A stretch of DNA of 64,000 nt, taken from assembly GCF_029223285.1 (NCBI RefSeq), contig NZ_JARHUJ010000004.1:124001-188000 (forward strand). Reading direction: 5' to 3'. The DNA comes from Paraflavitalea sp. CAU 1676. GTDB taxonomy: Bacteria; Bacteroidota; Bacteroidia; Chitinophagales; Chitinophagaceae. A program made the position numbers and the translations under genes. Below are positions 1 through 64,000 of this stretch, piece by piece (within the stretch, counting starts at the first letter, position 1; every line of letters begins with the position of its first letter). The notes below the pieces were generated by a model. The model had not been told where the DNA came from. It worked only from the letters and a program-made list of their open reading frames with translations, and did no database searches.

Positions 1-273
1 TATGCCGGTGAGTGCATTTTTGATGTAGCATCGCCAGCTACAGCGTGTGCAGGCGGGCTGGTGCAGGGTGAATGCAAAATACCTGCTCATTTTCTCAATG
101 ACGGAGCTTATTATTTTTCGCTGATCATCGTGCGCGATACTTCCATACCGGTGTACTATCACGAGGGAGGCATACATTTTGAAGTGGCCGACTACCGGGA
201 AAACACCAACTGGTATGGAAAATGGAAGGGTGCCGTAAGGCCTCAATTCCCTTTTAGTTTTGGAAGTGTATAA
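1..273 (+). CDS. Polysaccharide ABC transporter ATP-binding protein, C-terminal part only
   Basis: The reading frame is open from the first base, so this is the 3' end of a gene that begins outside the window. About 90 residues are present. The beta-rich tail (a segment like FEVADY followed by a short WYGKWKGAVRP stretch) resembles the C-terminal domain of Wzt-type ATPases, which binds the end of a finished O-antigen or capsule chain before export. The two glycosyltransferases directly downstream fit a cell-surface polysaccharide locus. The Walker motifs that would prove the assignment lie outside the window, so the call rests on the tail and the context. Confidence 0.6.
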   Translation, partial: YAGECIFDVASPATACAGGLVQGECKIPAHFLNDGAYYFSLIIVRDTSIPVYYHEGGIHFEVADYRENTNWYGKWKGAVRPQFPFSFGSV

Positions 274-309
274 ATTTATCTGTTCTGCTGAACGAAAAGC
301 TATAGTCCT

Positions 310-1329
310 ATGCCGGAAATCCGGATACCCGTTGCGCCACCCGTGATCCTGCCATTGCCGGCCGGCACCAGCCGCCCCAAATGGTCGGTGATGATACCCG
401 TGTACAATTGTGCGGACTACCTGCGCCAAACGCTGGAGGCCGTGTTGCAGCAGGCCCCTGCCCCGGAATTCATGCAGATCGAGGTAGTAGATGATGCCAG
501 TACCGATGCCAATATGGAAGCATTGGTGGCCGAAGTGGGAAATGGGCGGATAAGTTATTTCCGGCAGCCGCAAAATGTAGGCAGCCTGCGTAATTTTGAG
601 ACCTGCATCAACCGCGCAACCGGATTTCTCGTACATATACTGCATGGCGATGACCTGGTTAAGCCGGGTTATTATTCGAGAATAGGCGCCTTGTTTGACC
701 GTTATCCTGCTATCGGCGCTGCATTTTGCCGTTATGTTTACGTAGGGGAGAGTGGTAAACCTCTTTATTACCGGGATGAAGAAATGGAAACGCCGGGCAT
801 ACTTGATAACTGGCTGGCCCGCCTGGCGCAGCGACAGCGGCTTCAGTTTTGTACAGTTACCGTTAAGCGGGAGGTGTACGAAAAGCTTGGTGGTTTTTAC
901 GGGGTTAATTATGGGGAAGATTGGGAAATGTGGGTACGTATTGCCCAACATTACCCCATGGGCTATGAGCCCGAAGTGCTGGCTGCCTACCGGCTGCATG
1001 GCAAGTCAATATCGGGCCAGTCTTATGCTACAGCCAAGAACCTGAAAGATCTTCAATGGGTGATCAGGGCCATACAGCAATACTTACCCGAGGCGGAAAA
1101 AACGGAACTATACCGGGAGGCGATGAAATTCTATGCGCACTATGGTATTAAAATTGCCAATGACCTTTGGTACGGATTGCGAAGCCGAGAAGGGGCAAAA
1201 ATACAGGTACAGGAAGCGTTGTCGATGCATGTTGATCCTTTGCTGTTGTGGAAGATCTCGAAATTGTACATCAAAATGACGTTGAATATAACTTCATTCA
1301 TACCACGTAATAAAGAATCTGATCATTAA
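310..1329 (+). CDS. Family 2 glycosyltransferase
   Basis: 339 residues. The GT-A fold starts near residue 25 with SVMIPVYNCADYLRQTL, followed by the nucleotide-binding VVDDAST and the metal-binding HGDD near residue 115, where family 2 enzymes carry a DXD. The acceptor-site motif EDWEMW lies near residue 205. It should transfer a sugar from a nucleotide donor to a surface polysaccharide intermediate in the cytoplasm. There are no membrane segments. The stop overlaps the start of the next glycosyltransferase by one base (TAATG), so the two are translationally coupled. The donor and acceptor cannot be read from sequence. Confidence 0.9.
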   Translation: MPEIRIPVAPPVILPLPAGTSRPKWSVMIPVYNCADYLRQTLEAVLQQAPAPEFMQIEVVDDASTDANMEALVAEVGNGRISYFRQPQNVGSLRNFETCINRATGFLVHILHGDDLVKPGYYSRIGALFDRYPAIGAAFCRYVYVGESGKPLYYRDEEMETPGILDNWLARLAQRQRLQFCTVTVKREVYEKLGGFYGVNYGEDWEMWVRIAQHYPMGYEPEVLAAYRLHGKSISGQSYATAKNLKDLQWVIRAIQQYLPEAEKTELYREAMKFYAHYGIKIANDLWYGLRSREGAKIQVQEALSMHVDPLLLWKISKLYIKMTLNITSFIPRNKESDH

Positions 1330-2393
1330 TGCAGGCTGGCATTACTATTCTGATTTGTACGTATAATGGAGCAGCGAGGCTGCCTGTTACACTGCAACAT
1401 ATTGCGCGGCAAGTGATACCGTTATCACTGCCCTGCGAAGTGATTGTAGTGGACAATGCTTCACAGGATAATTCCATCGAGCTTGCCTGGCGGGAATGGA
1501 GGAAATATGATGCTGCTATTTCTTTTAAAGTGATCCGCGAAGAACAGGCCGGCCTCACCTATGCCCGTGAAAAAGGGTTTGCCGCGGCCGCCTATGAATA
1601 CATTCTCCTGTGCGACGACGATAACTGGTTATCGGAAGCCTATGTTCATACAGCCTTTGAAGTGATGCAGCGGCATCCTTCGATCGGTATTTTAGGGGGA
1701 TATGGGGAGTTTGAATTTGAAGCAACACCGCCTGGCTGGTTTAACCTGTTCAACCTGTACGCGGGCGGACGGCAAGCTGCCGAATCAGGCCCCGTACCCG
1801 GCCATCTGGTATATGGCGCCGGGGCAGTGCTGCGTAAATCTGCTTATAAGCGGTTGCAGGAGGCGGGGTTTGTTTCCCTGCTTACCGATCGATTGGGATA
1901 TCAATTGAGTTCGGGCGGTGATCATGAATTGTGTTATGCGCTGGCTTTGGCCGGATACGATGTTTGGTATGACGACCGGCTCCGGTTCACACATTTTATC
2001 ACAGCCAACCGGCTTACTCCGGTCTATTACCGCACCTACATCAAAGAAAGCTCCCGTTGCTTTTCTGTTATTGAGCCTTATAAAATACTGATAAAGACCG
2101 GTAATAATTCGCTTCCGCAATTCCGGAAAGAACTTTTAAAGAGCTTTGGCTACCATGCAAGAAAAATGGCCCTCCTGATGGGTAATATGGCAGGCTCCTC
2201 CAACAACAAGGACCGCCCAATGGCCCAACGCCTCGAGTTGCTGATGTTGCGGCAGCGGCTGCTGTCGTACAGGTACTTCAAAACAATGGAGAAGAATTTT
2301 CAACTGGCCGCCACGCTAAAGTCACGGTTCAACCCCATGTCGTCACCAACTACCCAATTGGAGGCGTTCGAACAGCCTGTCAGGCAAGGATAA
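1329..2393 (+). CDS. Family 2 glycosyltransferase
   Basis: 354 residues. It begins directly with the GT-A core (ITILICTYNGAARL), then VIVVDNASQDNS, the metal-binding CDDDNW near residue 97, and SGGDHELCYAL near residue 195 as the likely catalytic-base region. The last 130 residues are basic and helical and may contact membrane or partner enzymes. It shares a TAATG junction with the preceding glycosyltransferase and is probably the last gene of the polysaccharide operon, because a convergent protease gene follows 30 bp later. Sugar specificity is unknown. Confidence 0.9.
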   Translation: MQAGITILICTYNGAARLPVTLQHIARQVIPLSLPCEVIVVDNASQDNSIELAWREWRKYDAAISFKVIREEQAGLTYAREKGFAAAAYEYILLCDDDNWLSEAYVHTAFEVMQRHPSIGILGGYGEFEFEATPPGWFNLFNLYAGGRQAAESGPVPGHLVYGAGAVLRKSAYKRLQEAGFVSLLTDRLGYQLSSGGDHELCYALALAGYDVWYDDRLRFTHFITANRLTPVYYRTYIKESSRCFSVIEPYKILIKTGNNSLPQFRKELLKSFGYHARKMALLMGNMAGSSNNKDRPMAQRLELLMLRQRLLSYRYFKTMEKNFQLAATLKSRFNPMSSPTTQLEAFEQPVRQG

Positions 2394-2423
2394 GCCTGAC
2401 AGGGGAAATTATATGGCGCTTTC

Positions 2424-4664
2424 TTAGTTCGAATCGATCTCTTTCACCCCGGCATCCAACACTTCATCTTTACCATCGAGCAAGCCCTGCAAAGTTGGTT
2501 TCACTATTTTGTCGATCCGCACGCCAACCCGTTGCGTGGGTGATTGATCGGGATAAAATACCCCCAGCCCGGTCATGCGGGTGGAAATGCCGCCCGGTAG
2601 CGCAACGGCCGATACATTACCGTCGGCACCGGAAGTCTGGCTGCCCAATGTTACGGCACCGGGTACAGCTTGTAGTGTCATGGTGGTCCACTCGGCATGG
2701 CTCTGGGCGAGTTCATTAACGAGTATCACAGTTTTGCCCGCATAAGTAAACCCGCCTTTGTTTTTTCCCGGTCCCGAAGGGCCGCATTTGATGGGGGATG
2801 TGTATTTGAATGCACCGGGAAACTCGAAGGCCGGAAAGGAGCAAAGCGCAAACGGTTTTTGCTCAGTAAGCAGGTATTGTGCAATGGCATATCCCGTGCC
2901 GCGTGGATAGTTCCGGATATCGAAGATGATGCCCCGCGTGTCTTTCATCAGCAGCATCATGCTATCCACGTGTTTGACTTCGAGCAAACCCATGTTTACG
3001 TAGCCAATATTGCCAGGTAATATTTTGAAGAGTGTTTTGTCAGAAGTGTATTGATAACGTAAGGCTGAATAAGTGTACCGGTGCATGACCTTGCTAAACG
3101 ACTTTCCCTGTCGGCGGATGCCAAGGGTTACGGTAGGCGAGGTGCCGCCGGTAAGCAGGTTTCGGGTATTTAACAGTCTGAGCACTGCGGTCTCGTTCGA
3201 GCCTCCTGCGAGCGCTTTTCTCTGTGCTATGAGTTCTGCGAGGGTTTGACCGTCTATTTTTTCAACGATATCACCTTTCTTCCAGTCGTCTGCCGTGGCG
3301 AGCGAATCGCTGTAGAACATTGATGCTACCAGATCGTTGCCGATAAAATTGAACGACACTGGCAGGATCAACTCAAACTCTTTGGCCACTACCGGGTTGT
3401 AGGTGCTCGCATGGCTGTCGTTGACACTGTGCACCAATTCCACTACGGCGAGATTATAAGACAAGGAATCCTTCGCCTCCGCCAGCCTTGGCACATATTC
3501 ATACAGTACTTCGTTCCAGTTTCGGCCGATGATGTTCTTGTAGGGCGAAAAATACTGGATCATGTTCCAGTACCTGAACAGGGTGAGTAACCGGAAATTT
3601 TCGTTGGGATAGTCGCCACTACGCCAGTTATAACTGTTCTCGTTGAAAAGAGCATTGCCGGCTTTATCGTAACTGCCGTAGAAACCTGGCTTCTTAAAAC
3701 GGCTATGCAGCAAATGCAGCCATTTCTCACGCAACGGCTGCGAGAAATGTGCATCACTCATCCAGGCGAGGTCTACATTGTACCGCAGCAGGTTGTTCGG
3801 AACGCTCGTGTCGCACGGGATGCACAGGGGGATGCTGCCAAGGCTTTCGATCCATTGTAAAATCGACTGGCTGAATGCTTCGTCGCTGGCGGCGTTCTTT
3901 GCAACGGGTATCATCCGGAACAATTCGCCGTCCCAGTTACGCTCTCCGTTGGCGACATTCGGGTGGTAGTATTTCAGGAATCCCCAGGCTTGTCCCAGCA
4001 GCGCCAGGCGGGTGATCTGTTGCTGCGAGAGTGGTTGAACGACCTCATTCACCGGCTTGCAATAGGAAGTGGTTGTTTCGAGTGGTTTACCATCTGCCAA
4101 TAAAGTGATCTCATCGAGCCATAGGCTCCCATCTCCGTCATAGCTGGCGGTGATTCGGAACCGATCGGTGGGGAAGCGCAATTCATTCATGAGGATCTTG
4201 CCGGTATAGTGCGTCCATTCGGCGGTTTCGTTTAGTTTGAAGCGATTTCCTGCCCCTGCCTTCTCCATGTAGTTCTGGAACACATTAAAACTTACCTCCG
4301 CTTTTTTAATCCGCCCGGTGACCCGGGCATAAAAGGATACGGTAAGGGTGTCGCAGGGGATGTCGAGACCAATGGTATTGGTGGCCTGCCCCTGGCTGAG
4401 GGCGGAGCCTGAGGCGGCATAAGCGATGCGCAGGGCGTATTTTCCTTCTTTGGCCGACACTGAATCGAGGGAGATGGCATAATGAAGATCCTGGGAGGAT
4501 GCCCTTACCCAGGGGTAAATGGACTGCCTGGGCGTATTGATCTGTTCAAAGCCAAGATTCCACGGATTGGATTGATTGATAGTCGATTGCGCACAGATCT
4601 GGGTTGCTATCAGGCAAAGGACCGAAAAGACCATAAATCGTTTTAAGCGACCAGGTATTTGCAT
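2424..4664 (-). CDS. Secreted S41 family (tail-specific type) peptidase
   Basis: 746 residues with a signal peptide ending near residue 26 (LIATQICAQ). An N-terminal beta-sandwich-like region (about 30-200) is followed by a helical segment, a PDZ-like stretch around DIVEKIDGQTLAEL, and the S41 protease core, with IIFDIRNYPRG and VILVNELAQSHAEW, where the serine of AQSHAEW sits in the nucleophile position. The end of the core reads GSQTSGADGNVS. Proteins of this size and order are common in Bacteroidota and are expected in the periplasm or on the surface. The gene is convergent with the glycosyltransferases. Substrate unknown. Confidence 0.85.
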   Translation of the reverse strand: MQIPGRLKRFMVFSVLCLIATQICAQSTINQSNPWNLGFEQINTPRQSIYPWVRASSQDLHYAISLDSVSAKEGKYALRIAYAASGSALSQGQATNTIGLDIPCDTLTVSFYARVTGRIKKAEVSFNVFQNYMEKAGAGNRFKLNETAEWTHYTGKILMNELRFPTDRFRITASYDGDGSLWLDEITLLADGKPLETTTSYCKPVNEVVQPLSQQQITRLALLGQAWGFLKYYHPNVANGERNWDGELFRMIPVAKNAASDEAFSQSILQWIESLGSIPLCIPCDTSVPNNLLRYNVDLAWMSDAHFSQPLREKWLHLLHSRFKKPGFYGSYDKAGNALFNENSYNWRSGDYPNENFRLLTLFRYWNMIQYFSPYKNIIGRNWNEVLYEYVPRLAEAKDSLSYNLAVVELVHSVNDSHASTYNPVVAKEFELILPVSFNFIGNDLVASMFYSDSLATADDWKKGDIVEKIDGQTLAELIAQRKALAGGSNETAVLRLLNTRNLLTGGTSPTVTLGIRRQGKSFSKVMHRYTYSALRYQYTSDKTLFKILPGNIGYVNMGLLEVKHVDSMMLLMKDTRGIIFDIRNYPRGTGYAIAQYLLTEQKPFALCSFPAFEFPGAFKYTSPIKCGPSGPGKNKGGFTYAGKTVILVNELAQSHAEWTTMTLQAVPGAVTLGSQTSGADGNVSAVALPGGISTRMTGLGVFYPDQSPTQRVGVRIDKIVKPTLQGLLDGKDEVLDAGVKEIDSN

Positions 4665-5148
4665 AGAAAAGGGTTGTTTTGAATGGCGGTATTGCGGATT
4701 GTCGCGGTAAGTAGCGTTCTGCCTTGTTAGGCTGCCACGACCTCCAGGCTATGCAGAAGCCGTGTATAAGCCTACAGGAGGCCGCCAGGACCTCACTGGG
4801 TATTCACTGGAACCACTACAGATACTCGTGCCGACCTGTATAGACGTAGAGGATCTCCGGTATGGTTGGGTAGGGTATCTAGGCGGGTACACCCGGAGTA
4901 AGCACGAAGTAAGTGCGAACCAAGACGCCGGGAAGGGTTCTATAGGTGCTCTATAGATGCTCTGTAATTGCTCTATAGGTGCTCTATAGTTTTTGTCATA
5001 TGGTAATTGAAAATATATGTTTGCGGCAGGTTAGCAGGTTGGGCTGCTGACTGCGAGGTGGGCGGAAGCGGTGAGGGAAGAAAGGCCGGTGCCGGATCAA
5101 TCACGCCAGGGCGCGCAGCCGCATTCCTCAAACCGTTGGGGTACAGGC
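4665..5148. other. Gene-free interval with tandem repeats and a hairpin
   Basis: No convincing coding sequence is seen between the S41 peptidase start and the rpsT terminator. The interval holds an inverted repeat (CCTCCAGGCT at 4741-4750 against AGCCT-ACA-GGAGG at 4769-4781), a short direct repeat CACTGG, and five tandem copies of an 11-bp unit described separately. Short open frames here lack typical codon use. Confidence 0.6.
4939..4993. repeat. Five tandem copies of an 11-bp repeat (TCTATAGGTGC)
   Basis: The units start at 4939, 4950, 4961, 4972 and 4983. Copies 1 and 4 are identical, copy 2 differs by one base (TCTATAGATGC), copy 3 is diverged, and the last copy keeps only TCTATAG. The core CTATAG is its own reverse complement, and an 11-bp period places each core on nearly the same helical face. 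A single copy of TCTATAGATGC recurs at 47082-47092. Confidence 0.85.
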
Positions 5149-5182
5149 AAAAAAATAGTCCCGTCAACGAGTGAGGGGACTA
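5149..5182 (-). terminator. Rho-independent terminator of rpsT
   Basis: TAGTCCC (5156-5162) pairs with GGGACTA (5176-5182). Read on the minus strand the hairpin is followed by seven T residues. It lies just downstream of rpsT. Confidence 0.85.
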
Positions 5183-5213
5183 CAGTAGCTTTTATAAAGA
5201 GTCTCGGAAAAAA

Positions 5214-5477
5214 CTATTTAGCTGCAGCCAGTGCGTTCACTTTCTTAGTGAGCTTGCTCTTCAGGTTGGCTGCTTTATTCTTGTGAATGATACCTCTTTT
5301 AGCGAGTTTATCGATCATAGAGGCAACATCAGGCAGTTGTTCCCCAGCTTCCTTACCAGTCTTCAACGCTTTCAGGTCACGGATGGCATTACGGGTAGTT
5401 TTTCCGTAATACTTATTTCTTTCCCTGCGCTTTGTAGCCTGACGCACATCTTTTTTGGTAGCCTTATGATTTGCCAT
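5214..5477 (-). CDS. rpsT: 30S ribosomal protein S20
   Basis: 87 residues, the usual length. The protein starts MANHKATKKDVRQ and is rich in lysine and arginine, as expected of S20, which binds 16S rRNA and stabilises the small subunit during assembly. It is a single-gene unit: a textbook Bacteroidota promoter lies 25 nt upstream and a strong terminator follows the stop codon. Confidence 0.97.
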   Translation of the reverse strand: MANHKATKKDVRQATKRRERNKYYGKTTRNAIRDLKALKTGKEAGEQLPDVASMIDKLAKRGIIHKNKAANLKSKLTKKVNALAAAK

Positions 5478-5501
5478 TGTCTTTCGAAAAATTTAGGACG
5501 G

Positions 5502-5532
5502 CAAAGGTAGGCCCCATCGGGGAATAATCAAA
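5502..5532 (-). promoter_or_regulatory. Promoter of rpsT (Bacteroidota type)
   Basis: On the minus strand TTTG (5532-5529) is separated by exactly 19 bp from TACCTTTG (5509-5502), matching the primary sigma factor consensus of Bacteroidota. The -7 element ends 25 nt before the rpsT start codon. Confidence 0.85.
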
Positions 5533-5691
5533 AAAAAAGGGCTTTATTTTCTAAAAAGCCTGAAATAGGGGCAAAATGGGCGAATCGTACCGGATTTAGC
5601 CCTGTGGCGGCATTCAAACAACGGGAGGCCTTTGGCTGTTATCTAAATGCAATAAAATAGCCTCATAATCTGTTAATCACACATTCGTGGC

Positions 5692-5699
5692 TATATTTG
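5692..5699 (+). promoter_or_regulatory. Probable -7 promoter element of sucA
   Basis: TATATTTG matches TAnnTTTG and lies about 50 nt before the sucA start. No good TTTG is seen at the right distance upstream, so the -33 half is weak or absent. Confidence 0.5.
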
Positions 5700-5748
5700 T
5701 ACCCCGATTTCAAATACCCATATTCTTTTAGCATTCAATGCTTCTTCA

Positions 5749-8502
5749 ATGAAGGACTTTTCGTACATCACCAGTTCATCTCCGGCTTTTATTGAGAGTC
5801 TCTACCAGGATTTTGTGAAAGACCCCAATAGTGTTGATCCGGAACTCAAGAAATTTTTCGAAGGTTTTGATTTTGCAGTAGGCGAAGGCAAGCTTGGTTC
5901 CAACGGAACGGCTGTAGCGGAAGCGACCGCAGGCGTGGCCGGCGGAATTGACTGGAAAAAGGAGGTGGGGGCTTATCGCCTCATCCTCGGTTACCGCAAC
6001 AAAGGCCACCTTATTGCGAAGACCAATCCCATCCGTGAGCGTAAGGACCGTGGCGCCAACCTCGAGCTTGATTTCTTCGGCTTTACCGAAGCTGATCTCG
6101 ATAAAACATTCCACGCCGGCAATATGATCGGCCTGGGTACCACAACACTCCGTAAGATACTCGCTCACCTGCAAAGCTGCTACGCGAGCCATGTAGGGAT
6201 GGAGTTCAAATACATCAGCAACCAAAAGAAGGTAGACTGGCTCACCAACGAAATGGAGCGCAACTTCAGCAAACCCATTCCGGTTGCGCAGAAGAAACGC
6301 ATCCTGGAAAAACTGAACCAGGGCGTACTGTTCGAAAAGTTCCTGCATACCAAATACATTGGTCAAAAACGTTTCTCGCTGGAAGGCGGCGAAACCACTA
6401 TTGCTGCACTCGACGCCATCATCAATACCGCTGCCGACCACAATGTGCAGGAAGTCGTGATCGGTATGGCGCACCGCGGTCGCCTCAACGTGTTGGCCAA
6501 CGTCATGGGTAAAACCTATGAGCAGATCTTCAGCGAGTTCGAAGGCACTGCCAAGCTCGACCAAACCATGGGTAGCGGCGACGTGAAATACCATATGGGT
6601 TACGGCAGTGAAGTAGAAACGCCCAATAACAAGACCGTTCACCTTAAACTGATGCCCAACCCTTCACACCTTGAAGCGGTGGATCCGGTGGTGGTTGGTT
6701 TTGCCCGTGCGAAAGCCGATGTTCTGTACGAAAGTGATTTCGATAAAATATTGCCCATCCTCATTCATGGTGATGCTTCCGTAGCCGGTCAGGGTATCGT
6801 ATACGAAGTAGTGCAAATGAGTGGTCTGGATGGTTACTATACCGGTGGCACCATTCACTTTGTGATCAACAACCAGATCGGGTTTACGACCGACTTCGAA
6901 GATGCACGTACTTCCGACTATTGTACTTCGCTGGCTGCCATGATCCAGGCGCCCGTGATGCACGTGAATGGAGACGACGCCGAAGCAGTAGTGAAGTGTG
7001 TAGAGATCGCAACGCGTTATCGTCAGGAGTTCAATACCGATGTATTCATCGATATGGTTTGTTACCGCAGGCATGGTCACAATGAGGGCGATGATCCCAA
7101 GTTCACCCAGCCCAAGCTGTACGGTGTGATCGAGAAACACGCCAACCCACGGGAAGTATATACCAGCTACCTGCTGGAGAATGGTGAAGCCGATGCCAAA
7201 GAAATGGCAAAGGATATGGAGAAGAAATTCTGGGCCGATCTGCAGGAGCGTTTGGATGAAGTGAAACAGAATCCGCTGCCTTACCATTATCAGCAACCCG
7301 AGATCGATTGGAAGAGCCTGCGTAAGGCTACTAACGAAGATTTCGATGCCAGTCCTGCTACGGCCATTGCTGAAAACGATTTCAAGAAAGTATTCGACGC
7401 GCTGATGACCTGGCCGGCAGATTTCAAACCTTTGAAAAAGATCGAGAAGATCCTGCAGGACAAGGTGAAACTCTATAACGATGAAGGCAAGATCGATTGG
7501 GCTACGGGCGAACTGCTGGCTTATGGCAGTCTTTTGCTCGATGGCAAGGATGTGCGCATGAGCGGCCAGGACGTTCGTCGTGGTACCTTCTCGCACCGTC
7601 ACGCTGTATTGCGCGATGAGAACAACGATAAGGCCTATAGCCGCTTAAGCAATATACCCGGAGCAAAAGGTCAGTTCAGAATATACAACTCCTTGTTGAG
7701 TGAATATGGTGTACTGGGTTTTGAATATGGCTATGCCATGGCCAACCCCAATGCGCTTGTTTTGTGGGAAGCTCAGTTTGGTGACTTCTGCAACGGCGCC
7801 CAAACCATGATCGACCAGTTCATTGCTGCCGGCGAGCAGAAATGGAACCGCATGAACGGTGTAGGCATGTTGTTACCACACGGTTACGAAGGTCAGGGCC
7901 CCGAGCACAGCAGTGCCCGTATGGAAAGGTTCCTGCAAATGTGCGCCGAACTGAACATGGTGGCTACGAATATCACCACCGCATCCAACTTCTTCCATGC
8001 CTTGCGCCGTCAGCTGGCATGGCCGTTCCGCAAACCATGGATCAACTTCTCGCCCAAGGCCAACCTGCGCCACCCGGGCACTTATTCGCCCACCCAGGAG
8101 TTCCTGCAGGGCGGTTTTAAAGAAGTGATCGATGATGTTTTTGTGGGTAATGCCGATGACGTGAAGAAGGTATTGTTCTGTAGCGGTAAAGTGTATTTCG
8201 ACCTGGCCGAACGACAACAAAAAGATAACAGAAAAGATACCGCTATTATACGGGTAGAGCAATTGTATCCGCTGCCGCTGAAGCAACTGGAGGCGCTGTA
8301 TGCCAAGTACAGCAAGGCTACCTGGTTCTGGGTACAGGAAGAGCCGCTCAACATGGGTGCTGCTTCTTACCTGCAAATGAACCTCAAGTCGATCAACTAT
8401 GGCGTGATCAGCCGTCAGCCTTCTGCTGCCACTGCCACTGGTTATCTGAAAGTGCACGCACAAGAGCAAAGCGAGATCATCGATACGGCATTTTCTATCT
8501 AA
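5749..8502 (+). CDS. sucA: 2-oxoglutarate dehydrogenase E1 component
   Basis: 917 residues, the normal length. This thiamine-diphosphate enzyme decarboxylates 2-oxoglutarate in the TCA cycle and passes the succinyl group to the lipoyl arm of E2. The N-terminus (SSPAFIESLYQDF) is the E2-binding segment of the SucA type. Later landmarks are MAHRGRLNVLANV near 240, ILIHGDASVAGQG near 340, and LLPHGYEGQGPEHSSAR near 708, which lies in the transketolase pyrimidine-binding domain. It is followed 86 bp later by sucB. E3 (lipoamide dehydrogenase) is not in this window. Confidence 0.97.
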   Translation: MKDFSYITSSSPAFIESLYQDFVKDPNSVDPELKKFFEGFDFAVGEGKLGSNGTAVAEATAGVAGGIDWKKEVGAYRLILGYRNKGHLIAKTNPIRERKDRGANLELDFFGFTEADLDKTFHAGNMIGLGTTTLRKILAHLQSCYASHVGMEFKYISNQKKVDWLTNEMERNFSKPIPVAQKKRILEKLNQGVLFEKFLHTKYIGQKRFSLEGGETTIAALDAIINTAADHNVQEVVIGMAHRGRLNVLANVMGKTYEQIFSEFEGTAKLDQTMGSGDVKYHMGYGSEVETPNNKTVHLKLMPNPSHLEAVDPVVVGFARAKADVLYESDFDKILPILIHGDASVAGQGIVYEVVQMSGLDGYYTGGTIHFVINNQIGFTTDFEDARTSDYCTSLAAMIQAPVMHVNGDDAEAVVKCVEIATRYRQEFNTDVFIDMVCYRRHGHNEGDDPKFTQPKLYGVIEKHANPREVYTSYLLENGEADAKEMAKDMEKKFWADLQERLDEVKQNPLPYHYQQPEIDWKSLRKATNEDFDASPATAIAENDFKKVFDALMTWPADFKPLKKIEKILQDKVKLYNDEGKIDWATGELLAYGSLLLDGKDVRMSGQDVRRGTFSHRHAVLRDENNDKAYSRLSNIPGAKGQFRIYNSLLSEYGVLGFEYGYAMANPNALVLWEAQFGDFCNGAQTMIDQFIAAGEQKWNRMNGVGMLLPHGYEGQGPEHSSARMERFLQMCAELNMVATNITTASNFFHALRRQLAWPFRKPWINFSPKANLRHPGTYSPTQEFLQGGFKEVIDDVFVGNADDVKKVLFCSGKVYFDLAERQQKDNRKDTAIIRVEQLYPLPLKQLEALYAKYSKATWFWVQEEPLNMGAASYLQMNLKSINYGVISRQPSAATATGYLKVHAQEQSEIIDTAFSI

Positions 8503-8588
8503 AATGAAGTAACTTGCCCTGCCTGTACCAGGTAGGGCATTTGCATGGATTGGCCCGACCGATTAATCAGAAACAAGCATCTTATTAT

Positions 8589-9833
8589 ATGATCGATATT
8601 AAAGTTCCGACAGTAGGAGAATCAATCAGCGAAGTGACTTTGCTCAAATGGGTAAAGAATGATGGTGATTATGTAGAAAGGGATGAGGTGATTGCTGAAC
8701 TGGAAAGCGAAAAAGCAACTTTTGAAGTAAATGCCGAGAAAGCCGGTGTGCTGAAGCGTGCTGCCCAGGAGGGTGACACCCTGAACATTGGCGATGTACT
8801 GGCTACTATTGATGAAACTGCTGCAAAGCCCGAAGGCGCTGCCTCCAATGGCGCGGCAGCTCCTGCGAAGAAGGAAGAAGCAAAGGCGGCTCCTGCTGCT
8901 GACAGCAAACCTGCTTCACAAGCTCCTGTAGCGGCTGTTTCGAACGATATCAAAGCAACCCCGGTTGCCGCTGCGATCATTGCCGATAAAAAGGTTGACC
9001 CCAAGTCGGTTACTCCAACCGGCTACCAGGGTAAGATCGTGAAGGATGATGTGCTGGCTGCTTTGAGCAACCCCGGCAAAGTGACTGGTGGTAAAGCGCT
9101 CTTCAACCGCGAGCAACGCCGCGAGAAGATGAGCCAGCTGCGGAAAACCATTTCCCGCCGCCTGGTGGAAGCCAAGAATACCACTGCGATGCTCACCACC
9201 TTTAACGAGGTTGACATGAGCCGCATCATGGAAACGCGCAGCAAATACAAGGATAAGTTCAAAGAATTGCACGGCGTAAACCTGGGTTTCATGAGCTTCT
9301 TCGGTAAGGCTTGCGCCATTGCGCTGCAGGAGTGGCCTGCGGTGAACGCTTATATCGATGGCGACCAACTCGTATACCACGATTATGCCGATATCTCCAT
9401 TGCCGTTTCTACTCCCCGTGGTTTGACCGTTCCGGTGATCCGCAACGTAGAAAGCCTTAGCATGGCGGAGATCGAGAAGAAGGTGATCGAGCTGGCGGGT
9501 AAAGCAAGAGACAATAAGCTGTCGATGGAAGAACTGCAAGGCGGTACTTTCACGATCACCAATGGTGGTGTATTTGGTTCGCTGATGAGCACGCCGATCA
9601 TCAACCTGCCACAAAGTGCGATCCTCGGTATGCACAAGATCCAGGAGCGCCCGATGGCGATCAATGGTCAGGTGGTGATCAAACCCATGATGTACCTGGC
9701 GCTGAGCTATGACCACCGTATTATTGACGGTCGTGAGTCTGTGAGCTTCCTCGTACGGGTGAAGGAATTACTGGAGAATCCTGAGCTGTTGTTGTTTGGT
9801 AAGGATCCGGTAAAGACCCTGCTCGAACTGTAA
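8589..9833 (+). CDS. sucB: 2-oxoglutarate dehydrogenase E2, dihydrolipoyllysine succinyltransferase
   Basis: 414 residues from the ATG at 8589. An in-frame extension to 8514 exists but adds no conserved sequence. The order is one lipoyl domain (lysine in [11 protein letters not shown] near 42), an alanine/proline/lysine-rich linker (about 80-130), a peripheral-subunit-binding domain ([16 protein letters not shown] near 140-157), and the catalytic domain ending with [11 protein letters not shown], whose histidine and aspartate are catalytic. It transfers succinyl from lipoyl to CoA. It is co-transcribed with sucA and ends in a clear terminator. Confidence 0.96.
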
Positions 9834-9860
9834 TAGTATCCCAACTTTTTACTGATAATC

Positions 9861-9890
9861 AAAAAGCCTGTTGTAAAGACAGGCTTTTTG
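9861..9890. terminator. Bidirectional terminator after sucB
   Basis: AAAAAGCCTGT (9861-9871) pairs with ACAGGCTTTTT (9879-9889) around a 7-nt loop. There are T tracts on both strands, so it ends sucAB and can also stop leftward transcription arriving from the response regulator at 10346. Confidence 0.9.
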
Positions 9891-10345
9891 CGTTGGAGAG
9901 TTGTCTATAATGGGTTAGGGAGCAACTGATGAGGGGCAGCGGTGCGGCCTGCCTGTTTTGACGGCCTTTACAAACAGAAAGGCCGGTGAGAACACCAGCC
10001 CTGCTGACGGCAAAATAGTTGATTCAATGCCGTCCGTTAAGTATCACCGCTCTTTAATTCAGCTAAGGCCGCTATGCGGCAGCTGAACAATGATTTATGC
10101 TGGCAGGGATGGGGTTCAATACAAAGTTCAGCGGATGGTGACCGGATGTCAATACCCTTTTTGAGTGAGGAAAAGTACGCGGGGGCTCGGAGGCCGCAAG
10201 CTGGTCCCGATACGCCTTCTGATGATGAAAGCTGGTGCTGGTGCAGCAGGAAGGTTTGTGATGGCGCTGTGGTTGATGGCCGGGAGGCGTCGAGCAATGC
10301 CGCAATGCTGATAGCCGAAACAGGTGCAGCGGGGCATGATGCAGG
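9891..10345. other. Gene-free interval with a compound hairpin
   Basis: No supported gene. The one clear feature is a hairpin at 10058-10087: TTCAGCT (10058-10064) pairs with AGCTGAA (10081-10087), and inside it GCCGC (10068-10072) pairs with GCGGC (10076-10080), leaving a three-base AAG bulge on one side. It has no T tract and is not an obvious terminator. Confidence 0.55.
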
Positions 10346-10972
10346 TCAAACGATCCGTTCGCTCAGGGCTTTGGCGATGGCTTCCTTGCCGCAGTTCACA
10401 TGTAGTTTCTGGTAAATGTTCTTGAGGTGGGCGCGCACCGTATCGAAGGCGAGGTTCATTTCCTTGGCGATGAGCTTGATGCTGTAGCCTTTGGTAAGCC
10501 ATTGCAATACCTCTATTTCGCGGGGGGAGAGGTTGTACTTGTTGGCATCGCGCCGCGCCTGGAAAGTATTCAATACTTTTTTGGCGATCGTGGGCGACAT
10601 GGGGGCGCCGCCTTCCAGCACTTCCTGAATGGCGTCGAATAGTTTGGCCGGTGGCGTCTTTTTGAGCAGGTAGCCATTGGCGCCGGCGCACAGGCATTGA
10701 AACAATTTCTCATCATCTTCAAATACGGTGTACATAATGACGGCCGTTTGGGGCTGTGCTTCCTTGATGAGCTGTACGCCACGGATACCGGATTCGCCGG
10801 GCATATCAATATCCATTAATACCACATCGGGCTTGTACACGCGCGCTATATTGGCTGCATCATTGCACTGGTTATAATCGCCCACCACGTCGTAGTTGTT
10901 CATCTTCAACAGGTAGGCCAGCGATTCCCGCAGCCTGTCATTGTCTTCGAATATGGCGATCCTGGCTAACAT
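10346..10972 (-). CDS. NarL/FixJ-type response regulator
   Basis: 208 residues. Receiver domain at about 1-120 with acidic FEDND near 8-12, phospho-acceptor D54 in VVLMDIDMPGESG, and lysine in LLKKTPP near 104. LuxR-type DNA-binding domain at about 145-205 (LSPREIEVLQWLTKGYSIK followed by a recognition helix). It lies 139 bp downstream of the beta-propeller sensor kinase on the same strand and is its likely partner. Regulon unknown. Confidence 0.93.
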   Translation of the reverse strand: MLARIAIFEDNDRLRESLAYLLKMNNYDVVGDYNQCNDAANIARVYKPDVVLMDIDMPGESGIRGVQLIKEAQPQTAVIMYTVFEDDEKLFQCLCAGANGYLLKKTPPAKLFDAIQEVLEGGAPMSPTIAKKVLNTFQARRDANKYNLSPREIEVLQWLTKGYSIKLIAKEMNLAFDTVRAHLKNIYQKLHVNCGKEAIAKALSERIV

Positions 10973-11111
10973 GCGATAAAGGTAACACTCTGTTACTACT
11001 ACGCGTTATCGCTCATTTGAGTAGGGGGAGGAGTAAGATTGCGGCAGGAGCGGTGAGGCTGCCTGCCTGTGGCGGGCCGTTGGAGCCTGCGGGAGGCGCC
11101 GCGATAATGGG

Positions 11112-14100
11112 TTAGCTTACCGGAAAACTGATATTGGTGGTGGCGCCCTTGCCGACGGCAGACCGTATCTGCAGATGCCCCTTCCACCGGTTTACCCGCT
11201 GTTGCATATTCTTGAGGCCATTGCGGTGGGTGACCAATGTGGGATCGAAGCCATTTCCATCATCCACAATGATCATATTGAAAACATTGCCTTCGAGCCA
11301 TACGCGGATGTCTACATTTTGGGCGCGTGCATGCTTGTAAATATTGTTGATCACTTCCTTGAACAGTAAAAAGCAATCGCGCCTTTGCTCCATATTAAGT
11401 CTGCGTTGCGCGAACTGGTCATCCAGCTGTAGGGTATAATGAATATTGGCCCCATCGAATATTTCTGCGGCATAACGCCGCATACGGGCCACAGTTTGTG
11501 CAATGGTGTCGTTGTTGGTGTTGATGCTCCACACGATGTCGTCGAGGGCCTGACTGGAGCTGTTCACTTCTTCTGCAATGCGGCTCAGGAAGGGGGCCGC
11601 TTCTTCTCCACGGTCGATCTTTTGCCGGCTCAGTTCCGATAGGATACTGATATTGGTGAGGGTGGAACCGATATCGTCGTGCAGGTCGGTGGCGATACGG
11701 TTACGCACCTTTTGTAATTCAATAAGCTGGTTGATGCGGTACCGGTACAGCAGGTAAAGGACGGTTGCCATGGCAAGTGCCAGCAACCCGATGAACCACC
11801 AGGTTTTCCAGAAGGGTGGGGTGATGGTGATGGAAAGCACTGCTTCGGGATCATTGGGGCCGATGGTTTGTCCCCAGGCTTTTACCCGGAAGGTATATTC
11901 GCCGGGGGGAATGTTCGTGTAGGCCGCATAGTTCCTGTTACCGGCATATATCCAGTTCTTATCGTAGGGATAGAGTTGGTAATAATAGTTCAATTTGCGG
12001 GGAGCCACGTAGTCGAGGGCTGCGAAACTGAAGGACAATGAATTCTGCCGCCATGCCAGTTTAAGACTTTTTTTATACGCTATGGCGGTATCTCCAGCCC
12101 AGGGTTCGTTATTGATGGTGGCCGATGTAATGACCATCGGCGCGGCGGTATTGGCGCCAGTGTATTTGCGGGGATCGAACCAGTTGAGGCCATTGGTGCC
12201 GCCAAAGTACAGGATGCCATTGCCGGCGGCATAATAGGCGCCGGTGTTGAATTCATTACCCTGCAGGCCATCTTCCATCGTAAACAGGCTGAAATGCGAA
12301 CGGTTGAACTGCTGCGGATTGGCGGGAGGGCTGCACCGGATGAGGCCGCCGTTGGAACTCATCCACAAATTGCCCAGTTTGTCGGCCACAATGCTATAGA
12401 TCGTGTTGTTGGGCAAGCCGTTCTTTTCCGTGATCTCAGTGCGTATGCCTGTCGTCATATTCAGCAACAGGATGCCTTTGCCCAAGGTTCCCATCCAGAT
12501 ATTGGGTGATTGGTAATAGAGACATTTGAGGGTAGGTTCCTCGTCCCTGATCTGCTGCAGGGCTTTATCATATTGAAGTGAGGAGAACTTTTCTGTATAG
12601 GGGTTAAAGAACTGGATTCCCCTGTTTTCGAAGGCGAGGCAAAGCAGGCTGTCGCTGATACGGATCATGGCCCGCACGTTGTTGTCGGCTATGCTTTGGG
12701 GATTGGCGGCATCGTACCGGAATTTTTTCAATAATCCCTTGCTTTTATCGATTAAGCACAGCCCGGCGTTGCGCGTACCCAGCCAGGCCTTTTGTCCGCC
12801 GGCTGGCAGTATGCACCAAACGGTATGATCGGGCAGGAAATTGGTTCCTTTACCCTGTGGGGAAAAGCTCGCTTTGACGTTTTTGGTGCGGCTGTTAAGC
12901 AGCAGTAAACCTTTATCCTGCGTACCCACCCAGGTATCTTCTTCATCGGCATACAAAGACACTATGCGCTCTTTGGTGGCCGCACCAGGAATGCCGGGCA
13001 GCCGAACGGGCGCCAGGGTATGGTTGAGGTGGTTGGGTGAATAAGAAAGACCACTGGAGGAAGTACCGATCCATAAACCGCCCTGCTGATCGGTGGTAAC
13101 GGAACGCACCTGCTCGATCGGAATATTCTTGGGTACAGTGTTCCTGCTCATCAGCGAAAAGAGGTTCAGTCGCTTGTCGTAAAAGCTAACCCCTCCACCA
13201 TCGGTACCGATCCACATACTGCCCAGTCGGTCGGGTTGCAGACACAGTACATCGATATAGCTGAGGGAGGCTGCGTTGCCTTCTTCCGGTACAAGGTGCT
13301 GCACCGTTTGGTCGCGATCGTTGATGATATAGAGTCCACTACCAAGCGTACCTACCCAAAGGCGGCCCTGCTGATCGGTCATGAGGTCCTGCACCACGAG
13401 ATCGGCCGGCAGCTCGTTGGCAGCATCAAAGCCGGTGAAGGGTTGCAGCGTACTGTCCTGAGGCCGTTTCAGGTACAGGCCGTGCGCATAAGTTCCGATC
13501 CAGCAATTGCCCTTCATGTCTTCTTCCATAACGCTGCAGGATATGCCGGGTCCGCCGGCATTGTACAGGTGGCGGGCGCCGGAGCCGGCAGGCATGATCA
13601 CGTTGATGCCATTGCTGGTGAGCACCCAATAATTACCGTTGCGGCAGGGGTGCAGGTATTGAACGGTATCGCTGTTGAGTGTGCCGGCTTTTTTGTTGAA
13701 GTGCTGTAGTTTACCAGTGGTGGAGTCGTAGTGATAAAGCCCGTCCTTCTGCGTACCGATCCACCAGGCCTTTTGCTTTTCAAGGTGAAAGCAGCTTACC
13801 GGCGGCAGTTTATTGCCGGATGGTAGTTGGCCGATCAGTGTGAAAGAATCATTGTACAGGTTGAATCTTTCTAGTTTGCCTCCGCTGGTAATGAGCCAAA
13901 GATCATGTTGAAGGCCTGGAATTACCTTTCCCAGGCGGCTGTAGGCGCGGGTAGTCACGTCGTCGAAATTCTTCCGGAAGATCGAAATACCAATACCGTC
14001 GTAGCGATTGAGGCCATCCTGGGTTGCGAACCAGAGAAAGCCTTTGTCGTCGTTGGCAATGTCGATGACACTATTTTGAGACAGGCCCTGATTGATGGTG

Positions 14101-14186
14101 ATGGTACGGAATGAAATAGATGGCTGACGGGCTATTGCCAATGTCTGCAGGAAAAGGATACTCCATATCGTGAGCAAACTACGCAA
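11112..14186 (-). CDS. Beta-propeller sensor histidine kinase (Reg_prop, Y_Y_Y, HisKA_3)
   Basis: 1024 residues. The start is a TTG at 14186. An in-frame stop lies upstream and a signal peptide begins at once (LLTIWSILFLQTLAIA), so no ATG start fits. About 14 propeller strands with DxxGxLW-type turns (DDKGFLWFATQDGL, DQQGRLWVGTLGSGLY) form the periplasmic sensor, followed by a Y_Y_Y domain (about 700-780), one membrane helix (WWFIGLLALAMATVLYLLY) and a HisKA_3 dimerisation domain with the phospho-accepting histidine in DLHDDIGSTL, then the ATPase domain. This resembles the hybrid systems of Bacteroidota, but the regulator is a separate protein. Ligand unknown. Confidence 0.9.
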   Translation of the reverse strand: MRSLLTIWSILFLQTLAIARQPSISFRTITINQGLSQNSVIDIANDDKGFLWFATQDGLNRYDGIGISIFRKNFDDVTTRAYSRLGKVIPGLQHDLWLITSGGKLERFNLYNDSFTLIGQLPSGNKLPPVSCFHLEKQKAWWIGTQKDGLYHYDSTTGKLQHFNKKAGTLNSDTVQYLHPCRNGNYWVLTSNGINVIMPAGSGARHLYNAGGPGISCSVMEEDMKGNCWIGTYAHGLYLKRPQDSTLQPFTGFDAANELPADLVVQDLMTDQQGRLWVGTLGSGLYIINDRDQTVQHLVPEEGNAASLSYIDVLCLQPDRLGSMWIGTDGGGVSFYDKRLNLFSLMSRNTVPKNIPIEQVRSVTTDQQGGLWIGTSSSGLSYSPNHLNHTLAPVRLPGIPGAATKERIVSLYADEEDTWVGTQDKGLLLLNSRTKNVKASFSPQGKGTNFLPDHTVWCILPAGGQKAWLGTRNAGLCLIDKSKGLLKKFRYDAANPQSIADNNVRAMIRISDSLLCLAFENRGIQFFNPYTEKFSSLQYDKALQQIRDEEPTLKCLYYQSPNIWMGTLGKGILLLNMTTGIRTEITEKNGLPNNTIYSIVADKLGNLWMSSNGGLIRCSPPANPQQFNRSHFSLFTMEDGLQGNEFNTGAYYAAGNGILYFGGTNGLNWFDPRKYTGANTAAPMVITSATINNEPWAGDTAIAYKKSLKLAWRQNSLSFSFAALDYVAPRKLNYYYQLYPYDKNWIYAGNRNYAAYTNIPPGEYTFRVKAWGQTIGPNDPEAVLSITITPPFWKTWWFIGLLALAMATVLYLLYRYRINQLIELQKVRNRIATDLHDDIGSTLTNISILSELSRQKIDRGEEAAPFLSRIAEEVNSSSQALDDIVWSINTNNDTIAQTVARMRRYAAEIFDGANIHYTLQLDDQFAQRRLNMEQRRDCFLLFKEVINNIYKHARAQNVDIRVWLEGNVFNMIIVDDGNGFDPTLVTHRNGLKNMQQRVNRWKGHLQIRSAVGKGATTNISFPVS

Positions 14187-14259
14187 GGTGGTATAAGGAT
14201 CAGGAAGTCAAATTACTGGAATTTATTGGCCCCACCACGTTTTCCCTATCTTGCAGCGG

Positions 14260-15486
14260 ATGAAATTCTTTGCTCACCTCAATACGGCGGTACAGGTTCT
14301 CGATCTCTACAAGGGACAACAACCCTTTGGTATTTTCATCAAAGAGTTTTTCCGGCAGGATAAAAAATACGGCTCGCGCGACCGTAAAAGCATCAGTCAT
14401 CTTTGCTATTGTTATTTCCGCCTGGGTAAAGCGTTGCGTTCGTTGCCGGCAGCTGAAAGAGTGGTGTCTGGCTTGTTTCTATGTTCGCTACAGCCCAATG
14501 AAATGCTGGCCCAATTAAAGCCAGCCTGGAATGAGCAAACAGTCTTACCGCTTGCGGATAAATGGAACCTGGTGTTGGAAGAGGTGGAGCTGCAGGAGCC
14601 TATGGAACTTATTTTTCCCTGGAAGGATGCTTTGAGCGATGGTATTGATGCGAATGCTTTTGGCGCTTCGTTCCTGGTGCAGCCAGATTTGTTTATTCGC
14701 TGCCGCCCGGGCAAGCAAAAGATAGTAGAACAAAAACTGCAACTGGCCGGGATCTCTTATTCAGCAAAGGAAAATGGCTGCCTGGCGTTGCCCAACGGTA
14801 CTAAGGTTGAGGAAGTAATAGCTTTGAACAAAGAAGCCGTCGTACAGGATTATAGTTCGCAACAGGTTGGTGGGTTTTTGCAGCGTGTGAAAGAGGACTG
14901 GGCAGTCGGCAGTCAAGGCCATGCCCGCAATATGCCAGGCTCTACAAACCAGCAGCGGGTGGTGTGGGATTGTTGTGCAGCGAGTGGCGGCAAATCGATC
15001 CTTGCCTGGGATACCTTAGGTTCTATCGACCTCACTGTTTCTGATATACGGGAATCGATCATTGCCAATCTTCGTCAGCGATTTTCCGAGGCGGGCATTG
15101 CATCCTACCACTCATTGGTGGCGGATCTCAGCGACCAGCGTACGGTGTTGCCAGCTACATTGAAGCCATCATTAATAATTGCCGATGTACCCTGTTCGGG
15201 CTCTGGCACCTGGAGCCGCACGCCCGAGCAGCTGTATAATTTTGAAGAATCCGCCATTGCGCGCTACCAGGCGCTGCAGTTACAGATCGTTGGGCGGGTG
15301 CAGGCACAACTGCCATCGGGCGGTTATTTTCTGTATATCACCTGTTCTGTATTCCGGGCGGAGAATGAAGCGGTAGTAGCTGCCATGCAGGAACGCCATG
15401 GCCTTGACCTTCTTCATATGGAAGTGTTGAAAGGATACGGCCAACGGGCCGATACCATGTTTGCCGCCTTACTCAATAAGTCTTAA
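14260..15486 (+). CDS. RsmB/NOP-type RNA (cytosine-5) methyltransferase
   Basis: 408 residues from ATG 14260, preferred over an in-frame TTG at 14251. The SAM-binding motif is WDCCAASGGKS near 246. The catalytic cysteines of the two-cysteine mechanism are in ADVPCSGSGTW near 309 and YITCSVFRAENE near 355. The N-terminal half resembles the NusB-like region of RsmB, so 16S rRNA C967 is the natural guess, but other NOP-family targets cannot be excluded. It overlaps the convergent subtilase gene by 4 bp at the stop codons. Confidence 0.85.
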   Translation: MKFFAHLNTAVQVLDLYKGQQPFGIFIKEFFRQDKKYGSRDRKSISHLCYCYFRLGKALRSLPAAERVVSGLFLCSLQPNEMLAQLKPAWNEQTVLPLADKWNLVLEEVELQEPMELIFPWKDALSDGIDANAFGASFLVQPDLFIRCRPGKQKIVEQKLQLAGISYSAKENGCLALPNGTKVEEVIALNKEAVVQDYSSQQVGGFLQRVKEDWAVGSQGHARNMPGSTNQQRVVWDCCAASGGKSILAWDTLGSIDLTVSDIRESIIANLRQRFSEAGIASYHSLVADLSDQRTVLPATLKPSLIIADVPCSGSGTWSRTPEQLYNFEESAIARYQALQLQIVGRVQAQLPSGGYFLYITCSVFRAENEAVVAAMQERHGLDLLHMEVLKGYGQRADTMFAALLNKS

Positions 15487-17447
15487 GGTAATTTCACGAT
15501 TGTCTGATCGTAGAAGCGTTTTGATCCCTCATACAGGGTAACCCTGTACAGGCCACTTTGCCAGCCTGCCGTGTACACCTGCGTGTTAAAGTAGCCAGCC
15601 CCTTTCGATACATTCTTTTTATAAACCAGCCGGCCCTGCTCGTCGTGCACCAGTATGGAGAGGTTCGTCATCGATGCAGGTGTATTGACAATGATGCTCA
15701 ACTGCGTAGTGACGGGGTTGGGCATGATGCGGATGGTGTTGGAAGGAAAGCAGATCACGTTAACTGCCTGATGCAGGCTGCCGATCTCGAAGGAGGTATC
15801 CGTGCCGATCGATTGAACGATGCGGTAGTGGGCCGTGCCCGTACCTGCCGCCGTAAGTGTATCCTGTAGGGTATAACTGTTGTCTTTAAAGAGTAGTGAG
15901 GTGGCGTTTACCTGCCTGATCGGTGTAAACGTAAGTTCGCCGGGCATCTGTCGGGCGATCGTATACACCACGCTGGTATCGTCGGTACTTGTCCATTGCA
16001 GGTTCACTACGCAATTCTCAAAGCTGCTGGTGGCTTTAGCCTGCTGCCGGATCAGTGATACCATCGCTTTTTTGAAATCGGGTAATCCATATCCGAACCG
16101 GTCGTCGGGATTACTGTATTTGTGAGCGCTCTGCTGTACGGCGTCGATGAGTTGCATATTGGAGACAGCGGGGAATGCCTGCCAAAGACAAGCGATCAGA
16201 CCAGCGATATTGGGGTTGGAAAAGGAGGTGCCATTGCCGGCCGATGGGTTGCCGGTGAGGCCGGCCAGGATGGTGCCTTGTCCAACAGATGCGATATTCG
16301 GTTTCCGCGATCCTTTACCTGTGGGCCCCCAACTACTAAACGAGGCAATGGCCCCGCTGTTGGTGGTGGCGCCCACGGCCACGACAGAGTCTCCGTCGGC
16401 CGGGCAGGACACGTATTTAAGGTCGTCGTTACGGGCTCCGTTGTTGCCGGCACTGTTCATGACGATGATGCCTTTGCGGGCGGCCAAATCGGCTGCCCTT
16501 GTTACGATGGAGGTGTTGCCATCGCGTTGCGCATAGCTATGATCGAAACTGTGGTCGTTAAAATCAATGTAGCCAAGTGAAGAGGAGATCATATCGGAAC
16601 CGGCGCTGTCGGCAAATTCGGCGGCGGCGGCCCAGTACTGTTCTTCCACCGGGTATTCTGATGCGGCGTTTTCCGTACGCAGCAGCCAATAGCTGGCGTG
16701 CGGTGCGGAGCCAACGATCTGTCCCGGCCTGTTGGCTGCCAAGATGCTAAAGCAATAGGCGCCATGGGGATCGTCTTCCGATACGCTGGCTTCATTGTTC
16801 ACATAATCCCAGGTACCCAGGATGCGATTTTGTAATCGAACGCTATCAAAAGCAGGATTGGTATTATAACTGCGGTATCCTGCGTCGAGTATGGCGATAG
16901 CGATGCCCTGGCCGGTGAGGCCGTGGTTGTGCAGGTATTCGCCACGGTGGATATGTATCTGGTTATAGGTGCCGCCATAACTGAGCGCGGCAACGTCCTG
17001 CACGCGTGTGTTGGTGGCAGGTGTGTAGGGCATGATGGTCTCTTCAAACCGGCTGATCTTTGCGCCGGCTGATTCTGCTGCGGAGCGAAGGCCGAGCGGG
17101 CTACTGGCTATTACAAAGGGATAATTGTTGATGGTGCCCAGCGCCGATGGATCGCTGGTTTGAATAAGCACCTGGTTCAGCCATTTGGAGGTATTCAGCA
17201 CTTTTACGCCGGGCACTTTCTGCAGGTTATCGAGGTAAGTGGCCGATACGGGAAGATCTGTAGAGTCGATCGCGATGTGCTGCGTTGTTCTTCTGGCGAT
17301 GGCTTTTGCCGACAGGTAAGTGGCGGGATTGCTGAGGCTATGGGCCGTTCCTTTTTTATCGGCTAACCGGACTATATAACGGGTGTACTGCGCACGGGTG
17401 CTGCTGCACAAGCTGATCAAAACGATTAAGGTGAACCAGTTCTTCAT
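15483..17447 (-). CDS. Secreted subtilisin-like (S8) protease with T9SS sorting domain
   Basis: 654 residues. A signal peptide ends near residue 20 (CSSTRAQ). The catalytic triad is D188 in AILDAGY, H228 in DDPHGAYCF and S408 in GTSFSNP. The oxyanion-hole Asn lies in NSAGNNG near 335. A propeptide-like region occupies 21-150. The last 85 residues (from IMPNPVTTQLS) form a Por-type C-terminal sorting domain, so the enzyme is expected to cross the outer membrane by type IX secretion. The lipoprotein gene 33 bp upstream on the same strand is probably in the same operon. Confidence 0.92.
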   Translation of the reverse strand: MKNWFTLIVLISLCSSTRAQYTRYIVRLADKKGTAHSLSNPATYLSAKAIARRTTQHIAIDSTDLPVSATYLDNLQKVPGVKVLNTSKWLNQVLIQTSDPSALGTINNYPFVIASSPLGLRSAAESAGAKISRFEETIMPYTPATNTRVQDVAALSYGGTYNQIHIHRGEYLHNHGLTGQGIAIAILDAGYRSYNTNPAFDSVRLQNRILGTWDYVNNEASVSEDDPHGAYCFSILAANRPGQIVGSAPHASYWLLRTENAASEYPVEEQYWAAAAEFADSAGSDMISSSLGYIDFNDHSFDHSYAQRDGNTSIVTRAADLAARKGIIVMNSAGNNGARNDDLKYVSCPADGDSVVAVGATTNSGAIASFSSWGPTGKGSRKPNIASVGQGTILAGLTGNPSAGNGTSFSNPNIAGLIACLWQAFPAVSNMQLIDAVQQSAHKYSNPDDRFGYGLPDFKKAMVSLIRQQAKATSSFENCVVNLQWTSTDDTSVVYTIARQMPGELTFTPIRQVNATSLLFKDNSYTLQDTLTAAGTGTAHYRIVQSIGTDTSFEIGSLHQAVNVICFPSNTIRIMPNPVTTQLSIIVNTPASMTNLSILVHDEQGRLVYKKNVSKGAGYFNTQVYTAGWQSGLYRVTLYEGSKRFYDQTIVKLP

Positions 17448-17480
17448 GCAGCCCTATTTATGCCGGTTGCCTGTCGGCGA

Positions 17481-18254
17481 TTAATTGTGGCTTATTATAC
17501 TGAGCCGGATACCAAAGCCTATTTTTTTCCCTTCGGTTGATCCGCTCAACGGTGGCTGGTATTCCCAGATCGCTACATCGCGGTAGATGAGGCCGATATC
17601 TTTGGCATATTTCTCTACCCAAACCGTTTTAGAGGCGGGTAGTTGTTTGCTGACAATGGGTACGTCGGACGAATCGTTGACCTGGGTGATGGTAATGGTA
17701 TTGTCGTAGGTTTTGCCATTTATCTCGGCCGGACCAAATTCTTCGTAGCTGGATTCCCAGGACTGCATGTTTTCGGTGATGCTGATATCGTATTGATTAT
17801 AAGGTTCGTCGGGCAGGTAACCATTGCCCATGAATCCGCGACCTTCGGCAATGGGGGTTTGCAGTTTAATGAAGCGAAGGTTATTTTCATTGATCTCGAT
17901 AGTGCTCTTGTCCTTGATCACTTCGTACGCAACGCTGGCCTTCCAATCGGCTTCGTTGGTACTGCTGAAGGGACGCAGGTAACGTTGTACACGCCAGGTA
18001 GGGCGGCCCAGGAGATCGGAACCAATGCCTTCTACAATATCCTTAGCCTGGTAGGAAGTGACCAGATCATCTACCCCGTAATTGGCGAACGTGAGTGAAT
18101 CGAGGCGGTAAATGATGTATTTCCCCATTTCCAGCCGGAAGTAATCGCTGGGTGTGGTGTATTGGGTATCGTCGGTCTTTTTGTCGCAACCAGCCACAAC
18201 GACCAGCAGAGCCAACAACACAATCAATGAAAAAAGGGTAACGTGTCTTTTCAT
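17481..18254 (-). CDS. Lipoprotein of unknown function
   Basis: 257 residues from the ATG at 18254. A 14-residue upstream extension has no support, while MKRHVTLFSLIVLLALL starts a normal signal peptide. The lipobox VVAGC places the lipidated cysteine near residue 22. The mature part is mainly beta strands with no motif I recognise. It lies 33 bp upstream of the type IX-secreted subtilase and may act with it at the envelope, but this is inferred from position only. Confidence 0.8.
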   Translation of the reverse strand: MKRHVTLFSLIVLLALLVVVAGCDKKTDDTQYTTPSDYFRLEMGKYIIYRLDSLTFANYGVDDLVTSYQAKDIVEGIGSDLLGRPTWRVQRYLRPFSSTNEADWKASVAYEVIKDKSTIEINENNLRFIKLQTPIAEGRGFMGNGYLPDEPYNQYDISITENMQSWESSYEEFGPAEINGKTYDNTITITQVNDSSDVPIVSKQLPASKTVWVEKYAKDIGLIYRDVAIWEYQPPLSGSTEGKKIGFGIRLSIISHN

Positions 18255-18362
18255 GGTAAACCGGTTATTTTCTTTGGATATCTCCTTAAAGGACAATGTT
18301 AGGTCTTTTTTTGTTGCCCCTTAAGATACGTTCGCCACTGAGCCTGCGGATGGGCAGGTTGT

Positions 18363-18397
18363 AAATAAAAACCGGGAAGTGGTCTACTTTCCCGGTT
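18363..18397 (-). terminator. Terminator of mnmA
   Basis: AACCGGGAA (18370-18378) pairs with TTCCCGGTT (18389-18397). On the minus strand it is followed by a T-rich run, about 75 bp after the mnmA stop. Confidence 0.85.
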
Positions 18398-18472
18398 CTG
18401 ATAACGATTTATGGAGCTAATTATTGCTTGAAAATCAGGTCTGAACGGCCACCCTGGGGCCATTTTTCGGGT

Positions 18473-19570
18473 TTATTGTCCCCGTTGAATGATCCCGCCG
18501 CCGATTACGTCGTTCCCTTCATAGAAAACAGCACTTTGTCCGGGCGCTACTCCCTTGGCGTCTTCAAAGAACCGCACCCTTACGCCTCTTTCGTCGGTAT
18601 AGAGGTTGGATAAGGTGCCTTTGTCCTTGTAACGGATCTTGGTCATGGCTTCCATGCCATCGGTAACGCCATCATATTTAAGCCAGTTGATCTTGCTCAC
18701 GAGCATGTCGTGGCGATTGAGGTCATCTTCATCGCCAAGCATCACCGTATTGGTTTCGGGGATGATGTTGGTGACGTATACGGGTTTGCCGAAAGCTATA
18801 TCGAGGCCTTTGCGTTGTCCAATGGTGTAGAAAGGGTATCCTTTGTGCTGTCCCAGCACCTTGCCTGTTTTGTCTACAAAATTGCCGCCGGCTACTTTTT
18901 CTTCGAGCCCTTCTACCCGGCGTTTCAGGAAACCGCGGTAATCATTGTCGGGCACAAAGCAGATCTCGTAGCTCTCGCTTTTTTTGGCGAGTTCGGGGTA
19001 GCCATAGTCGAGAGCCATCTGGCGGATCTCCGTTTTACGGAAGTTCCCGAGGGGCAGCATGGTGCGGGCGAGCAGGTCTTGCTGCAGGCCCCAGAGTACG
19101 TAGCTCTGATCTTTGGTATCATCCAGGCCTTTACTGATATAGTGGCGGCCATTGGTATGCTGGTGGATATTGCCGTAGTGACCGGTTGCAATAAACTCAC
19201 AATCAAGGGCGTCGGCTCGTTTGAGGAGGGCGCGCCATTTAATATGGGTATTGCACATGACACAGGGGTTGGGGGTGCGGCCGGCGAGGTATTCATCGAC
19301 AAAGTTCTCGATCACGAAATCACCGAATTCATCCCTGATATCCAGGATATAATGGGGAAATCCGTGTTGGACGGCGGCCATCCGGGCATCATTGAAGGAG
19401 TCGACATTGCAGCAGCCGGTTTCCTTTTTACTACCTCCGCTGGCTGCATAATCCCAGGTCTTCATGGTAATGCCTACCACTTCATATCCCTGGTCATTGA
19501 GCATGAGGGCGGCCACGGTACTGTCAATACCGCCGCTCATGGCTACCAGCACTTTTCCTTTACGACTCAT
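18473..19570 (-). CDS. mnmA: tRNA-specific 2-thiouridylase
   Basis: 365 residues from ATG 19570. A 63-residue in-frame extension upstream is not conserved-looking. MnmA adenylates and thiolates U34 of tRNA Lys, Glu and Gln. The PP-loop is VAMSGGIDSTVAALML near 8-23, the first catalytic cysteine is in TPNPCVMCNTHIKW near 107, and the second in SYEICFVPD near 205. The C-terminal beta-barrel ends with VIGGGIIQRGQ. It has its own terminator and no close operon partner. Confidence 0.95.
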   Translation of the reverse strand: MSRKGKVLVAMSGGIDSTVAALMLNDQGYEVVGITMKTWDYAASGGSKKETGCCNVDSFNDARMAAVQHGFPHYILDIRDEFGDFVIENFVDEYLAGRTPNPCVMCNTHIKWRALLKRADALDCEFIATGHYGNIHQHTNGRHYISKGLDDTKDQSYVLWGLQQDLLARTMLPLGNFRKTEIRQMALDYGYPELAKKSESYEICFVPDNDYRGFLKRRVEGLEEKVAGGNFVDKTGKVLGQHKGYPFYTIGQRKGLDIAFGKPVYVTNIIPETNTVMLGDEDDLNRHDMLVSKINWLKYDGVTDGMEAMTKIRYKDKGTLSNLYTDERGVRVRFFEDAKGVAPGQSAVFYEGNDVIGGGIIQRGQ

Positions 19571-20176
19571 GCTTGCTTGTTTAGTATGGAGAATAACAGG
19601 CAAATATACAAACTGTTCGGCGGAGGCCGAAAGGGGAGTGTTTAAACTGCCTGTAAATACTTCATAATCAACAGTACGTGTTGGCAATGGAAATAGAGGA
19701 TTTTTACTTTTGCTTCCCCGAACGGGCTGGGCGGCCATTTTAATGATCTGTGCCAGCAAGGTAGGTGCGAGCCCCCCGTGCCGATCGGGTCTGGGGGGAT
19801 TGATCGGGTACTTTTTGTGGTCCCGACGCAGTTCGGTTCGGTTTCGGCGGGGATAGTTTTGACGTGGATATTAATGACTAAGGGGGCGAATGGTGTTAGT
19901 GAAGATATCCGGTGACGTTAGTAATTATTTATTTGCAGATGTTCGTATACGTGATGCAGTTGTCTAAATGAAAATGTGAGCGCACATGTTACAGAAACGA
20001 AGAGCGAATCGTGAAATGTTGTGCCTGCTAATGCTTTGCAGTGCCAGACCGCCGGAAGTACGGAAACTGGCTACTCCACAGGTTATCAACATCGAAAATG
20101 TATTTATTGTTACCGTTGCAGGAAGGCGTAAATTGCCGGTTGAATTAAAATAGTACGAAGCTAAACTCCATTAAGT
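19571..20176. other. Gene-free interval before ssb
   Basis: No supported gene in about 600 bp. A C6/G6 inverted repeat lies near 19770-19797. A sequence one base from a DnaA box (TTATCAACA) occurs near 20084, but it is alone and no origin features surround it. The ssb promoter must lie in the right part, but I see no clean consensus. Confidence 0.5.
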
Positions 20177-20626
20177 ATGATTAAATTACAAGCTATTGGT
20201 AACTTGGGTAAAGATTGTGTTACCAACACGGTGAACGGGAAGAACGTGATTAACTTCAACGTTGCTCATACCGAAAAATTTCGTGATGCCCAGGGCAACC
20301 AGAAAGATAAAACCATTTGGGTAGAGTGTGCTTACTGGACCGACCGTACCGGTATTGCACCTTACCTTAAGAAAGGTACGCAGGTGTATGTAGAAGGTAC
20401 GCCCGATATCAGAACTTATTCAAAGAACGATGGTACTACAGGCGTTTCATTGACGCTGCGTGTACTGAGCATCCAATTACTTGGCAGCCGCGGCGAAGGT
20501 GGTGGTGATAGCCAGGGTGCTGGCTACAGCAACAATAGCTATTCGGCTCCTGCCGGCAACCAGCAGGTTCCTGCTGCTACCGGTGGCGGCAACTATGGCG
20601 AGCCCATGGATGACCTGCCTTTCTAA
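20177..20626 (+). CDS. ssb: Single-stranded DNA-binding protein
   Basis: 149 residues. An OB fold spans about 1-103 (MIKLQAIGNLGKDC, then KTIWVECAYW, GTQVYVEGTP), followed by a glycine/asparagine/glutamine-rich linker (104-140) and an acidic tip EPMDDLPF that recruits replication and repair partners. It is slightly shorter than many chromosomal Bacteroidota SSBs, and a second copy elsewhere is possible. It is monocistronic, with a UUCG-loop terminator 40 bp after the stop. Confidence 0.95.
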   Translation: MIKLQAIGNLGKDCVTNTVNGKNVINFNVAHTEKFRDAQGNQKDKTIWVECAYWTDRTGIAPYLKKGTQVYVEGTPDIRTYSKNDGTTGVSLTLRVLSIQLLGSRGEGGGDSQGAGYSNNSYSAPAGNQQVPAATGGGNYGEPMDDLPF

Positions 20627-20663
20627 ATGTATTTACTAATCCACTGTTTTATAGTTTAAGTAA

Positions 20664-20694
20664 GAATGCCTCGCTTCGGCGGGGCATTTCTTTT
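20664..20694 (+). terminator. Terminator of ssb
   Basis: A 10-bp stem (AATGCCTCGC at 20665-20674 with GCGGGGCATT at 20679-20688, one G-U pair) closed by a TTCG tetraloop and followed by a T-rich stretch. Confidence 0.88.
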
Positions 20695-20746
20695 CATAAA
20701 ACCGCCGCAAACGCCAACCTGAGTGGGTGTTTTTTCGGTGGGTAGG

Positions 20747-20794
20747 CTGCACAGTTACAGGCCAAAACTGCACAGTTATGGCCCTAAACTGCAC
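20747..20794 (+). promoter_or_regulatory. Three direct repeats at 21-bp period upstream of LamG gene 1
   Basis: CTGCAC occurs at 20747, 20768 and 20789, exactly 21 bp apart, each followed by AGTTA or a near match. The last copy ends 71 bp before the start codon at 20866. Direct repeats of about 9 bp at 21-bp spacing are the known layout of LytTR-family operators. The half-sites (ACAGTTACA, ACAGTTATG) fit that consensus loosely. Confidence 0.65.
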
Positions 20795-20865
20795 ACTTAA
20801 TAGATTGAGTCACTGGTTTGGTATTCTTGCAGTACTTTGTGCTGCTAATCTTTAAAACCCTGAAC

Positions 20866-21717
20866 ATGAGATTGTTAAAAGCGTTGTCTGGTAGTTTGTT
20901 GATTTATTTACTGTTCTTCACAACTGGAACACAGATCACCTCCTGCCAAAAAGATCCGTTGACGGACACCCTTATCATAAAAGATACCATCATTATCAGA
21001 GATACGGTAGATTGTAATTGTTACGATTTAACCAGCGGTCTGGTGGCATGGTATAATTTCAAGGACGGAAACCTCAACGATGCCAGCGGCAAAGGAAACC
21101 ATATTGTTTTCAATAATGCTACAAAAGCACCCGATCGTTTTGGAAAAGCAAATGGTGCGTACTTATTTAACGGAACCAGCAATTTTATGCAGGTTGCCAA
21201 CAGCGCAAGTTTGAATCCTACCAGCTCCATTACGATTTCTGCCGTTTTCAAAGCAAATGATTTCTATCCTGGTACCTGTTATGGTAATCAAATTTTGGCA
21301 AAAACCGATAATTCTGACAAAGCGACGGGCTATTATGCCATTAGTCTTTCAAACTTTACCAGTTGCTATGCAGCTTTTGATCCCAATCGGGTTAAAGTTA
21401 TGGGCGTATATGGTGACGCAATGGGCGCAAATGCCAATGCAATTTCCGATTCAAATTTTGTAAAGCGTAGTGAGTGGTACAGCGTAGTATATACTTATGA
21501 AAACCTTACTGCCAGGATTTACATCAATGGGGAATTGAAGAGCGAAAAAAAGTATGCTCAGTTTTCCTTCGTGCCGAATTCCGGCAGCCTCTACCTCGGC
21601 AAGAACCTGGATTCGCAGTACCCTTATTGGTTTAATGGGGTGATCGACGACGTGCGCATCTACAACAGGGCTTTGTGCAGCGGAGAGGTTAAGCAGTTGA
21701 ACAGGTCGAATGATTAA
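20866..21717 (+). CDS. LamG-domain lipoprotein, copy 1
   Basis: 283 residues from ATG 20866, preferred over an in-frame start at 20818 because the signal peptide begins here. The lipobox is ITSC with lipidated C27. A short repetitive stalk (DTLIIKDTIIIRDT) leads to DCNCYD and a LamG/concanavalin-like jelly-roll from GLVAWYNF (about 57) to FNGVIDDVRIYNRAL (about 260-274). Such domains bind sugars or proteins at the cell surface. The next gene is a paralogue of identical length in the same orientation. Ligand and role are unknown. Confidence 0.85.
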   Translation: MRLLKALSGSLLIYLLFFTTGTQITSCQKDPLTDTLIIKDTIIIRDTVDCNCYDLTSGLVAWYNFKDGNLNDASGKGNHIVFNNATKAPDRFGKANGAYLFNGTSNFMQVANSASLNPTSSITISAVFKANDFYPGTCYGNQILAKTDNSDKATGYYAISLSNFTSCYAAFDPNRVKVMGVYGDAMGANANAISDSNFVKRSEWYSVVYTYENLTARIYINGELKSEKKYAQFSFVPNSGSLYLGKNLDSQYPYWFNGVIDDVRIYNRALCSGEVKQLNRSND

Positions 21718-21738
21718 TTCTTTTCTATAAGTGTGATC

Positions 21739-21765
21739 AGCCAGGCCAAAAGCCTGGCTTTTTTT
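21739..21765 (+). terminator. Terminator of LamG gene 1
   Basis: AGCCAGGC (21739-21746) pairs with GCCTGGCT (21752-21759) followed by seven T. It is almost identical in sequence to the terminator of the second copy. Confidence 0.9.
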
Positions 21766-21819
21766 GTGCGGCAAACCAACCGTTTTCCACCTGCCGAAAG
21801 GTCAACCCAATATGGTTGA

Positions 21820-21867
21820 CTGCGCAGTTACGGTCCAAAACTGCACGGTTTTGGCCCGAATCTGCAC
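21820..21867 (+). promoter_or_regulatory. Three direct repeats at 21-bp period upstream of LamG gene 2
   Basis: CTGCGC at 21820, CTGCAC at 21841 and CTGCAC at 21862 repeat the layout in front of copy 1, again at 21-bp spacing. The last copy ends 68 bp before the start at 21936. Spacing is kept although flanking bases differ, which points to selection on the sites. Confidence 0.65.
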
Positions 21868-21935
21868 GACTATCGGTTTGTTCTCCCGGCTAAGCCGGGA
21901 ATTTCTATTTTTACTCGTTATTTAAAACCCTGATT

Positions 21936-22787
21936 ATGAAAATTTTGAAAGTATTGTCTGGTAGCATTCTGTTGTACTTACTGTGTTTTTCGACCAGTAC
22001 ACAACTCGTTTCCTGCCAGAAGGACCCCCTGACAGACACGCTCATCGTTCGCGATACGGTGATCATTCGGGACACACTCGATTGTAATTGTTATGACCTT
22101 ACGAATGGTCTGGTGGCCTGGTATAATTTCAATAATGGATCGTTGAAAGATAGCAGTGGCAATGGAAATCATATTGCTTTCAATAATGCCACAAAAGTGC
22201 CCGACCGTTTTGGTAAGCCGAATGGCGCCTACCAGTTCAATGGTACCAATAATTATATGGAGGTGCTAAACAGTTCCAGTTTGAATCCTACCGGCGCCAT
22301 TACGCTGGCGGCTGTATTTAAGATCAAAGGTTATTATTCGGGCCTTTGCCGCGGAAACATCATCATGGCAAAGACGATGTACGGCGATAAGGAAAATGGT
22401 TTTTATCAGATGGGCTTTACAGATAACAGTTGTGCCACTTCGGAGCACCTGAATAAGTATAAGTTCTATGGTAATCATGGCGATTTTTATTCCGGTAAGA
22501 TCGGTGGAGCCAGACCAGATTCCATTTTTACCCAAACTGAACAATGGTACAGTGTAGTCTATACGCAGGATAACCTGATTTCGAAATTGTACATCAATGG
22601 GGCATTGAAGGATTCCCGTACTATTCCCTACCACTCATTTACGCCCCATTCCGGTAGCTTGTATTTCGGAAAGTTTCCGGATCAGCAATATCACTATTGG
22701 TTTAATGGTGTAATTGACGACATAAAGATCTACAACAGGGCACTGTGTGATGGTGAAGTGAAGCAGTTGAACAGAAGTAAAGATTAA
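21936..22787 (+). CDS. LamG-domain lipoprotein, copy 2
   Basis: 283 residues, colinear with copy 1 and clearly more than half identical by eye. It has the same signal peptide layout with lipobox LVSC, the same stalk (DTLIVRDTVIIRDT), the same DCNCYD and the same LamG ending (FNGVIDDIKIYNRAL). The middle, about residues 130-200, is the most diverged part and includes surface loops that would carry ligand specificity. The first two cysteines after the lipid anchor may form a disulfide. It is probably a tandem duplicate with its own promoter repeats and terminator. Confidence 0.85.
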   Translation: MKILKVLSGSILLYLLCFSTSTQLVSCQKDPLTDTLIVRDTVIIRDTLDCNCYDLTNGLVAWYNFNNGSLKDSSGNGNHIAFNNATKVPDRFGKPNGAYQFNGTNNYMEVLNSSSLNPTGAITLAAVFKIKGYYSGLCRGNIIMAKTMYGDKENGFYQMGFTDNSCATSEHLNKYKFYGNHGDFYSGKIGGARPDSIFTQTEQWYSVVYTQDNLISKLYINGALKDSRTIPYHSFTPHSGSLYFGKFPDQQYHYWFNGVIDDIKIYNRALCDGEVKQLNRSKD

Positions 22788-22809
22788 TTACTGTTAAATA
22801 TGAATGATC

Positions 22810-22836
22810 AGCCAGGCCACAAGCCTGGCTTTTTTT
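22810..22836 (+). terminator. Terminator of LamG gene 2
   Basis: AGCCAGGC (22810-22817) pairs with GCCTGGCT (22823-22830) followed by T residues. It matches the copy 1 terminator apart from the loop. Confidence 0.9.
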
Positions 22837-22881
22837 ATAGCAGTAGTTCCTACATCGCCTAGCTATGAGTATCTTGAAGCT

Positions 22882-23694
22882 ATGAATGCCCGGACCAAAA
22901 AACTTCTAACCAGGATGATCATGATTATCGGTTCTTTTTATGTGCTCATTTGTTTACTTGCTTTTTTCCTGCAGGAGAAATTGATCTTCTTTCCGGAAAA
23001 ACTGGCGGCTGAACATGTGTACCGGTTTAGCATTCCCCATGAGGAACTGAATTTTTCCATGAAAGATGGCGTGCGGCTCAATGGAGTATTGTTCAAAGCC
23101 GACAGCGCCCGGGGTACCATCTTTTATCTCCACGGCAATGCCGGGTCTATAGACGGATGGGGAGAGTTGGCCTCCTTTTACGTGCAGGAGGGATTCAATG
23201 TTTTTATGCTGGATTATCGGGGCTATGGAAAGAGTGGGGGTAGTATCAGTAGTCAACAGCAGCTTTTTGATGATGTGCAGGCCGTTTACGAAGATATCAG
23301 GAGAAGAGCAGGTGAGGATTCGCTGATCATTCTCGGTTACTCCATCGGAACTGGCCCGGCCTCCTGGCTGGCTTCCAGGAACAATGCCCGTATGCTGATC
23401 CTGCAGGCGCCCTATTATAGTTTAACAGATATGATGGGCCACAATTACCCGATTTTGCCTAGATTCTTACTGAAGTACAAATTCACGACCAATAAATTCC
23501 TGCCGCTTTGTAAGATGCCCGTGGTGATCTTTCATGGCGATGCGGATGAAGTGATCTATTATGGCTCTGCCCAAAAACTAAGCAGGTTGTTTAAAGAGAA
23601 AGACACCCTTATCACTTTGCAGGGCGGTAGTCATAACGGCATGAGTGAACGGGAAGATTACCAGCATGCTTTCCGGCAAGTCGTGAACAGGTAG
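22882..23694 (+). CDS. Membrane-anchored alpha/beta hydrolase
   Basis: 270 residues from ATG 22882. A longer frame would run through the preceding terminator. One N-terminal membrane helix (IIGSFYVLICLLAFFLQ) is followed by a serine hydrolase domain: HGNAGS near 78 (oxyanion hole), nucleophile in GYSIGTG near 154, acid in HGDADEV near 222, and His in GGSHNGMSE near 252. The layout matches the BEM46/YqkD-like group. Substrate unknown. It is transcribed separately from the LamG genes. Confidence 0.85.
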   Translation: MNARTKKLLTRMIMIIGSFYVLICLLAFFLQEKLIFFPEKLAAEHVYRFSIPHEELNFSMKDGVRLNGVLFKADSARGTIFYLHGNAGSIDGWGELASFYVQEGFNVFMLDYRGYGKSGGSISSQQQLFDDVQAVYEDIRRRAGEDSLIILGYSIGTGPASWLASRNNARMLILQAPYYSLTDMMGHNYPILPRFLLKYKFTTNKFLPLCKMPVVIFHGDADEVIYYGSAQKLSRLFKEKDTLITLQGGSHNGMSEREDYQHAFRQVVNR

Positions 23695-23783
23695 CGTGTT
23701 GTCAACTTTAGTTGAAGCGTCTCAAAGCCCCGCCAGCCGATGTAAACTTCATTTGAGGTGCTTTCTAGTGCGTGCTAACCTGA

Positions 23784-25082
23784 TCATTTCCCCTTTTCAT
23801 AGGCTTTTACCAATCGTTCCAGTTCGGCGCGGCTTACTGCTGCCTGCTGGTTGTCGAGGTTGATCACATACAGGTACCCTTTAGCGCCGGGGGTTGCGTT
23901 GAAGGTGCTTACGAGGTTGTATTGCTCGCTCACCAACAGGCGACCATTAGATACATTCCACAACTCCTTGGCACAAAGACATCCATTGGTGGGCGTTAGC
24001 GGATACCAGGGGTTATGTTTGAAATATTCAGGGTCGATGGTAGTGCCATGGGCAATGATCTCCGACCGGCCGATCTTCCCGGCTTCAAATACTTCTGTCA
24101 TAGGCTGATACTTTCGCCAGGAGGGGGGTAACAGTTCGAGATAGGCAGTCATGGAATCGCGGGTGCTGTCCCAATGCTCCCAGGGAGGGTATTGGAAATA
24201 TTTATCCCAGGCCTTTTCGTTGGGCATCAATAACTGCAGGTTGGGTGTAGGACCAATCAGTGTATTCCTGGAAACTGCGGTACCCTGGATGCTGTAAACA
24301 CCCTGCGGTGTGCTTCCGTTGGTGATAAAATAGGGGAGGTCGGAAGCGGAGCGCGCCAACTGTTCGAAGATCATGAGGCGGCCATCGGGGTGGCGCATGA
24401 AGCGGCCCGATGCATCCTGCACAATGGCCAGTCCGCCATAGTCGCGGTTCCAGCGTTGAAATGAATACACCGTCTTTTGGCGTCGCGTGGCCTGGTAAGC
24501 AAACAGCGTTGATATATCGGGTGTTTTGTGGGTTTTGGCCAATAAGTAGCTGTTCAGGTAATTTTCGAGGGCTTGCAGTAGCGGAATGGAATCGTAATTG
24601 CTGAACTGTTCCACCATCCTGATCTTGATGTTGTTGATATTGTCTATGGTGGTATCCTGCCGAAACAGGTAGCTGGCACTCATAGCAAACAGCTTGGGAT
24701 GCGTTTCTTTTTGGAATACATTGCTTACCTGTTGGGCAAAAGTGGAGGGATAGATGGCATATACCGCTTCGAGCAGGGCGCGTTTGGTATCGTACTGCAG
24801 GGAATCGTATTGCAGGAACATCTTATTGAATCCCGCGGCCACCTCATTTCCTGTGAGCTGGAATTGGGCGATGGCCAGGCAGGCCGATTCAAATTTGTAT
24901 TCAGTATTGCTGTCGATGGCCAATGCTAAGGTGTTGCCGATCACATTATCGCGCAAGTCCTTTTGGAGCCAGGACCTTTTTTCATACAACACGAAGTTCG
25001 AGTAAATATCTTCCCTGCGTGTTTGTGCTTCCAGCGATATTGTCAACAACAAGCCCAGCGCGGCGATCGTCCATTTCTTCAT
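23784..25082 (-). CDS. Secreted protein with an L,D-transpeptidase-like C-terminal part
   Basis: 432 residues from ATG 25082. A signal peptide ends near residue 20 (LTISLEAQ). The N-terminal half is helical. The C-terminal half has the order of YkuD-type catalytic domains: a TPQGVYSIQG strand near 262, IIAHGTT near 345, then TPTNGCLCAKELW near 367 with a cysteine at the expected catalytic place. The usual arginine after the cysteine is replaced (CLCAKE rather than CIR), so cell-wall crosslinking activity is uncertain. It could be a diverged L,D-transpeptidase or carboxypeptidase. Confidence 0.6.
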   Translation of the reverse strand: MKKWTIAALGLLLTISLEAQTRREDIYSNFVLYEKRSWLQKDLRDNVIGNTLALAIDSNTEYKFESACLAIAQFQLTGNEVAAGFNKMFLQYDSLQYDTKRALLEAVYAIYPSTFAQQVSNVFQKETHPKLFAMSASYLFRQDTTIDNINNIKIRMVEQFSNYDSIPLLQALENYLNSYLLAKTHKTPDISTLFAYQATRRQKTVYSFQRWNRDYGGLAIVQDASGRFMRHPDGRLMIFEQLARSASDLPYFITNGSTPQGVYSIQGTAVSRNTLIGPTPNLQLLMPNEKAWDKYFQYPPWEHWDSTRDSMTAYLELLPPSWRKYQPMTEVFEAGKIGRSEIIAHGTTIDPEYFKHNPWYPLTPTNGCLCAKELWNVSNGRLLVSEQYNLVSTFNATPGAKGYLYVINLDNQQAAVSRAELERLVKAYEKGK

Positions 25083-25260
25083 GTTACAAATGTAACGGGT
25101 GTGGGGTAAATACGAACACGGCGGTTGCGGCGTTGGGGATGCCGGATGCGGGTAGTTCGTGCAAGCGGAGAAGTTCCTCGGAGGCGGGAGCATGACGAAG
25201 GAAGATACGGATACTTCGTGGAAGAGTAGGGCCTTGCGTAAACCGGAGGCAGGTGCGATT

Positions 25261-26538
25261 TTAATTGAGCAATATTTTCTCTACCTCGTTTATCTTTTGC
25301 AGGATCAGTTTTTTCTCTGCCTGCGAGGTCGTAAGGTCGTGTGCGCGCTGCAGGTAGCGGCGGGCATTCTTGTAATCGTGTATCTTTTGGTATAGGTCGC
25401 CCAGGACGGCGCTGAACAGATATTGGGATTCAACCAGTTTTTCAATACCTTCTATTTCCCAAATTTCGTGGATGGCTTCTGCTTCCTGCCGAAGCTGTGC
25501 ACGCACCACGGCCCGGTTGAGCCGCACAAGCGGTGTTGGTTTTTGCTCCAGCAAGAGGTCGTATAAATAAAGCATACGAGCCCAATTGGTTTGCTCGAAC
25601 CCTTCGGCCATGGCGTGTTCGGCTGCAATCGCTGATTCTATATGATAAATCGTAAGCGTTTCTCCCTGCGATGAATGATTGAGGTAATGGTATCCTCGTT
25701 GTATAAGATCACGATTCCAGGAGCTGCGGTCCTGCTGCTGCAAAAGGATAATGGTATTGTTCTCACCCAGGCGGCTTTCAAACCGGGATGCCTGCAGGCA
25801 CATCAGCGAAAGCAGGGCAAAGATGGCAGGTTGCGCGCCAACTGCGTGCTGTGAAAGCAACAGGCAGAGCCGCATCGCTTCGGCACAGAGGTCGTGCCGG
25901 ATGAGCTCATCTTCCTTGCCCGAATTGTAGCCTTCGTTAAACAGCAGGTATAATATAGCGTATACGATGTCGAGGCGTGCCTTGAGCTGATCACCCATGG
26001 GTATTTCTAGCGGTATGTGCTCTTCTTTCAGGAACTGTCTTGCCCGGTACAATCGTTTCTGGACGGTAGCTTCACTGGTGAGCAGAGCGCGGGCTATTTC
26101 GGCCGAACTGAAACCGGATACCGTTTTCAGGGTGAGTGCGATCTGGTCTTCTTCTTTCAGCGAGGGATGGCAGCAGGCAAAGATCATCCGCAGCTGGCTA
26201 TCGGCGATCTCCGTATCGAGGAAAAAATGTTCTACTGCTTCCTCTGCTTCGGATCTCAACTGGTGCACGATCTCCTGCGAATACAATTTGTGGTGGTGCT
26301 CGCGCCGGATGATATCGATGGCTTTGTTCTTGGCAACCTGCATCAACCAGGCTGCGGGACTCTCGGGCAGGTCACCATAGCGCCAGGATTGTGCCGCTTT
26401 GAGAAAGGCATCCTGTACAACATCTTCCACCATGCCCAGGTTGTGGGTGCCGAACACCCGCGTAAGCACAGCGATCATTTTTCCGGATTCGTGGCGGAAA
26501 AGGTGATCTACTACCTGTTGCGGTGTTTCTGACGACAT
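25261..26538 (-). CDS. ECF42-type RNA polymerase sigma factor with TPR-like extension
   Basis: 425 residues, far longer than a normal ECF sigma factor. Region 2 covers about 10-80 (VEDVVQDAFLKAAQSW, NKAIDIIRRE). Region 4 covers about 110-170 (VSGFSSAEIARALLTSEATVQKR). A helical extension of about 240 residues with tetratricopeptide-like repeats follows and probably replaces an anti-sigma factor as the regulator. The gene lies 102 bp downstream of a protein bearing the DGPF motif, the standard partner of the ECF42 group. Activating signal unknown. Confidence 0.88.
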   Translation of the reverse strand: MSSETPQQVVDHLFRHESGKMIAVLTRVFGTHNLGMVEDVVQDAFLKAAQSWRYGDLPESPAAWLMQVAKNKAIDIIRREHHHKLYSQEIVHQLRSEAEEAVEHFFLDTEIADSQLRMIFACCHPSLKEEDQIALTLKTVSGFSSAEIARALLTSEATVQKRLYRARQFLKEEHIPLEIPMGDQLKARLDIVYAILYLLFNEGYNSGKEDELIRHDLCAEAMRLCLLLSQHAVGAQPAIFALLSLMCLQASRFESRLGENNTIILLQQQDRSSWNRDLIQRGYHYLNHSSQGETLTIYHIESAIAAEHAMAEGFEQTNWARMLYLYDLLLEQKPTPLVRLNRAVVRAQLRQEAEAIHEIWEIEGIEKLVESQYLFSAVLGDLYQKIHDYKNARRYLQRAHDLTTSQAEKKLILQKINEVEKILLN

Positions 26539-26640
26539 GTGTTACAGATAATGTATAACCAGCCGCTGCTCCTCCCGGACTTTGGTGGAAGAATCAGCGA
26601 CTGGTTCGTTTAATCGTATTGGGGCGGACGTTAATGACAA

Positions 26641-26994
26641 TTACATGCTTCCAGGTATTACCTGTACCTCTCTCACTTCTACACTGCCTTGCAAAGCGAA
26701 ATCTGGAAAACCTTTTGCGTGTGCCAGGGCCTCGTCGATGTCCATTGCCTTGATGATAAAGTATCCGCCAACGAGTTCCTTGCTTTCAGCAAATGGACCG
26801 TCGGTAACTACGGGTGTTTTGCCAGCGATCACTTTTCCACCTTTCATGAGCGGGCGGCCTTCCACGTATACGCCATCTGTCTTAAGTTGTTGTACCCAAT
26901 TGATCCATTTGTGCATATTGGCTTGCGCTTCTTCGGCGCTCAGGGTAAGATCTTCATAAGTGGGCCCCTTAAAAATGAACATAAACTCTTTCAT
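26641..26994 (-). CDS. YCII-related DGPF-motif protein
   Basis: 117 residues. The name-giving motif appears as VTDGPFAESKELVGGYFII near 61-79, followed by AMDIDEALAHAKGFP. YCII-related proteins are small dimeric ferredoxin-like folds with a His-Asp pair. Their role beside ECF42 sigma factors is not settled. It is the first gene of a two-gene unit with the sigma factor downstream on the same strand. Confidence 0.88.
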   Translation of the reverse strand: MKEFMFIFKGPTYEDLTLSAEEAQANMHKWINWVQQLKTDGVYVEGRPLMKGGKVIAGKTPVVTDGPFAESKELVGGYFIIKAMDIDEALAHAKGFPDFALQGSVEVREVQVIPGSM

Positions 26995-27101
26995 AAAGTC
27001 TGTTTTTGCAGTGATTAAATGTAATGACTGTGAAGATGACGAACAAGAAATCCGGGGTAGGACAATTTTATACTATTTTTTTCCCGATGCCCTTTATATA
27101 G

Positions 27102-27134
27102 CATACAACCCGGCCGGGCCGGGTTGTATGTTTT
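27102..27134. terminator. Perfect 14-bp-stem inverted repeat between sugar dehydrogenase and YCII gene
   Basis: CATACAACCCGGCC (27102-27115) pairs with its exact complement ending at 27130, leaving a one-base centre. TTTT follows on the plus strand only, while the flanking genes are on the minus strand, so the orientation of the T run is wrong for a simple terminator. It may act as a terminator-like barrier or as a protein-binding palindrome. Confidence 0.5.
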
Positions 27135-27194
27135 GATTGATCCAATGTTTTTTTAACGGGCAATTGACCCCATGTAGCTATTCGATCATTCTGT

Positions 27195-28901
27195 CTATTG
27201 CACCAAAAATGGTTTGCTCACCGTTTTACCGGTGCGGCTTGCCACTACGGTATACATCCCTTTGCTGTACCGGCCGATGTCGATGCCTACGACGCCTTTT
27301 TGCTGTTTCAGGCTTTGGGAGAATACCACTTTCCCGTGCATATTGAACACCTGCAGGTGACTGAAGCCTTCATTCAACTGCACCTGAAGCTGACCATTAG
27401 TATTGACCGTTGGAAAGAGCTGCAATTCCTTGCCCCGTTCGGGATCAGTTTCCACACTTACTATTTTGGAGTATGAATAGGTATTGTCCTTGTCGAGCAT
27501 TTTGAGGCGGTAGTATATGGTTCCGTGTAGGTTGGTAGCATGTTTGAATGTGTAGTCGGGATCGGTATTGTTTTCAAGCGCTGCCACCGTGCCCACCCGG
27601 GTCCAGGCTGAACCGTCGGAACTACACTCGATCTCATACGCCTGCAGGTCGATTTCGCGCGTAGCCTTCCAGCGTATTTCGTTGTAGCCGGTATAAGCTT
27701 TGGCGGAAAAGGAAAGCAGCGTGACGGGCAATGCACCGGTCACGCCAACCTGGTATAGGATGCCGCCCAGCGCGAGCGCGTACAATTCACCGTTCTCTGC
27801 TTCTCCAAAACTGGCGATACCCCCGGGGAGGCCGGCCTGCAGTGTTGTCTGCCAGCCTGTGCCATTGGGCTGTATGAGCCAAAAGTTATCGGAAATAAAA
27901 TCGGCGCAGATATAATAGCCGGCCAGGGTAGGCCATTGGGATCCGCGGTAAACATATCCTCCGGTGATGGCAAATCCGCCGGTCGTATTGTTGTGCCCGT
28001 ATTCAAAGATCGGACTGGTATAAGCCGCGAGTGGCAGGCATCCGCCTGTATTGTAATTGGAAGTTCCTTCATAACAGCGCCATCCGAAATTGATGCCACC
28101 TGCCGTGCCGGCGGCCCGGTAATTGACCTCTTCTGCTACATCCTGCCCTACGTCAGGTAGCCACATATTGCCGTTTGCACGGTCAAAGCTCCAGCGCCAG
28201 GGATTACGCAGTCCAAAGGCATATATAGCATGCAGGGTGTCGGTAGCGGTGGCGAAAGGATTGGTGGCGGGGATCGTGTAATAGGGGGGCGTAGTAAAAC
28301 TGTTGACATCTATTCGGACCATCTTTCCCAAGAGGTTCTGGCCATTCTGGGCATTGTGATCCGGATCGCCAGTGCCCCCTCCGTCGCCTACTCCAAAATA
28401 GAGGTAGCCATCGGGACCAAAATTCAGCTTGCCGCCATTGTGATTGGTTTCGGACGATGTTTTGGGGATGTTGAGGATCACGGTTTTGGTGGAGGGATCT
28501 CCCAGGTTGGGGTTGCCGCCCTGCACCTGGTAGCGGGCTATCTCTATACTACCGGCTGCATTGGTGTAGTAAACAAAGAAGTAACCATTGGTGGCGTAGT
28601 TGGGATGAAAGGCCAGGCTGAGTAAACCCTGTTCGCCCCCGGCCAGGACGCCGGTAACGGTAAGGAACGTGCCCACCAGGGTATGGGCAGCGCTATACAC
28701 TTTGATGGTGCCGCCGCGCTCCACAACAAAGAGGCGGTTGGTGCCATCGCCGGCACTGACCACATCGACGGGCGCAGAGAGGCCCGATGAGATAACCGGA
28801 GTAAGGGCAATCGTTGGCTGCGCCCAGGTTGGTACACCCGGCCACAGCAGGCAGATCAGAATGGGCAGGAGTATCTTCCGCAAGGAAATAGCATTGGTCA
28901 T
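27195..28901 (-). CDS. Secreted PQQ-dependent sugar dehydrogenase with T9SS sorting domain
   Basis: 568 residues from ATG 28901. An 88-residue upstream extension is discarded because the signal peptide (LLPILICLLWPGVPTWAQ) begins here. The glucose/sorbosone dehydrogenase beta-propeller spans about 35-390, with NHNGGKLNFGPDGYLYFGVG (catalytic histidine), GDGGGTGDP and AFGLRNPWRWSFD. It should oxidise aldoses with PQQ in the periplasm or outside. The last 75 residues (from LQLFPTVNTNGQLQV) form a type IX sorting domain. No PQQ synthesis genes are nearby. Confidence 0.88.
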   Translation of the reverse strand: MTNAISLRKILLPILICLLWPGVPTWAQPTIALTPVISSGLSAPVDVVSAGDGTNRLFVVERGGTIKVYSAAHTLVGTFLTVTGVLAGGEQGLLSLAFHPNYATNGYFFVYYTNAAGSIEIARYQVQGGNPNLGDPSTKTVILNIPKTSSETNHNGGKLNFGPDGYLYFGVGDGGGTGDPDHNAQNGQNLLGKMVRIDVNSFTTPPYYTIPATNPFATATDTLHAIYAFGLRNPWRWSFDRANGNMWLPDVGQDVAEEVNYRAAGTAGGINFGWRCYEGTSNYNTGGCLPLAAYTSPIFEYGHNNTTGGFAITGGYVYRGSQWPTLAGYYICADFISDNFWLIQPNGTGWQTTLQAGLPGGIASFGEAENGELYALALGGILYQVGVTGALPVTLLSFSAKAYTGYNEIRWKATREIDLQAYEIECSSDGSAWTRVGTVAALENNTDPDYTFKHATNLHGTIYYRLKMLDKDNTYSYSKIVSVETDPERGKELQLFPTVNTNGQLQVQLNEGFSHLQVFNMHGKVVFSQSLKQQKGVVGIDIGRYSKGMYTVVASRTGKTVSKPFLVQ

Positions 28902-29489
28902 ATACTTGATTTTTACTTGAAATGCAGGTAAAAAAAGTCCTGACAGGTACCGGAATGGTCTTGTGCACGTGGGTACAAATTCAACGCTTGATGGGGAATG
29001 GAAGGAACGCGGGATAAAGGAGTATGAATATTGGAGGTGAAACCCAGGAATCGATCGGTCAAATCTATGAAATCGGGCAATAGAAAGATGTGAAAAATAC
29101 CAATATTTGTTTGTAGTTACACGTATCTGTTGGCTTTCAATGCTTAATTGACTGGCTGCCTGCACTCTGGGTATTGGTGTTTTTCAAAAAGCAGCCTAAT
29201 TTTGGTATATGGTATGGCAGTTCTGCCATCCGAACGTTTGCCTGTTGCCGCACAGTTTTTAATCTACCCGATCCAATACTGTTTATTGCTTACAATATGG
29301 GAGGTTGTCGAAAGGGCCTTATTTCGCCTTAAAACAAAGGGGGAAAACGCAATGATGAAGAACATGAATGATTAACCTTGCGTTCTTTGGTTTAACCGTC
29401 AACAGCGGTGCTCTGCGGAGCGCGGAATATATCGGGCTGACTTTTGTACAACCTCTTTTTCATTTCCTCCGGGCCACTATTTTTGTAGT
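28902..29489. other. Gene-free interval
   Basis: About 590 bp between the divergent sugar dehydrogenase and bestrophin genes. It must hold both promoters. A 75-codon open frame at 29148-29375 has no recognisable features and is not called. The bestrophin -7 element is listed separately. Confidence 0.5.
29478..29485 (+). promoter_or_regulatory. -7 promoter element very close to the bestrophin start
   Basis: TATTTTTG matches TAnnTTTG and ends only 4 bp before the ATG at 29490. If used, transcription would start at or within a few bases of the ATG, giving a leaderless mRNA. The -33 half is weak. Confidence 0.45.
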
Positions 29490-30368
29490 ATGATCACGTA
29501 CAATCCCAAAGACTGGTTCACGTTCGTTTTTCGCTTTCACAAGGCCGATACATTGCGCAAGCTGGTGCCCCTGATCCTTGGCATCTGTGCTTATACCGCG
29601 CTGATCGCCTTCCTGGAGCTTCGGGTTTTTCAGTTGAGTCAAAACAACTACCTGAAGAACATCTCCATGATGAATAACCTGCTGAGCTTCGTGATCTCGA
29701 TGCTCCTGGTGTTCCGCACCAACACGGCCTATGACCGCTGGTGGGAGGGACGTAAAATGTGGGGTAGCCTGGTAAACAATAGCCGCAACCTGGCGATCAA
29801 GATGAATGCCATACTTGACCCAGCCGATGAAGGAAACCGTTCTTTTTTCCGCCGGGTAATTCCTATGTACGCCAATGTGCTCAGCCGCCACCTCGGCGAA
29901 GAAAGCACCAGACTGGCATTGGACGATAAAGAGCATCCTGAACTGGGTGAGCTGGATCATGCTAAGCATGTTCCTAATCAGGTAGCCACCCTACTGGTTA
30001 AGCGGGTGAACAGGCTTTACCAGGAAAAAATTATCACCGGCGATCAATTGATCATTATCAATGGAGAGTTGCAGTCATTTACCGACGTATGCGGTGCCTG
30101 CGAACGCATCAAGAATACGCCCATCCCTTTTTCTTATAGTGTTTTCCTAAAGAAATTCATCTTTTTCTATGTCATGACCCTTCCTTTGAGCTTTGTGTTC
30201 AGCCTGGGTTACATCGCCGTTCCGGTGGTGGGCTTCATCTTTTATGTATTGGCCAGTCTTGAGTTGATAGCCGAAGAGATCGAAGATCCATTTGGTAACG
30301 ATGAAAATGACCTGCCGACGCAAAAGATATCCAGTAATATAAAGAAACACGTTCAGGAGATACTGTAA
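29490..30368 (+). CDS. Bestrophin-like anion channel
   Basis: 292 residues. Family landmarks are FRTNTAYDRWWEGRKMWG near 75-92, IKNTPIPFSYSVFLKKF near 208-224 and the C-terminal EEIEDPFGNDENDLP near 265-280. Four hydrophobic segments fit the pentameric bacterial bestrophins, which conduct ions across the inner membrane. It is convergent with the YihY gene (8 bp between stops) and probably monocistronic. Confidence 0.92.
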   Translation: MITYNPKDWFTFVFRFHKADTLRKLVPLILGICAYTALIAFLELRVFQLSQNNYLKNISMMNNLLSFVISMLLVFRTNTAYDRWWEGRKMWGSLVNNSRNLAIKMNAILDPADEGNRSFFRRVIPMYANVLSRHLGEESTRLALDDKEHPELGELDHAKHVPNQVATLLVKRVNRLYQEKIITGDQLIIINGELQSFTDVCGACERIKNTPIPFSYSVFLKKFIFFYVMTLPLSFVFSLGYIAVPVVGFIFYVLASLELIAEEIEDPFGNDENDLPTQKISSNIKKHVQEIL

Positions 30369-30376
30369 AGTTCCAT

Positions 30377-31249
30377 TTATTCCACAACAGCCAGCTTGTA
30401 TTTAATGGCGTGACTATGCGGTATAATAGGCTGCTGTTTGTGCTGCGCCCATACCTTCAGGAAGCAGGCGCCGTAATAGAACATGAAGGAGCAATAAAAT
30501 ACGAAGAGCAGCAATAGTACAAATGAGGTAGAGGTGGCATAAATGTTTTTGATGGTGCTGTAAGACAGCAGCAGCCCGAGTATCATTTTGCCGATGGTGA
30601 ACAACAACCCGGTGAAGAATGCGCCGGCCAATGTTACTTTCCATTGGGTATAGCCGTCGGCGATATATTTGAATACGATGGTGAACCAGGCTGTTGCGGC
30701 GATGATGGATACCAGTTGTTTCAGGATCCTGATCAATAGATCTGCTTTCTCGGGCAACAAGGTAAGAGTTCCCTCGGCCAGCAGTACGGCGAGGAACAGG
30801 ATACCGGCAAAGAGAATAACAATAAAGGAGCGGCCCCTTTGTCGCAGCTGGAACCCGATACCTGTTCCTTCTTTTACTTTAATGCCCCATAATTGATTCA
30901 GCGAATCGCGGATCACCTTGAAGAGGGTAGTGGCCACAAACAACAAAAAGATAAAGACTGCAGCGGCGATGTACCAGGATTGTGTAAGCTGGCGTACGTT
31001 TCGAAGCGTTGCCCGCATTTCTTCTACTGCATTGGGGCCAAGGATGTCGGTGAGCCCGGTAAACAGCTGGCGGCCGATTGTTCGCCTGCCCACGATAAAG
31101 CCGAATAGCTGGATGAGGATAATGAGAATGGCCGGTAGTGCGAAGGTGGTGAAGAAGGCGGTGGCGGCGGCCAATCGCAAGGGTTCATTCTTATTGAATT
31201 CCCGGAAGGCTGATCTTAATAGTTCCAACAACTTAAAGAATTTCCGCAT
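30377..31249 (-). CDS. YihY/BrkB family inner-membrane protein
   Basis: 290 residues if started at the ATG at 31249. The frame stays open to an ATG at 31414, but that version would run through a strong terminator hairpin, and its first 55 residues look non-conserved. From MRKFFKLLELL the protein matches the family: NEPLRLAAATAFFTTFALPA near 20-39, six membrane helices and IADGYTQWKVTLAGAFFTG near 205. The family was once thought to be RNase BN; its function is unknown. The gene is preceded by an unusual structured leader region. Confidence 0.85.
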   Translation of the reverse strand: MRKFFKLLELLRSAFREFNKNEPLRLAAATAFFTTFALPAILIILIQLFGFIVGRRTIGRQLFTGLTDILGPNAVEEMRATLRNVRQLTQSWYIAAAVFIFLLFVATTLFKVIRDSLNQLWGIKVKEGTGIGFQLRQRGRSFIVILFAGILFLAVLLAEGTLTLLPEKADLLIRILKQLVSIIAATAWFTIVFKYIADGYTQWKVTLAGAFFTGLLFTIGKMILGLLLSYSTIKNIYATSTSFVLLLLFVFYCSFMFYYGACFLKVWAQHKQQPIIPHSHAIKYKLAVVE

Positions 31250-31367
31250 CGGCAATAGGTATTTGTAATGGCTGTGATCCTGTACGTATCCGGGCCGGTC
31301 TTTGAAGGTAGGTAAAATGTGGGGAATGGGTTGCCTGGCAGAAGTGGACGTATGTTCATGGTGGGAC

Positions 31368-31403
31368 AAAACAAAAACTCCCTTTTTAGACAAAAAGGGA
31401 GTT
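31368..31403 (-). terminator. Very strong minus-strand terminator upstream of the YihY gene
   Basis: AACTCCCTTTTT (31376-31387) pairs perfectly over 12 bp with AAAAAGGGAGTT (31392-31403) around a 4-nt loop. On the minus strand it is followed by TTTTTGTTTTG. No annotated minus-strand gene precedes it, so it must end an unannotated transcript or attenuate the YihY mRNA. Confidence 0.85.
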
Positions 31404-31612
31404 GGGTAAACCATCCAATATGTATATTCCTTTGAAAAACTGTAACCTGCGTTTAAAGAAAACCGGGACTTTCCATCACTCCTTTTTCATTTCAATGCTG
31501 ATTGCCCAAAATCCGACATCCTTCACATCTCACTTCGGCAATCCTGAATCATTTGATTTCGTCGGCCATACTTGTCTCACTGCTTGCTGCACGAGCCCCG
31601 GTTTTTCTGTGG

Positions 31613-31717
31613 TTAGTTGTAAGGGTAGGTTACAACTGCTATGCTGGGGGTACTGCCTGAAGTTGCCTGTGCCAGGCACTTCTGGTACGCCTTCCCAAAC
31701 AAAGGATCAAAAATCAT
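31613..31717 (-). CDS. Possible 34-codon small ORF within the structured region
   Basis: ATG at 31717 to TAA at 31613 would encode a 34-residue peptide beginning MIFDPLFGKAYQKC. It overlaps the predicted hairpins, so it may be chance, or it may be a leader peptide of the candidate RNA. No homologue is known to me. Confidence 0.2.
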   Translation of the reverse strand: MIFDPLFGKAYQKCLAQATSGSTPSIAVVTYPYN

Positions 31718-32111
31718 AGTAATAAGGTTGTTCGTGATAAGGTTCATCTGGTTGTTTGTTCCTTTGTTGACACAAAACTAATGCGTCTGGTGACGGACAT
31801 AAAGTGCTATTGAGTAAACTGTGCTATTTGTTTAATGAATGGGGGCAAATTGCCTATAAGCTGTCGCGAAGGGCTACTGGTCTATTAAAACTTACAGGAA
31901 CAGAATCAGCCTTAACAAAACATTAAGTGCCTGAAAGCTACCACGATAGGTGGCTGTTCGTACCTTTTTAAGAACGCCTGGCAGGGGTTATGGTGGTTAA
32001 TGGGTAGTGTTGTCCTTGCTGCGATGACCGGTGTGCCGGGGGTGAGGTACCGGTTTTGCAAAGTATTCTTGTTAAAAGCTTATTTTGCTGTTCATAATCA
32101 GGCTGTATGCT

Positions 32112-34004
32112 ATGCGGATTACGTGGTTAACCCTTTTATGTTATTGTGCCCTGTCCCTTTTACCGGTAAACCCGTTGCAGGCGCAGGTGAAGCCTGATTC
32201 TGCCATCGCCAAACCAACGCAAGAACGGACAGATACGCTGCGGCCAGCCTCGATCGACAGTTTCATCTTAAAGCAGCGGGGCCTGTTCGGGAAGCTTGCC
32301 CGAAATCTGCTCTCGGGCAATCCGACGGGGGATATGGTTACCGGTCCTATCCGGAACGATCTTGTTTTTAGTATCTACAATGGCCGCATCATTCGCAGCA
32401 TTACTGTGGTGGGGCTTGATTTCGGTACGGCGATCGCCGATACCAGCAAAACCTTCAAAAGCCACCTTACCAAACTGGCCAACGCTGTCCATCACAAAAC
32501 GAGGAATTATGTGCTGCGCAATAACTTGTTCTTTAAGGTGGGCGATCGTGTATTTCCTTACCTGTTGTCGGATAACGAACGTCATTTGCGCGATCAGCCT
32601 TACCTGCAGGATGCGCGGATCGTGATACGCTCGTCTGACAGGAGCTTCGACTCGGTCGATATTACTATTTTCACCAAAGATGTATTATCGATCGGCGGTT
32701 CGTTCAGGATGCACAATACAACGAGCGTTAGTGGTACCATACGCGAGGAAAATCTTGGGGGCTGGGGCGACAGGTTGCAAGGCAGCCTGTTATTTGACCA
32801 GGAGCGTCGCGAAAAGATAGGGTATGGTGCTGCCTATATTAAGCGTAATATAGGCGGATCTTTCATTGATGGATCTTTGGGGTTCAGTAATTTCGGCGAT
32901 GCTTTTAACAGTGGCCGGGATGAGGAAGTCCTTTATTATGCACGTTTTGTGCGACCGTTGGTACATCCATACCTGCGTTTCACCTATGCTGCAGAAGCCG
33001 CGTATCACCGCACAGAAAATATGTACCTCGACGACTCGGTATATAAAACCGATGCGCGCTACCGGTATTTCAATTACGATACCTGGATTGGCTGGAATAC
33101 GGGCGCTTATAAGATCGGTAATGTCCAGAATGATAATGACCGTTTGCGTACGTTGCTGAGCGTCCGGTTCTTCAGGAAGCAGTTCCAGGAAGTGCCCGAT
33201 GTGTTTTCGACAGAGTATTATTTTGACTACATCGACCGCATAGCAGCCCTTGGGTCTTTGTCGATCTTCAGGCAGGACTTCTATAAGGTGCGGTATATCT
33301 ATGGTTTTGGCCGGAACGAGGACGTACCGGAGGGCATGGATATCTCGTTCACGGGCGGCTGGACGAAAACCCAGGGAAGAGATCGTCCTTACGCAGGTAT
33401 TGACTTCAGCCGTTTTTTCTTTACAGAGGAGGAGCATTATTTCAACTATACGGCCCGGGTGGGTGGATACTTTAATAAGAATATTTTAGAGGATGTGGAT
33501 GTACTCTTCAATCTCGACTATTTCTCCAATTTAAGAACGATGGGTTCCTGGAAGCAGCGCACGTTTGTGAGTGCGGGCATTGCGTTGCAGGCGAATAAAG
33601 AATTGAATGAGCCGCTGTTCCTCGAAAGCCAGTTTGGCCTGCCCGAATTGCGCAATCAAAAAAGAGTATACGGCGAGATCCGGAGTACGCTTAAGGCCGA
33701 GTCGGTATTTTATACACCCTTTATGCTGCTCAATTTCAGGTTTGCCCCCTTTGTATTTGGTAACATGACGATGCTTACGCCCGAAAAGCAGGAGCTGCGG
33801 AAAAGTGATCTCTACACCAGTATTGGCGGTGGATTGCGCAGCCGGAATGAGAGCCTTATTTTTGGAACCCTCGAGTTCAAAGCCTTCTATTTTCCCCGTA
33901 AGAACTGGTTTGGCGACCGGTGGAGGCTGGAGTTCAATACGAACGTGAAGTTCAAATACAACCGCCAATTTATTAAACGCCCCGAGCTGATCATGGCCAA
34001 CTAA
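32112..34004 (+). CDS. Large outer-membrane beta-barrel protein, BamA/Omp85-like
   Basis: 630 residues from ATG 32112. A TTG 27 bp upstream is in frame but less likely. A signal peptide ends near LLPVNPLQAQ. Residues 100-190 include a POTRA-like segment (RNYVLRNNLFFKVGDRVFPYLLSDNERHLR), then strands alternating polar and hydrophobic residues to the end, with IYGFGRNEDVPEGMD and a C-terminal FNTNVKFKYNRQF. It resembles Omp85-related proteins of Bacteroidota, but a clear BamA RGF motif is not seen. It may insert or export an unknown substrate. Confidence 0.7.
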   Translation: MRITWLTLLCYCALSLLPVNPLQAQVKPDSAIAKPTQERTDTLRPASIDSFILKQRGLFGKLARNLLSGNPTGDMVTGPIRNDLVFSIYNGRIIRSITVVGLDFGTAIADTSKTFKSHLTKLANAVHHKTRNYVLRNNLFFKVGDRVFPYLLSDNERHLRDQPYLQDARIVIRSSDRSFDSVDITIFTKDVLSIGGSFRMHNTTSVSGTIREENLGGWGDRLQGSLLFDQERREKIGYGAAYIKRNIGGSFIDGSLGFSNFGDAFNSGRDEEVLYYARFVRPLVHPYLRFTYAAEAAYHRTENMYLDDSVYKTDARYRYFNYDTWIGWNTGAYKIGNVQNDNDRLRTLLSVRFFRKQFQEVPDVFSTEYYFDYIDRIAALGSLSIFRQDFYKVRYIYGFGRNEDVPEGMDISFTGGWTKTQGRDRPYAGIDFSRFFFTEEEHYFNYTARVGGYFNKNILEDVDVLFNLDYFSNLRTMGSWKQRTFVSAGIALQANKELNEPLFLESQFGLPELRNQKRVYGEIRSTLKAESVFYTPFMLLNFRFAPFVFGNMTMLTPEKQELRKSDLYTSIGGGLRSRNESLIFGTLEFKAFYFPRKNWFGDRWRLEFNTNVKFKYNRQFIKRPELIMAN

Positions 34005-34027
34005 GAAGTTTTGGCGACGCCGGCGAT

Positions 34028-34055
34028 AAAAAAAAGGCAGTGTAGAAACACCGCC
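34028..34055 (-). terminator. Minus-strand terminator after the tRNA
   Basis: GGCAGTGT (34036-34043) pairs with ACACCGCC (34048-34055, one G-U on the RNA) around a 4-base loop. On the minus strand eight T follow. It would end the transcript carrying the desaturase and the tRNA. Confidence 0.85.
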
Positions 34056-34143
34056 CGTTCATCAACGATTGCTTGCCATACGAAAAAGTAGTTTGGTCCT
34101 CATGCGACCTGCATAGGGCATGCCACTATGCTAATAATTTGAA

Positions 34144-34163
34144 GGCGATGTAGAAACATCACC
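34144..34163 (-). repeat. Second hairpin with the same geometry, between tRNA and terminator
   Basis: GGCGATGT (34144-34151) pairs with ACATCACC (34156-34163) around the same loop AGAA as the terminator hairpin at 34036-34055, but lacks a T tract. The two share most of their sequence and look like duplicates about 108 bp apart. Confidence 0.6.
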
Positions 34164-34199
34164 CGGAGGTTCAGGTATGAAAGTTGAACCGATGCAATG

Positions 34200-34270
34200 C
34201 AGTTACGGGTGGAGTCGAACCACCGTAGGAGGTCTTGCGAACCTTCGCCTTTCCTCTCGGCCACGTAACT
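34200..34270 (-). tRNA. tRNA-Cys(GCA), with unusual C33 and G73
   Basis: The cloverleaf folds completely: acceptor AGTTACG/CGTAACT, T8, D arm GCC/GGC with A14, G18 and G19, anticodon stem AAGGT/ACCTC, loop TCGCAAG, variable loop CTAC with C48, and T arm GGTGG/CCACC with loop TTCGACT. The anticodon read by position is GCA (Cys). Position 33 is C instead of the near-universal U, A27-C43 is a mismatch, and the discriminator is G rather than the U usual for bacterial tRNA-Cys. CCA is not encoded. It begins 10 bp after the desaturase stop. It may be functional or a decaying copy. Confidence 0.75.
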
Positions 34271-34280
34271 CGTATATATA

Positions 34281-35507
34281 TTAAGATCTTCTGTGCCGGT
34301 GATACACCCACTCCAGGTAGTACACACGGATGGTATCGAAATAAGCTACCAGCAGGATGGCTGCAAACAGCAACAGGATGTTTAGCCAAACGGCAGGATA
34401 TACCATAATAAATCCTATAGTAAGGGTCAGTAGTCGTAAGAACTCGAGGTAATAGATCCATTGTTTTTGTTCCATGATCGCTCCGCAGTTGATAAGTGTG
34501 AGCAGGATGGCCAATGAGATCAATACCTGTTGGGTTACGGGTATATAATGCTCAAACAGGATAAAGATGAACAGCAGTCCGATCGTTAAGCCTATCTGCC
34601 AAACGACATACCGGTTGAGGGGTTTGTCGAAAGGAGCATTGCTCTGCCGTATCCTGAACCTTGCTTCGGCTATTTCACGCACCGCCGGGTCTACCTGGTC
34701 GGGCCGGCTGAACAGCAGTTTAAGCTTGTTCCACCTGCCTGGTGTGCGCCGCACCGCATAGGTGAGTTCGGCCAGGAAGTGGAAGTGCTGCCACAGGAAG
34801 CTATAGCTTTTCAGGGGATGCGTGAGACCGTACTTGATCTCCACATCATCTTCTTCCTTTTGAAAAGTGCCAAAGAGCTTGTCCCAGATGATGAACACAT
34901 CCCCGTAATTCTTATCGAGGTACTGTTCGTTGCTGGCATGGTGCACCCGGTGATGTGAGGGCGTTACGAACACATATTCCAGGATGCCCAACTTGCCAAT
35001 GAGCCGGGTATGGATGAAAAACGGGTAGAGTCCATGCACCAGTAAGATACTGGTGATCATCGAAGCCGGAAATCCGAGAAAGGGTAATACTGCCCAGAAT
35101 CCGGTGCGAATGAAGGCCTGCAGTACCGTTATCCTCGCCGAAACGGTATAGTTGAAGTCCTCGCTCTGGTGGTGTACGATGTGGGCTGCCCAAAAGATGT
35201 TGATCTCGTGTGCGAGCCGGTGATACCAGTACCACAAAAAATCTGTACACAACAACAGCAGTATCCAGAGCAGGAGATTCGGTTTTATTTCAAACAGCCC
35301 GTAGTGCTTTTGAATATGATCATAAACGAAATAGAATATGCCCACAACCCATACATCCATTAATCGTTCTGCGATGCCTACACTGATATTGGCGATGGAA
35401 TGGTGCAGGTTGAAATAAGGCAGCTTTTTGCGCCTTGCCACTACGTATTCCAATACCATGAAAGAAACGAAAAGCGGTACTGCAAAGGCCAGTATATTCA
35501 GGTTCAT
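34281..35507 (-). CDS. Sterol desaturase / fatty acid hydroxylase superfamily protein
   Basis: 408 residues from ATG 35507 (an in-frame TTG lies 9 bp upstream). The di-iron histidine clusters are YHRLAHE near 98, HIVHHQSEDFN near 110 and SHHRVHHASN near 185, with at least seven membrane helices. It hydroxylates or desaturates a lipid tail in the inner membrane. The C-terminal 120 residues add extra helices not found in short family members. It is preceded by a small secreted protein gene 33 bp upstream and followed by the tRNA, on one strand. Confidence 0.88.
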   Translation of the reverse strand: MNLNILAFAVPLFVSFMVLEYVVARRKKLPYFNLHHSIANISVGIAERLMDVWVVGIFYFVYDHIQKHYGLFEIKPNLLLWILLLLCTDFLWYWYHRLAHEINIFWAAHIVHHQSEDFNYTVSARITVLQAFIRTGFWAVLPFLGFPASMITSILLVHGLYPFFIHTRLIGKLGILEYVFVTPSHHRVHHASNEQYLDKNYGDVFIIWDKLFGTFQKEEDDVEIKYGLTHPLKSYSFLWQHFHFLAELTYAVRRTPGRWNKLKLLFSRPDQVDPAVREIAEARFRIRQSNAPFDKPLNRYVVWQIGLTIGLLFIFILFEHYIPVTQQVLISLAILLTLINCGAIMEQKQWIYYLEFLRLLTLTIGFIMVYPAVWLNILLLFAAILLVAYFDTIRVYYLEWVYHRHRRS

Positions 35508-35540
35508 AGTGAGCAACGTTGAATGGATGGGTACTTACTG

Positions 35541-35861
35541 CTATTTGGGATCGAGCTTGATGGTAGCCCTGTGGGCCGGATCTTTTATGCTGATCTGTTT
35601 CGATTTGTACTTTGGATGTTCTATGATCAGGGTTACCGGCAACTGTTGCCAGGTGGAAATCGTGAATACTCCGTCTTTACCGCTCAATGCTTCTTCTTCT
35701 CCGGAGATAATGTAGATATAGGCATTCTCTACCTGTTTCCCGTTTTGGCTATGTATCACATTGCCTTCTATTTTTACCGGTTTGGACGGGTAGATGTCCG
35801 AGGGATTCATGATCAGTGCCGGAACGGCTATCAACCAACTGTAGGCGGACGTAGATTTCAT
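35541..35861 (-). CDS. Small secreted protein with carboxypeptidase-regulatory-like fold
   Basis: 106 residues. The N-terminus is hydrophobic (YSWLIAVPALIM) and may be a signal peptide. The rest, VKIEGNVIHSQNGKQVENAY to the end, matches the beta-sandwich found at the start of SusC/TonB-dependent proteins (CarboxypepD_reg-like), but nothing follows it, so this is a stand-alone domain. It lies 33 bp before the desaturase gene on the same strand and is probably co-transcribed. Function unknown. Confidence 0.65.
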   Translation of the reverse strand: MKSTSAYSWLIAVPALIMNPSDIYPSKPVKIEGNVIHSQNGKQVENAYIYIISGEEEALSGKDGVFTISTWQQLPVTLIIEHPKYKSKQISIKDPAHRATIKLDPK

Positions 35862-36318
35862 GTGTTATCTTTTGATATTACAGAATAGGTGTGTATTCCT
35901 GCCGGGAGGAATCAACTACATCGTGCCTTGGAGTTTTCTGGTAGCATGGTGACCGATTCTGAGTGCAATGATAGGTATATAAATTAAGTCCACCAAAATA
36001 GTAGACTATTATTCCGTAATAATTTTTCGACTGGGGAAAATAGTGAGGGGGAAGGTGGGGGAGAAGCGTGTAGGTGTATACTCTATATACGTGGTTAAAT
36101 AGCAGGGGGATTGCAGATCTGCGTATTAAATGATTTTGTTATGTTTCCGGGTGGCTATCCTGTTAAGCACCTACCAACCCGGTGGTATTGGCAAATTGTT
36201 AAAATGGTGGCGTTTGCAAAGCGGTAACCATATTTTCTCATCATTTTAACGGGTAGGCACAGAACTTGTAATAGGTGGGCAGTGACTTACCTATTCACCA
36301 CTTAAAACGCTTAGACAT
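35862..36318. other. Gene-free interval
   Basis: No supported gene in about 460 bp. A 7-bp inverted repeat AATAGGT/ACCTATT (36270-36276 and 36289-36295) lies just before the DUF4382 gene and could be an operator. AT-rich stretches elsewhere fit promoters for the divergent genes. Confidence 0.5.
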
Positions 36319-37200
36319 ATGACCACAAAAAGGAAGCTGTTGGGCCTATGCTCAACGGTAACGACTATTGCTATCTTACTCTATGCCTGTAAAAAAGATG
36401 ATTCCGCTCAAAGCAACAACGTTCCTCCCGGCAAGCAGGAAGTGCAATTGTTCCTCACAGATGATCCCGCATTATTCGACAAAGTACTCATCGACATCAA
36501 GAGTGTTCAGGTTTTGATCGATACCTGCGATAAGAAGAAAGAACACAACGACGACGATGATCGTGGTCGCGGCAACGGTGATGACGATCATCAGGATCAT
36601 TGTGTAAACTGGGATACGCTGAGCATTGCTCCTGGTGTATACGACCTGCTGGGCCTGCGTAATGGCGTGGATACTTTATTGGCCAGCGGTATCATTCCTG
36701 AAGGTAATATCAAGAAGGTGAAGATCGTACTGGGAAGTAACAACTCATTGGTGAAGGACAGCGTCACTTATCCGCTGGACCTGTTTCCTGGCACCCAGGC
36801 TACGATCCTGCTGAAGATAAAGGGCGGCGACTGGGATGAATGGCAGCCTGGCCGTAATCGTCTCTGGCTCGATTTCGACATCTCCCGGTCGGTGATCGCT
36901 GTGCGGGGAAAATTCTTCCTGCTGCCGGTGATCAAAATATTTACAGTAAAAGCCACCGGCAGTCTGGAAGGACAGGTGTTGCCGAAAGATGCCTTCCCGG
37001 TAGTGAGCGTTTACAACGCGCAGGATACAGGTTATGCTATTCCCTGGCGCAATGGGGAGTTCAAAGTGCGTGGCTTGAAAGAAGGAACGTATGATGTATT
37101 TGTCAACGCTTCCAATGGCTACCAGGATACCACTATTACAGGTGTTCAGATCCGTAGGGGTAAAGAGACCGATCTGCCGAAGATCACCCTGCATAAATGA
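36319..37200 (+). CDS. DUF4382 lipoprotein with Asp/His-rich insert
   Basis: 293 residues. The signal peptide has the lipobox LYACKK with the lipidated cysteine near residue 24. A DUF4382 domain covers about 40-205 (VQLFLTDDPALFDKVLIDIK, then LSIAPGVYDLLGLRNGVD). It contains an insert near 75-97 made almost only of D, H, G, R and N (EHNDDDDRGRGNGDDDHQDH) which could bind metal. A carnitine-like beta-sandwich closes the protein (EGQVLPKDAFPVVSVYNAQD). It should sit on the outer face of the inner or outer membrane. Role unknown. Confidence 0.82.
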   Translation: MTTKRKLLGLCSTVTTIAILLYACKKDDSAQSNNVPPGKQEVQLFLTDDPALFDKVLIDIKSVQVLIDTCDKKKEHNDDDDRGRGNGDDDHQDHCVNWDTLSIAPGVYDLLGLRNGVDTLLASGIIPEGNIKKVKIVLGSNNSLVKDSVTYPLDLFPGTQATILLKIKGGDWDEWQPGRNRLWLDFDISRSVIAVRGKFFLLPVIKIFTVKATGSLEGQVLPKDAFPVVSVYNAQDTGYAIPWRNGEFKVRGLKEGTYDVFVNASNGYQDTTITGVQIRRGKETDLPKITLHK

Positions 37201-37232
37201 TAGTTCCGTAACAGGCCTTTTCTTATGATCGA

Positions 37233-37262
37233 AGTGGAGTTGGGTTCAACTCCACTTTTTTA
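37233..37262 (+). terminator. Terminator of the DUF4382 gene
   Basis: AGTGGAGTTG (37233-37242) pairs with CAACTCCACT (37247-37256) over 10 bp around the loop GGTT. Seven T follow. Confidence 0.9.
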
Positions 37263-37274
37263 TGGATAAGCACG

Positions 37275-37282
37275 TACCTTTG
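37275..37282 (+). promoter_or_regulatory. -7 promoter element of queD
   Basis: TACCTTTG matches TAnnTTTG exactly and ends 17 bp before the queD start. A T-rich stretch stands at roughly the -33 position. Confidence 0.5.
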
Positions 37283-37299
37283 AGCCCTTAAGTATTTCT

Positions 37300-37656
37300 A
37301 TGCTGATTTACAAGGAATTCACATTCGATTCGGCTCACTTTTTGCCAAATGTTCCCGATGGTCACAAGTGCAAGGAAATGCACGGCCACACGTACCGCCT
37401 GCGTATCTGGATCAAGGGGCAGCCCGATCCTCAATTAGGGTGGGTGATGGATTTTGCCGTGCTGAAAGGCATTGTAAAGCCGGTAGTCGCCGAGCTGGAC
37501 CATAAGTGCATGAACAATGTTCCAGGCCTGGAGAACCCGACTTGCGAACTGATCGCAGTGTGGATCTGGAACCGGCTGAAGCCAATGCTGCCGGCCATGG
37601 ATCACCTGGAATTACATGAAACACCCACCTCGGGTGTCATCTACAACGGGCAGTAA
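37300..37656 (+). CDS. queD: 6-carboxy-tetrahydropterin synthase
   Basis: 118 residues. Zinc ligands are H13 in FDSAHFLP and H28 and H30 in MHGHTYRL. The catalytic cysteine is C24 in GHKCKEMHGH, and the glutamate of LHETPTSG binds the pterin. QueD converts dihydroneopterin triphosphate to 6-carboxytetrahydropterin on the way to queuosine. Related PTPS proteins make tetrahydrobiopterin, but the cysteine placement favours QueD. No other queuosine gene is nearby. Confidence 0.88.
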   Translation: MLIYKEFTFDSAHFLPNVPDGHKCKEMHGHTYRLRIWIKGQPDPQLGWVMDFAVLKGIVKPVVAELDHKCMNNVPGLENPTCELIAVWIWNRLKPMLPAMDHLELHETPTSGVIYNGQ

Positions 37657-37671
37657 CCTTCTTAAAGCAAC

Positions 37672-38106
37672 TCATTTGGGGTGCAGGCGGAAGTAGTTAT
37701 CCAGCGAAAGTGGACCACCACCTTCTACCAGGAAGAACACCAGCATGAAGAAGATGATCACCGTAAAAGGCAGCGCTGTACCGGATGCGAATATGCCGTA
37801 CTGGTTGGCCAGGATGATTATGGCAGCCAGGAGAATGGGCATTTGGAGCATTACGGCCCAGCGGGTCAGTAATCCGATAATGATCAGGAATCCTCCCAGC
37901 AGGTGTGCCCAGGTGATGCCGATAATGATGGCATCTGCAGAAGAAGAGAAAGCTGTGTTGTAGAGTAATTGTTGGGCGCTTAGCGAATTGGCCATGAAAG
38001 AGATCCCTTTGATGAAAAGGCATAATCCAAGCGCTACCCGGAAAACGACCAGCCAGCGGGGATGATGTACAAGGCTCCAGTTATGGATTTGTTGAAGCGT
38101 ACCCAT
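37672..38106 (-). CDS. DoxX family membrane protein
   Basis: 144 residues with four predicted membrane helices (LVVFRVALGLCLFIKGI, IIIGITWAHLLGGFLIIIG, MLQMPILLAAIIILANQYG and PFTVIIFFMLVFFLVEGG). The ending GGGPLSLDNYF matches the DoxX family, whose roles are poorly known and include quinone-linked redox in a few cases. It is convergent with queD. Confidence 0.8.
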   Translation of the reverse strand: MGTLQQIHNWSLVHHPRWLVVFRVALGLCLFIKGISFMANSLSAQQLLYNTAFSSSADAIIIGITWAHLLGGFLIIIGLLTRWAVMLQMPILLAAIIILANQYGIFASGTALPFTVIIFFMLVFFLVEGGGPLSLDNYFRLHPK

Positions 38107-38272
38107 GGCAGATGATTTAAAGAACGATAAAGGTTATCTTCCTAAAGTTACGCTTAAAACACATAATAATTTTATTAATGGTACGTTTTTGGTGTTACCT
38201 ATATTTGCAAACCTCATGAACCAAACCCAAGCTACCGTAGTACGCTACGCTCTGTCTAAATTATAATTCACT

Positions 38273-39331
38273 ATGAACAAAAAGACCTGGTTGCAGGCCT
38301 CAACGCTGTGCTTATCGACGACCCTGTGCGCTTCTTTATTCAGCAACTGCCAATCGACCACTGCTGAAGGCCCCGTAACTGCCAAACAAACTGCTGACAC
38401 TACTGAGAAAAAATCAACTACCGCAGAAGCTGCGCCTGCTTCTACTACCATGCTCGATACTGCCTGGTACAACGAGAGCACGCGACTGATGGTTAATGGC
38501 GATTCAACTGGCAAATGGCCCGTAAAAGGAGCTTATCCGTTGCCGGGCGCTATTTTACCCATGAAGCGTATTCTGGCTTATTACGGTAATTTGTATTCCA
38601 CTAAAATGGGCATTTTGGGTGAGCTGCCCGAGCAGCAAATGCTTGAAAAATTGCAGGGTGAAGTAAAGCGCTGGCAGGCAGCCGATACGGCTGTTGAAGT
38701 AGTGCCTGCGCTCCACTATATTGCTGTAACTGCACAGGGTAGTCCTGGTGCAGCGGGCAAATACCGACTTCGCATGCCTTTCAAAGAGCTCGATAAAGTG
38801 ATCGCTATGGCGGCCAAGATCAATGCCCTGGTTTTCATCGATATCCAGGTAGGTCTGGGTACGGTGCAGGACGAAGTGCCCCAGTTCGAGCAATACTTTA
38901 AGATGCCCAATGTGCATTTTGGTATTGATCCTGAGTTCTCTATGAAAACAGGCGCCAAGCCCGGTTCTGTAATCGGCAGCTTCGATGCCTCGGATATCAA
39001 CTATGTTACCAACTACCTGGCTAAGATCGTGAAGGATAACAACCTGCCTCCCAAGGTGCTGGTCGTACACCGTTTCACACAAGCCATGGTGACCAACTAC
39101 AAGAATATTAAGATTCAACCCGAAGTGCAGATCGTAATGGATATGGACGGATGGGGCGCTAAAGCACGCAAGATCACTACTTACCGCTCATTTATTCATA
39201 AGGAGCCGGTACAGTATACTGGTTTCAAGTTGTTCTATAAGAACGACTTCCGCGAGCCAGGAAGCCGCATTATGACGCCTGAGGAAGTATTGAGCCTCAA
39301 GCCGAAGCCGATGTATATTCAGTATCAATAG
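38273..39331 (+). CDS. Lipoprotein of unknown function
   Basis: 352 residues. The signal peptide carries the lipobox LFSNCQS near residue 25. A threonine/alanine-rich linker (about 30-62) leads to a globular domain with alternating strands and helices (AYPLPGAILPMKRILAYYGN, VVPALHYIAVT, VFIDIQVGLGTVQDE, VVHRFTQAMVTNY, IVMDMDGWGAKARK), which suggests a TIM-barrel-like fold. I do not recognise the family or see a certain active site. It has its own terminator and stands between DoxX and M61 genes with no obvious partner. Confidence 0.75.
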   Translation: MNKKTWLQASTLCLSTTLCASLFSNCQSTTAEGPVTAKQTADTTEKKSTTAEAAPASTTMLDTAWYNESTRLMVNGDSTGKWPVKGAYPLPGAILPMKRILAYYGNLYSTKMGILGELPEQQMLEKLQGEVKRWQAADTAVEVVPALHYIAVTAQGSPGAAGKYRLRMPFKELDKVIAMAAKINALVFIDIQVGLGTVQDEVPQFEQYFKMPNVHFGIDPEFSMKTGAKPGSVIGSFDASDINYVTNYLAKIVKDNNLPPKVLVVHRFTQAMVTNYKNIKIQPEVQIVMDMDGWGAKARKITTYRSFIHKEPVQYTGFKLFYKNDFREPGSRIMTPEEVLSLKPKPMYIQYQ

Positions 39332-39358
39332 ATCGTCCGGCACTACTTAACAGATTGA

Positions 39359-39393
39359 GGGCCTTGCAGGATCAACCTGCAAGGCCCTTTTTT
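39359..39393 (+). terminator. Terminator of the unknown lipoprotein gene
   Basis: GGGCCTTGCAGG (39359-39370) pairs with CCTGCAAGGCCC (39376-39387) over 12 bp around a 5-nt loop. Six T follow. Confidence 0.92.
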
Positions 39394-39448
39394 CGCGTAT
39401 TCATTTCGGCAGGCTGGTCTGTCCATCTCCAGTTGCCTGTGTCGCTCT

Positions 39449-41275
39449 TTATTTCACTTTTTTGCCCAGCCAGTTGTTGCGGAAACTCAGCATGTCGGCA
39501 GTAGGGGTTTGTCCTTCTTTTTCTACTGTTACCAGGCTGTAGGCGGGATTGCCTATCAGTGAAAGGGTAGCCGTTTTGTTGTTGCCACGGTGCTGGTACT
39601 CGACCTGTATGGCATCGCCTGGTTTATGATCCTTCAGGATGGCTTCGATATCGCTTTGCTTTTTTACCGGCTTCCCGTCAAGCGTAATGATCTGGTCATC
39701 TACATCGAGACCGGCATTGTACAGTGGGCTGCCGATAACGGTATTGGAAGCGATCGCGAGGTTGTTGCCTTCTTTGTATTGAACATTGCCGATCCATGCT
39801 TTGGTTTCGTTGGCCTTCTTCAGGATTAAGCCCGCTTTGGCGAGCAGTGGCTTGTAGTCGAACGACTCATGACCGGTAACGTATTTACTAAAGAAAGTCG
39901 AAGCGAATTGCTTATCACCCGTCAGGTCGGCCAGTACACCTTCCAATCCGGGTATGGTATAGGGCTGTTCGGGTTTGCCGAATTTCTTCCAAAGGGCTGT
40001 CATGTAACTATCGAGGGTGAGGTTGGTGAACTTCGACCGCAGTTCGAGGTCGAGCGCCAGGGCAATAGCGCCTCCATAAGGATAGTAAGAGGTGTACATG
40101 TTCACATAATTGCTTTTGTCGACAGCAACGCCGGCATCCACAAATACGGCATGGCGGCTCATTTCTGCAGGAGAAAATCTTTTGGCGCCTGCGGAATTTT
40201 CCTTGGTGTTGATGAGGCCGGCGAGCGCGAACATATATTCATCGACTGTTTGAAAACCGGAGCGCGTCATGAGCAGGTCGCCATAGTACTGCGTAAACCC
40301 TTCTGCACACCACAGTTCATTGCTCATATTGCTTTTCTCGAAGTTGAATGGTTCAAGTGTTTTGGGGCGGATGCGCTCTACATTCCAGCAGTGAAAGAAC
40401 TCGTGGGAGAACACATCCAGCAGGTAATTGCCACCGTCGAAATTGGTGGGCAGGCTGATCATGGTAGAGTTGCGGTGCTCCATACCGTCGCCTTTTACCC
40501 ATGGGTTGATGCTCGAGATAAACGTGTAGGTGCCGAAATCATAGGCCGGCACTTCGCCAAAAACAGCTTGTGCTTCCTCGGTAATGGTTTGTACTTTTTT
40601 GGCAAAACTGGCCGCAGCCGTATCGGAAGTTTTGGCCTCGAGTGCCAGGCGGAACTGGTATGATTTACCATTTGCGTTCTTAATGGTCCAATCTTTCCAG
40701 ATGAGCTCCCCGAGCTTGGTAGGGCTATCCATGAAGTATTGCAGGTTGGGGGCGCTAAAAAGCGTACCGCTGGTGCCGATGGGTTTTAACTGGGTGGCAA
40801 CCGTCCAGGTTTTACCGGCGGGTATCTCGAAGTTGATATCGATCGGCGCATTTTCCATACCCTTTACCCACATGAATACGGCCGGCATATTAAAGTGAGC
40901 ATTGGTTTCGTCAATGCCTGCATAGGTGCCGTCGGGGTGATTGGCATACAGCGTGTATTCCAGTTTCACATACCCATCGTTGCGGGGCACTTCATACACA
41001 TCGCCGTCGGTGCGGTTAACCGCCAGCGGCTTATTGGTGCGGTCAAATGCCTTTACGTCGTATACGTTCTTTCCAAATTCGTGTGTGGCATAACGGCCCG
41101 GTGAGGACCGGCTCATGCGGAAGGTGGCTGTTTTTTGAGGTATATCGGATGCTATCACGGTGATCTTTGCTTCGTGGTGAATAATATTCGGAAACGAAAC
41201 GATATAGCTCAGCTTTTGGGCAAAGGAGGTGGTGATGAGCGATGTACAGAGCGAAAACAACAGTAGTTTCTTCAT
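39449..41275 (-). CDS. M61 family glycyl aminopeptidase-type metallopeptidase
   Basis: 608 residues. Signal peptide to residue 19 or 20 (SLITTSFAQ). An N-terminal beta domain (about 20-215) precedes the zinc site: HEFFH at 291-295 and the third ligand E325 in LWCAEGFTQYYGD. A PDZ domain covers about 515-590 (GSPLYNAGLDVDDQIITLDG). The family cleaves N-terminal glycine or alanine residues from peptides in the periplasm. Monocistronic by appearance. Confidence 0.92.
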   Translation of the reverse strand: MKKLLLFSLCTSLITTSFAQKLSYIVSFPNIIHHEAKITVIASDIPQKTATFRMSRSSPGRYATHEFGKNVYDVKAFDRTNKPLAVNRTDGDVYEVPRNDGYVKLEYTLYANHPDGTYAGIDETNAHFNMPAVFMWVKGMENAPIDINFEIPAGKTWTVATQLKPIGTSGTLFSAPNLQYFMDSPTKLGELIWKDWTIKNANGKSYQFRLALEAKTSDTAAASFAKKVQTITEEAQAVFGEVPAYDFGTYTFISSINPWVKGDGMEHRNSTMISLPTNFDGGNYLLDVFSHEFFHCWNVERIRPKTLEPFNFEKSNMSNELWCAEGFTQYYGDLLMTRSGFQTVDEYMFALAGLINTKENSAGAKRFSPAEMSRHAVFVDAGVAVDKSNYVNMYTSYYPYGGAIALALDLELRSKFTNLTLDSYMTALWKKFGKPEQPYTIPGLEGVLADLTGDKQFASTFFSKYVTGHESFDYKPLLAKAGLILKKANETKAWIGNVQYKEGNNLAIASNTVIGSPLYNAGLDVDDQIITLDGKPVKKQSDIEAILKDHKPGDAIQVEYQHRGNNKTATLSLIGNPAYSLVTVEKEGQTPTADMLSFRNNWLGKKVK

Positions 41276-41374
41276 GATGAATGATTAAAAACAATCAAGT
41301 TAAAGAATAAATGGCAGGCAGGTGGCTGTTGCAGCCTGCCGGATTTTGTATTTTAGGGGTCAAAATAAGGTGTT

Positions 41375-41851
41375 ATGACTGAACGGGAACATCAATTTAT
41401 GCAGGCGGCTATCGACCTGGCCCGCCAGGGTATGCAAGGCGGTAAGGGCGGGCCTTTCGGTTGTGTGATCGTGAAAGGGAACGAGATCGTGGGTAAAGGG
41501 TGTAATGCTGTAACATCGACCAACGATCCCACGGCGCATGCCGAGGTGGTAGCTATCCGTGACGCCTGCCTGCATTTGCAGGTGCATCAGTTGGCAGGGT
41601 GCGAGTTGTACACTTCCTGCGAGCCCTGTCCCATGTGCATGGGAGCTATCTATTGGGCCAGGCCCGATAAGGTGTTTTTTGGTGGAACCCGCACGGATGC
41701 TTCTGCAGCGGGTTTTGATGATTCATTCATCTACGAGGAATTGAAAGCACCGGTGGCGGAGCGAAAGATCCCTTTGCTGAATATCGACAGGGAAGAAGCT
41801 GTTAAATTGTTTGCTGAATGGATTGCCAAGCCTGATAAAATATCCTATTAG
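41375..41851 (+). CDS. guaD: Guanine deaminase
   Basis: 158 residues. Cytidine-deaminase fold with H55 and E57 in TAHAEVVAIRDA and zinc ligands C85 and C88 in SCEPCPMCMGAIYW. The C-terminal AAGFDDSFIYEEL with the catalytic end of the swapped dimer matches guanine deaminases of the Bacillus GuaD type over its full length. It converts guanine to xanthine in purine salvage. No obvious operon partner. Confidence 0.88.
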   Translation: MTEREHQFMQAAIDLARQGMQGGKGGPFGCVIVKGNEIVGKGCNAVTSTNDPTAHAEVVAIRDACLHLQVHQLAGCELYTSCEPCPMCMGAIYWARPDKVFFGGTRTDASAAGFDDSFIYEELKAPVAERKIPLLNIDREEAVKLFAEWIAKPDKISY

Positions 41852-41901
41852 GCAATGGCATAGTTAGCAGGTAGGCACCAAAATTGAACTTAGCCGGCGG
41901 C

Positions 41902-42261
41902 TCAATGTTGCATTTTTTTGATGATGACATAGGCAATAACTACCAGCACGAGTACGAGGAAAATGGCGAGGTAGGTCCAGGGCTGTTCCTGGAGTTTGCG
42001 CCTTTCGCGACGGTTCTTTTTCTGCTTGATATACTGGTTCAGTTCCTTGTTCAGTTGGTCAACGTACCCTCCGATATCCTTTTTGGAGGAGAACTGTTCC
42101 AGGCCTTCCATGGCTTCGTCGGCAAAATCATTATCGGCCATCCAACGTTCCACTTCATTCTTTTCGGCTTCGGAAAGTTTGCCCGCGACGTAGTCCATCA
42201 ACTTCTGGTTGTCGATGTCTTTATTGCTGTTGGATAATATGTTTAACAGATCATTGTTCAT
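41902..42261 (-). CDS. Small membrane protein, probable anti-sigma partner
   Basis: 119 residues. The N-terminal soluble part (about 1-90) has EAEKNEVERWMADN and a basic helix ending KQKKNRRERRKLQ. One membrane helix (YLAIFLVLVLVVIAYVIIKK) ends it. It lies 27 bp downstream of an ECF sigma factor gene and both are on the same strand, the usual place of an anti-sigma factor. No ZAS zinc motif is visible, so it would be a non-zinc type. Function inferred from position. Confidence 0.6.
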   Translation of the reverse strand: MNNDLLNILSNSNKDIDNQKLMDYVAGKLSEAEKNEVERWMADNDFADEAMEGLEQFSSKKDIGGYVDQLNKELNQYIKQKKNRRERRKLQEQPWTYLAIFLVLVLVVIAYVIIKKMQH

Positions 42262-42288
42262 GGCGATCAGCTGACAAGCTGCCTGGTA

Positions 42289-42861
42289 TTATCGGGAATT
42301 GATTTTCTTATCGATAGCTATTTTAAGATTCCTTTTTCCGTTCTGTATATGGCTTTTTACCTGCGTAATGGATAAACCGGTTTGATCAACGATCTCCTGG
42401 TAGGATCTCTTTTCCAGATAGAACAAAGTTAAGCACTGTTGCTGCTCATTGCTGAGATCCTGCATGCTTTCTTGCATTAATTCCAGTTTCCGGTCTTTTT
42501 CCAGGTGGGCGAGCCTTTCTTCTGCATCCTCGGCCTTGGTATGGGCCATTTTATCCTGCATTTCGACGGTTTTGCCACCTTTGCCCCGCAATTGCATCAG
42601 GCAATAGTTGCGGGCCATGACCGCCACCCAGGACCGGAAAGATTCTACCTGAAACCGGTTGGTATTGGTCAAAACTTTGATAAACACCTGTTGCACCGCA
42701 TCTCTGGCCTCTTCTTCATTGCGCAGGTATTTCATACAAATACCCAGCAACAGCAGTGTGTATCTTTGTAATAAAATACCCAGCCATCGGTTGTCGTTGT
42801 CGGCATAATAGAAGGCCAGCAACTCCTCATCGCTCATATGTGCATACTGATCAGGTCTCAC
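42289..42861 (-). CDS. ECF RNA polymerase sigma factor
   Basis: 190 residues from a GTG at 42861; an ATG at 42837 is the alternative. Region 2 is LLQRYTLLLLGICMKYLRNE with ARDAVQQVFIKVL near 50-64. Region 4 is NEQQQCLTLFYLEKRSYQEI near 137 with a helix-turn-helix. It matches the ECF group common in Chitinophagaceae. The following gene may be its anti-sigma factor. Signal and regulon unknown. Confidence 0.9.
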   Translation of the reverse strand: MRPDQYAHMSDEELLAFYYADNDNRWLGILLQRYTLLLLGICMKYLRNEEEARDAVQQVFIKVLTNTNRFQVESFRSWVAVMARNYCLMQLRGKGGKTVEMQDKMAHTKAEDAEERLAHLEKDRKLELMQESMQDLSNEQQQCLTLFYLEKRSYQEIVDQTGLSITQVKSHIQNGKRNLKIAIDKKINSR

Positions 42862-42962
42862 CCAGTGAATTTTAGCTCTTTTCTATCCTTACGATGCAAG
42901 AACGAATATTTTTCACAAATCGTTTTCGATTTTATTTCTTTGTTCTCAAATAAAGAAGATTT

Positions 42963-43733
42963 ATGCCGTTTGTTGTATGCTGTGTGCCTGTGAGCCCCAT
43001 GCGGGCCGAATCGAGTCATAAGAGTGAAATGATCAGTCAGTTGTTGCTGGGTGAAGGGGGCGAGTTGCTGGACGAAGCGGAGTATTTTGTAAAGCTGCGT
43101 GGCCGTCATGACGGTTATGAGGGCTGGTGCCAACGGAGCCAGGTGGCGATCGTAGACGCCATGCCGGGACATTGGGACAACAACCTTTATGTGGGCGATT
43201 GGACAGACAAGGTGTTGATCAATGGCGTTGCGGCCAGGGTGCCGATGGGCACGCCGGTACTGGCACCTGCGCAGGAGCCTATCCAGGCAGGTCCTTATAG
43301 GTTAGCCTATGCCGTAGGCAGTGCCTGGAATGCAGCTACGGCTAAACCGACTCCGGAAGCGATCAAGGCCCGCGCTGAGCGATTCCTGAATACGCCGTAC
43401 CTGTGGGGTGGCCGTTCGATCTTTGGGATCGATTGCAGTGGGTTTTGCCAAACAGTGTACCGTTTCTTCAATATTCCCCTCCTGCGCGATGCGTATCTCC
43501 AGGCTACGCAGGGAGAAAGTGTTGGCTTTTTGCAGGAGGTGAAATGCGGCGATCTCGCTTTCTTCGACAATGCCGAGGGCAGGATCACCCACGTGGGCAT
43601 TCTGTTGAATGAATCGGAGATCATCCATGCTTCCGGAAAAGTACGTATCGACAAGATCGACAATGCTGGTATCATCAATACCGATACGGGATTGCGTACG
43701 CATCAGCTCCGGATCATTAAGCGATATTTTTAA
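42963..43733 (+). CDS. NlpC/P60 (C40) cell-wall hydrolase
   Basis: 256 residues, cytoplasmic or periplasmic without a clear signal peptide. Two SH3-like domains (about 1-115) begin with VSPMRAESSHKSEMISQLL as in YkfC-type enzymes. The catalytic domain has C158 in GIDCSGFCQTVY and H210 in RITHVGILL. It cleaves the D-Glu to diamino-acid bond of peptidoglycan peptides, probably for muropeptide recycling. It shares a terminator with the convergent ppa gene. Confidence 0.88.
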   Translation: MPFVVCCVPVSPMRAESSHKSEMISQLLLGEGGELLDEAEYFVKLRGRHDGYEGWCQRSQVAIVDAMPGHWDNNLYVGDWTDKVLINGVAARVPMGTPVLAPAQEPIQAGPYRLAYAVGSAWNAATAKPTPEAIKARAERFLNTPYLWGGRSIFGIDCSGFCQTVYRFFNIPLLRDAYLQATQGESVGFLQEVKCGDLAFFDNAEGRITHVGILLNESEIIHASGKVRIDKIDNAGIINTDTGLRTHQLRIIKRYF

Positions 43734-43850
43734 ACGGGGTAGGGCCAAGCCGATGAGGTGGTAACAGTATGGTCGAATGCTCCGCGTGAGTTGCGGCCTG
43801 GCCTTGCAGTTGATAGTTGGGCATAGCTATAGAGCTACACCTATCAAATA

Positions 43851-43886
43851 AAAAAGCGCGCACTTCTTTCGGAGTGCGCGCTTTTT
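43851..43886. terminator. Bidirectional terminator between NlpC/P60 and ppa genes
   Basis: AAAAAGCGCGCACT (43851-43864) pairs with AGTGCGCGCTTTTT (43873-43886) over 14 bp. T tracts on both strands serve both convergent genes. Confidence 0.92.
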
Positions 43887-43910
43887 AGTTATATCGCCGG
43901 CCGCGGATCC

Positions 43911-44471
43911 TTACTTGGTAAGGAGCTTGGGGCTGAAATGTTCTTTGTAAGTGTCGATAGCATCCTGTACAACTTTCAGGGCCATCGATTTGTCGCCGAA
44001 CTCCTCTACTACCACCGTTTTATTTTCCAGCTTCTTGTACTCTTCGAAGAAATGACGCAGTTCCTCAAAGAAGTGACGGGGCAGCTCTTCGATATTGTTG
44101 TAGTGGTTAACACCAGGATCGTTGGCAGCTACTGCGATGATCTTATCATCGGCGTCGCCGCTATCGACCATCTGCATTACGCCTACCACTTTGGCTTCCA
44201 TGAGGCAAAGTGCCTGTACAGGCAGCGAAGTGATAACGAGGATGTCCAGGGGATCCTTGTCATCGCCATAGGTTTGTGGAATGAACCCGTAGTTGCAGGG
44301 GTAGTAGAAAGATGAGTATATAACACGGTCGAGCTTTAACAGACCGCTTTCTTTATCGATCTCATATTTGGCTCTCGAGCCCTGCGGTATTTCAATCACT
44401 GCATTTACGATACGGGGGGCATTAACGCCAAATGGCACTCCGTGCCAGGGATGAGAAATTGTTGTGGTCAT
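43911..44471 (-). CDS. ppa: Inorganic pyrophosphatase
   Basis: 186 residues, family I soluble type. Metal-binding signature [11 protein letters not shown] near 69-79, and [14 protein letters not shown] near 56. It hydrolyses pyrophosphate in the cytoplasm. Near residues 131-145 there is a short internal repeat, [12 protein letters not shown], mirrored in the DNA. It is monocistronic with a shared terminator. Confidence 0.95.
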
Positions 44472-44577
44472 GCTGATTTCTATTAATGTTGTTCTGTTAT
44501 TGATAGAGCTGAATCAGGCTGTGCAATCGTTGAGGTGTGTGTTTAAACGTAGGAGCCGGCATTTAATTTTACCAGCA

Positions 44578-44979
44578 TTACATTTTGATCACGGACTTAA
44601 GGTCTACCAGCCATTCGTTGTTGACTCTTACGATGCGGATGGTGGTGGTGTCGTTCGGGTGAAATGAATTGTTGTACTTGTAGTTCGTTACCGAATCATT
44701 GACAGCCTGTATCTCGATGGGCAGAATACTGGCATCGCTGAAAGAGCGCTTGTCTTCATTGGTCATCTGCTGGTAATTGGCCTGCTGCTTCTTCAGCAGG
44801 TGCAGGTTGTCTTCATCTTTCAGCAGGTAAAATTTCGCCTTCTCGTAATTGCCGTCGAGGGAGGCTCGAATGAACTCACGTCCTGCATCCTGTGCATCTT
44901 CAGCCTTTTGATAACCACTATTGCCTCCGCAGGCAACCAAGATCAGTGCCATTGCGGCTACGCTAGCATATCTAATCAT
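44578..44979 (-). CDS. Small lipoprotein of unknown function
   Basis: 133 residues. Lipobox ILVACGG near residue 17. The mature part has a helix (GREFIRASLDGNYEKAKFYL) and a beta region ending with RIVRVNNEWLVDLKSV, similar in layout to DUF4878-type or SnoaL-like lipoproteins. It probably sits on a membrane in the periplasm. No partner is evident. Confidence 0.7.
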   Translation of the reverse strand: MIRYASVAAMALILVACGGNSGYQKAEDAQDAGREFIRASLDGNYEKAKFYLLKDEDNLHLLKKQQANYQQMTNEDKRSFSDASILPIEIQAVNDSVTNYKYNNSFHPNDTTTIRIVRVNNEWLVDLKSVIKM

Positions 44980-45370
44980 AGCGCAAAAGTAAAGGATTCG
45001 GGCTGAAAACCATCCCGCCCCCCCTTTAATGGATTATTAATCCAGCCTGACGGACTTTTTCTGCGATCAGCTGAAAAGGCGTGCAGTTTCTTGGCTATGT
45101 GACCCGGAGATGCTTGTTGTAATATATAGAGAAAAACGATAATGAGCTGGCACTAAAAAGAGACCAAAAACGGGGAAGGCCCAGGTTTGGTCCCGGTTTG
45201 GTGTGTGTCTGGTGCCTGTTCAAATAGATGGATTAGCGCTATTTTGCCAGAAAATTGGTAGTGGTGGTCTTTGTTCAGGTTCCATGTTTTCGGGCAGCTT
45301 AAACCCAGGTATCAACAAAAAGGCTGACCGCTTAGCGATCAGCCTTGACAATGTTGTATTGTTAAGTTAT
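44980..45370. other. Gene-free interval
   Basis: About 390 bp between the lipoprotein start and the PhoH-like stop. It holds the PhoH terminator at its right end. The rest shows no supported gene or repeat. Confidence 0.5.
45316..45346 (-). terminator. Terminator of the PhoH-like gene
   Basis: A 13-bp imperfect stem (45320-45332 with 45334-45346, one mismatch) followed on the minus strand by a run of T. It lies 25 bp after the gene. Confidence 0.85.
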
Positions 45371-46408
45371 TTATCCTTCCGACTGGGGCTTATCCTCGTT
45401 TCTATTGTTCCGGTTACCGCGCCAGTTGCCGGGTGTGTATTCGGGTGGTGGATTTTCCTTTTGTTCGCGGTCGTAGGCCTTGATGATGGCCTTTACCAGA
45501 CGGTGACGTACCACGTCTTCTTCATCCAATTCGATATGTGCGATGCCATCGATATTGCGGAGAATGCGCACTGCTTTCTCTAAACCACTACGCTGGTTCT
45601 TGGGCAAATCGATCTGTGTCATATCGCCGGTGATGATAGCTTTCGCATTGGCGCCAATACGCGTGAGGAACATCTTGATCTGCAGATCGGTGGCATTCTG
45701 CGCTTCATCCAGGATGATGAAGGCATTATCGAGCGTACGGCCGCGCATGTAGGCCAGCGGTGCGATCTCGATCACCCGTGTGCTCATATAATAGCCCAGC
45801 TTATCGGCGGGTATCATATCGTCGAGTGCGTCGTACAGAGGGCGCAGATAGGGATCGATCTTCTCCTTCAGGTCGCCCGGCAAAAAGCCCAGGCTTTCGC
45901 CTGCTTCTACGGCAGGGCGGGTGAGGATGATCTTCTTCACCATCTTGTTCTTCAGGGCGCGAACGGCCAGTGCCACTGCGGTGTACGTTTTACCGGTACC
46001 GGCTGGTCCGATAGCGAATACGATGTCGTTTTTCTCTGCTTCCTGTACCAGCTTTTTTTGGTTGGCAGTGCGGGCGCGCACTGTTTTTCCATTAGGACCA
46101 AAAACGAGTACATCATTGGGGTTGCGTTCGATAAAATTGTCAACGGTTTCCGCATCGTCTCCACCGAGTATCTGCTCAAAATAATTCTGGCTCATGTGCC
46201 CATTGCGTTGAAGATACTGAACGATGAGGTCGATCTTCTCTTTCGCATTGTCCACCTGTTCGGGTGCGCCGCTTAATTTGAGCTGTGTACCGCGGGAAAG
46301 AATTTTAAGAAGCGGGAATCTTTTTTTGAGGATATCTAGTTTACCGTTGTTCACACCGAAAAACTCAATAGGGTTTACGGCGTCGAGGCTGATGATTGTT
46401 TCTGTCAA
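45371..46408 (-). CDS. PhoH-like ATPase
   Basis: 345 residues from a TTG start. An in-frame stop lies just upstream, and the conserved N-terminus TETIISLDAVNPIEFFGVNN begins here. Walker A is GPAGTGKTYTAVALA near 126, and Walker B is AFIILDEAQNATDLQ near 222. A KH-like region may lie at 30-75. PhoH-like ATPases are tied to RNA metabolism and phosphate stress, but the role is not firm. Monocistronic. Confidence 0.9.
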   Translation of the reverse strand: MTETIISLDAVNPIEFFGVNNGKLDILKKRFPLLKILSRGTQLKLSGAPEQVDNAKEKIDLIVQYLQRNGHMSQNYFEQILGGDDAETVDNFIERNPNDVLVFGPNGKTVRARTANQKKLVQEAEKNDIVFAIGPAGTGKTYTAVALAVRALKNKMVKKIILTRPAVEAGESLGFLPGDLKEKIDPYLRPLYDALDDMIPADKLGYYMSTRVIEIAPLAYMRGRTLDNAFIILDEAQNATDLQIKMFLTRIGANAKAIITGDMTQIDLPKNQRSGLEKAVRILRNIDGIAHIELDEEDVVRHRLVKAIIKAYDREQKENPPPEYTPGNWRGNRNNRNEDKPQSEG

Positions 46409-46634
46409 AGCACATCAATTTAAGTTCACAAAAGTGTACCGATTCTGTGTCGATACTGCTAACCCTTCCTGCTATTCCAAATATAATTTTTCAGATAGCT
46501 ACAAAACAAAGTTACTTATTAACAAGGTGTGGAAATCGGTCGGACTCTTAAGTTTTTGTAAAACAAATTGCTTGCATACCATTGAACTTTTCCGGACGGA
46601 GTTTGTTAAGTATACTTTCGTAACCGGTTAACTA

Positions 46635-47054
46635 ATGGAAACCGGCTTTCCAAACGCTACCAATTTAATCACTGTTATGGCTTTCATTACTGATACTACT
46701 GAAAAACACAGAATTAGCAGCCCCGAATGCAAAAGCCAGATGAGGCCCGTACAGGATGCACTGGATATTTTGCATGGTAAATGGAAACTGCTGATCCTGA
46801 TGTCGCTGTCGGATGGCCCGATGCGCTTTAAGGAAATTCAACGGCAGGTGGAAGGTATTACCGCCAAAATGTTATCGAAAGAGTTGAAAGATCTTGAGAT
46901 CAATGACCTGGTGGCGCGCACTGTTTATGATACCACGCCTGTGGCCGTTGAATATGCGCAAACCCATTATGGCAAAAGCCTGAAGAAAGTAATTGATGAA
47001 TTGCATGCCTGGGGTGTGCAGCACCGGAAGCGTGTGATGCGTAAGAGCAATTAA
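46635..47054 (+). CDS. HxlR family transcriptional regulator
   Basis: 139 residues from ATG 46635; a second ATG at 46677 is equally possible. Winged helix DNA-binding domain from ALDILHGKWKLLILMSLSDG to the wing FKEIQRQVEGITAKML and DLVARTVYDTTPVAVEY. One cysteine (PECKSQM) precedes the domain, in the place used by redox-sensing HxlR proteins. No divergent target gene is obvious. Confidence 0.85.
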   Translation: METGFPNATNLITVMAFITDTTEKHRISSPECKSQMRPVQDALDILHGKWKLLILMSLSDGPMRFKEIQRQVEGITAKMLSKELKDLEINDLVARTVYDTTPVAVEYAQTHYGKSLKKVIDELHAWGVQHRKRVMRKSN

Positions 47055-47187
47055 GTTGGGTACTGGCCAGCTCGGCAAGTTTCTATAGATGCTTGGTGTT
47101 GGATTTTGGGGTTGCCCTTGCGGGAGATTTATTCCCTGGCAATCGGGTCTTTTGATCCTGTACAGTCGTAGTTGCCGTTAATTTCCC

Positions 47188-47694
47188 TTATTCTTCCTGT
47201 TTAAGACTTCGGATCAATTCTCCATAACCCATTTTATGGGATAACCCATTTACGGTTAGTGCGATCCTTTTTGTTTTGGTCGCTTCTGTCTTCGCGCTTT
47301 CAATCCATTTACTGAAATAAGCCTGGTGCGAAGGTGCCAGTGTTTTGAAGAATTCAAGCGCCCTTGGTTCGTCATCCAGGCATTCCATGAGCTCGGGTGA
47401 TATCGTTTGCGGGGCTTTGTCTTCCTGCAGCTGCACCTGCAGCATGGCGCCTTTGTGTTTACCGGTGCCCTTGCGCATGGTGGCATTGATGGGCAATATG
47501 AAACTGCCCCCGCCGTGGGGTATCAGGGCAACACCTTTGATGGCGTATTTATCCAGTTTTCCTTTTACGCGGTAACTCTTTTTCCAGCCTGGTTTCAGCT
47601 GATCGGCTATGTCGGGAGTAATGTGGATGTAGGTCCAGCCGGTTTTGTCGCCCTGCTCGGCAAACTGTAGTATAGTAGTGGTGAACTGCACCAT
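47188..47694 (-). CDS. YdeI/OmpD-associated family protein (DUF1905)
   Basis: 168 residues. A DUF1905 domain covers about 1-95 (WTYIHITPDIADQLKPG, then YRVKGKLDKYAIKGVALIP), followed by a YdeI-like region with LAPSHQAYFSKWIESAKTEA near 120-139. The family is of unknown biochemical role and has been linked to antimicrobial resistance in Bacillus. No operon partner. Confidence 0.8.
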   Translation of the reverse strand: MVQFTTTILQFAEQGDKTGWTYIHITPDIADQLKPGWKKSYRVKGKLDKYAIKGVALIPHGGGSFILPINATMRKGTGKHKGAMLQVQLQEDKAPQTISPELMECLDDEPRALEFFKTLAPSHQAYFSKWIESAKTEATKTKRIALTVNGLSHKMGYGELIRSLKQEE

Positions 47695-47830
47695 ATCGAT
47701 AGGTTGGTGCGGCCCCTGAATGCCGGTTATCGGCAGTGCCGGGCCTGCTGGTGCAATATACTGACCAAAATGGTGCGTGCAAACTCCTTTACAGGGGATA
47801 TAGTAAGGGCCGCAGGGCGGCCCGGTGAGT

Positions 47831-48100
47831 TTACAGGGACTTCAGCTCTTCTTCGATCTGATCGTGAAACTGAGCTTCGGTATCCATGATCCAGCGGGGC
47901 AGTGATTGGGGCATGATCTTCCAGTTGCCGTCTTCCTTTTGCATCCTGAACAAGATCCGGTTGCCTCGATCGTCCACCACATCAACGGTGAAAATGCCTT
48001 CATTAACTCCGCCCAGCTTCCTGAAATTAAACTCTCTCAGGCGACCTTCCACTTTCAGCAGTTTGGTGAATTGAATATTCTTTACAAATTGGATGCGCAT
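47831..48100 (-). CDS. Conserved small protein of unknown function
   Basis: 89 residues. VKNIQFTKLLKVEGRLREFN and VDVVDDRGNRILFRMQKEDG form a beta-rich domain, then an acidic helix ends it (FHDQIEEELKSL). I think it is a conserved Bacteroidota family without a known role. It has a clear coding look and a clean ATG. Confidence 0.7.
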   Translation of the reverse strand: MRIQFVKNIQFTKLLKVEGRLREFNFRKLGGVNEGIFTVDVVDDRGNRILFRMQKEDGNWKIMPQSLPRWIMDTEAQFHDQIEEELKSL

Positions 48101-48293
48101 ATGCTTCGATTAAACATTTTGAGTTATCAATTCTCATGCTACACTTTGCCAAAACCTTCTTAATAACCTGAAAAGTTTTGCACAGCAGTATTAGCCAAAG
48201 GCCTAAGGTAAATTCGAGGGGATAGTGGTTGTGTTGACGGGCACAACGAATGTGTGCCAAAGGTACGTATTAAATTCCGTTTCGGCAGGGGGC

Positions 48294-48328
48294 AAAAATA
48301 ACCCCCATCCGGTGTAGCCGAATGGGGG
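48294..48328 (-). terminator. Terminator of ahcY
   Basis: CCCCCAT (48302-48308) pairs with ATGGGGG (48322-48328) with further inner pairs. On the minus strand a T-rich tract follows. It lies about 25 bp after the stop codon. Confidence 0.88.
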
Positions 48329-48351
48329 CATATATATGCGCTGTAAAGCGA

Positions 48352-49680
48352 TTAATACCTGTAATGCTCTGGTTTGAAAGGACCTGCCTTGGGTATGCCG
48401 AGGTACTCGGATTGAGCGTCGGTGAGTTCATCGAGCTCAACACCGATCTTCTTCAGGTGCAGGCGGGCTACCTTTTCATCAAGGATCTTGGGCAACACGT
48501 ACACTTTGTTCTCGTACTTGTCGGTGTTGGTCCAAAGTTCCAGCTGAGCCAGTGTTTGGTTGGTGAAGGAGTTACTCATCACGAAGCTGGGGTGGCCTGT
48601 GGCGCAACCGAGGTTCACCAGGCGACCTTCTGCGAGGATGATGATGTCTTTTCCGTCAACATTGTAAATATCAACCTGTGGCTTGATGGTATCTTTTGTG
48701 TGGCCATAAGCCTTGTTGATCCATGCCATATCGATCTCGATATCGAAGTGACCGATGTTACAAACAATAGCCTTGTCCTTCATAGCACGGAAGTGCTTTT
48801 CAGTGATCAGGTCGCGGCAACCGGAAGCGGTTACAATGATGTCGGCTTCTTTTACAGCGTCCACCATCTTCTTCACTTCAAAACCGTCCATAGCAGCCTG
48901 GAGGGCGCAGATGGGGTCGATCTCGGTAACGATCACGCGGCAACCGGCGCCAGCCAGTGAGGCTGCAGAACCTTTACCTACGTCGCCGTAGCTACCTACT
49001 ACAGCTACTTTACCGGCGAGCATTACGTCGGTAGCGCGACGGATGGCATCTACCAGCGATTCTTTACAACCATACTTGTTGTCGAACTTGCTCTTGGTAA
49101 CGGAGTCGTTTACGTTGAAGGCGGGGATAGGCAGGGTGCCTTTCGCCATTCTTTCGTACAGGCGGTGAACACCGGTAGTGGTTTCTTCACTGAGGCCTTT
49201 GATATGCTGTACCAGCTCGGGGTATTTGTCGAATACGATGTTGGTAAGGTCGCCACCGTCGTCGAGGATCATGTTGAGGGGACGCTCGGAGCTACCGAAA
49301 AACAAGGTTTGCTCGATACACCAATCAGCCTCTTCGAGCGATTGTCCTTTCCAGGCATAAACACCGATACCGGCAGCAGCGATGGCAGCAGCGGCATGGT
49401 CTTGCGTAGAGAAGATGTTGCAGGAGCTCCATTTTACCTCAGCACCGAGGGCCACGAGGGTCTCGATCAGTACGGCAGTCTGGATGGTCATATGTAAGCA
49501 ACCGGCAATCCGGGCACCTTTCAGGGGTTGGGTGGGACCATATTCCGCACGCAGGGACATAAGACCCGGCATTTCTGCTTCGGCCAAACGAATTTCTTTG
49601 CGGCCCCATTCAGCCAGGCTGATATCTTTTACCTTATAGGGTAAGGTGAAATCAATGTTTTTCGATGAGATTGTTGACAT
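48352..49680 (-). CDS. ahcY: Adenosylhomocysteinase
   Basis: 442 residues, the normal size. It splits S-adenosylhomocysteine to adenosine and homocysteine, keeping methylation running. The active site region is [15 protein letters not shown] near 61, the NAD-binding loop is [13 protein letters not shown] near 227, and the C-terminus PFKPEHYRY inserts into the neighbouring subunit. A strong Bacteroidota promoter is listed upstream and a terminator downstream. Monocistronic. Confidence 0.97.
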
Positions 49681-49702
49681 ATAAAGTGTTTATTTCAGGC
49701 GG

Positions 49703-49734
49703 CAAAGCTACAATTATGCCCTGTAATGGCCAAA
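49703..49734 (-). promoter_or_regulatory. Promoter of ahcY
   Basis: On the minus strand TTTG (49734-49731), 20 bp, TAGCTTTG (49710-49703). This is a full match to the Bacteroidota primary promoter, 22 nt before the ahcY start. Confidence 0.85.
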
Positions 49735-49810
49735 GCACCAACGTTAAAGGAGCGGCTTCCTGTTTAAATACCGGTACATTTGTAGTGGTTGACCCATAAA
49801 ACACTCTTTT

Positions 49811-50113
49811 ATGTACACCTACGACACAGTGACCGAAGCAGTGAATAACCTGCGGCAACGGGGGTATGACATTGATTTTAACCAGGAGTATGACTGTATC
49901 GCTTGTATAGCGCCCACGCTATCGCTTCAACCCAATGAATTTGAGATCACGGAAGTGTATCGTTTCGAGGGGCCTTCCGATCCGGCCGATGAAGCGGTGG
50001 TATACGCCATCGAATCGAAGCATGGTGAGAAGGGTATCCTGGTGGATGGTTTCGGACCCAGCTCCGATACAGCCAGCGAAGCCATGGTGGAAAAGCTGGC
50101 TGTTCGGCGATAG
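49811..50113 (+). CDS. Conserved small protein of unknown function
   Basis: 100 residues. It starts YTYDTVTEAVNNLRQRGY and continues with VYRFEGPSDPADEAVVYAI. I recognise this as a conserved Bacteroidota family sometimes labelled phosphoribosylpyrophosphate synthetase, but no catalytic motif of that enzyme is present. A TACATTTG box at 49775-49782 may be its -7 element. It is convergent with the Rrf2 gene with one base between stops. Confidence 0.75.
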   Translation: MYTYDTVTEAVNNLRQRGYDIDFNQEYDCIACIAPTLSLQPNEFEITEVYRFEGPSDPADEAVVYAIESKHGEKGILVDGFGPSSDTASEAMVEKLAVRR

Positions 50114-50114
50114 G

Positions 50115-50525
50115 TTAATGCTTGGCTATATCCGCCACGGTTTTCTTTTCCAATAGTTTGAGCGTTACGTCGCGCACCTGTATCATGGTGTCGTGCAGAC
50201 CGCATTGCTTTTCATCGCAATTTTTACAACGCTCATAGAAATAAAGACTTACACAGGGTAGCATGGCAATGGGCCCGTCTATCAGGCGCATAATTTTGGC
50301 CATGGATACCTCCTTGGGCGGCACTTTGAAAAAGTAACCACCTCCTTTCCCTTTTTTACTTTCGAGAATGCCGGCTTTTTTCATTTCCAGCAGAATATTC
50401 TCCAGGAACTTTAATGGGATTTTCTTCTTTTTAGCGATCTCGGCAATGAGGACAGGCTGGTTGTCTTTTTTTTCAGCCATGTACATCAATGCTTTAAAAG
50501 CATATTGGGCTTTTTTTGAAAGCAT
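50115..50525 (-). CDS. Rrf2 family transcriptional regulator
   Basis: 136 residues. Winged helix at about 1-70 (KAQYAFKALMYMAEKKDNQP, then IPLKFLENILLEMKKAGIL). A cysteine cluster LPCVSLYFYERCKNCDEKQC at about 91-110 could ligate an iron-sulfur cluster or sense sulfur status, as in other Rrf2 proteins. Targets unknown. Convergent with the preceding small gene. Confidence 0.85.
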   Translation of the reverse strand: MLSKKAQYAFKALMYMAEKKDNQPVLIAEIAKKKKIPLKFLENILLEMKKAGILESKKGKGGGYFFKVPPKEVSMAKIMRLIDGPIAMLPCVSLYFYERCKNCDEKQCGLHDTMIQVRDVTLKLLEKKTVADIAKH

Positions 50526-50581
50526 GTGACTTATTGATTTGGCGGCGAGAAGTTAGAATAATTTTTTGAATGGCCAAGAAG

Positions 50582-50803
50582 TTACACGAGTTTATGTTCG
50601 TAGACGTACTTGATGAGCCCGATCACGTTGTTTGTCCTGGTTTTACGGAGGATGTTCTTCCGGTGGGTCTCTACGGTTCGCTCACTGATGCCCAGGTGGC
50701 CGGCGATCTGCTTATTGCTGAATTCTTTCTCGATAAGGCGTATCACTTCCAGTTCACGAAGGGTAAGGGGAGCATTCTCCTCGGTAGCTTGCAGCTTTTT
50801 CAT
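50582..50803 (-). CDS. Stand-alone LuxR-type helix-turn-helix protein
   Basis: 73 residues and nothing but the GerE/LuxR DNA-binding domain: TLRELEVIRLIEKEFSNKQI then SERTVETHRKNILRKTRTNN. There is no receiver or ligand domain. It lies 56 bp upstream of the Rrf2 gene on the same strand and may be co-transcribed. It may work like short regulators that act by dimerising on DNA. Confidence 0.75.
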   Translation of the reverse strand: MKKLQATEENAPLTLRELEVIRLIEKEFSNKQIAGHLGISERTVETHRKNILRKTRTNNVIGLIKYVYEHKLV

Positions 50804-51127
50804 ACTATCAGATTAATTTTCAGTTGACAAAGGTTAATGGTTAGCTGGCACGAATGCCAGATATCGTACAATAGAATAGATGTTGATTGTTACAACAAGG
50901 TTGCCAGACAAGGCACCCAAAAAGGAAGCAGGTTTTTGCTTTTCGGTTTCAGGACCGGTTGTTTCGCGGCGGGGACCGCCTTACAGGGGAAATAGGATCG
51001 GGTTACGGGGATGGCTTCGGCAGCCATGGGTGATAAGGTCATGCAGCACATTTTGGTTAATCCCCGAAAAATTACGTCAATTGTTCTGTAGCAGGAAAAA
51101 AAACTTGGCCAATTTGATTGTGCCAGA
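50804..51127. other. Gene-free interval
   Basis: About 320 bp. No supported gene or repeat. It must hold the promoter of the stand-alone HTH gene. A plus-strand open frame overlapping dapB is a shadow. Confidence 0.5.
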
Positions 51128-51844
51128 TCAAATTCCTAAAACGTCACTCATGCTGAAGATGCCTTTCTTACCGGTAATGAATTCGGCGGCCAGTACGGCG
51201 CCGGTCGCAAAGCCGGTTCGGTTGTGGGCTGTATGTTTGATCTCGATGTCGTCTATGGCTGAGGTATAGGAAATAATATGGGTGCCGGGGGCAGGGTCGA
51301 TACGTTCGCTGAGGATCACCAGGTCGTCCGTACGCTTACTGGATTCATTGACCCATTGTTTTTTGGCGTTATTGGTGTCGAGGATCTGTTCGGCCAGGGT
51401 AATGGCGGTGCCGCTGGGGGCATCCTTCTTCTGCGTGTGGTGTATTTCTGTAAGCGCTACATTATACTCCTTGTGGGGAGCCATCAGTTCGGCAAGCCGC
51501 TTGTTGAGGGCAAAGAAAATGTTAACACCTACGCTGAAATTGCTGGCATAGAGCAAGGCGCCTTTGTGCACCAGGCAAAAGTTCTTTGCTTCTTCATAGC
51601 GCGACAGCCAGCCGGTAGAGCCGCATACCACCGGTACGCCTGCTTCGATGCAGCGCAGTACATTTTCGTAGGCGCTTTCGGGGCCGGTAAATTCAATCGC
51701 CACATCAGCCTTGCGGATATTGTTGATGGTATTGTCTTCGAGGTTCTCGATGCCTACCTTCAGCACGATCTCATGACCACGTTGTACAGCGATTTCCTCG
51801 ATGGCCTTTCCCATTTTACCGTATCCGATGAGCGCGATTTTCAT
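51128..51844 (-). CDS. dapB: 4-hydroxy-tetrahydrodipicolinate reductase
   Basis: 238 residues, the short Bacteroidota form. NAD(P) motif LIGYGKMGKAIEEIA near 4-18. The catalytic histidine and lysine are in TEIHHTQKKDAPSGTA near 134. It reduces dihydrodipicolinate in lysine and peptidoglycan synthesis. It is the last gene of the parA-parB-DUF5683-dapB run on one strand; 17 bp separate it from the DUF5683 gene. Confidence 0.94.
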   Translation of the reverse strand: MKIALIGYGKMGKAIEEIAVQRGHEIVLKVGIENLEDNTINNIRKADVAIEFTGPESAYENVLRCIEAGVPVVCGSTGWLSRYEEAKNFCLVHKGALLYASNFSVGVNIFFALNKRLAELMAPHKEYNVALTEIHHTQKKDAPSGTAITLAEQILDTNNAKKQWVNESSKRTDDLVILSERIDPAPGTHIISYTSAIDDIEIKHTAHNRTGFATGAVLAAEFITGKKGIFSMSDVLGI

Positions 51845-51861
51845 GTTCTGTGTGCTATTTT

Positions 51862-52548
51862 TTAGCGCAGCGAAGATATCGTTTTTGAACGATTATTGTT
51901 GAGGGATAATACAAAACTTAAGCCCGGCGCATTGCCTGGCAGTATGGTTGGTTTTATGTAGAGGGAGAGATCTTCGCTGACGTCAAAGTCTTTGAGATGC
52001 GCATCAACCGTAGCATCCACAATATTGAGGCCCCAGAACAGCAGTCCGAAAAGAATGGCGTAATCGCGGTTCTTGCGGAAGTCGTTACGGTAGTTGATGA
52101 GGGCGGGTGTTTGTTTAGCTGTTACGAGGGGCAGCAATTGGGGATCTACCTTTTCAAGGTATACAGGCATATTGTTGCCGACGTCGGACACTTTTACCGC
52201 ATAGCTGGTGCGCTTGTACCATTCCTGGTTGTAATAGACCAGCCAGGCCGGTATACCTACAGCTGCCCAAACGATGGGTACTTTCCAGTATTTCTTGTTG
52301 TAGGCTTGCCCCCAGCCGGGTATGATGGCCGAGCGGATTGCCGCTTTGCGCGGGCTGTGCTTGGGTTTCACGATGGAGTCCTTCATCTTCGTCGAGTCGA
52401 TCCGGATGGGTACTTCTTCTTTTACCTTGCCGGTATTATCGCTGATGACGAGTGTTGGGCGCTTTGGAATAGTGTCTTTAGGCTGTTGGGATATAGCCAA
52501 CAGGGGCATGATGACGATGACTAAACCAACAATAAATGCTCTGATCAT
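51862..52548 (-). CDS. DUF5683 protein
   Basis: 228 residues. A signal peptide (VGLVIVIMPLLAISQ) precedes a charged linker. The domain itself starts near residue 77 with RSAIIPGWGQAYNKKYWKVP and has two membrane helices. DUF5683 genes usually sit between parB and dapB in this phylum, as here (11 bp after parB). Function unknown. Confidence 0.85.
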   Translation of the reverse strand: MIRAFIVGLVIVIMPLLAISQQPKDTIPKRPTLVISDNTGKVKEEVPIRIDSTKMKDSIVKPKHSPRKAAIRSAIIPGWGQAYNKKYWKVPIVWAAVGIPAWLVYYNQEWYKRTSYAVKVSDVGNNMPVYLEKVDPQLLPLVTAKQTPALINYRNDFRKNRDYAILFGLLFWGLNIVDATVDAHLKDFDVSEDLSLYIKPTILPGNAPGLSFVLSLNNNRSKTISSLR

Positions 52549-52559
52549 GCAAAAGATAC

Positions 52560-53483
52560 TTAGTTGGCAGTTACACCAATCGCATCCAGTATCTTGTTAA
52601 GGTCCTGGATGGAGTAATACTCAATGTTGATACTACCGTGTCCTGTTTTGTTGTGATTGAGTTTTACTTTGGTGCTGAAATGCGACGCTAAATTATCTTC
52701 AATTTTCTTGTAAGCGGGTGGGAGAGAGCTTTTTACCGTATTTTTAACAGCGGTGCCCGTTTTATAGAGTCTTCGTACAAGGTCCTCCGTTTGTCGTACA
52801 GAAAGCCCCTTCGATTTGATCTCATTAAAAATAAACAACTGCTTGTCGACAGTATCGACATTGATGATCGCGCGGGCATGGCCCATGCTGATCACACTGG
52901 TACGCACCGCTACCTGAATATCGGGTGGTAATTTAAGCAGGCGGATATAGTTGGCAACAGTACTTCTTTCTTTACCCATACGTTCGGCCACCTGCTCCTG
53001 TGTTTGACTCAACTCTTCCATCATCCGTTTGTAGCTGAGGGCAATTTCCATGGCGTTGAGATCTTCCCGTTGCAGGTTTTCGAGCAGGGCCAGTTCGAGC
53101 AATTGCTGGTCGTTGGCCTGGCGAATGTAGGCTGGCACGTCTTTAAGGCCTGCCAGTTTGGAGGCTCTCCAACGGCGTTCGCCGGAGATGAGCCGGTATT
53201 TATTATTGGGCAATGCCGATACGGTGATCGGCTGCACCAGGTCGTGCATTTTGATCGAAGCAGACAGTTCGTTCAACGCCTGCTCATCGAAATCGCGGCG
53301 TGGCTGCTTGGGGTTGGGTTCAATGTTCTCTACCGGAATACGCTGCATGGTCGTAACCTGCTCCACCACCTGGGCTTTGAGGCTACTGCCGGTTGTATTC
53401 TTGAGATCGGAATCAATACTCTGCAAAAGGGATCTGATCCCTTTTCCCAATAACTCTTTATTGTTACCCTTTTCTTTTGACAT
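52560..53483 (-). CDS. parB: Chromosome-partitioning protein ParB
   Basis: 307 residues. ParB/Spo0J nuclease-like N-domain with IEPNPKQPRRDFDEQALNEL near 54-73, LISGERRWRASKLAGL near 103-118 and NLQREDLNAMEIA near 141. A helix-turn-helix follows with EQVAERMGKERSTVANYIRL. The C-terminal dimerisation domain ends at 307. It binds parS and acts with ParA. No parS palindrome is seen in this window. Confidence 0.94.
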   Translation of the reverse strand: MSKEKGNNKELLGKGIRSLLQSIDSDLKNTTGSSLKAQVVEQVTTMQRIPVENIEPNPKQPRRDFDEQALNELSASIKMHDLVQPITVSALPNNKYRLISGERRWRASKLAGLKDVPAYIRQANDQQLLELALLENLQREDLNAMEIALSYKRMMEELSQTQEQVAERMGKERSTVANYIRLLKLPPDIQVAVRTSVISMGHARAIINVDTVDKQLFIFNEIKSKGLSVRQTEDLVRRLYKTGTAVKNTVKSSLPPAYKKIEDNLASHFSTKVKLNHNKTGHGSINIEYYSIQDLNKILDAIGVTAN

Positions 53484-53561
53484 TTGTATTTGTTTGAGCT
53501 CCGGGCTATGTACCCTGCTTTCTAAAACCTGAGATATATGTTGTACGTAACGGCGTAAAGG

Positions 53562-54362
53562 CTATTCGAGGATCCTTTCTTCCTGCTTGATCTTCGTCAT
53601 ATCATTCTTCTGCAGGATCTCTTTGGCGAGGTTGAGATAGTTCATCGCTCCCTTGCTTTGGCCATCGTACAGGATCACCGGCTTGCCTACACTGGGCGCT
53701 TCACTGATGCGGCTGTTACGGTGAATGATGGTATTGAATACCATTTCATCGAAGTGCTTGCGTACTTCATTAACCACCTGATTGCAAAGGCGCAGGCGGC
53801 CATCGTACATCGTCATCAGGATGCCCTCGATCACCAGTTCGGGATTGAGCCTGCTTTGAACGATTTTGATGGTGTTCAATAATTTTCCGAGACCTTCCAG
53901 GGCGAAGAATTCTGTTTGTACCGGCACGATCACGGAGTCGGCACCCGTAAGGGCATTGACGGTGATGAGGCCCAGCGAGGGAGAGCAGTCAATGATCACG
54001 AAATCGTAATCGTTCTTGACCGGTTCGAGAATACCCTTCAATACGCTTTCGCGGTTGGGATAATTGATCATTTCAATTTCCGCACCTACCAGGTCGATAT
54101 GGGAAGGGATTACGTCGAGGTTAGGTATTTCCGACTTCAGGATCACATCCCTTGCCTGTGTGCCGTTGACCATGCAATCGTACAGGCTTTGCTGAATGTT
54201 GTGCAGATCAAAGCCCACACCAGTGGTACTGTTGGCCTGGGGGTCGGCATCCACCAGCAGGGTCCTGAATTCGAGGACGGCCAGGCTGGCAGCTACATTG
54301 ATCGCTGAAGTGGTTTTTCCTACACCGCCTTTTTGATTGGCTACTCCAATTACTCGCGCCAT
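53562..54362 (-). CDS. parA: Chromosome-partitioning ATPase ParA
   Basis: 266 residues. Deviant Walker [18 protein letters not shown] near 8, D of [12 protein letters not shown] near 38-49 and Walker [17 protein letters not shown] near 122. It starts the par operon and lies 78 bp upstream of parB. The C-terminus is slightly longer (IKQEERILE). No other segregation genes are nearby. Confidence 0.95.
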
Positions 54363-54516
54363 TGTTTAATATAAGGTTGTTTATTTACGTCTGTCGTGAA
54401 TCGTCAACCGGTAAATGACCTGCTTTTAGACGGCCTTTTTACCAGAATTCGGGCGCCATAATACTCAATAATTGTCTAATTGTTAATTACTGATTTATTG
54501 TATGGCGTTGTAATAA

Positions 54517-55200
54517 TTATAGGTCTATCGTATCGCCGATCTTCACCAGTTGAAGCGCGGCTCCGGCATCGGCAAAAGCTTTGACGGCCTGCTGGTGGTC
54601 GATCCTGATAAAACCGAAGGTATCGTAATGAACGCCAACCACCTTGTCGCATTGAACCATCCGGGCACATTCGGCTGCATCAGTAGCATCCATAGTAAAG
54701 TTGTCCCCAATCGGTAAGACGGCAAAATTTAGTTTTGCCCACCTTGGTATCAGTTGCATGTCCAGGGTAAGGGCCGTGTCTCCGCTATAATAAAAATTAC
54801 CTTCATCTGTATAAACTATGAAACCCATAGGGTTACCTCCGTAACTGCCATCAGGTAATCCGGAAGAATGCTGGGCAACCACACACTTTACCATGAAGTC
54901 GCCAAAGTTCCATTTACCTCCGGTATTCATCTGGTGTACGTTGGTGATGCCCTGCTTCATCAACCATTCGCCTACTTCCCAGGTGGCAATCACCTGGGCA
55001 CCGGTGCGGGCAGCAATGCGTACACAATCGGCGATATGGTCGGCGTGGCCGTGCGACACGAGAATATAGTCGGCCTCCACTTGATCAACATCTACTACAT
55101 TATTAGCCAGTTCGTTGTAAGTGATAAAGGGATCGAACAACAGTTTCTTACCTTTGACGCTTACCGAGAAACAGGAATGGCCGTAATAGGTTAGTTTCAT
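54517..55200 (-). CDS. UPF0173-type metal-dependent hydrolase
   Basis: 227 residues from ATG 55200. Upstream in-frame residues are not conserved, and a full promoter sits 20 nt before this ATG. Metallo-beta-lactamase fold: MKLTYYGHSCF at the start, VSHGHADHIADCVRIA near 52-67 (metal ligands), QHSSGLPDGSYGGNP near 111, GDTALTLDMQLI near 141 and VVGVHYDTFG near 187. Substrate unknown. It is on the same strand as parA, but a separate unit. Confidence 0.88.
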   Translation of the reverse strand: MKLTYYGHSCFSVSVKGKKLLFDPFITYNELANNVVDVDQVEADYILVSHGHADHIADCVRIAARTGAQVIATWEVGEWLMKQGITNVHQMNTGGKWNFGDFMVKCVVAQHSSGLPDGSYGGNPMGFIVYTDEGNFYYSGDTALTLDMQLIPRWAKLNFAVLPIGDNFTMDATDAAECARMVQCDKVVGVHYDTFGFIRIDHQQAVKAFADAGAALQLVKIGDTIDL

Positions 55201-55219
55201 AAAAAGTTTTACAGGACGG

Positions 55220-55251
55220 CAAAAGTACGTCTTCGGTATAAGAAATAGCAA
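55220..55251 (-). promoter_or_regulatory. Promoter of the UPF0173 gene
   Basis: On the minus strand TTG (55251-55249), 21 bp, TACTTTTG (55227-55220), matching TAnnTTTG. Confidence 0.7.
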
Positions 55252-55284
55252 CCAAAAACCTTCTAAGCTGTTTAATGCTTTAAT

Positions 55285-55794
55285 ATGAGTGAGTTTTATA
55301 CGATCATTTCCGGTACCAACAGGGTGGGCAGCAATACCATGAAAGTGGCGCAGCATTACCGCGACCTGCTAGAGGCAAAAGGTATCGAAACCCGCCTCGT
55401 GACACTGGAGGGCTGGAAATCGGTTGACAGGAACCCCGAATACGTGCAACTGGAAAATGAGATTCTGATCCCTTCGAAGAAGTTTATTTTCATTGCTCCC
55501 GAATACAATGGAAGCATCCCCGGTGTACTGAAGGTGATGCTCGATATGTCGGACTACAAAAAAGCGTGGTGGGGTAAAAAGGCCCTGCTCACCGGCGTAG
55601 CCCTTGGCCGCTCGGGCAACCAGCGGGGCATGGACCATTTAACCGGCATTCTGCACTACCTGAAAGTGATCGTTCACCACAACAAACTGCCCATCTCTTC
55701 AGTCGATAAATTATTGAATGGTACCGGAACCATTCACGACAAGGCTACCCTGGATGCCATTGCCGCCCAGGTGGATGAGTTTATCGCTTTTTAA
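55285..55794 (+). CDS. NADPH-dependent FMN reductase family protein
   Basis: 169 residues. Flavodoxin-like fold with the phosphate loop IISGTNRVGSNTMKVAQHY near 6-24 and FIAPEYNGSIPGVLKVMLDM near 71-90. It reduces flavin or quinones in the cytoplasm using NAD(P)H. It is divergent from the UPF0173 gene with an intergenic of 84 bp. Partner unknown. Confidence 0.88.
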   Translation: MSEFYTIISGTNRVGSNTMKVAQHYRDLLEAKGIETRLVTLEGWKSVDRNPEYVQLENEILIPSKKFIFIAPEYNGSIPGVLKVMLDMSDYKKAWWGKKALLTGVALGRSGNQRGMDHLTGILHYLKVIVHHNKLPISSVDKLLNGTGTIHDKATLDAIAAQVDEFIAF

Positions 55795-55962
55795 TTTGCA
55801 TTTGCTTGCCGGGAGGATACCGGAAAGAGTAATCCTAAAAAAATTACGGGGTTTACAATATTCCCGGTTGTCAGCCGTCTACCCCGGTATGTGCGAAAGT
55901 TGACCGTGCAGGTTCGGGCACGCTGCAGCTTCGTCATTTTAACAAATTCTAAACATCTTCTC

Positions 55963-57198
55963 ATGCGTAATGCAGGTTTTACGTGGTTTTTACTAGGTCT
56001 TATGGTATTGCTGGACATCTATGTATTCCAGGCCATCAAGGTCATTGCGCCCGCTTCTCCAAGAGCGCGGATCATCATTACCACGGTGTATTGGTTATTG
56101 TCGGTGGCGTCCATCGCCATGATCATGATGCTGCCTTATAGTAATTCGGCGGCCTGGCCAAAATGGATCAGGACCTACGTATTTGCCATCGTGATCGGTT
56201 TGTTCATGAGTAAACTGCTGGCTTCGTTGTTTATCGCAGTTGATGATATTCGCCGTGCAGGCACCTGGGCCATCGGGAAGTTTACCGGTAAAGCCGCAGC
56301 ACCCGCCGAGGCCGGTATTTCAAGATCGGTGTTCCTGAGCTGGCTGAGCCTGGCCGTAGGCGGCGGATTGTTCGGCACCCTGCTGTACGGGTTCAATAAT
56401 AAATACCGTTACCAGGTGAACAAGCTGCGACTCAGTTTTGCGAACCTGCCGGCCGCCTTCAAAGGAATGAAGATCGTGCACATCTCCGACATCCATTCGG
56501 GCAGCTTTACCGATAAGGAAGCGGTGGAAAAGGGCATTCGCAAGATCATGGATCAAAAGCCCGACCTTATACTCTTTACCGGTGACCTGGTGAATGACCG
56601 GGCCGTGGAAATGGAGGAATACAAACATGTCTTTGCCAAACTTAAAGCGCCGATGGGCGTGTATTCTACGCTCGGCAACCATGATTATGGCGATTATGTA
56701 CATTGGGAAAGCGCGGATGTAAAAGCAGCCAATCTCGAAAGCCTGAAGTCCGTACACGGTGAAATGGGATGGCGTTTGTTGATGAACGAGCATGTGGTGC
56801 TGGAAAAAGAAGGTGAGCAGATCGCTTTGCTGGGTATCGAGAACTGGAGCGCCCGTGGCAATTTTCCCAAGTATGGTAAGATGCACGAAGCGCATACAGG
56901 ATCCGAAAAATATCCGTTTAAGATCTTAATGAGCCACGACCCCAGCCATTGGGAAGCCGAAGTGCTGGATAAATATAAAGATGTAGACCTCATGCTGGCC
57001 GGCCACACGCATGGCATGCAGTTTGGTCTCGAAGTGCCGGGTTTTAAATGGAGTCCCGTACAATATATGTATAAGCAATGGGCTGGGTTGTATGAGGCCG
57101 AGCAACAACGACTGTACGTAAACCGTGGCTTTGGCTTCATTGGATATCCCGGCAGGGTGGGTATTATGCCCGAGATCACGGTACTGGAGCTGGCTTAA
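55963..57198 (+). CDS. Membrane-bound metallophosphoesterase
   Basis: 411 residues from ATG 55963; the frame continues 72 bp upstream without conserved residues. Four N-terminal membrane helices (about 1-145), then a calcineurin-like domain: MKIVHISDIHSGSF near 167, FTGDLVNDRAVEM near 206, STLGNHDYGDYVHW near 233, LMSHDPSHW near 323 and LAGHTHGMQFG near 346. The metal ligands are all present. The catalytic part probably faces the periplasm, and UDP-2,3-diacylglucosamine-like or peptidoglycan lipids are possible substrates by analogy only. Confidence 0.88.
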   Translation: MRNAGFTWFLLGLMVLLDIYVFQAIKVIAPASPRARIIITTVYWLLSVASIAMIMMLPYSNSAAWPKWIRTYVFAIVIGLFMSKLLASLFIAVDDIRRAGTWAIGKFTGKAAAPAEAGISRSVFLSWLSLAVGGGLFGTLLYGFNNKYRYQVNKLRLSFANLPAAFKGMKIVHISDIHSGSFTDKEAVEKGIRKIMDQKPDLILFTGDLVNDRAVEMEEYKHVFAKLKAPMGVYSTLGNHDYGDYVHWESADVKAANLESLKSVHGEMGWRLLMNEHVVLEKEGEQIALLGIENWSARGNFPKYGKMHEAHTGSEKYPFKILMSHDPSHWEAEVLDKYKDVDLMLAGHTHGMQFGLEVPGFKWSPVQYMYKQWAGLYEAEQQRLYVNRGFGFIGYPGRVGIMPEITVLELA

Positions 57199-57269
57199 TA
57201 AAGCTGGAGCCTTAAATACATTCTTAGTTATCAGGCAGGCATAGTTGTATTGAGGCGGAAAAATAAAAC

Positions 57270-57302
57270 AAAGGCGGTTTACACTTCGTAAACCGCCTTT
57301 TC
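57270..57302 (+). terminator. Terminator of the metallophosphoesterase gene
   Basis: AAAGGCGGTTTAC (57270-57282) pairs with GTAAACCGCCTTT (57288-57300) over 13 bp around a 5-nt loop. A short T run follows. Confidence 0.9.
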
Positions 57303-58004
57303 ACCTTTTCCACAAATAAATCAAAATGCTACTAATTGCAGAGCAGAAACCAATTAACATTAACCATTGTACCAATCCTTCAATAAGGTTTTAGAGCCTG
57401 TAACCATGTCGTATGTACGGCAAACAATGTTTGGTTGGGTCACTGCGTGCTTAACAATTCATTTCAATGGTACAGAAGAAGCACAGGAATCTTACAGTAA
57501 GTACGGATCGAATAAAGTACGGGATTAAAAACGAGCACCCTGGATTCGCAATAGCTTTCTTTCATCACCTTCAATCACAAAAAGAACAAGGAGAGTTGCT
57601 AAAGGAATTTATCTCATGTGACTAAAAAACTTCTCTCATGTGACCCTCAAGGGGTAATTCGCTACGTCCGGGATAAGGGGTTGGTTTTTCAGACAGGCGA
57701 TAATCATTTTAAACAATTCGGTTTAGGGCTTAGGGGCTTAGGTTAAAAACTTTCCCTATTTGTTAACCTGTCGTTGTAATTACAAATCAAAGATACGCTG
57801 CCGGGGAGGGGGTAGCCGGCCGTAATCGGTGAGCCGGGTCTATTTGTAGCCGAGGTGTGTCTATTTGCCGGTGAAGCCCGCGCGGACCACCAGTATGGGA
57901 CGGATATGCGTGGAAAAATGGTGCAACAACGCGCGTCATTGTGCACTACTTCACCGATAAGTGATTGATAATAAGTAAAGTCGCTTCTAGTTAGGCAAAA
58001 ACCC
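57303..58004. other. Gene-poor interval with short direct repeats
   Basis: About 700 bp between the metallophosphoesterase terminator and the hybrid kinase stop. It holds a possible 52-residue ORF (listed separately), a direct repeat TCTCATGTGAC (twice, near 57612-57643) and GGCTTAGG repeats near 57727-57742. It is AT-richer than its surroundings. No known gene. Confidence 0.55.
57467..57625 (+). CDS. Possible 52-residue small protein
   Basis: ATG at 57467, TAA at 57623-57625. The frame opens right after a stop at 57452. The peptide is charged and helix-prone (FFHHLQSQKEQGELLKEF near its end) and looks more like protein than noise. There is no ribosome-binding site and no recognised family. 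It may also be a remnant of a larger gene. Confidence 0.3.
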   Translation: MVQKKHRNLTVSTDRIKYGIKNEHPGFAIAFFHHLQSQKEQGELLKEFISCD

Positions 58005-60215
58005 TTACAAGGTACTTTGTGTGATCAACCGGTTGATCTCCATTAAAAGGGTTTGACGGCCCCTGTCCAGTTGCTGGTAAGCGTTGGAAAGGTTTTGTCC
58101 ATTCACCCGGCTATTCGCCATCTTTTCCAGGTTCTCCAGTTGCCGGAAGAAGGTAGTGTCCCTGCCGAATACAGATACGGTGGATTGTATGTGGTGCGCC
58201 AGGCTGGCAATCTGCCGGTGATCCTTTTGGTTGACTGCCTCCTTTAGTTTTTCCATTTCGCCGGGAAACTGGTTGAGGAACTGCCTGATGATGTTGTTGA
58301 GAAAGGCGCTATTGCCCATCACGAGGTCGTAGAGGAAATCGATATTTATATTATTAAGACTTGCTTTGAGATTTTCGAATGCGTGCTTTTGTTTGGAGAG
58401 GTATTTTGTCATGAGGTGCAGCAACTCCTTTTCCGATATGGGCTTCGAAATATAATCGTTCATACCGTGGCTAAGACATTTTTCCCTTTCGCCTGCCATG
58501 GCATGTGCTGTCATCGCGATGATGGGTATATTGCTTTTAAGTTCGTGGCGAATGGTTTTGGCCGTGATATAACCATCCATGACGGGCATTTGAATATCGA
58601 GTAGCACCAGGTCATACTTATCCAGTTTCAGCTTGTCTATTGCTTCCTGCCCATTTTCTGCCAGTACATAATGAAGGTTCCAATGCTGAAAAGTGTGTTT
58701 CATCAGCAACTGGTTCATCTGGTTGTCTTCCACAGCGAGTATTTTCACGCCTTCGAATGAGCCGTTTGCAGTAGCTGCGGTATCAGACTGTCCACCGGCC
58801 TGGTTATTTTCGTGCATGGGTAATGTGTCGTATGGAAGTTCAAATATAAATTCCGTGCCTTTGCCGGCTTCACTCCTCACTGAGATAAAGCCATCCTGTA
58901 GCTCTATGAGGTTGCGCACGATCGAGAGGCCCAGGCCGGTGCCGCCATACTTCCTGGTGGTATGGGCTTCCCCCTGTTCAAATCTTTCAAAGATGGTTTC
59001 CAGCTTGTCGCCCGGGATACCGATACCAGTGTCTTTCACAGAGATGCTGATGCGGACCGAATCGATGTTTTGCTGCACAGAAGCGATCGTGACCGCCACT
59101 CCTCCCTCGTGGGTGAACTTGATGGCATTGTTGATGAGGTTCACCAGAATCTGGGTGAGTCGTACGGCATCGCCGGTCAATGTATCGGGAATATCATCCT
59201 GGATGGTGAATCGCAGACTCAGCTGTTTTTCCTTCACGCGCGGTTGAAACATGGTCTCCAGCGAACTGCATAGGCCGCGCAGGCTGAAGGGGCTTTTCTC
59301 AATCCGCAGCATTCCGGCCTCGATCTTTGAAATATCGAGAATATCGTTGATGATGGTGAGCAGGCTTTCACTGGCCGACTGCACCAGGTGAACATATTGT
59401 TCCTGGTCGGGTGCCAGTGGTGTTTTCTGCAGCAGGTTGGTAAAGCCGATAACGGCATTGATGGGCGTACGTATCTCATGGCTCATATTGGCCAGGAACT
59501 GTTCTTTAATGGTAGCCGAATCATCGGCCAGGCGTTTGGCATCTTTCAGCGCCTCTTCTATCTTTTCCTGTTCCGATACATCGAACACGGTAGACCGGCT
59601 CGAGATATATTCATCTTCTTCGTTGTAGATGGCGATGGAGTTGAGCGATACCGGTATGAGAAAACCATGCTTGCTGACCATATTGAGGCGCAGCTCGCGC
59701 ATTTCACCATTCTTTTTGAACTGGGGGAAACGTTTATTGATGATCTCTGCACTTGGTTCATCCAGCACTTCGGCAAACTGCAGCCTTCCTACTACCTCAT
59801 CGCGCCGGTAACCGAGCCAGTTCAGTTCGGTTTGGTTGATGGCCTGGAAATAACCGTCCTTATCGATGGAGTGGTAACCACAGGGAGCATTGTTATACAG
59901 GTCATAGATCTCTGCGGATACCTTCTCGAGGTTTTGGCGGTAACGGATCTCGCTGGCATGGGATTGTTCCAGTTCTTTAATAAGGGATTGCTGTCGCCCC
60001 AGGCGGCGGATGATGATATAACTGAGGATCGCGATAGCGGCTACCGACAAGGCTGTGAGCAGCCGGCTGATCTTCAATACCGATGCGGCCCTGGCGCCGC
60101 CGCCCGTAAGGATGGATTCGAGCCGTAATTGCAGCATGATGCCCGTAGTAACGAAGGCAATCAGCAGCAGTACGATCAGGGCAATAAGATAATTGGGTCT
60201 TAACTTCATTTTCAT
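58005..60215 (-). CDS. Hybrid sensor histidine kinase with REC and Hpt domains
   Basis: 736 residues from ATG 60215; an in-frame TTG at 60236 is less likely. Two membrane helices at the N-terminus (about 8-75), a PAS domain (about 100-215, YGYHSIDKDG-like region), HisKA with MSHEIRTPINAVIGF near 250, HATPase with NLINNAIKFTHEGG, a receiver domain with VLLDIQMPVMDGY near 545 and a C-terminal Hpt domain with IASLAHHIQSTVSVFG near 675. A phosphorelay kinase. It follows the LytTR regulator by 85 bp on the same strand. Confidence 0.92.
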   Translation of the reverse strand: MKMKLRPNYLIALIVLLLIAFVTTGIMLQLRLESILTGGGARAASVLKISRLLTALSVAAIAILSYIIIRRLGRQQSLIKELEQSHASEIRYRQNLEKVSAEIYDLYNNAPCGYHSIDKDGYFQAINQTELNWLGYRRDEVVGRLQFAEVLDEPSAEIINKRFPQFKKNGEMRELRLNMVSKHGFLIPVSLNSIAIYNEEDEYISSRSTVFDVSEQEKIEEALKDAKRLADDSATIKEQFLANMSHEIRTPINAVIGFTNLLQKTPLAPDQEQYVHLVQSASESLLTIINDILDISKIEAGMLRIEKSPFSLRGLCSSLETMFQPRVKEKQLSLRFTIQDDIPDTLTGDAVRLTQILVNLINNAIKFTHEGGVAVTIASVQQNIDSVRISISVKDTGIGIPGDKLETIFERFEQGEAHTTRKYGGTGLGLSIVRNLIELQDGFISVRSEAGKGTEFIFELPYDTLPMHENNQAGGQSDTAATANGSFEGVKILAVEDNQMNQLLMKHTFQHWNLHYVLAENGQEAIDKLKLDKYDLVLLDIQMPVMDGYITAKTIRHELKSNIPIIAMTAHAMAGEREKCLSHGMNDYISKPISEKELLHLMTKYLSKQKHAFENLKASLNNINIDFLYDLVMGNSAFLNNIIRQFLNQFPGEMEKLKEAVNQKDHRQIASLAHHIQSTVSVFGRDTTFFRQLENLEKMANSRVNGQNLSNAYQQLDRGRQTLLMEINRLITQSTL

Positions 60216-60300
60216 GTACAGGTTCCTTATGTGCAATAAAAACTAAGCGGCCCTCCGAAAGCGATGATGCGGTTGATGACATTGGCCTACGCCCGTTGCA

Positions 60301-60993
60301 TCACAATAACTTCAGTTTTTTCATGAGCTGGCCCCGATAGCTGTCGGCCACCGGGATGGGCGTACTCATGATATTCAGTACACCATCTTCGATGCTGTCG
60401 ATCTTGTCGAGCGACACGATATAACTGCGGTGGATGCGCATCAGTTTCGGGGAACGGATCTTTTCTTCTACGGCTTTCAGGGTGGTATGTACGATATGCC
60501 ATTTGCCGGGCGTGAAGATCTTGATGTAATCGCCCATGGCCTCTATCCACAATATTTCATCGAGCTTCACCTTTTTCAGGGCGCCATTATCGCGAATAAA
60601 GATATTGTCCTCATCGATATTGTTGACTTCCGAGTTATCGCGCTGCAGCACTTCCCGGGCCTTTTCTATGGCTTGCAACAGGCGCGGGAGGGTGACCGGC
60701 TTCAACAAATAATCGACTACGTTCAGTTCGAACGCTTCGAGTGCATAATCCTTATTGGAAGTGGTGAATATGATCAGCGGTTTTTTGGGCAGTGACCGCA
60801 ACAGTTCTATACCACTCATACCCGGCATTTCTATATCCAGAAATACCAGGTCGGGCGTATGCCGGTTGATCTGCTGGTGGGCTTCCATGGCATCACGGCA
60901 TTCTCCTATTACTTCCAGCAGGCCGGTTTGTGTGACCAGGTGACTTAACATGAGCCTGGCCATATCGTTATCATCGACTATAAGGCATCTCAT
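60301..60993 (-). CDS. LytTR-type response regulator
   Basis: 230 residues. Receiver domain with acidic IVDDND at 5-10, phospho-acceptor in DLVFLDIEMPGMSG near 55, and lysine of LLKPVTLPRL near 97. LytTR DNA-binding domain at about 130-230 (ILWIEAMGDYIKIFTPG, MRIHRSYIVSLDKID). LytTR proteins bind two or more direct repeats 21 bp apart. It is probably the output of the kinase gene that follows. Interestingly, sites of that geometry occur in this window in front of the LamG genes. Confidence 0.93.
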   Translation of the reverse strand: MRCLIVDDNDMARLMLSHLVTQTGLLEVIGECRDAMEAHQQINRHTPDLVFLDIEMPGMSGIELLRSLPKKPLIIFTTSNKDYALEAFELNVVDYLLKPVTLPRLLQAIEKAREVLQRDNSEVNNIDEDNIFIRDNGALKKVKLDEILWIEAMGDYIKIFTPGKWHIVHTTLKAVEEKIRSPKLMRIHRSYIVSLDKIDSIEDGVLNIMSTPIPVADSYRGQLMKKLKLL

Positions 60994-61269
60994 TTTTCAG
61001 AGGAATCAAACTATGGTTAAATGGTAATGTTGAATTTAAGGTAGTAAAAATCTGGCAATGCTGTGATCATTCATAGCAATTTAATTCCGGCTGCTTATCA
61101 CCGAAGGTTGTGACCGTTTATGGGTATGTTAACTTCTTGATTAGAAATTAACGTGCCAACAGTATTTTTTATACCTTTCTTCACGATTGATGTAATGAAT
61201 TAACAACCAGTTTAGTTTCCTTGGCATGTAAGTTGAAATTTTGTCAGTGAACTAAACATCAATTGATTT

Positions 61270-61857
61270 ATGAAAAAGAAAACACTGGCTTTACTGGCCT
61301 TTGCCCTGGCCCTAACCTCTGTATCATTTGCTCAAGGTTTCCATCTTGGCGTTAAAGGTGGTGCCAATATTTTTAAAGTAGATGGCAAGTCCTTCAGCGA
61401 AGAATATAAGTTTGGTTACCACCTTGGCGCTTTTGCCGAGATCAATATCAACGAAAAATGGGGTATTCAACCCGAACTGCTCTGGAGCCAAACGAATTAT
61501 CGTACCGGTAATAAATTTTCTGATCTTTATCCGGAAGGTCAAAATGATGTGAAAGGGAAACTCAATTATGTGAGCATTCCTATCCTGTTAAGTTTCCGGC
61601 CGGTTAAACTGATCTCCTTTCAAGTCGGCCCTCAGTTTGGTATCATGACAAGCCAGGATAAAGACCTGCTGGGCGAAACAAAAGAAGCATTCAAGAGTGG
61701 TGACTTTTCCATGCTGGGAGGCGCGCAGCTCAACCTGGGTGCTTTACGCGTTGGTGGCCGGTATGTCGTTGGCTTAACGAATATCAATGACATCGACAAC
61801 AAGGATAAATGGAAGAATCAGGGCTTCCAGCTCTATCTCGGTTTTGCTATTCTGTAA
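61270..61857 (+). CDS. Outer-membrane beta-barrel (porin family) protein
   Basis: 195 residues. Signal peptide with LTSVSFAQ near 22, then the start GFHLGVKGGANIFKVDGK of the PorT/opacity-type barrels. Eight alternating strands follow (INEKWGIQPELLWSQ, LNYVSIPILLSFRP, INLGALRVGGRYVVGL-like). Such proteins of about 200 residues are common in Bacteroidota. Channel or assembly role unknown. Monocistronic with a terminator. Confidence 0.88.
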   Translation: MKKKTLALLAFALALTSVSFAQGFHLGVKGGANIFKVDGKSFSEEYKFGYHLGAFAEININEKWGIQPELLWSQTNYRTGNKFSDLYPEGQNDVKGKLNYVSIPILLSFRPVKLISFQVGPQFGIMTSQDKDLLGETKEAFKSGDFSMLGGAQLNLGALRVGGRYVVGLTNINDIDNKDKWKNQGFQLYLGFAIL

Positions 61858-61876
61858 GGCTTATTGAAAATACTGG

Positions 61877-61912
61877 AAAGGTCTTGCTGCCCAACGGCTG
61901 CAAGACCTTTTT
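61877..61912 (+). terminator. Terminator of the beta-barrel gene
   Basis: AAAGGTCTTGC (61877-61887) pairs with GCAAGACCTTT (61900-61910). T residues follow. Confidence 0.88.
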
Positions 61913-61941
61913 CATTCATGGCTGATAAGTATAGTGGAATG

Positions 61942-62430
61942 TTATACTGCAGGAGTAGGGATCGATGAGGAACGTGCGCCCGCGGGTTTGCGGGCCGTCA
62001 ACCACCTGTCGATCGAGCAGCGGCCGCTACCATTAATAGTTATTACGAGCGCAATGGCCCACAACAGGATGTCGAACTCGTACCCTTCCCCTTTATTGGT
62101 GCCAAACCAGTTCATGAAAAAGCCATTGGGCAAGTGATCGACAAAGAATGCGCCGATCATGACAATACCGGTGAGGGCTGCATTGATGCGGCCGGCAAAA
62201 CCAACAATGAGTAGTAAAGCGCCCAGCGATTCGATGAGGATCACCAACGCACCCATCCAGGAAGGCATACCCACAGTGCCTGTAAAATAGCCAATGGTAT
62301 TGTCCCAGCCGTAGCCACCAAACCATCCAAATGCTTTTTGTACGCCATGGCCCAGCATGACGAAGCCAAGCGCAACCCGTAAAATGAACCAACTGTAACT
62401 GTCTGTCGTAGCTAATATTCTGTTTCGCAT
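61942..62430 (-). CDS. DoxX family membrane protein
   Basis: 162 residues from ATG 62430; upstream in-frame residues are not conserved. Four membrane helices: SWFILRVALGFVMLGHGVQK near 13-32, then GWFGGYGWDNTIGYF, LVILIESLGALLLIVGFAG and FDILLWAIALVITI. The HGVQK motif is typical of the DoxX group. Role unknown. It is the second DoxX protein in this window and is not the same subfamily as the one at 37.7-38.1 kb. Confidence 0.82.
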   Translation of the reverse strand: MRNRILATTDSYSWFILRVALGFVMLGHGVQKAFGWFGGYGWDNTIGYFTGTVGMPSWMGALVILIESLGALLLIVGFAGRINAALTGIVMIGAFFVDHLPNGFFMNWFGTNKGEGYEFDILLWAIALVITINGSGRCSIDRWLTARKPAGARSSSIPTPAV

Positions 62431-62737
62431 AACTGTCGTTTTTTCTTTCCGGTTGTTTTGTACAGCAAAAATGCATCGGAAGGAAGGCCTTTGCCAATGA
62501 CACCCGGTAAGAAAAAACATTAACCTATGGTAAGGGTAGGCGGCGTGGCTTGAAACCTGCAGGAGCGCGGGTAATGGCAATTTAAGAGGCGTTGGCGTGT
62601 CGTGGTGGACCAGAGATACCCTCTGCCAAAGTAGTGGCAGAGACTCGTCCCGGCCAGGTGGGTGGGGTGAAGGAGCCGGGTTAGCTTTTACTCATGCGCT
62701 GGCGCCTGCCCCTGCCTGTGCATGGGATGGCGTGGCC
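62431..62737. other. Gene-free interval with a duplicated Crp-gene tail
   Basis: About 300 bp. A 23-bp sequence near the Crp-gene stop (62743-62765) is repeated with 2 differences at 62686-62708, 57 bp (19 codons) away. No other supported feature. Confidence 0.6.
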
Positions 62738-63319
62738 TCAATTTTTGCTCATGCGCTGTCGCCTGATGCGGCTGAGCGACTCGGGCGTAATGCCCAGGTA
62801 AGAGGCGATCTGGCGCAGGGTGAGGCGTTGTTCGAATTGCGGATACCTGTTCAGGAAGTCGATGTAACGTTGTTCCGCCGAAAGGCTCATACCATCGCTG
62901 ATACGCCGTTGCATAGCGATGTAGGCATTCTGTAGCAGGATGCGGAAGAAACGATCAAATTTGGGTATATCTATGTACAGTTGTTCAAGGTTGTTTTTTT
63001 CGATCATCAACAGTTCACAATCTTCCAGGGCGTCTACATTGTACAGGGCAGGCTGTCCGCTCAGGAAACTGTACATATCTCCTGTCCACCAGCCTTCAAA
63101 GGCAAAGTTGACGATCCGTTCCTGGCCATTATTGTCGATGTGATAGATACGCAGGGCGCCTTTGTTCACAAAACATTCATACCGGAACACATCTCCGGCC
63201 TGTACGAGGTACTGGCGCTTACGCAGGGTGCGAGTTTTGATGATCGAAGTAAAGCGGTCCGTTTCATCGGGGGTTAATTGGATGAAGCGGGCAATGTTTT
63301 TGAGAATAAGATCATACAT
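62738..63319 (-). CDS. Crp/Fnr family transcriptional regulator
   Basis: 193 residues from ATG 63319. Cyclic-nucleotide-binding-like beta barrel at about 25-115 (YECFVNKGALRIYHIDNNGQ), then a dimerisation helix and HTH at about 145-190 (RLTLRQIASYLGITPESLSR). No Fnr-type cysteines. In Bacteroidota, similar short Crp proteins often act beside PhzF genes. Beyond the stop, the frame continues 19 codons to a second stop with a near-copy of the last residues (RQRMSKS). Confidence 0.88.
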   Translation of the reverse strand: MYDLILKNIARFIQLTPDETDRFTSIIKTRTLRKRQYLVQAGDVFRYECFVNKGALRIYHIDNNGQERIVNFAFEGWWTGDMYSFLSGQPALYNVDALEDCELLMIEKNNLEQLYIDIPKFDRFFRILLQNAYIAMQRRISDGMSLSAEQRYIDFLNRYPQFEQRLTLRQIASYLGITPESLSRIRRQRMSKN

Positions 63320-63336
63320 TGGGTAAAGATAAAAAT

Positions 63337-63882
63337 ATGCTAACAAACAAACCCTTCACGCCCCTAGGAGAGGCCGGTCTGCTGCCACCGCCGGTATATG
63401 CGCCGGTGAAGGAAAATGAGCAGGTACTACTCTCGCTCGGCATAACGGCCGATCATATTGCCGCCCTGCCCATGATCGTCGAATCGGGTGCCGCATTCCT
63501 GGTGCTGGAGCTGCGGAATGCCGATCACTTCCGGCTGCTGCAGCCGGTGCCCGAAACGGTAAGTTTGCTGGCGCAGCAGTATGGGCTGGCGGGATATTGC
63601 ATCTTTTGCCGTAATACCGATCATGCCGCTGATGCCTTCATTCGTTACTTCGGGGTGATCCCGGAAGCAACCGCCAACAGCCACCCCGCCTTGCCGGCCA
63701 GCGCACTGACCTGCTATCTGTATGATATTGCGATGATTAAGAAGGATGAAATGTCAATTTACATATCCTCAGCGGATACTGACAACCGGCCTGGCGCTAT
63801 AGAGCACGTACAGGTGCGGTTGGTGCTTAAAGACGGAAAGATCAAAGCGGTACAGCCTGGTGTACCGGAACCTTCACTATAG
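63337..63882 (+). CDS. PhzF-like protein, C-terminal half only
   Basis: 181 residues from ATG 63337. It aligns by eye with the second half of PhzF isomerases: PMIVESGAAFLVLELRN near 45, then LLAQQYGLAGYCIFCRNTDH near 75-95 and IRYFGVIPEATANSHPA near 102, ending with VQVRLVLKDGKIKAVQPG. The first half, with the catalytic Glu, is absent, and the conserved EDPATGSA-like signature appears in altered form as PEATANSHPA. It is either a truncated gene or a diverged one-domain relative. The start codon is 17 bp from that of the divergent Crp regulator. Confidence 0.6.
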   Translation: MLTNKPFTPLGEAGLLPPPVYAPVKENEQVLLSLGITADHIAALPMIVESGAAFLVLELRNADHFRLLQPVPETVSLLAQQYGLAGYCIFCRNTDHAADAFIRYFGVIPEATANSHPALPASALTCYLYDIAMIKKDEMSIYISSADTDNRPGAIEHVQVRLVLKDGKIKAVQPGVPEPSL

Positions 63883-63955
63883 CATTTTCGTATTTTTAGT
63901 GGTATTCGTTAACGATTCTGACAATTTATGCAACCTGCTACCTTGTAATACGTTG

Positions 63956-63963
63956 TATCTTTG
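63956..63963 (+). promoter_or_regulatory. Possible -7 promoter element at the right edge
   Basis: TATCTTTG matches TAnnTTTG. It would serve a gene that starts beyond the window. The -33 half is not convincing. Confidence 0.35.
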
Positions 63964-64000
63964 AACCATTCAAAGATCCCTGCCTTGCATGGTCACTGGC

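Follow-up and report, generated by a model that had tools for sequence, protein, structure and literature searches.

What are the direct repeats in front of the two LamG lipoprotein genes of this locus and, if they are operators, which regulator do they serve? The window, that is, the whole stretch of 64,000 nucleotides analysed, is C18:124001-188000 of G000, the genome of the studied strain (8.84 Mb, 23 contigs). Both genes lie on its plus strand: copy 1 (20866..21717, ATG at 20866) encodes a lipoprotein with a LamG domain (Laminin_G_3) and what we take, by eye and from the usual rule, to be the lipobox ITSC; copy 2 (21936..22787, ATG at 21936) encodes a LamG-domain lipoprotein sharing 61% identity with the first. 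The initial annotation had reported three hexamers at 21-bp spacing before each gene and read them as LytTR operators. The hexamers are where it placed them: CTGCAC starts at 20747, 20768 and 20789 upstream of copy 1, and CTGCGC, CTGCAC and CTGCAC start at 21820, 21841 and 21862 upstream of copy 2, in exact 21-bp steps that leave 71 and 68 bp, respectively, between the last repeat and the ATG. The two-hexamer pattern had four matches in the window, compared with 0.02 expected (100 shuffles).

Genome-wide, the bare hexamer pair CTGCRC-N15-CTGCAC had 20 matches and the read-backwards control had none; 11 of these matches lay in arrays, and the other nine were unlike the motif. The fuller pattern CTGCACNSTTN8AAWCTGCAC, with up to two mismatches, gave 19 matches in G000 (backwards control, 0), which indicates that the half-site is longer than the hexamer. 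A looser second pattern without the first two bases gave 24 matches (control, 0), all in known arrays. The repeats with their spacing thus occur far above chance, and the window repeats are confirmed as real. CTGCAC was rejected as the whole half-site: across 32 half-sites the core is 12 bp, CTGCAC(A/G)(C/G)TTA(T/C), that is, CTGCACASTTAY. A palindromic reading was also discarded; the AACTGCACAGTT dyad is present in some half-sites and is broken by a C at position 8 in 18 of the 32. On the plus strand of the window, array A consists of CTGCACAGTTAC (20747..20758; PWM score 18.8), CTGCACAGTTAT (20768..20779; 19.2), 21 bp from the first, and CTGCACACTTAA (20789..20800; 16.3), 21 bp from the second, and array B of CTGCGCAGTTAC (21820..21831; 16.2), CTGCACGGTTTT (21841..21852; 14.6) and CTGCACGACTAT (21862..21873; 10.7).

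We identified 14 promoter arrays with 21-bp steps in G000, at C1:428886, C2:41285 (minus strand), C3:179730, C5:27542-27603 (minus strand), C6:44456, C12:902845, C12:904477, C17:274245 (minus strand), C17:584781, C18:144747 and C18:145820 (the two of the window), C18:778820, C21:440064 and C22:39372. The array at C17:274245 has two good half-sites only, and that on C5 has a weak middle one. The regions around the single matches at C12:509076, C17:64339 and C20:421133 held no array, apart from one weak pair in L044.

The arrays extend across the genus. With up to one mismatch, the five Paraflavitalea genomes had 15 (G000), 12, 10, 9 and 8 pattern matches, and the control had none in four of them and one in G002. 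With up to two mismatches, G002 had 15 matches compared with five in the backwards control, and 54 other genomes of the order had 0-3 matches each, which is the control level. In total, 46 arrays were recovered: 14 in G000, 10 in G001, nine in G002, seven in G004 and six in G003. From the other genus genomes 33 regions were fetched; L110, L127 and L128, without an array at the threshold, and a weak G001 array (L174:18778) are outside the 46, and region L176 was unused. The guess of the initial annotation that the repeats mark a real regulon gains support from the 14 arrays in G000 and from the presence of arrays in all five genomes.

When the 46 arrays were superimposed at their final half-site, a common promoter layout emerged. 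Three half-sites were present in 41 of them and two in five (at a lenient score of >2), and conservation was concentrated in the half-sites, a GGTTTGT element and the -7 region. GGTTTGT lies at positions 14-20 past the start of the last half-site (in 32 of 46 arrays its TTTG falls precisely on 16-19), and a TAnnTTTG-like box starts about 44-45 past the same point. At least five of six letters of this box stood at the expected place in 18 of 46 arrays (shuffled mean 4.7, maximum 12); the box was weaker in the other 28, with four of six letters in 22 and fewer in six. The gap from TTTG to TA is about 24-25 bp; Bacteroidota promoters usually have a shorter one. Promoters activated by AgrA are reported to have suboptimal spacers (PMC4227749). 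Taking the Bacteroidota -7 box as -12 to -5 (PMC9723704), the last half-site falls at about -56 to -44. In the window, array A lacks the usual GGTTTGT after half-site 3 and has AGATTGA there instead; its -7-like box, TACTTTG (20833..20839, plus strand, assigned by eye), lies 44 bp past the start of the last half-site, in the region where TAnnTTTG-like boxes are enriched. Array B has GGTTTGT as a -33-like element after half-site 3 (21875..21881, plus strand), at the conserved positions 14-20, and an imperfect -7-like box, TATTTTTA (21906..21913, plus strand, also by eye), at the same distance as in other arrays.

A same-strand ORF of at least 80 aa starts within 700 bp downstream of 42 of the 46 arrays. 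By a crude hydrophobicity rule, 38 of these 42 array-led ORFs have a hydrophobic N-terminal stretch, compared with 218 of 411 background ORFs (at least 150 aa, same regions); the four that failed the rule include L121, a LamG lipoprotein. According to Pfam, the array-led genes of G000 encode the two LamG lipoproteins, a CBM96/PKD protein (T9SS tail below the cut-off), an OmpA/TSP3 protein, an outer-membrane beta-barrel with a carboxypeptidase-like domain, an F5/8-type-C/Ig protein and a MORN/TPR protein. Another array leads a 266-aa protein without a Pfam match, followed by a T9SS-tail protein, and the remaining array-led genes of G000 had no Pfam match over the cut-off. Comparison of LamG promoters in relatives, as suggested at the outset, showed that the array is kept before all five LamG lipoprotein homologues scoring >230 bits; four of the five belong to this genus, and the L180 locus alone was retrieved independently of the motif. 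Two weak homologues (L179 and L181; <40 bits) had no array directly in front. In G001, a LamG lipoprotein gene with an array lies about 12 kb from the LytTR gene of the kinase locus described below.

The four arrays that lack such an ORF, C6:44456 in G000 and those at the same place in G002, G003 and G004, are each followed by a conserved, terminator-bearing stretch of some 85 nt, which we regard as a candidate small RNA. In G000 the stretch occupies C6:44553-44638 (L037:7554-7639), convergent with an RNase G-like gene (named by eye). Cut at 83-86 nt after the -7 region, with the 5' end assumed, it has a core that is nearly invariant in the four genomes and a 3' end made up of a 10-bp hairpin and 7-8 T; fold z-scores were modest (-1.4 to -2.8). 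Two mechanical ORFs, L037:7378-7653 and L106:7304-7519, start upstream of the array and run through. A 32-base piece of the stretch, with up to three mismatches, was found in three of 59 genomes, each of them a Paraflavitalea genome; in G004 the stretch is present but has lost one base, which puts it out of reach of the 32-base pattern, and G001 gave no match to the piece at the same tolerance. Rfam returned no match on the stretch and two sub-threshold matches nearby only.

The AgrA-type LytTR half-site consensus is [TA][AC][CA]GTTN[AG][TG], with a G where 18 of the 32 half-sites here have C. The corresponding ACAGTTAT/C fits it in part, position 8 being C in 18 half-sites, G in 13 and A in one. 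By the definition in PMC11347149, a LytTR operator consists of direct repeats, each about 9 bp long, with 10-13 bp between them; the repeats here have a 21-bp period and a 12-bp core, with 9-12 bp between cores, a value that depends on where the core is cut. The same source describes LytTR proteins that bind three direct repeats 18-21 bp apart. We consider it probable that a single response regulator of the LytTR type uses the arrays as its operators; the likeliest candidate is the protein encoded at C17:277269-278051 in G000 (Pfam Response_reg 7.4e-21, LytTR 6.6e-15), one of 59 LytTR matches in that genome. The LytTR-operator reading of the initial annotation finds good support at the level of sequence, also from an array-led gene at the LytTR/kinase locus across species and from an array between a LytTR gene and a LamG lipoprotein gene at L180.

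In G000 the candidate gene is flanked by two large, mutually related Reg_prop/Y_Y_Y/His_kinase sensors (L141:4325-11000). With the flippase-like and other locus genes named by eye and the gene maps annotated with four phmmer queries, the G000 order is kinase, LytTR, kinase; an array-led secreted gene adjoins these three at the end opposite the flippase-like gene. Two kinases also accompany the LytTR gene in G003 and G001, and one in G004. The array-led secreted gene is on the flippase-like side of the locus in G003 and G004; in G001 the homologue of the G000 target has a weak three-site array in front and lies, as in G000, on the other side. The G002 contig carries a kinase and, on the flippase-like side, the array with its large gene; it breaks off without reaching a LytTR gene, and the rest of the genome yielded no orthologue over the threshold. 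An array-led gene therefore adjoins the LytTR/kinase locus in all five species, and the LytTR gene itself was seen in four. Orthologues of the candidate in G001, G003 and G004 share 79-81% identity with it; the best match outside the genus, among the matches listed from 54 genomes, has 53%. Near 12 array loci, we counted one LytTR gene within 3.6 kb compared with 0.58 expected. Since adjacency in G000 is no better than chance, the case for the regulator rests on synteny and on a distant metagenome-assembled genome (MAG). Co-occurrence of arrays and kinase locus within the genus carries little information, because all five genomes have both.

The DNA-contact motif of the candidate, FLRIHNS, is close to FFRCHNS of AgrA, in which R198, N201 and S202 contact DNA (PMC4227749). 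HNS was present in five of 54 parsed LytTR proteins of G000 (five of the 59 loci gave no parsed protein, and 18 of the 54 did not fit the search expression). The motif is not decisive for the regulator, because L179 and L183, whose genomes show no array, also have HNS, and L180 has HYS. In a PDB search with the whole candidate protein, the best 60 of 186 matches align with the receiver part; with the LytTR domain alone, 3d6w was found at 5e-6 and AgrA was non-significant (E ~0.06).

A regulator scan of genome contigs gave 34 loci, of which L177 is G001 itself, so that 33 were scored for arrays. The top array score, 25.1, was that of L180, the distant MAG; among 300 column-permuted matrices (mean best 15.6), four reached at least 22 and one exceeded the L180 score, with the maximum of 27.4. 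Neither the L181 array (19.0) nor the L193 pair (12.4) stood out from the permuted control. At L180, a kinase gene is followed by a LytTR gene (54% identity to the candidate) ending at 10759. Two half-sites come next, at 10773 and 10794, and the gene that starts at 10890 encodes a LamG lipoprotein sharing 44% identity with window copy 1. In the whole L180 genome (4.8 Mb), this pair is the only pattern match (control, 0). The L181 genome had five matches (control, 1), including a three-site array that stands some 310 bp upstream of a gene whose start is signal-like, and the L178 genome had three (control, 0). One of the latter belongs to a three-site array (L215:1501) without an ORF shortly downstream on the same strand, which perhaps precedes another small RNA in a different lineage. 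The L183 and L193 genomes gave 0 and 1 matches, respectively (control, 1 in each), and the L179 genome gave none, though its LytTR protein is 60% identical to the candidate. Linkage of arrays to a LytTR regulator is thus conserved in four of five genus genomes and at L180, with L179 as a counter-example. A tree placed L178 and L180 neither clearly with the genus regulator nor clearly apart from it, and did not single out orthologues among the outside proteins.

The arrays could instead belong to another of the 59 LytTR proteins, such as the C20:109641 paralogue or the regulator that the window itself encodes at 60.3-61.0 kb; several paralogues might also share them. We consider such readings unlikely. 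The paralogue at C20:109641 is encoded in the same genome and has 54% identity to the candidate, and each of the five genus genomes has paralogues at 52-55% identity, even G002, in which the candidate was not found; however, contig C20 has no array at the thresholds used, and it is next to the C17:277269 locus that an array-led gene lies in the different species. The window regulator (60301..60993, minus strand; Response_reg and LytTR) is encoded about 38-40 kb from the window arrays. We set it aside as the cognate regulator: no array lies near it, and its recognition motif, LMRIHRS, has HRS. The initial annotation had been cautious about this protein, and rightly so, as nothing ties it to the sites; the LytTR protein of C17:277269 is, judged from sequence, the better candidate.

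AraC/XylS-type activators also bind direct repeats with a 21-bp period, and conservation in each repeat here runs past 9 bp. Scoring of 150 of the 168 candidates gave at least 126 AraC-type domains in G000, but within 3.6 kb of 12 array loci we counted one AraC-type gene compared with 1.23 expected, so no linkage is apparent. Four phmmer queries and inspection by eye revealed no AraC gene in the conserved array-LytTR locus, and the L180 array lies directly behind a LytTR gene, so that operators of an AraC/XylS-type activator appear distinctly improbable. Still less credible is the idea that the arrays are dispersed repeats, remnants of a mobile repeat or of promoter duplication copied along with surface genes. 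Similar promoters are indeed carried by the paralogous operons at C1 and C18:778820 and by the two LamG copies, but conservation in the 46 arrays is confined mostly to the half-sites, GGTTTGT and the -7 region, the arrays precede genes of different Pfam families as well as the small-RNA stretch, and the period is kept in the distant MAG.

Under the LytTR-operator reading, the arrays would be the binding sites of one signal-responsive switch that seems to control secreted and cell-surface proteins and one small RNA in these soil bacteria. Sensor kinases, as their domains suggest, would phosphorylate the regulator, which would then occupy two or, in most arrays, three of the 12-bp half-sites. 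These follow one another at intervals of two turns along the same face of the helix, and directly after them comes the -33-like TTTG, with its gap of about 24-25 bp to the -7 box; this geometry is that of the arrays, and binding is predicted from it. The bound regulator would recruit RNA polymerase and switch on secreted, lipoprotein and outer-membrane genes, with both LamG lipoproteins and the ~85-nt small RNA among the targets, each of which has its sites in the sequence. Activation would be expected rather than repression because of the position of the sites. RcoM and most LytTR regulators are said in PMC11347149 to bind upstream of -35 and activate. If the reading is right, it predicts operator, promoter layout, candidate regulator, target set and candidate small RNA together.

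S. aureus AgrA responds to a quorum peptide, and RgaR and VirR also belong to the LytTR family. The RcoM and CoxC systems of CO metabolism resemble the present one in that their LytTR domains bind three direct repeats at a distance of about two turns of the helix (18-21 bp in the case of CoxC; PMC11347149). As described there, however, their half-site is TTCNNGCA/TTNNNGCN, they are single-component sensors, whereas a response regulator with Reg_prop kinases is found here, and CoxC represses; at least 14 promoters are involved here. In C. difficile RgaS-RgaR, as presented in PMC10602386, a response regulator uses two direct repeats with a key G at -51 and -72 (21 bp apart), and RgaR directly activates the small RNA spoZ; the same source lists VR-RNA, VirT and VirU for C. 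perfringens VirS-VirR and names AgrA, VirR and RgaR as regulators known to activate small RNAs. These systems have two repeats compared with mostly three here, and differ in phylum, half-site and sensor type. AgrA at agr P2/P3 shares the HNS contact motif with the candidate and has upstream direct repeats, the promoter-proximal ones centred near -60, with suboptimal promoter spacers (PMC4227749), but it uses two repeats and -35/-10 boxes, in contrast to mostly three repeats and Bacteroidota -33/-7-like boxes here. Three-repeat LytTR operators and LytTR-activated small RNAs being already known from these sources, the present system would be a further case; among the literature matches listed, titles and abstract openings define no LytTR operator in Bacteroidota.

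There is perhaps an even chance that a wider proposal is correct: that a Bacteroidota LytTR system with paired Reg_prop kinases runs an agr/VirR-like regulon of varying, lineage-specific secreted adhesin-like and LamG surface proteins and a conserved ~85-nt regulatory RNA, through triple-half-site promoters with an overlong -33/-7 spacer, and that this regulon gains new surface genes when these come to carry the triple array, in some cases next to the locus of the regulator. If so, the agr/VirR logic of surface or secreted proteins plus a regulatory RNA would recur in another phylum.

Apart from the arrays, the spacer of the LamG copy 2 promoter contains a perfect short hairpin, CCCGGCT-A-AGCCGGG (window 21885-21899), between GGTTTGT and the -7-like box; none was seen in the LamG copy 1 promoter. 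The arrays at C1:428886 and C18:778820 (L033 and L041) lead paralogous operons whose first proteins both start with MRNPW; the C1 copy has 229 aa and the C18 copy 487 aa, and the C1 gene may be truncated.
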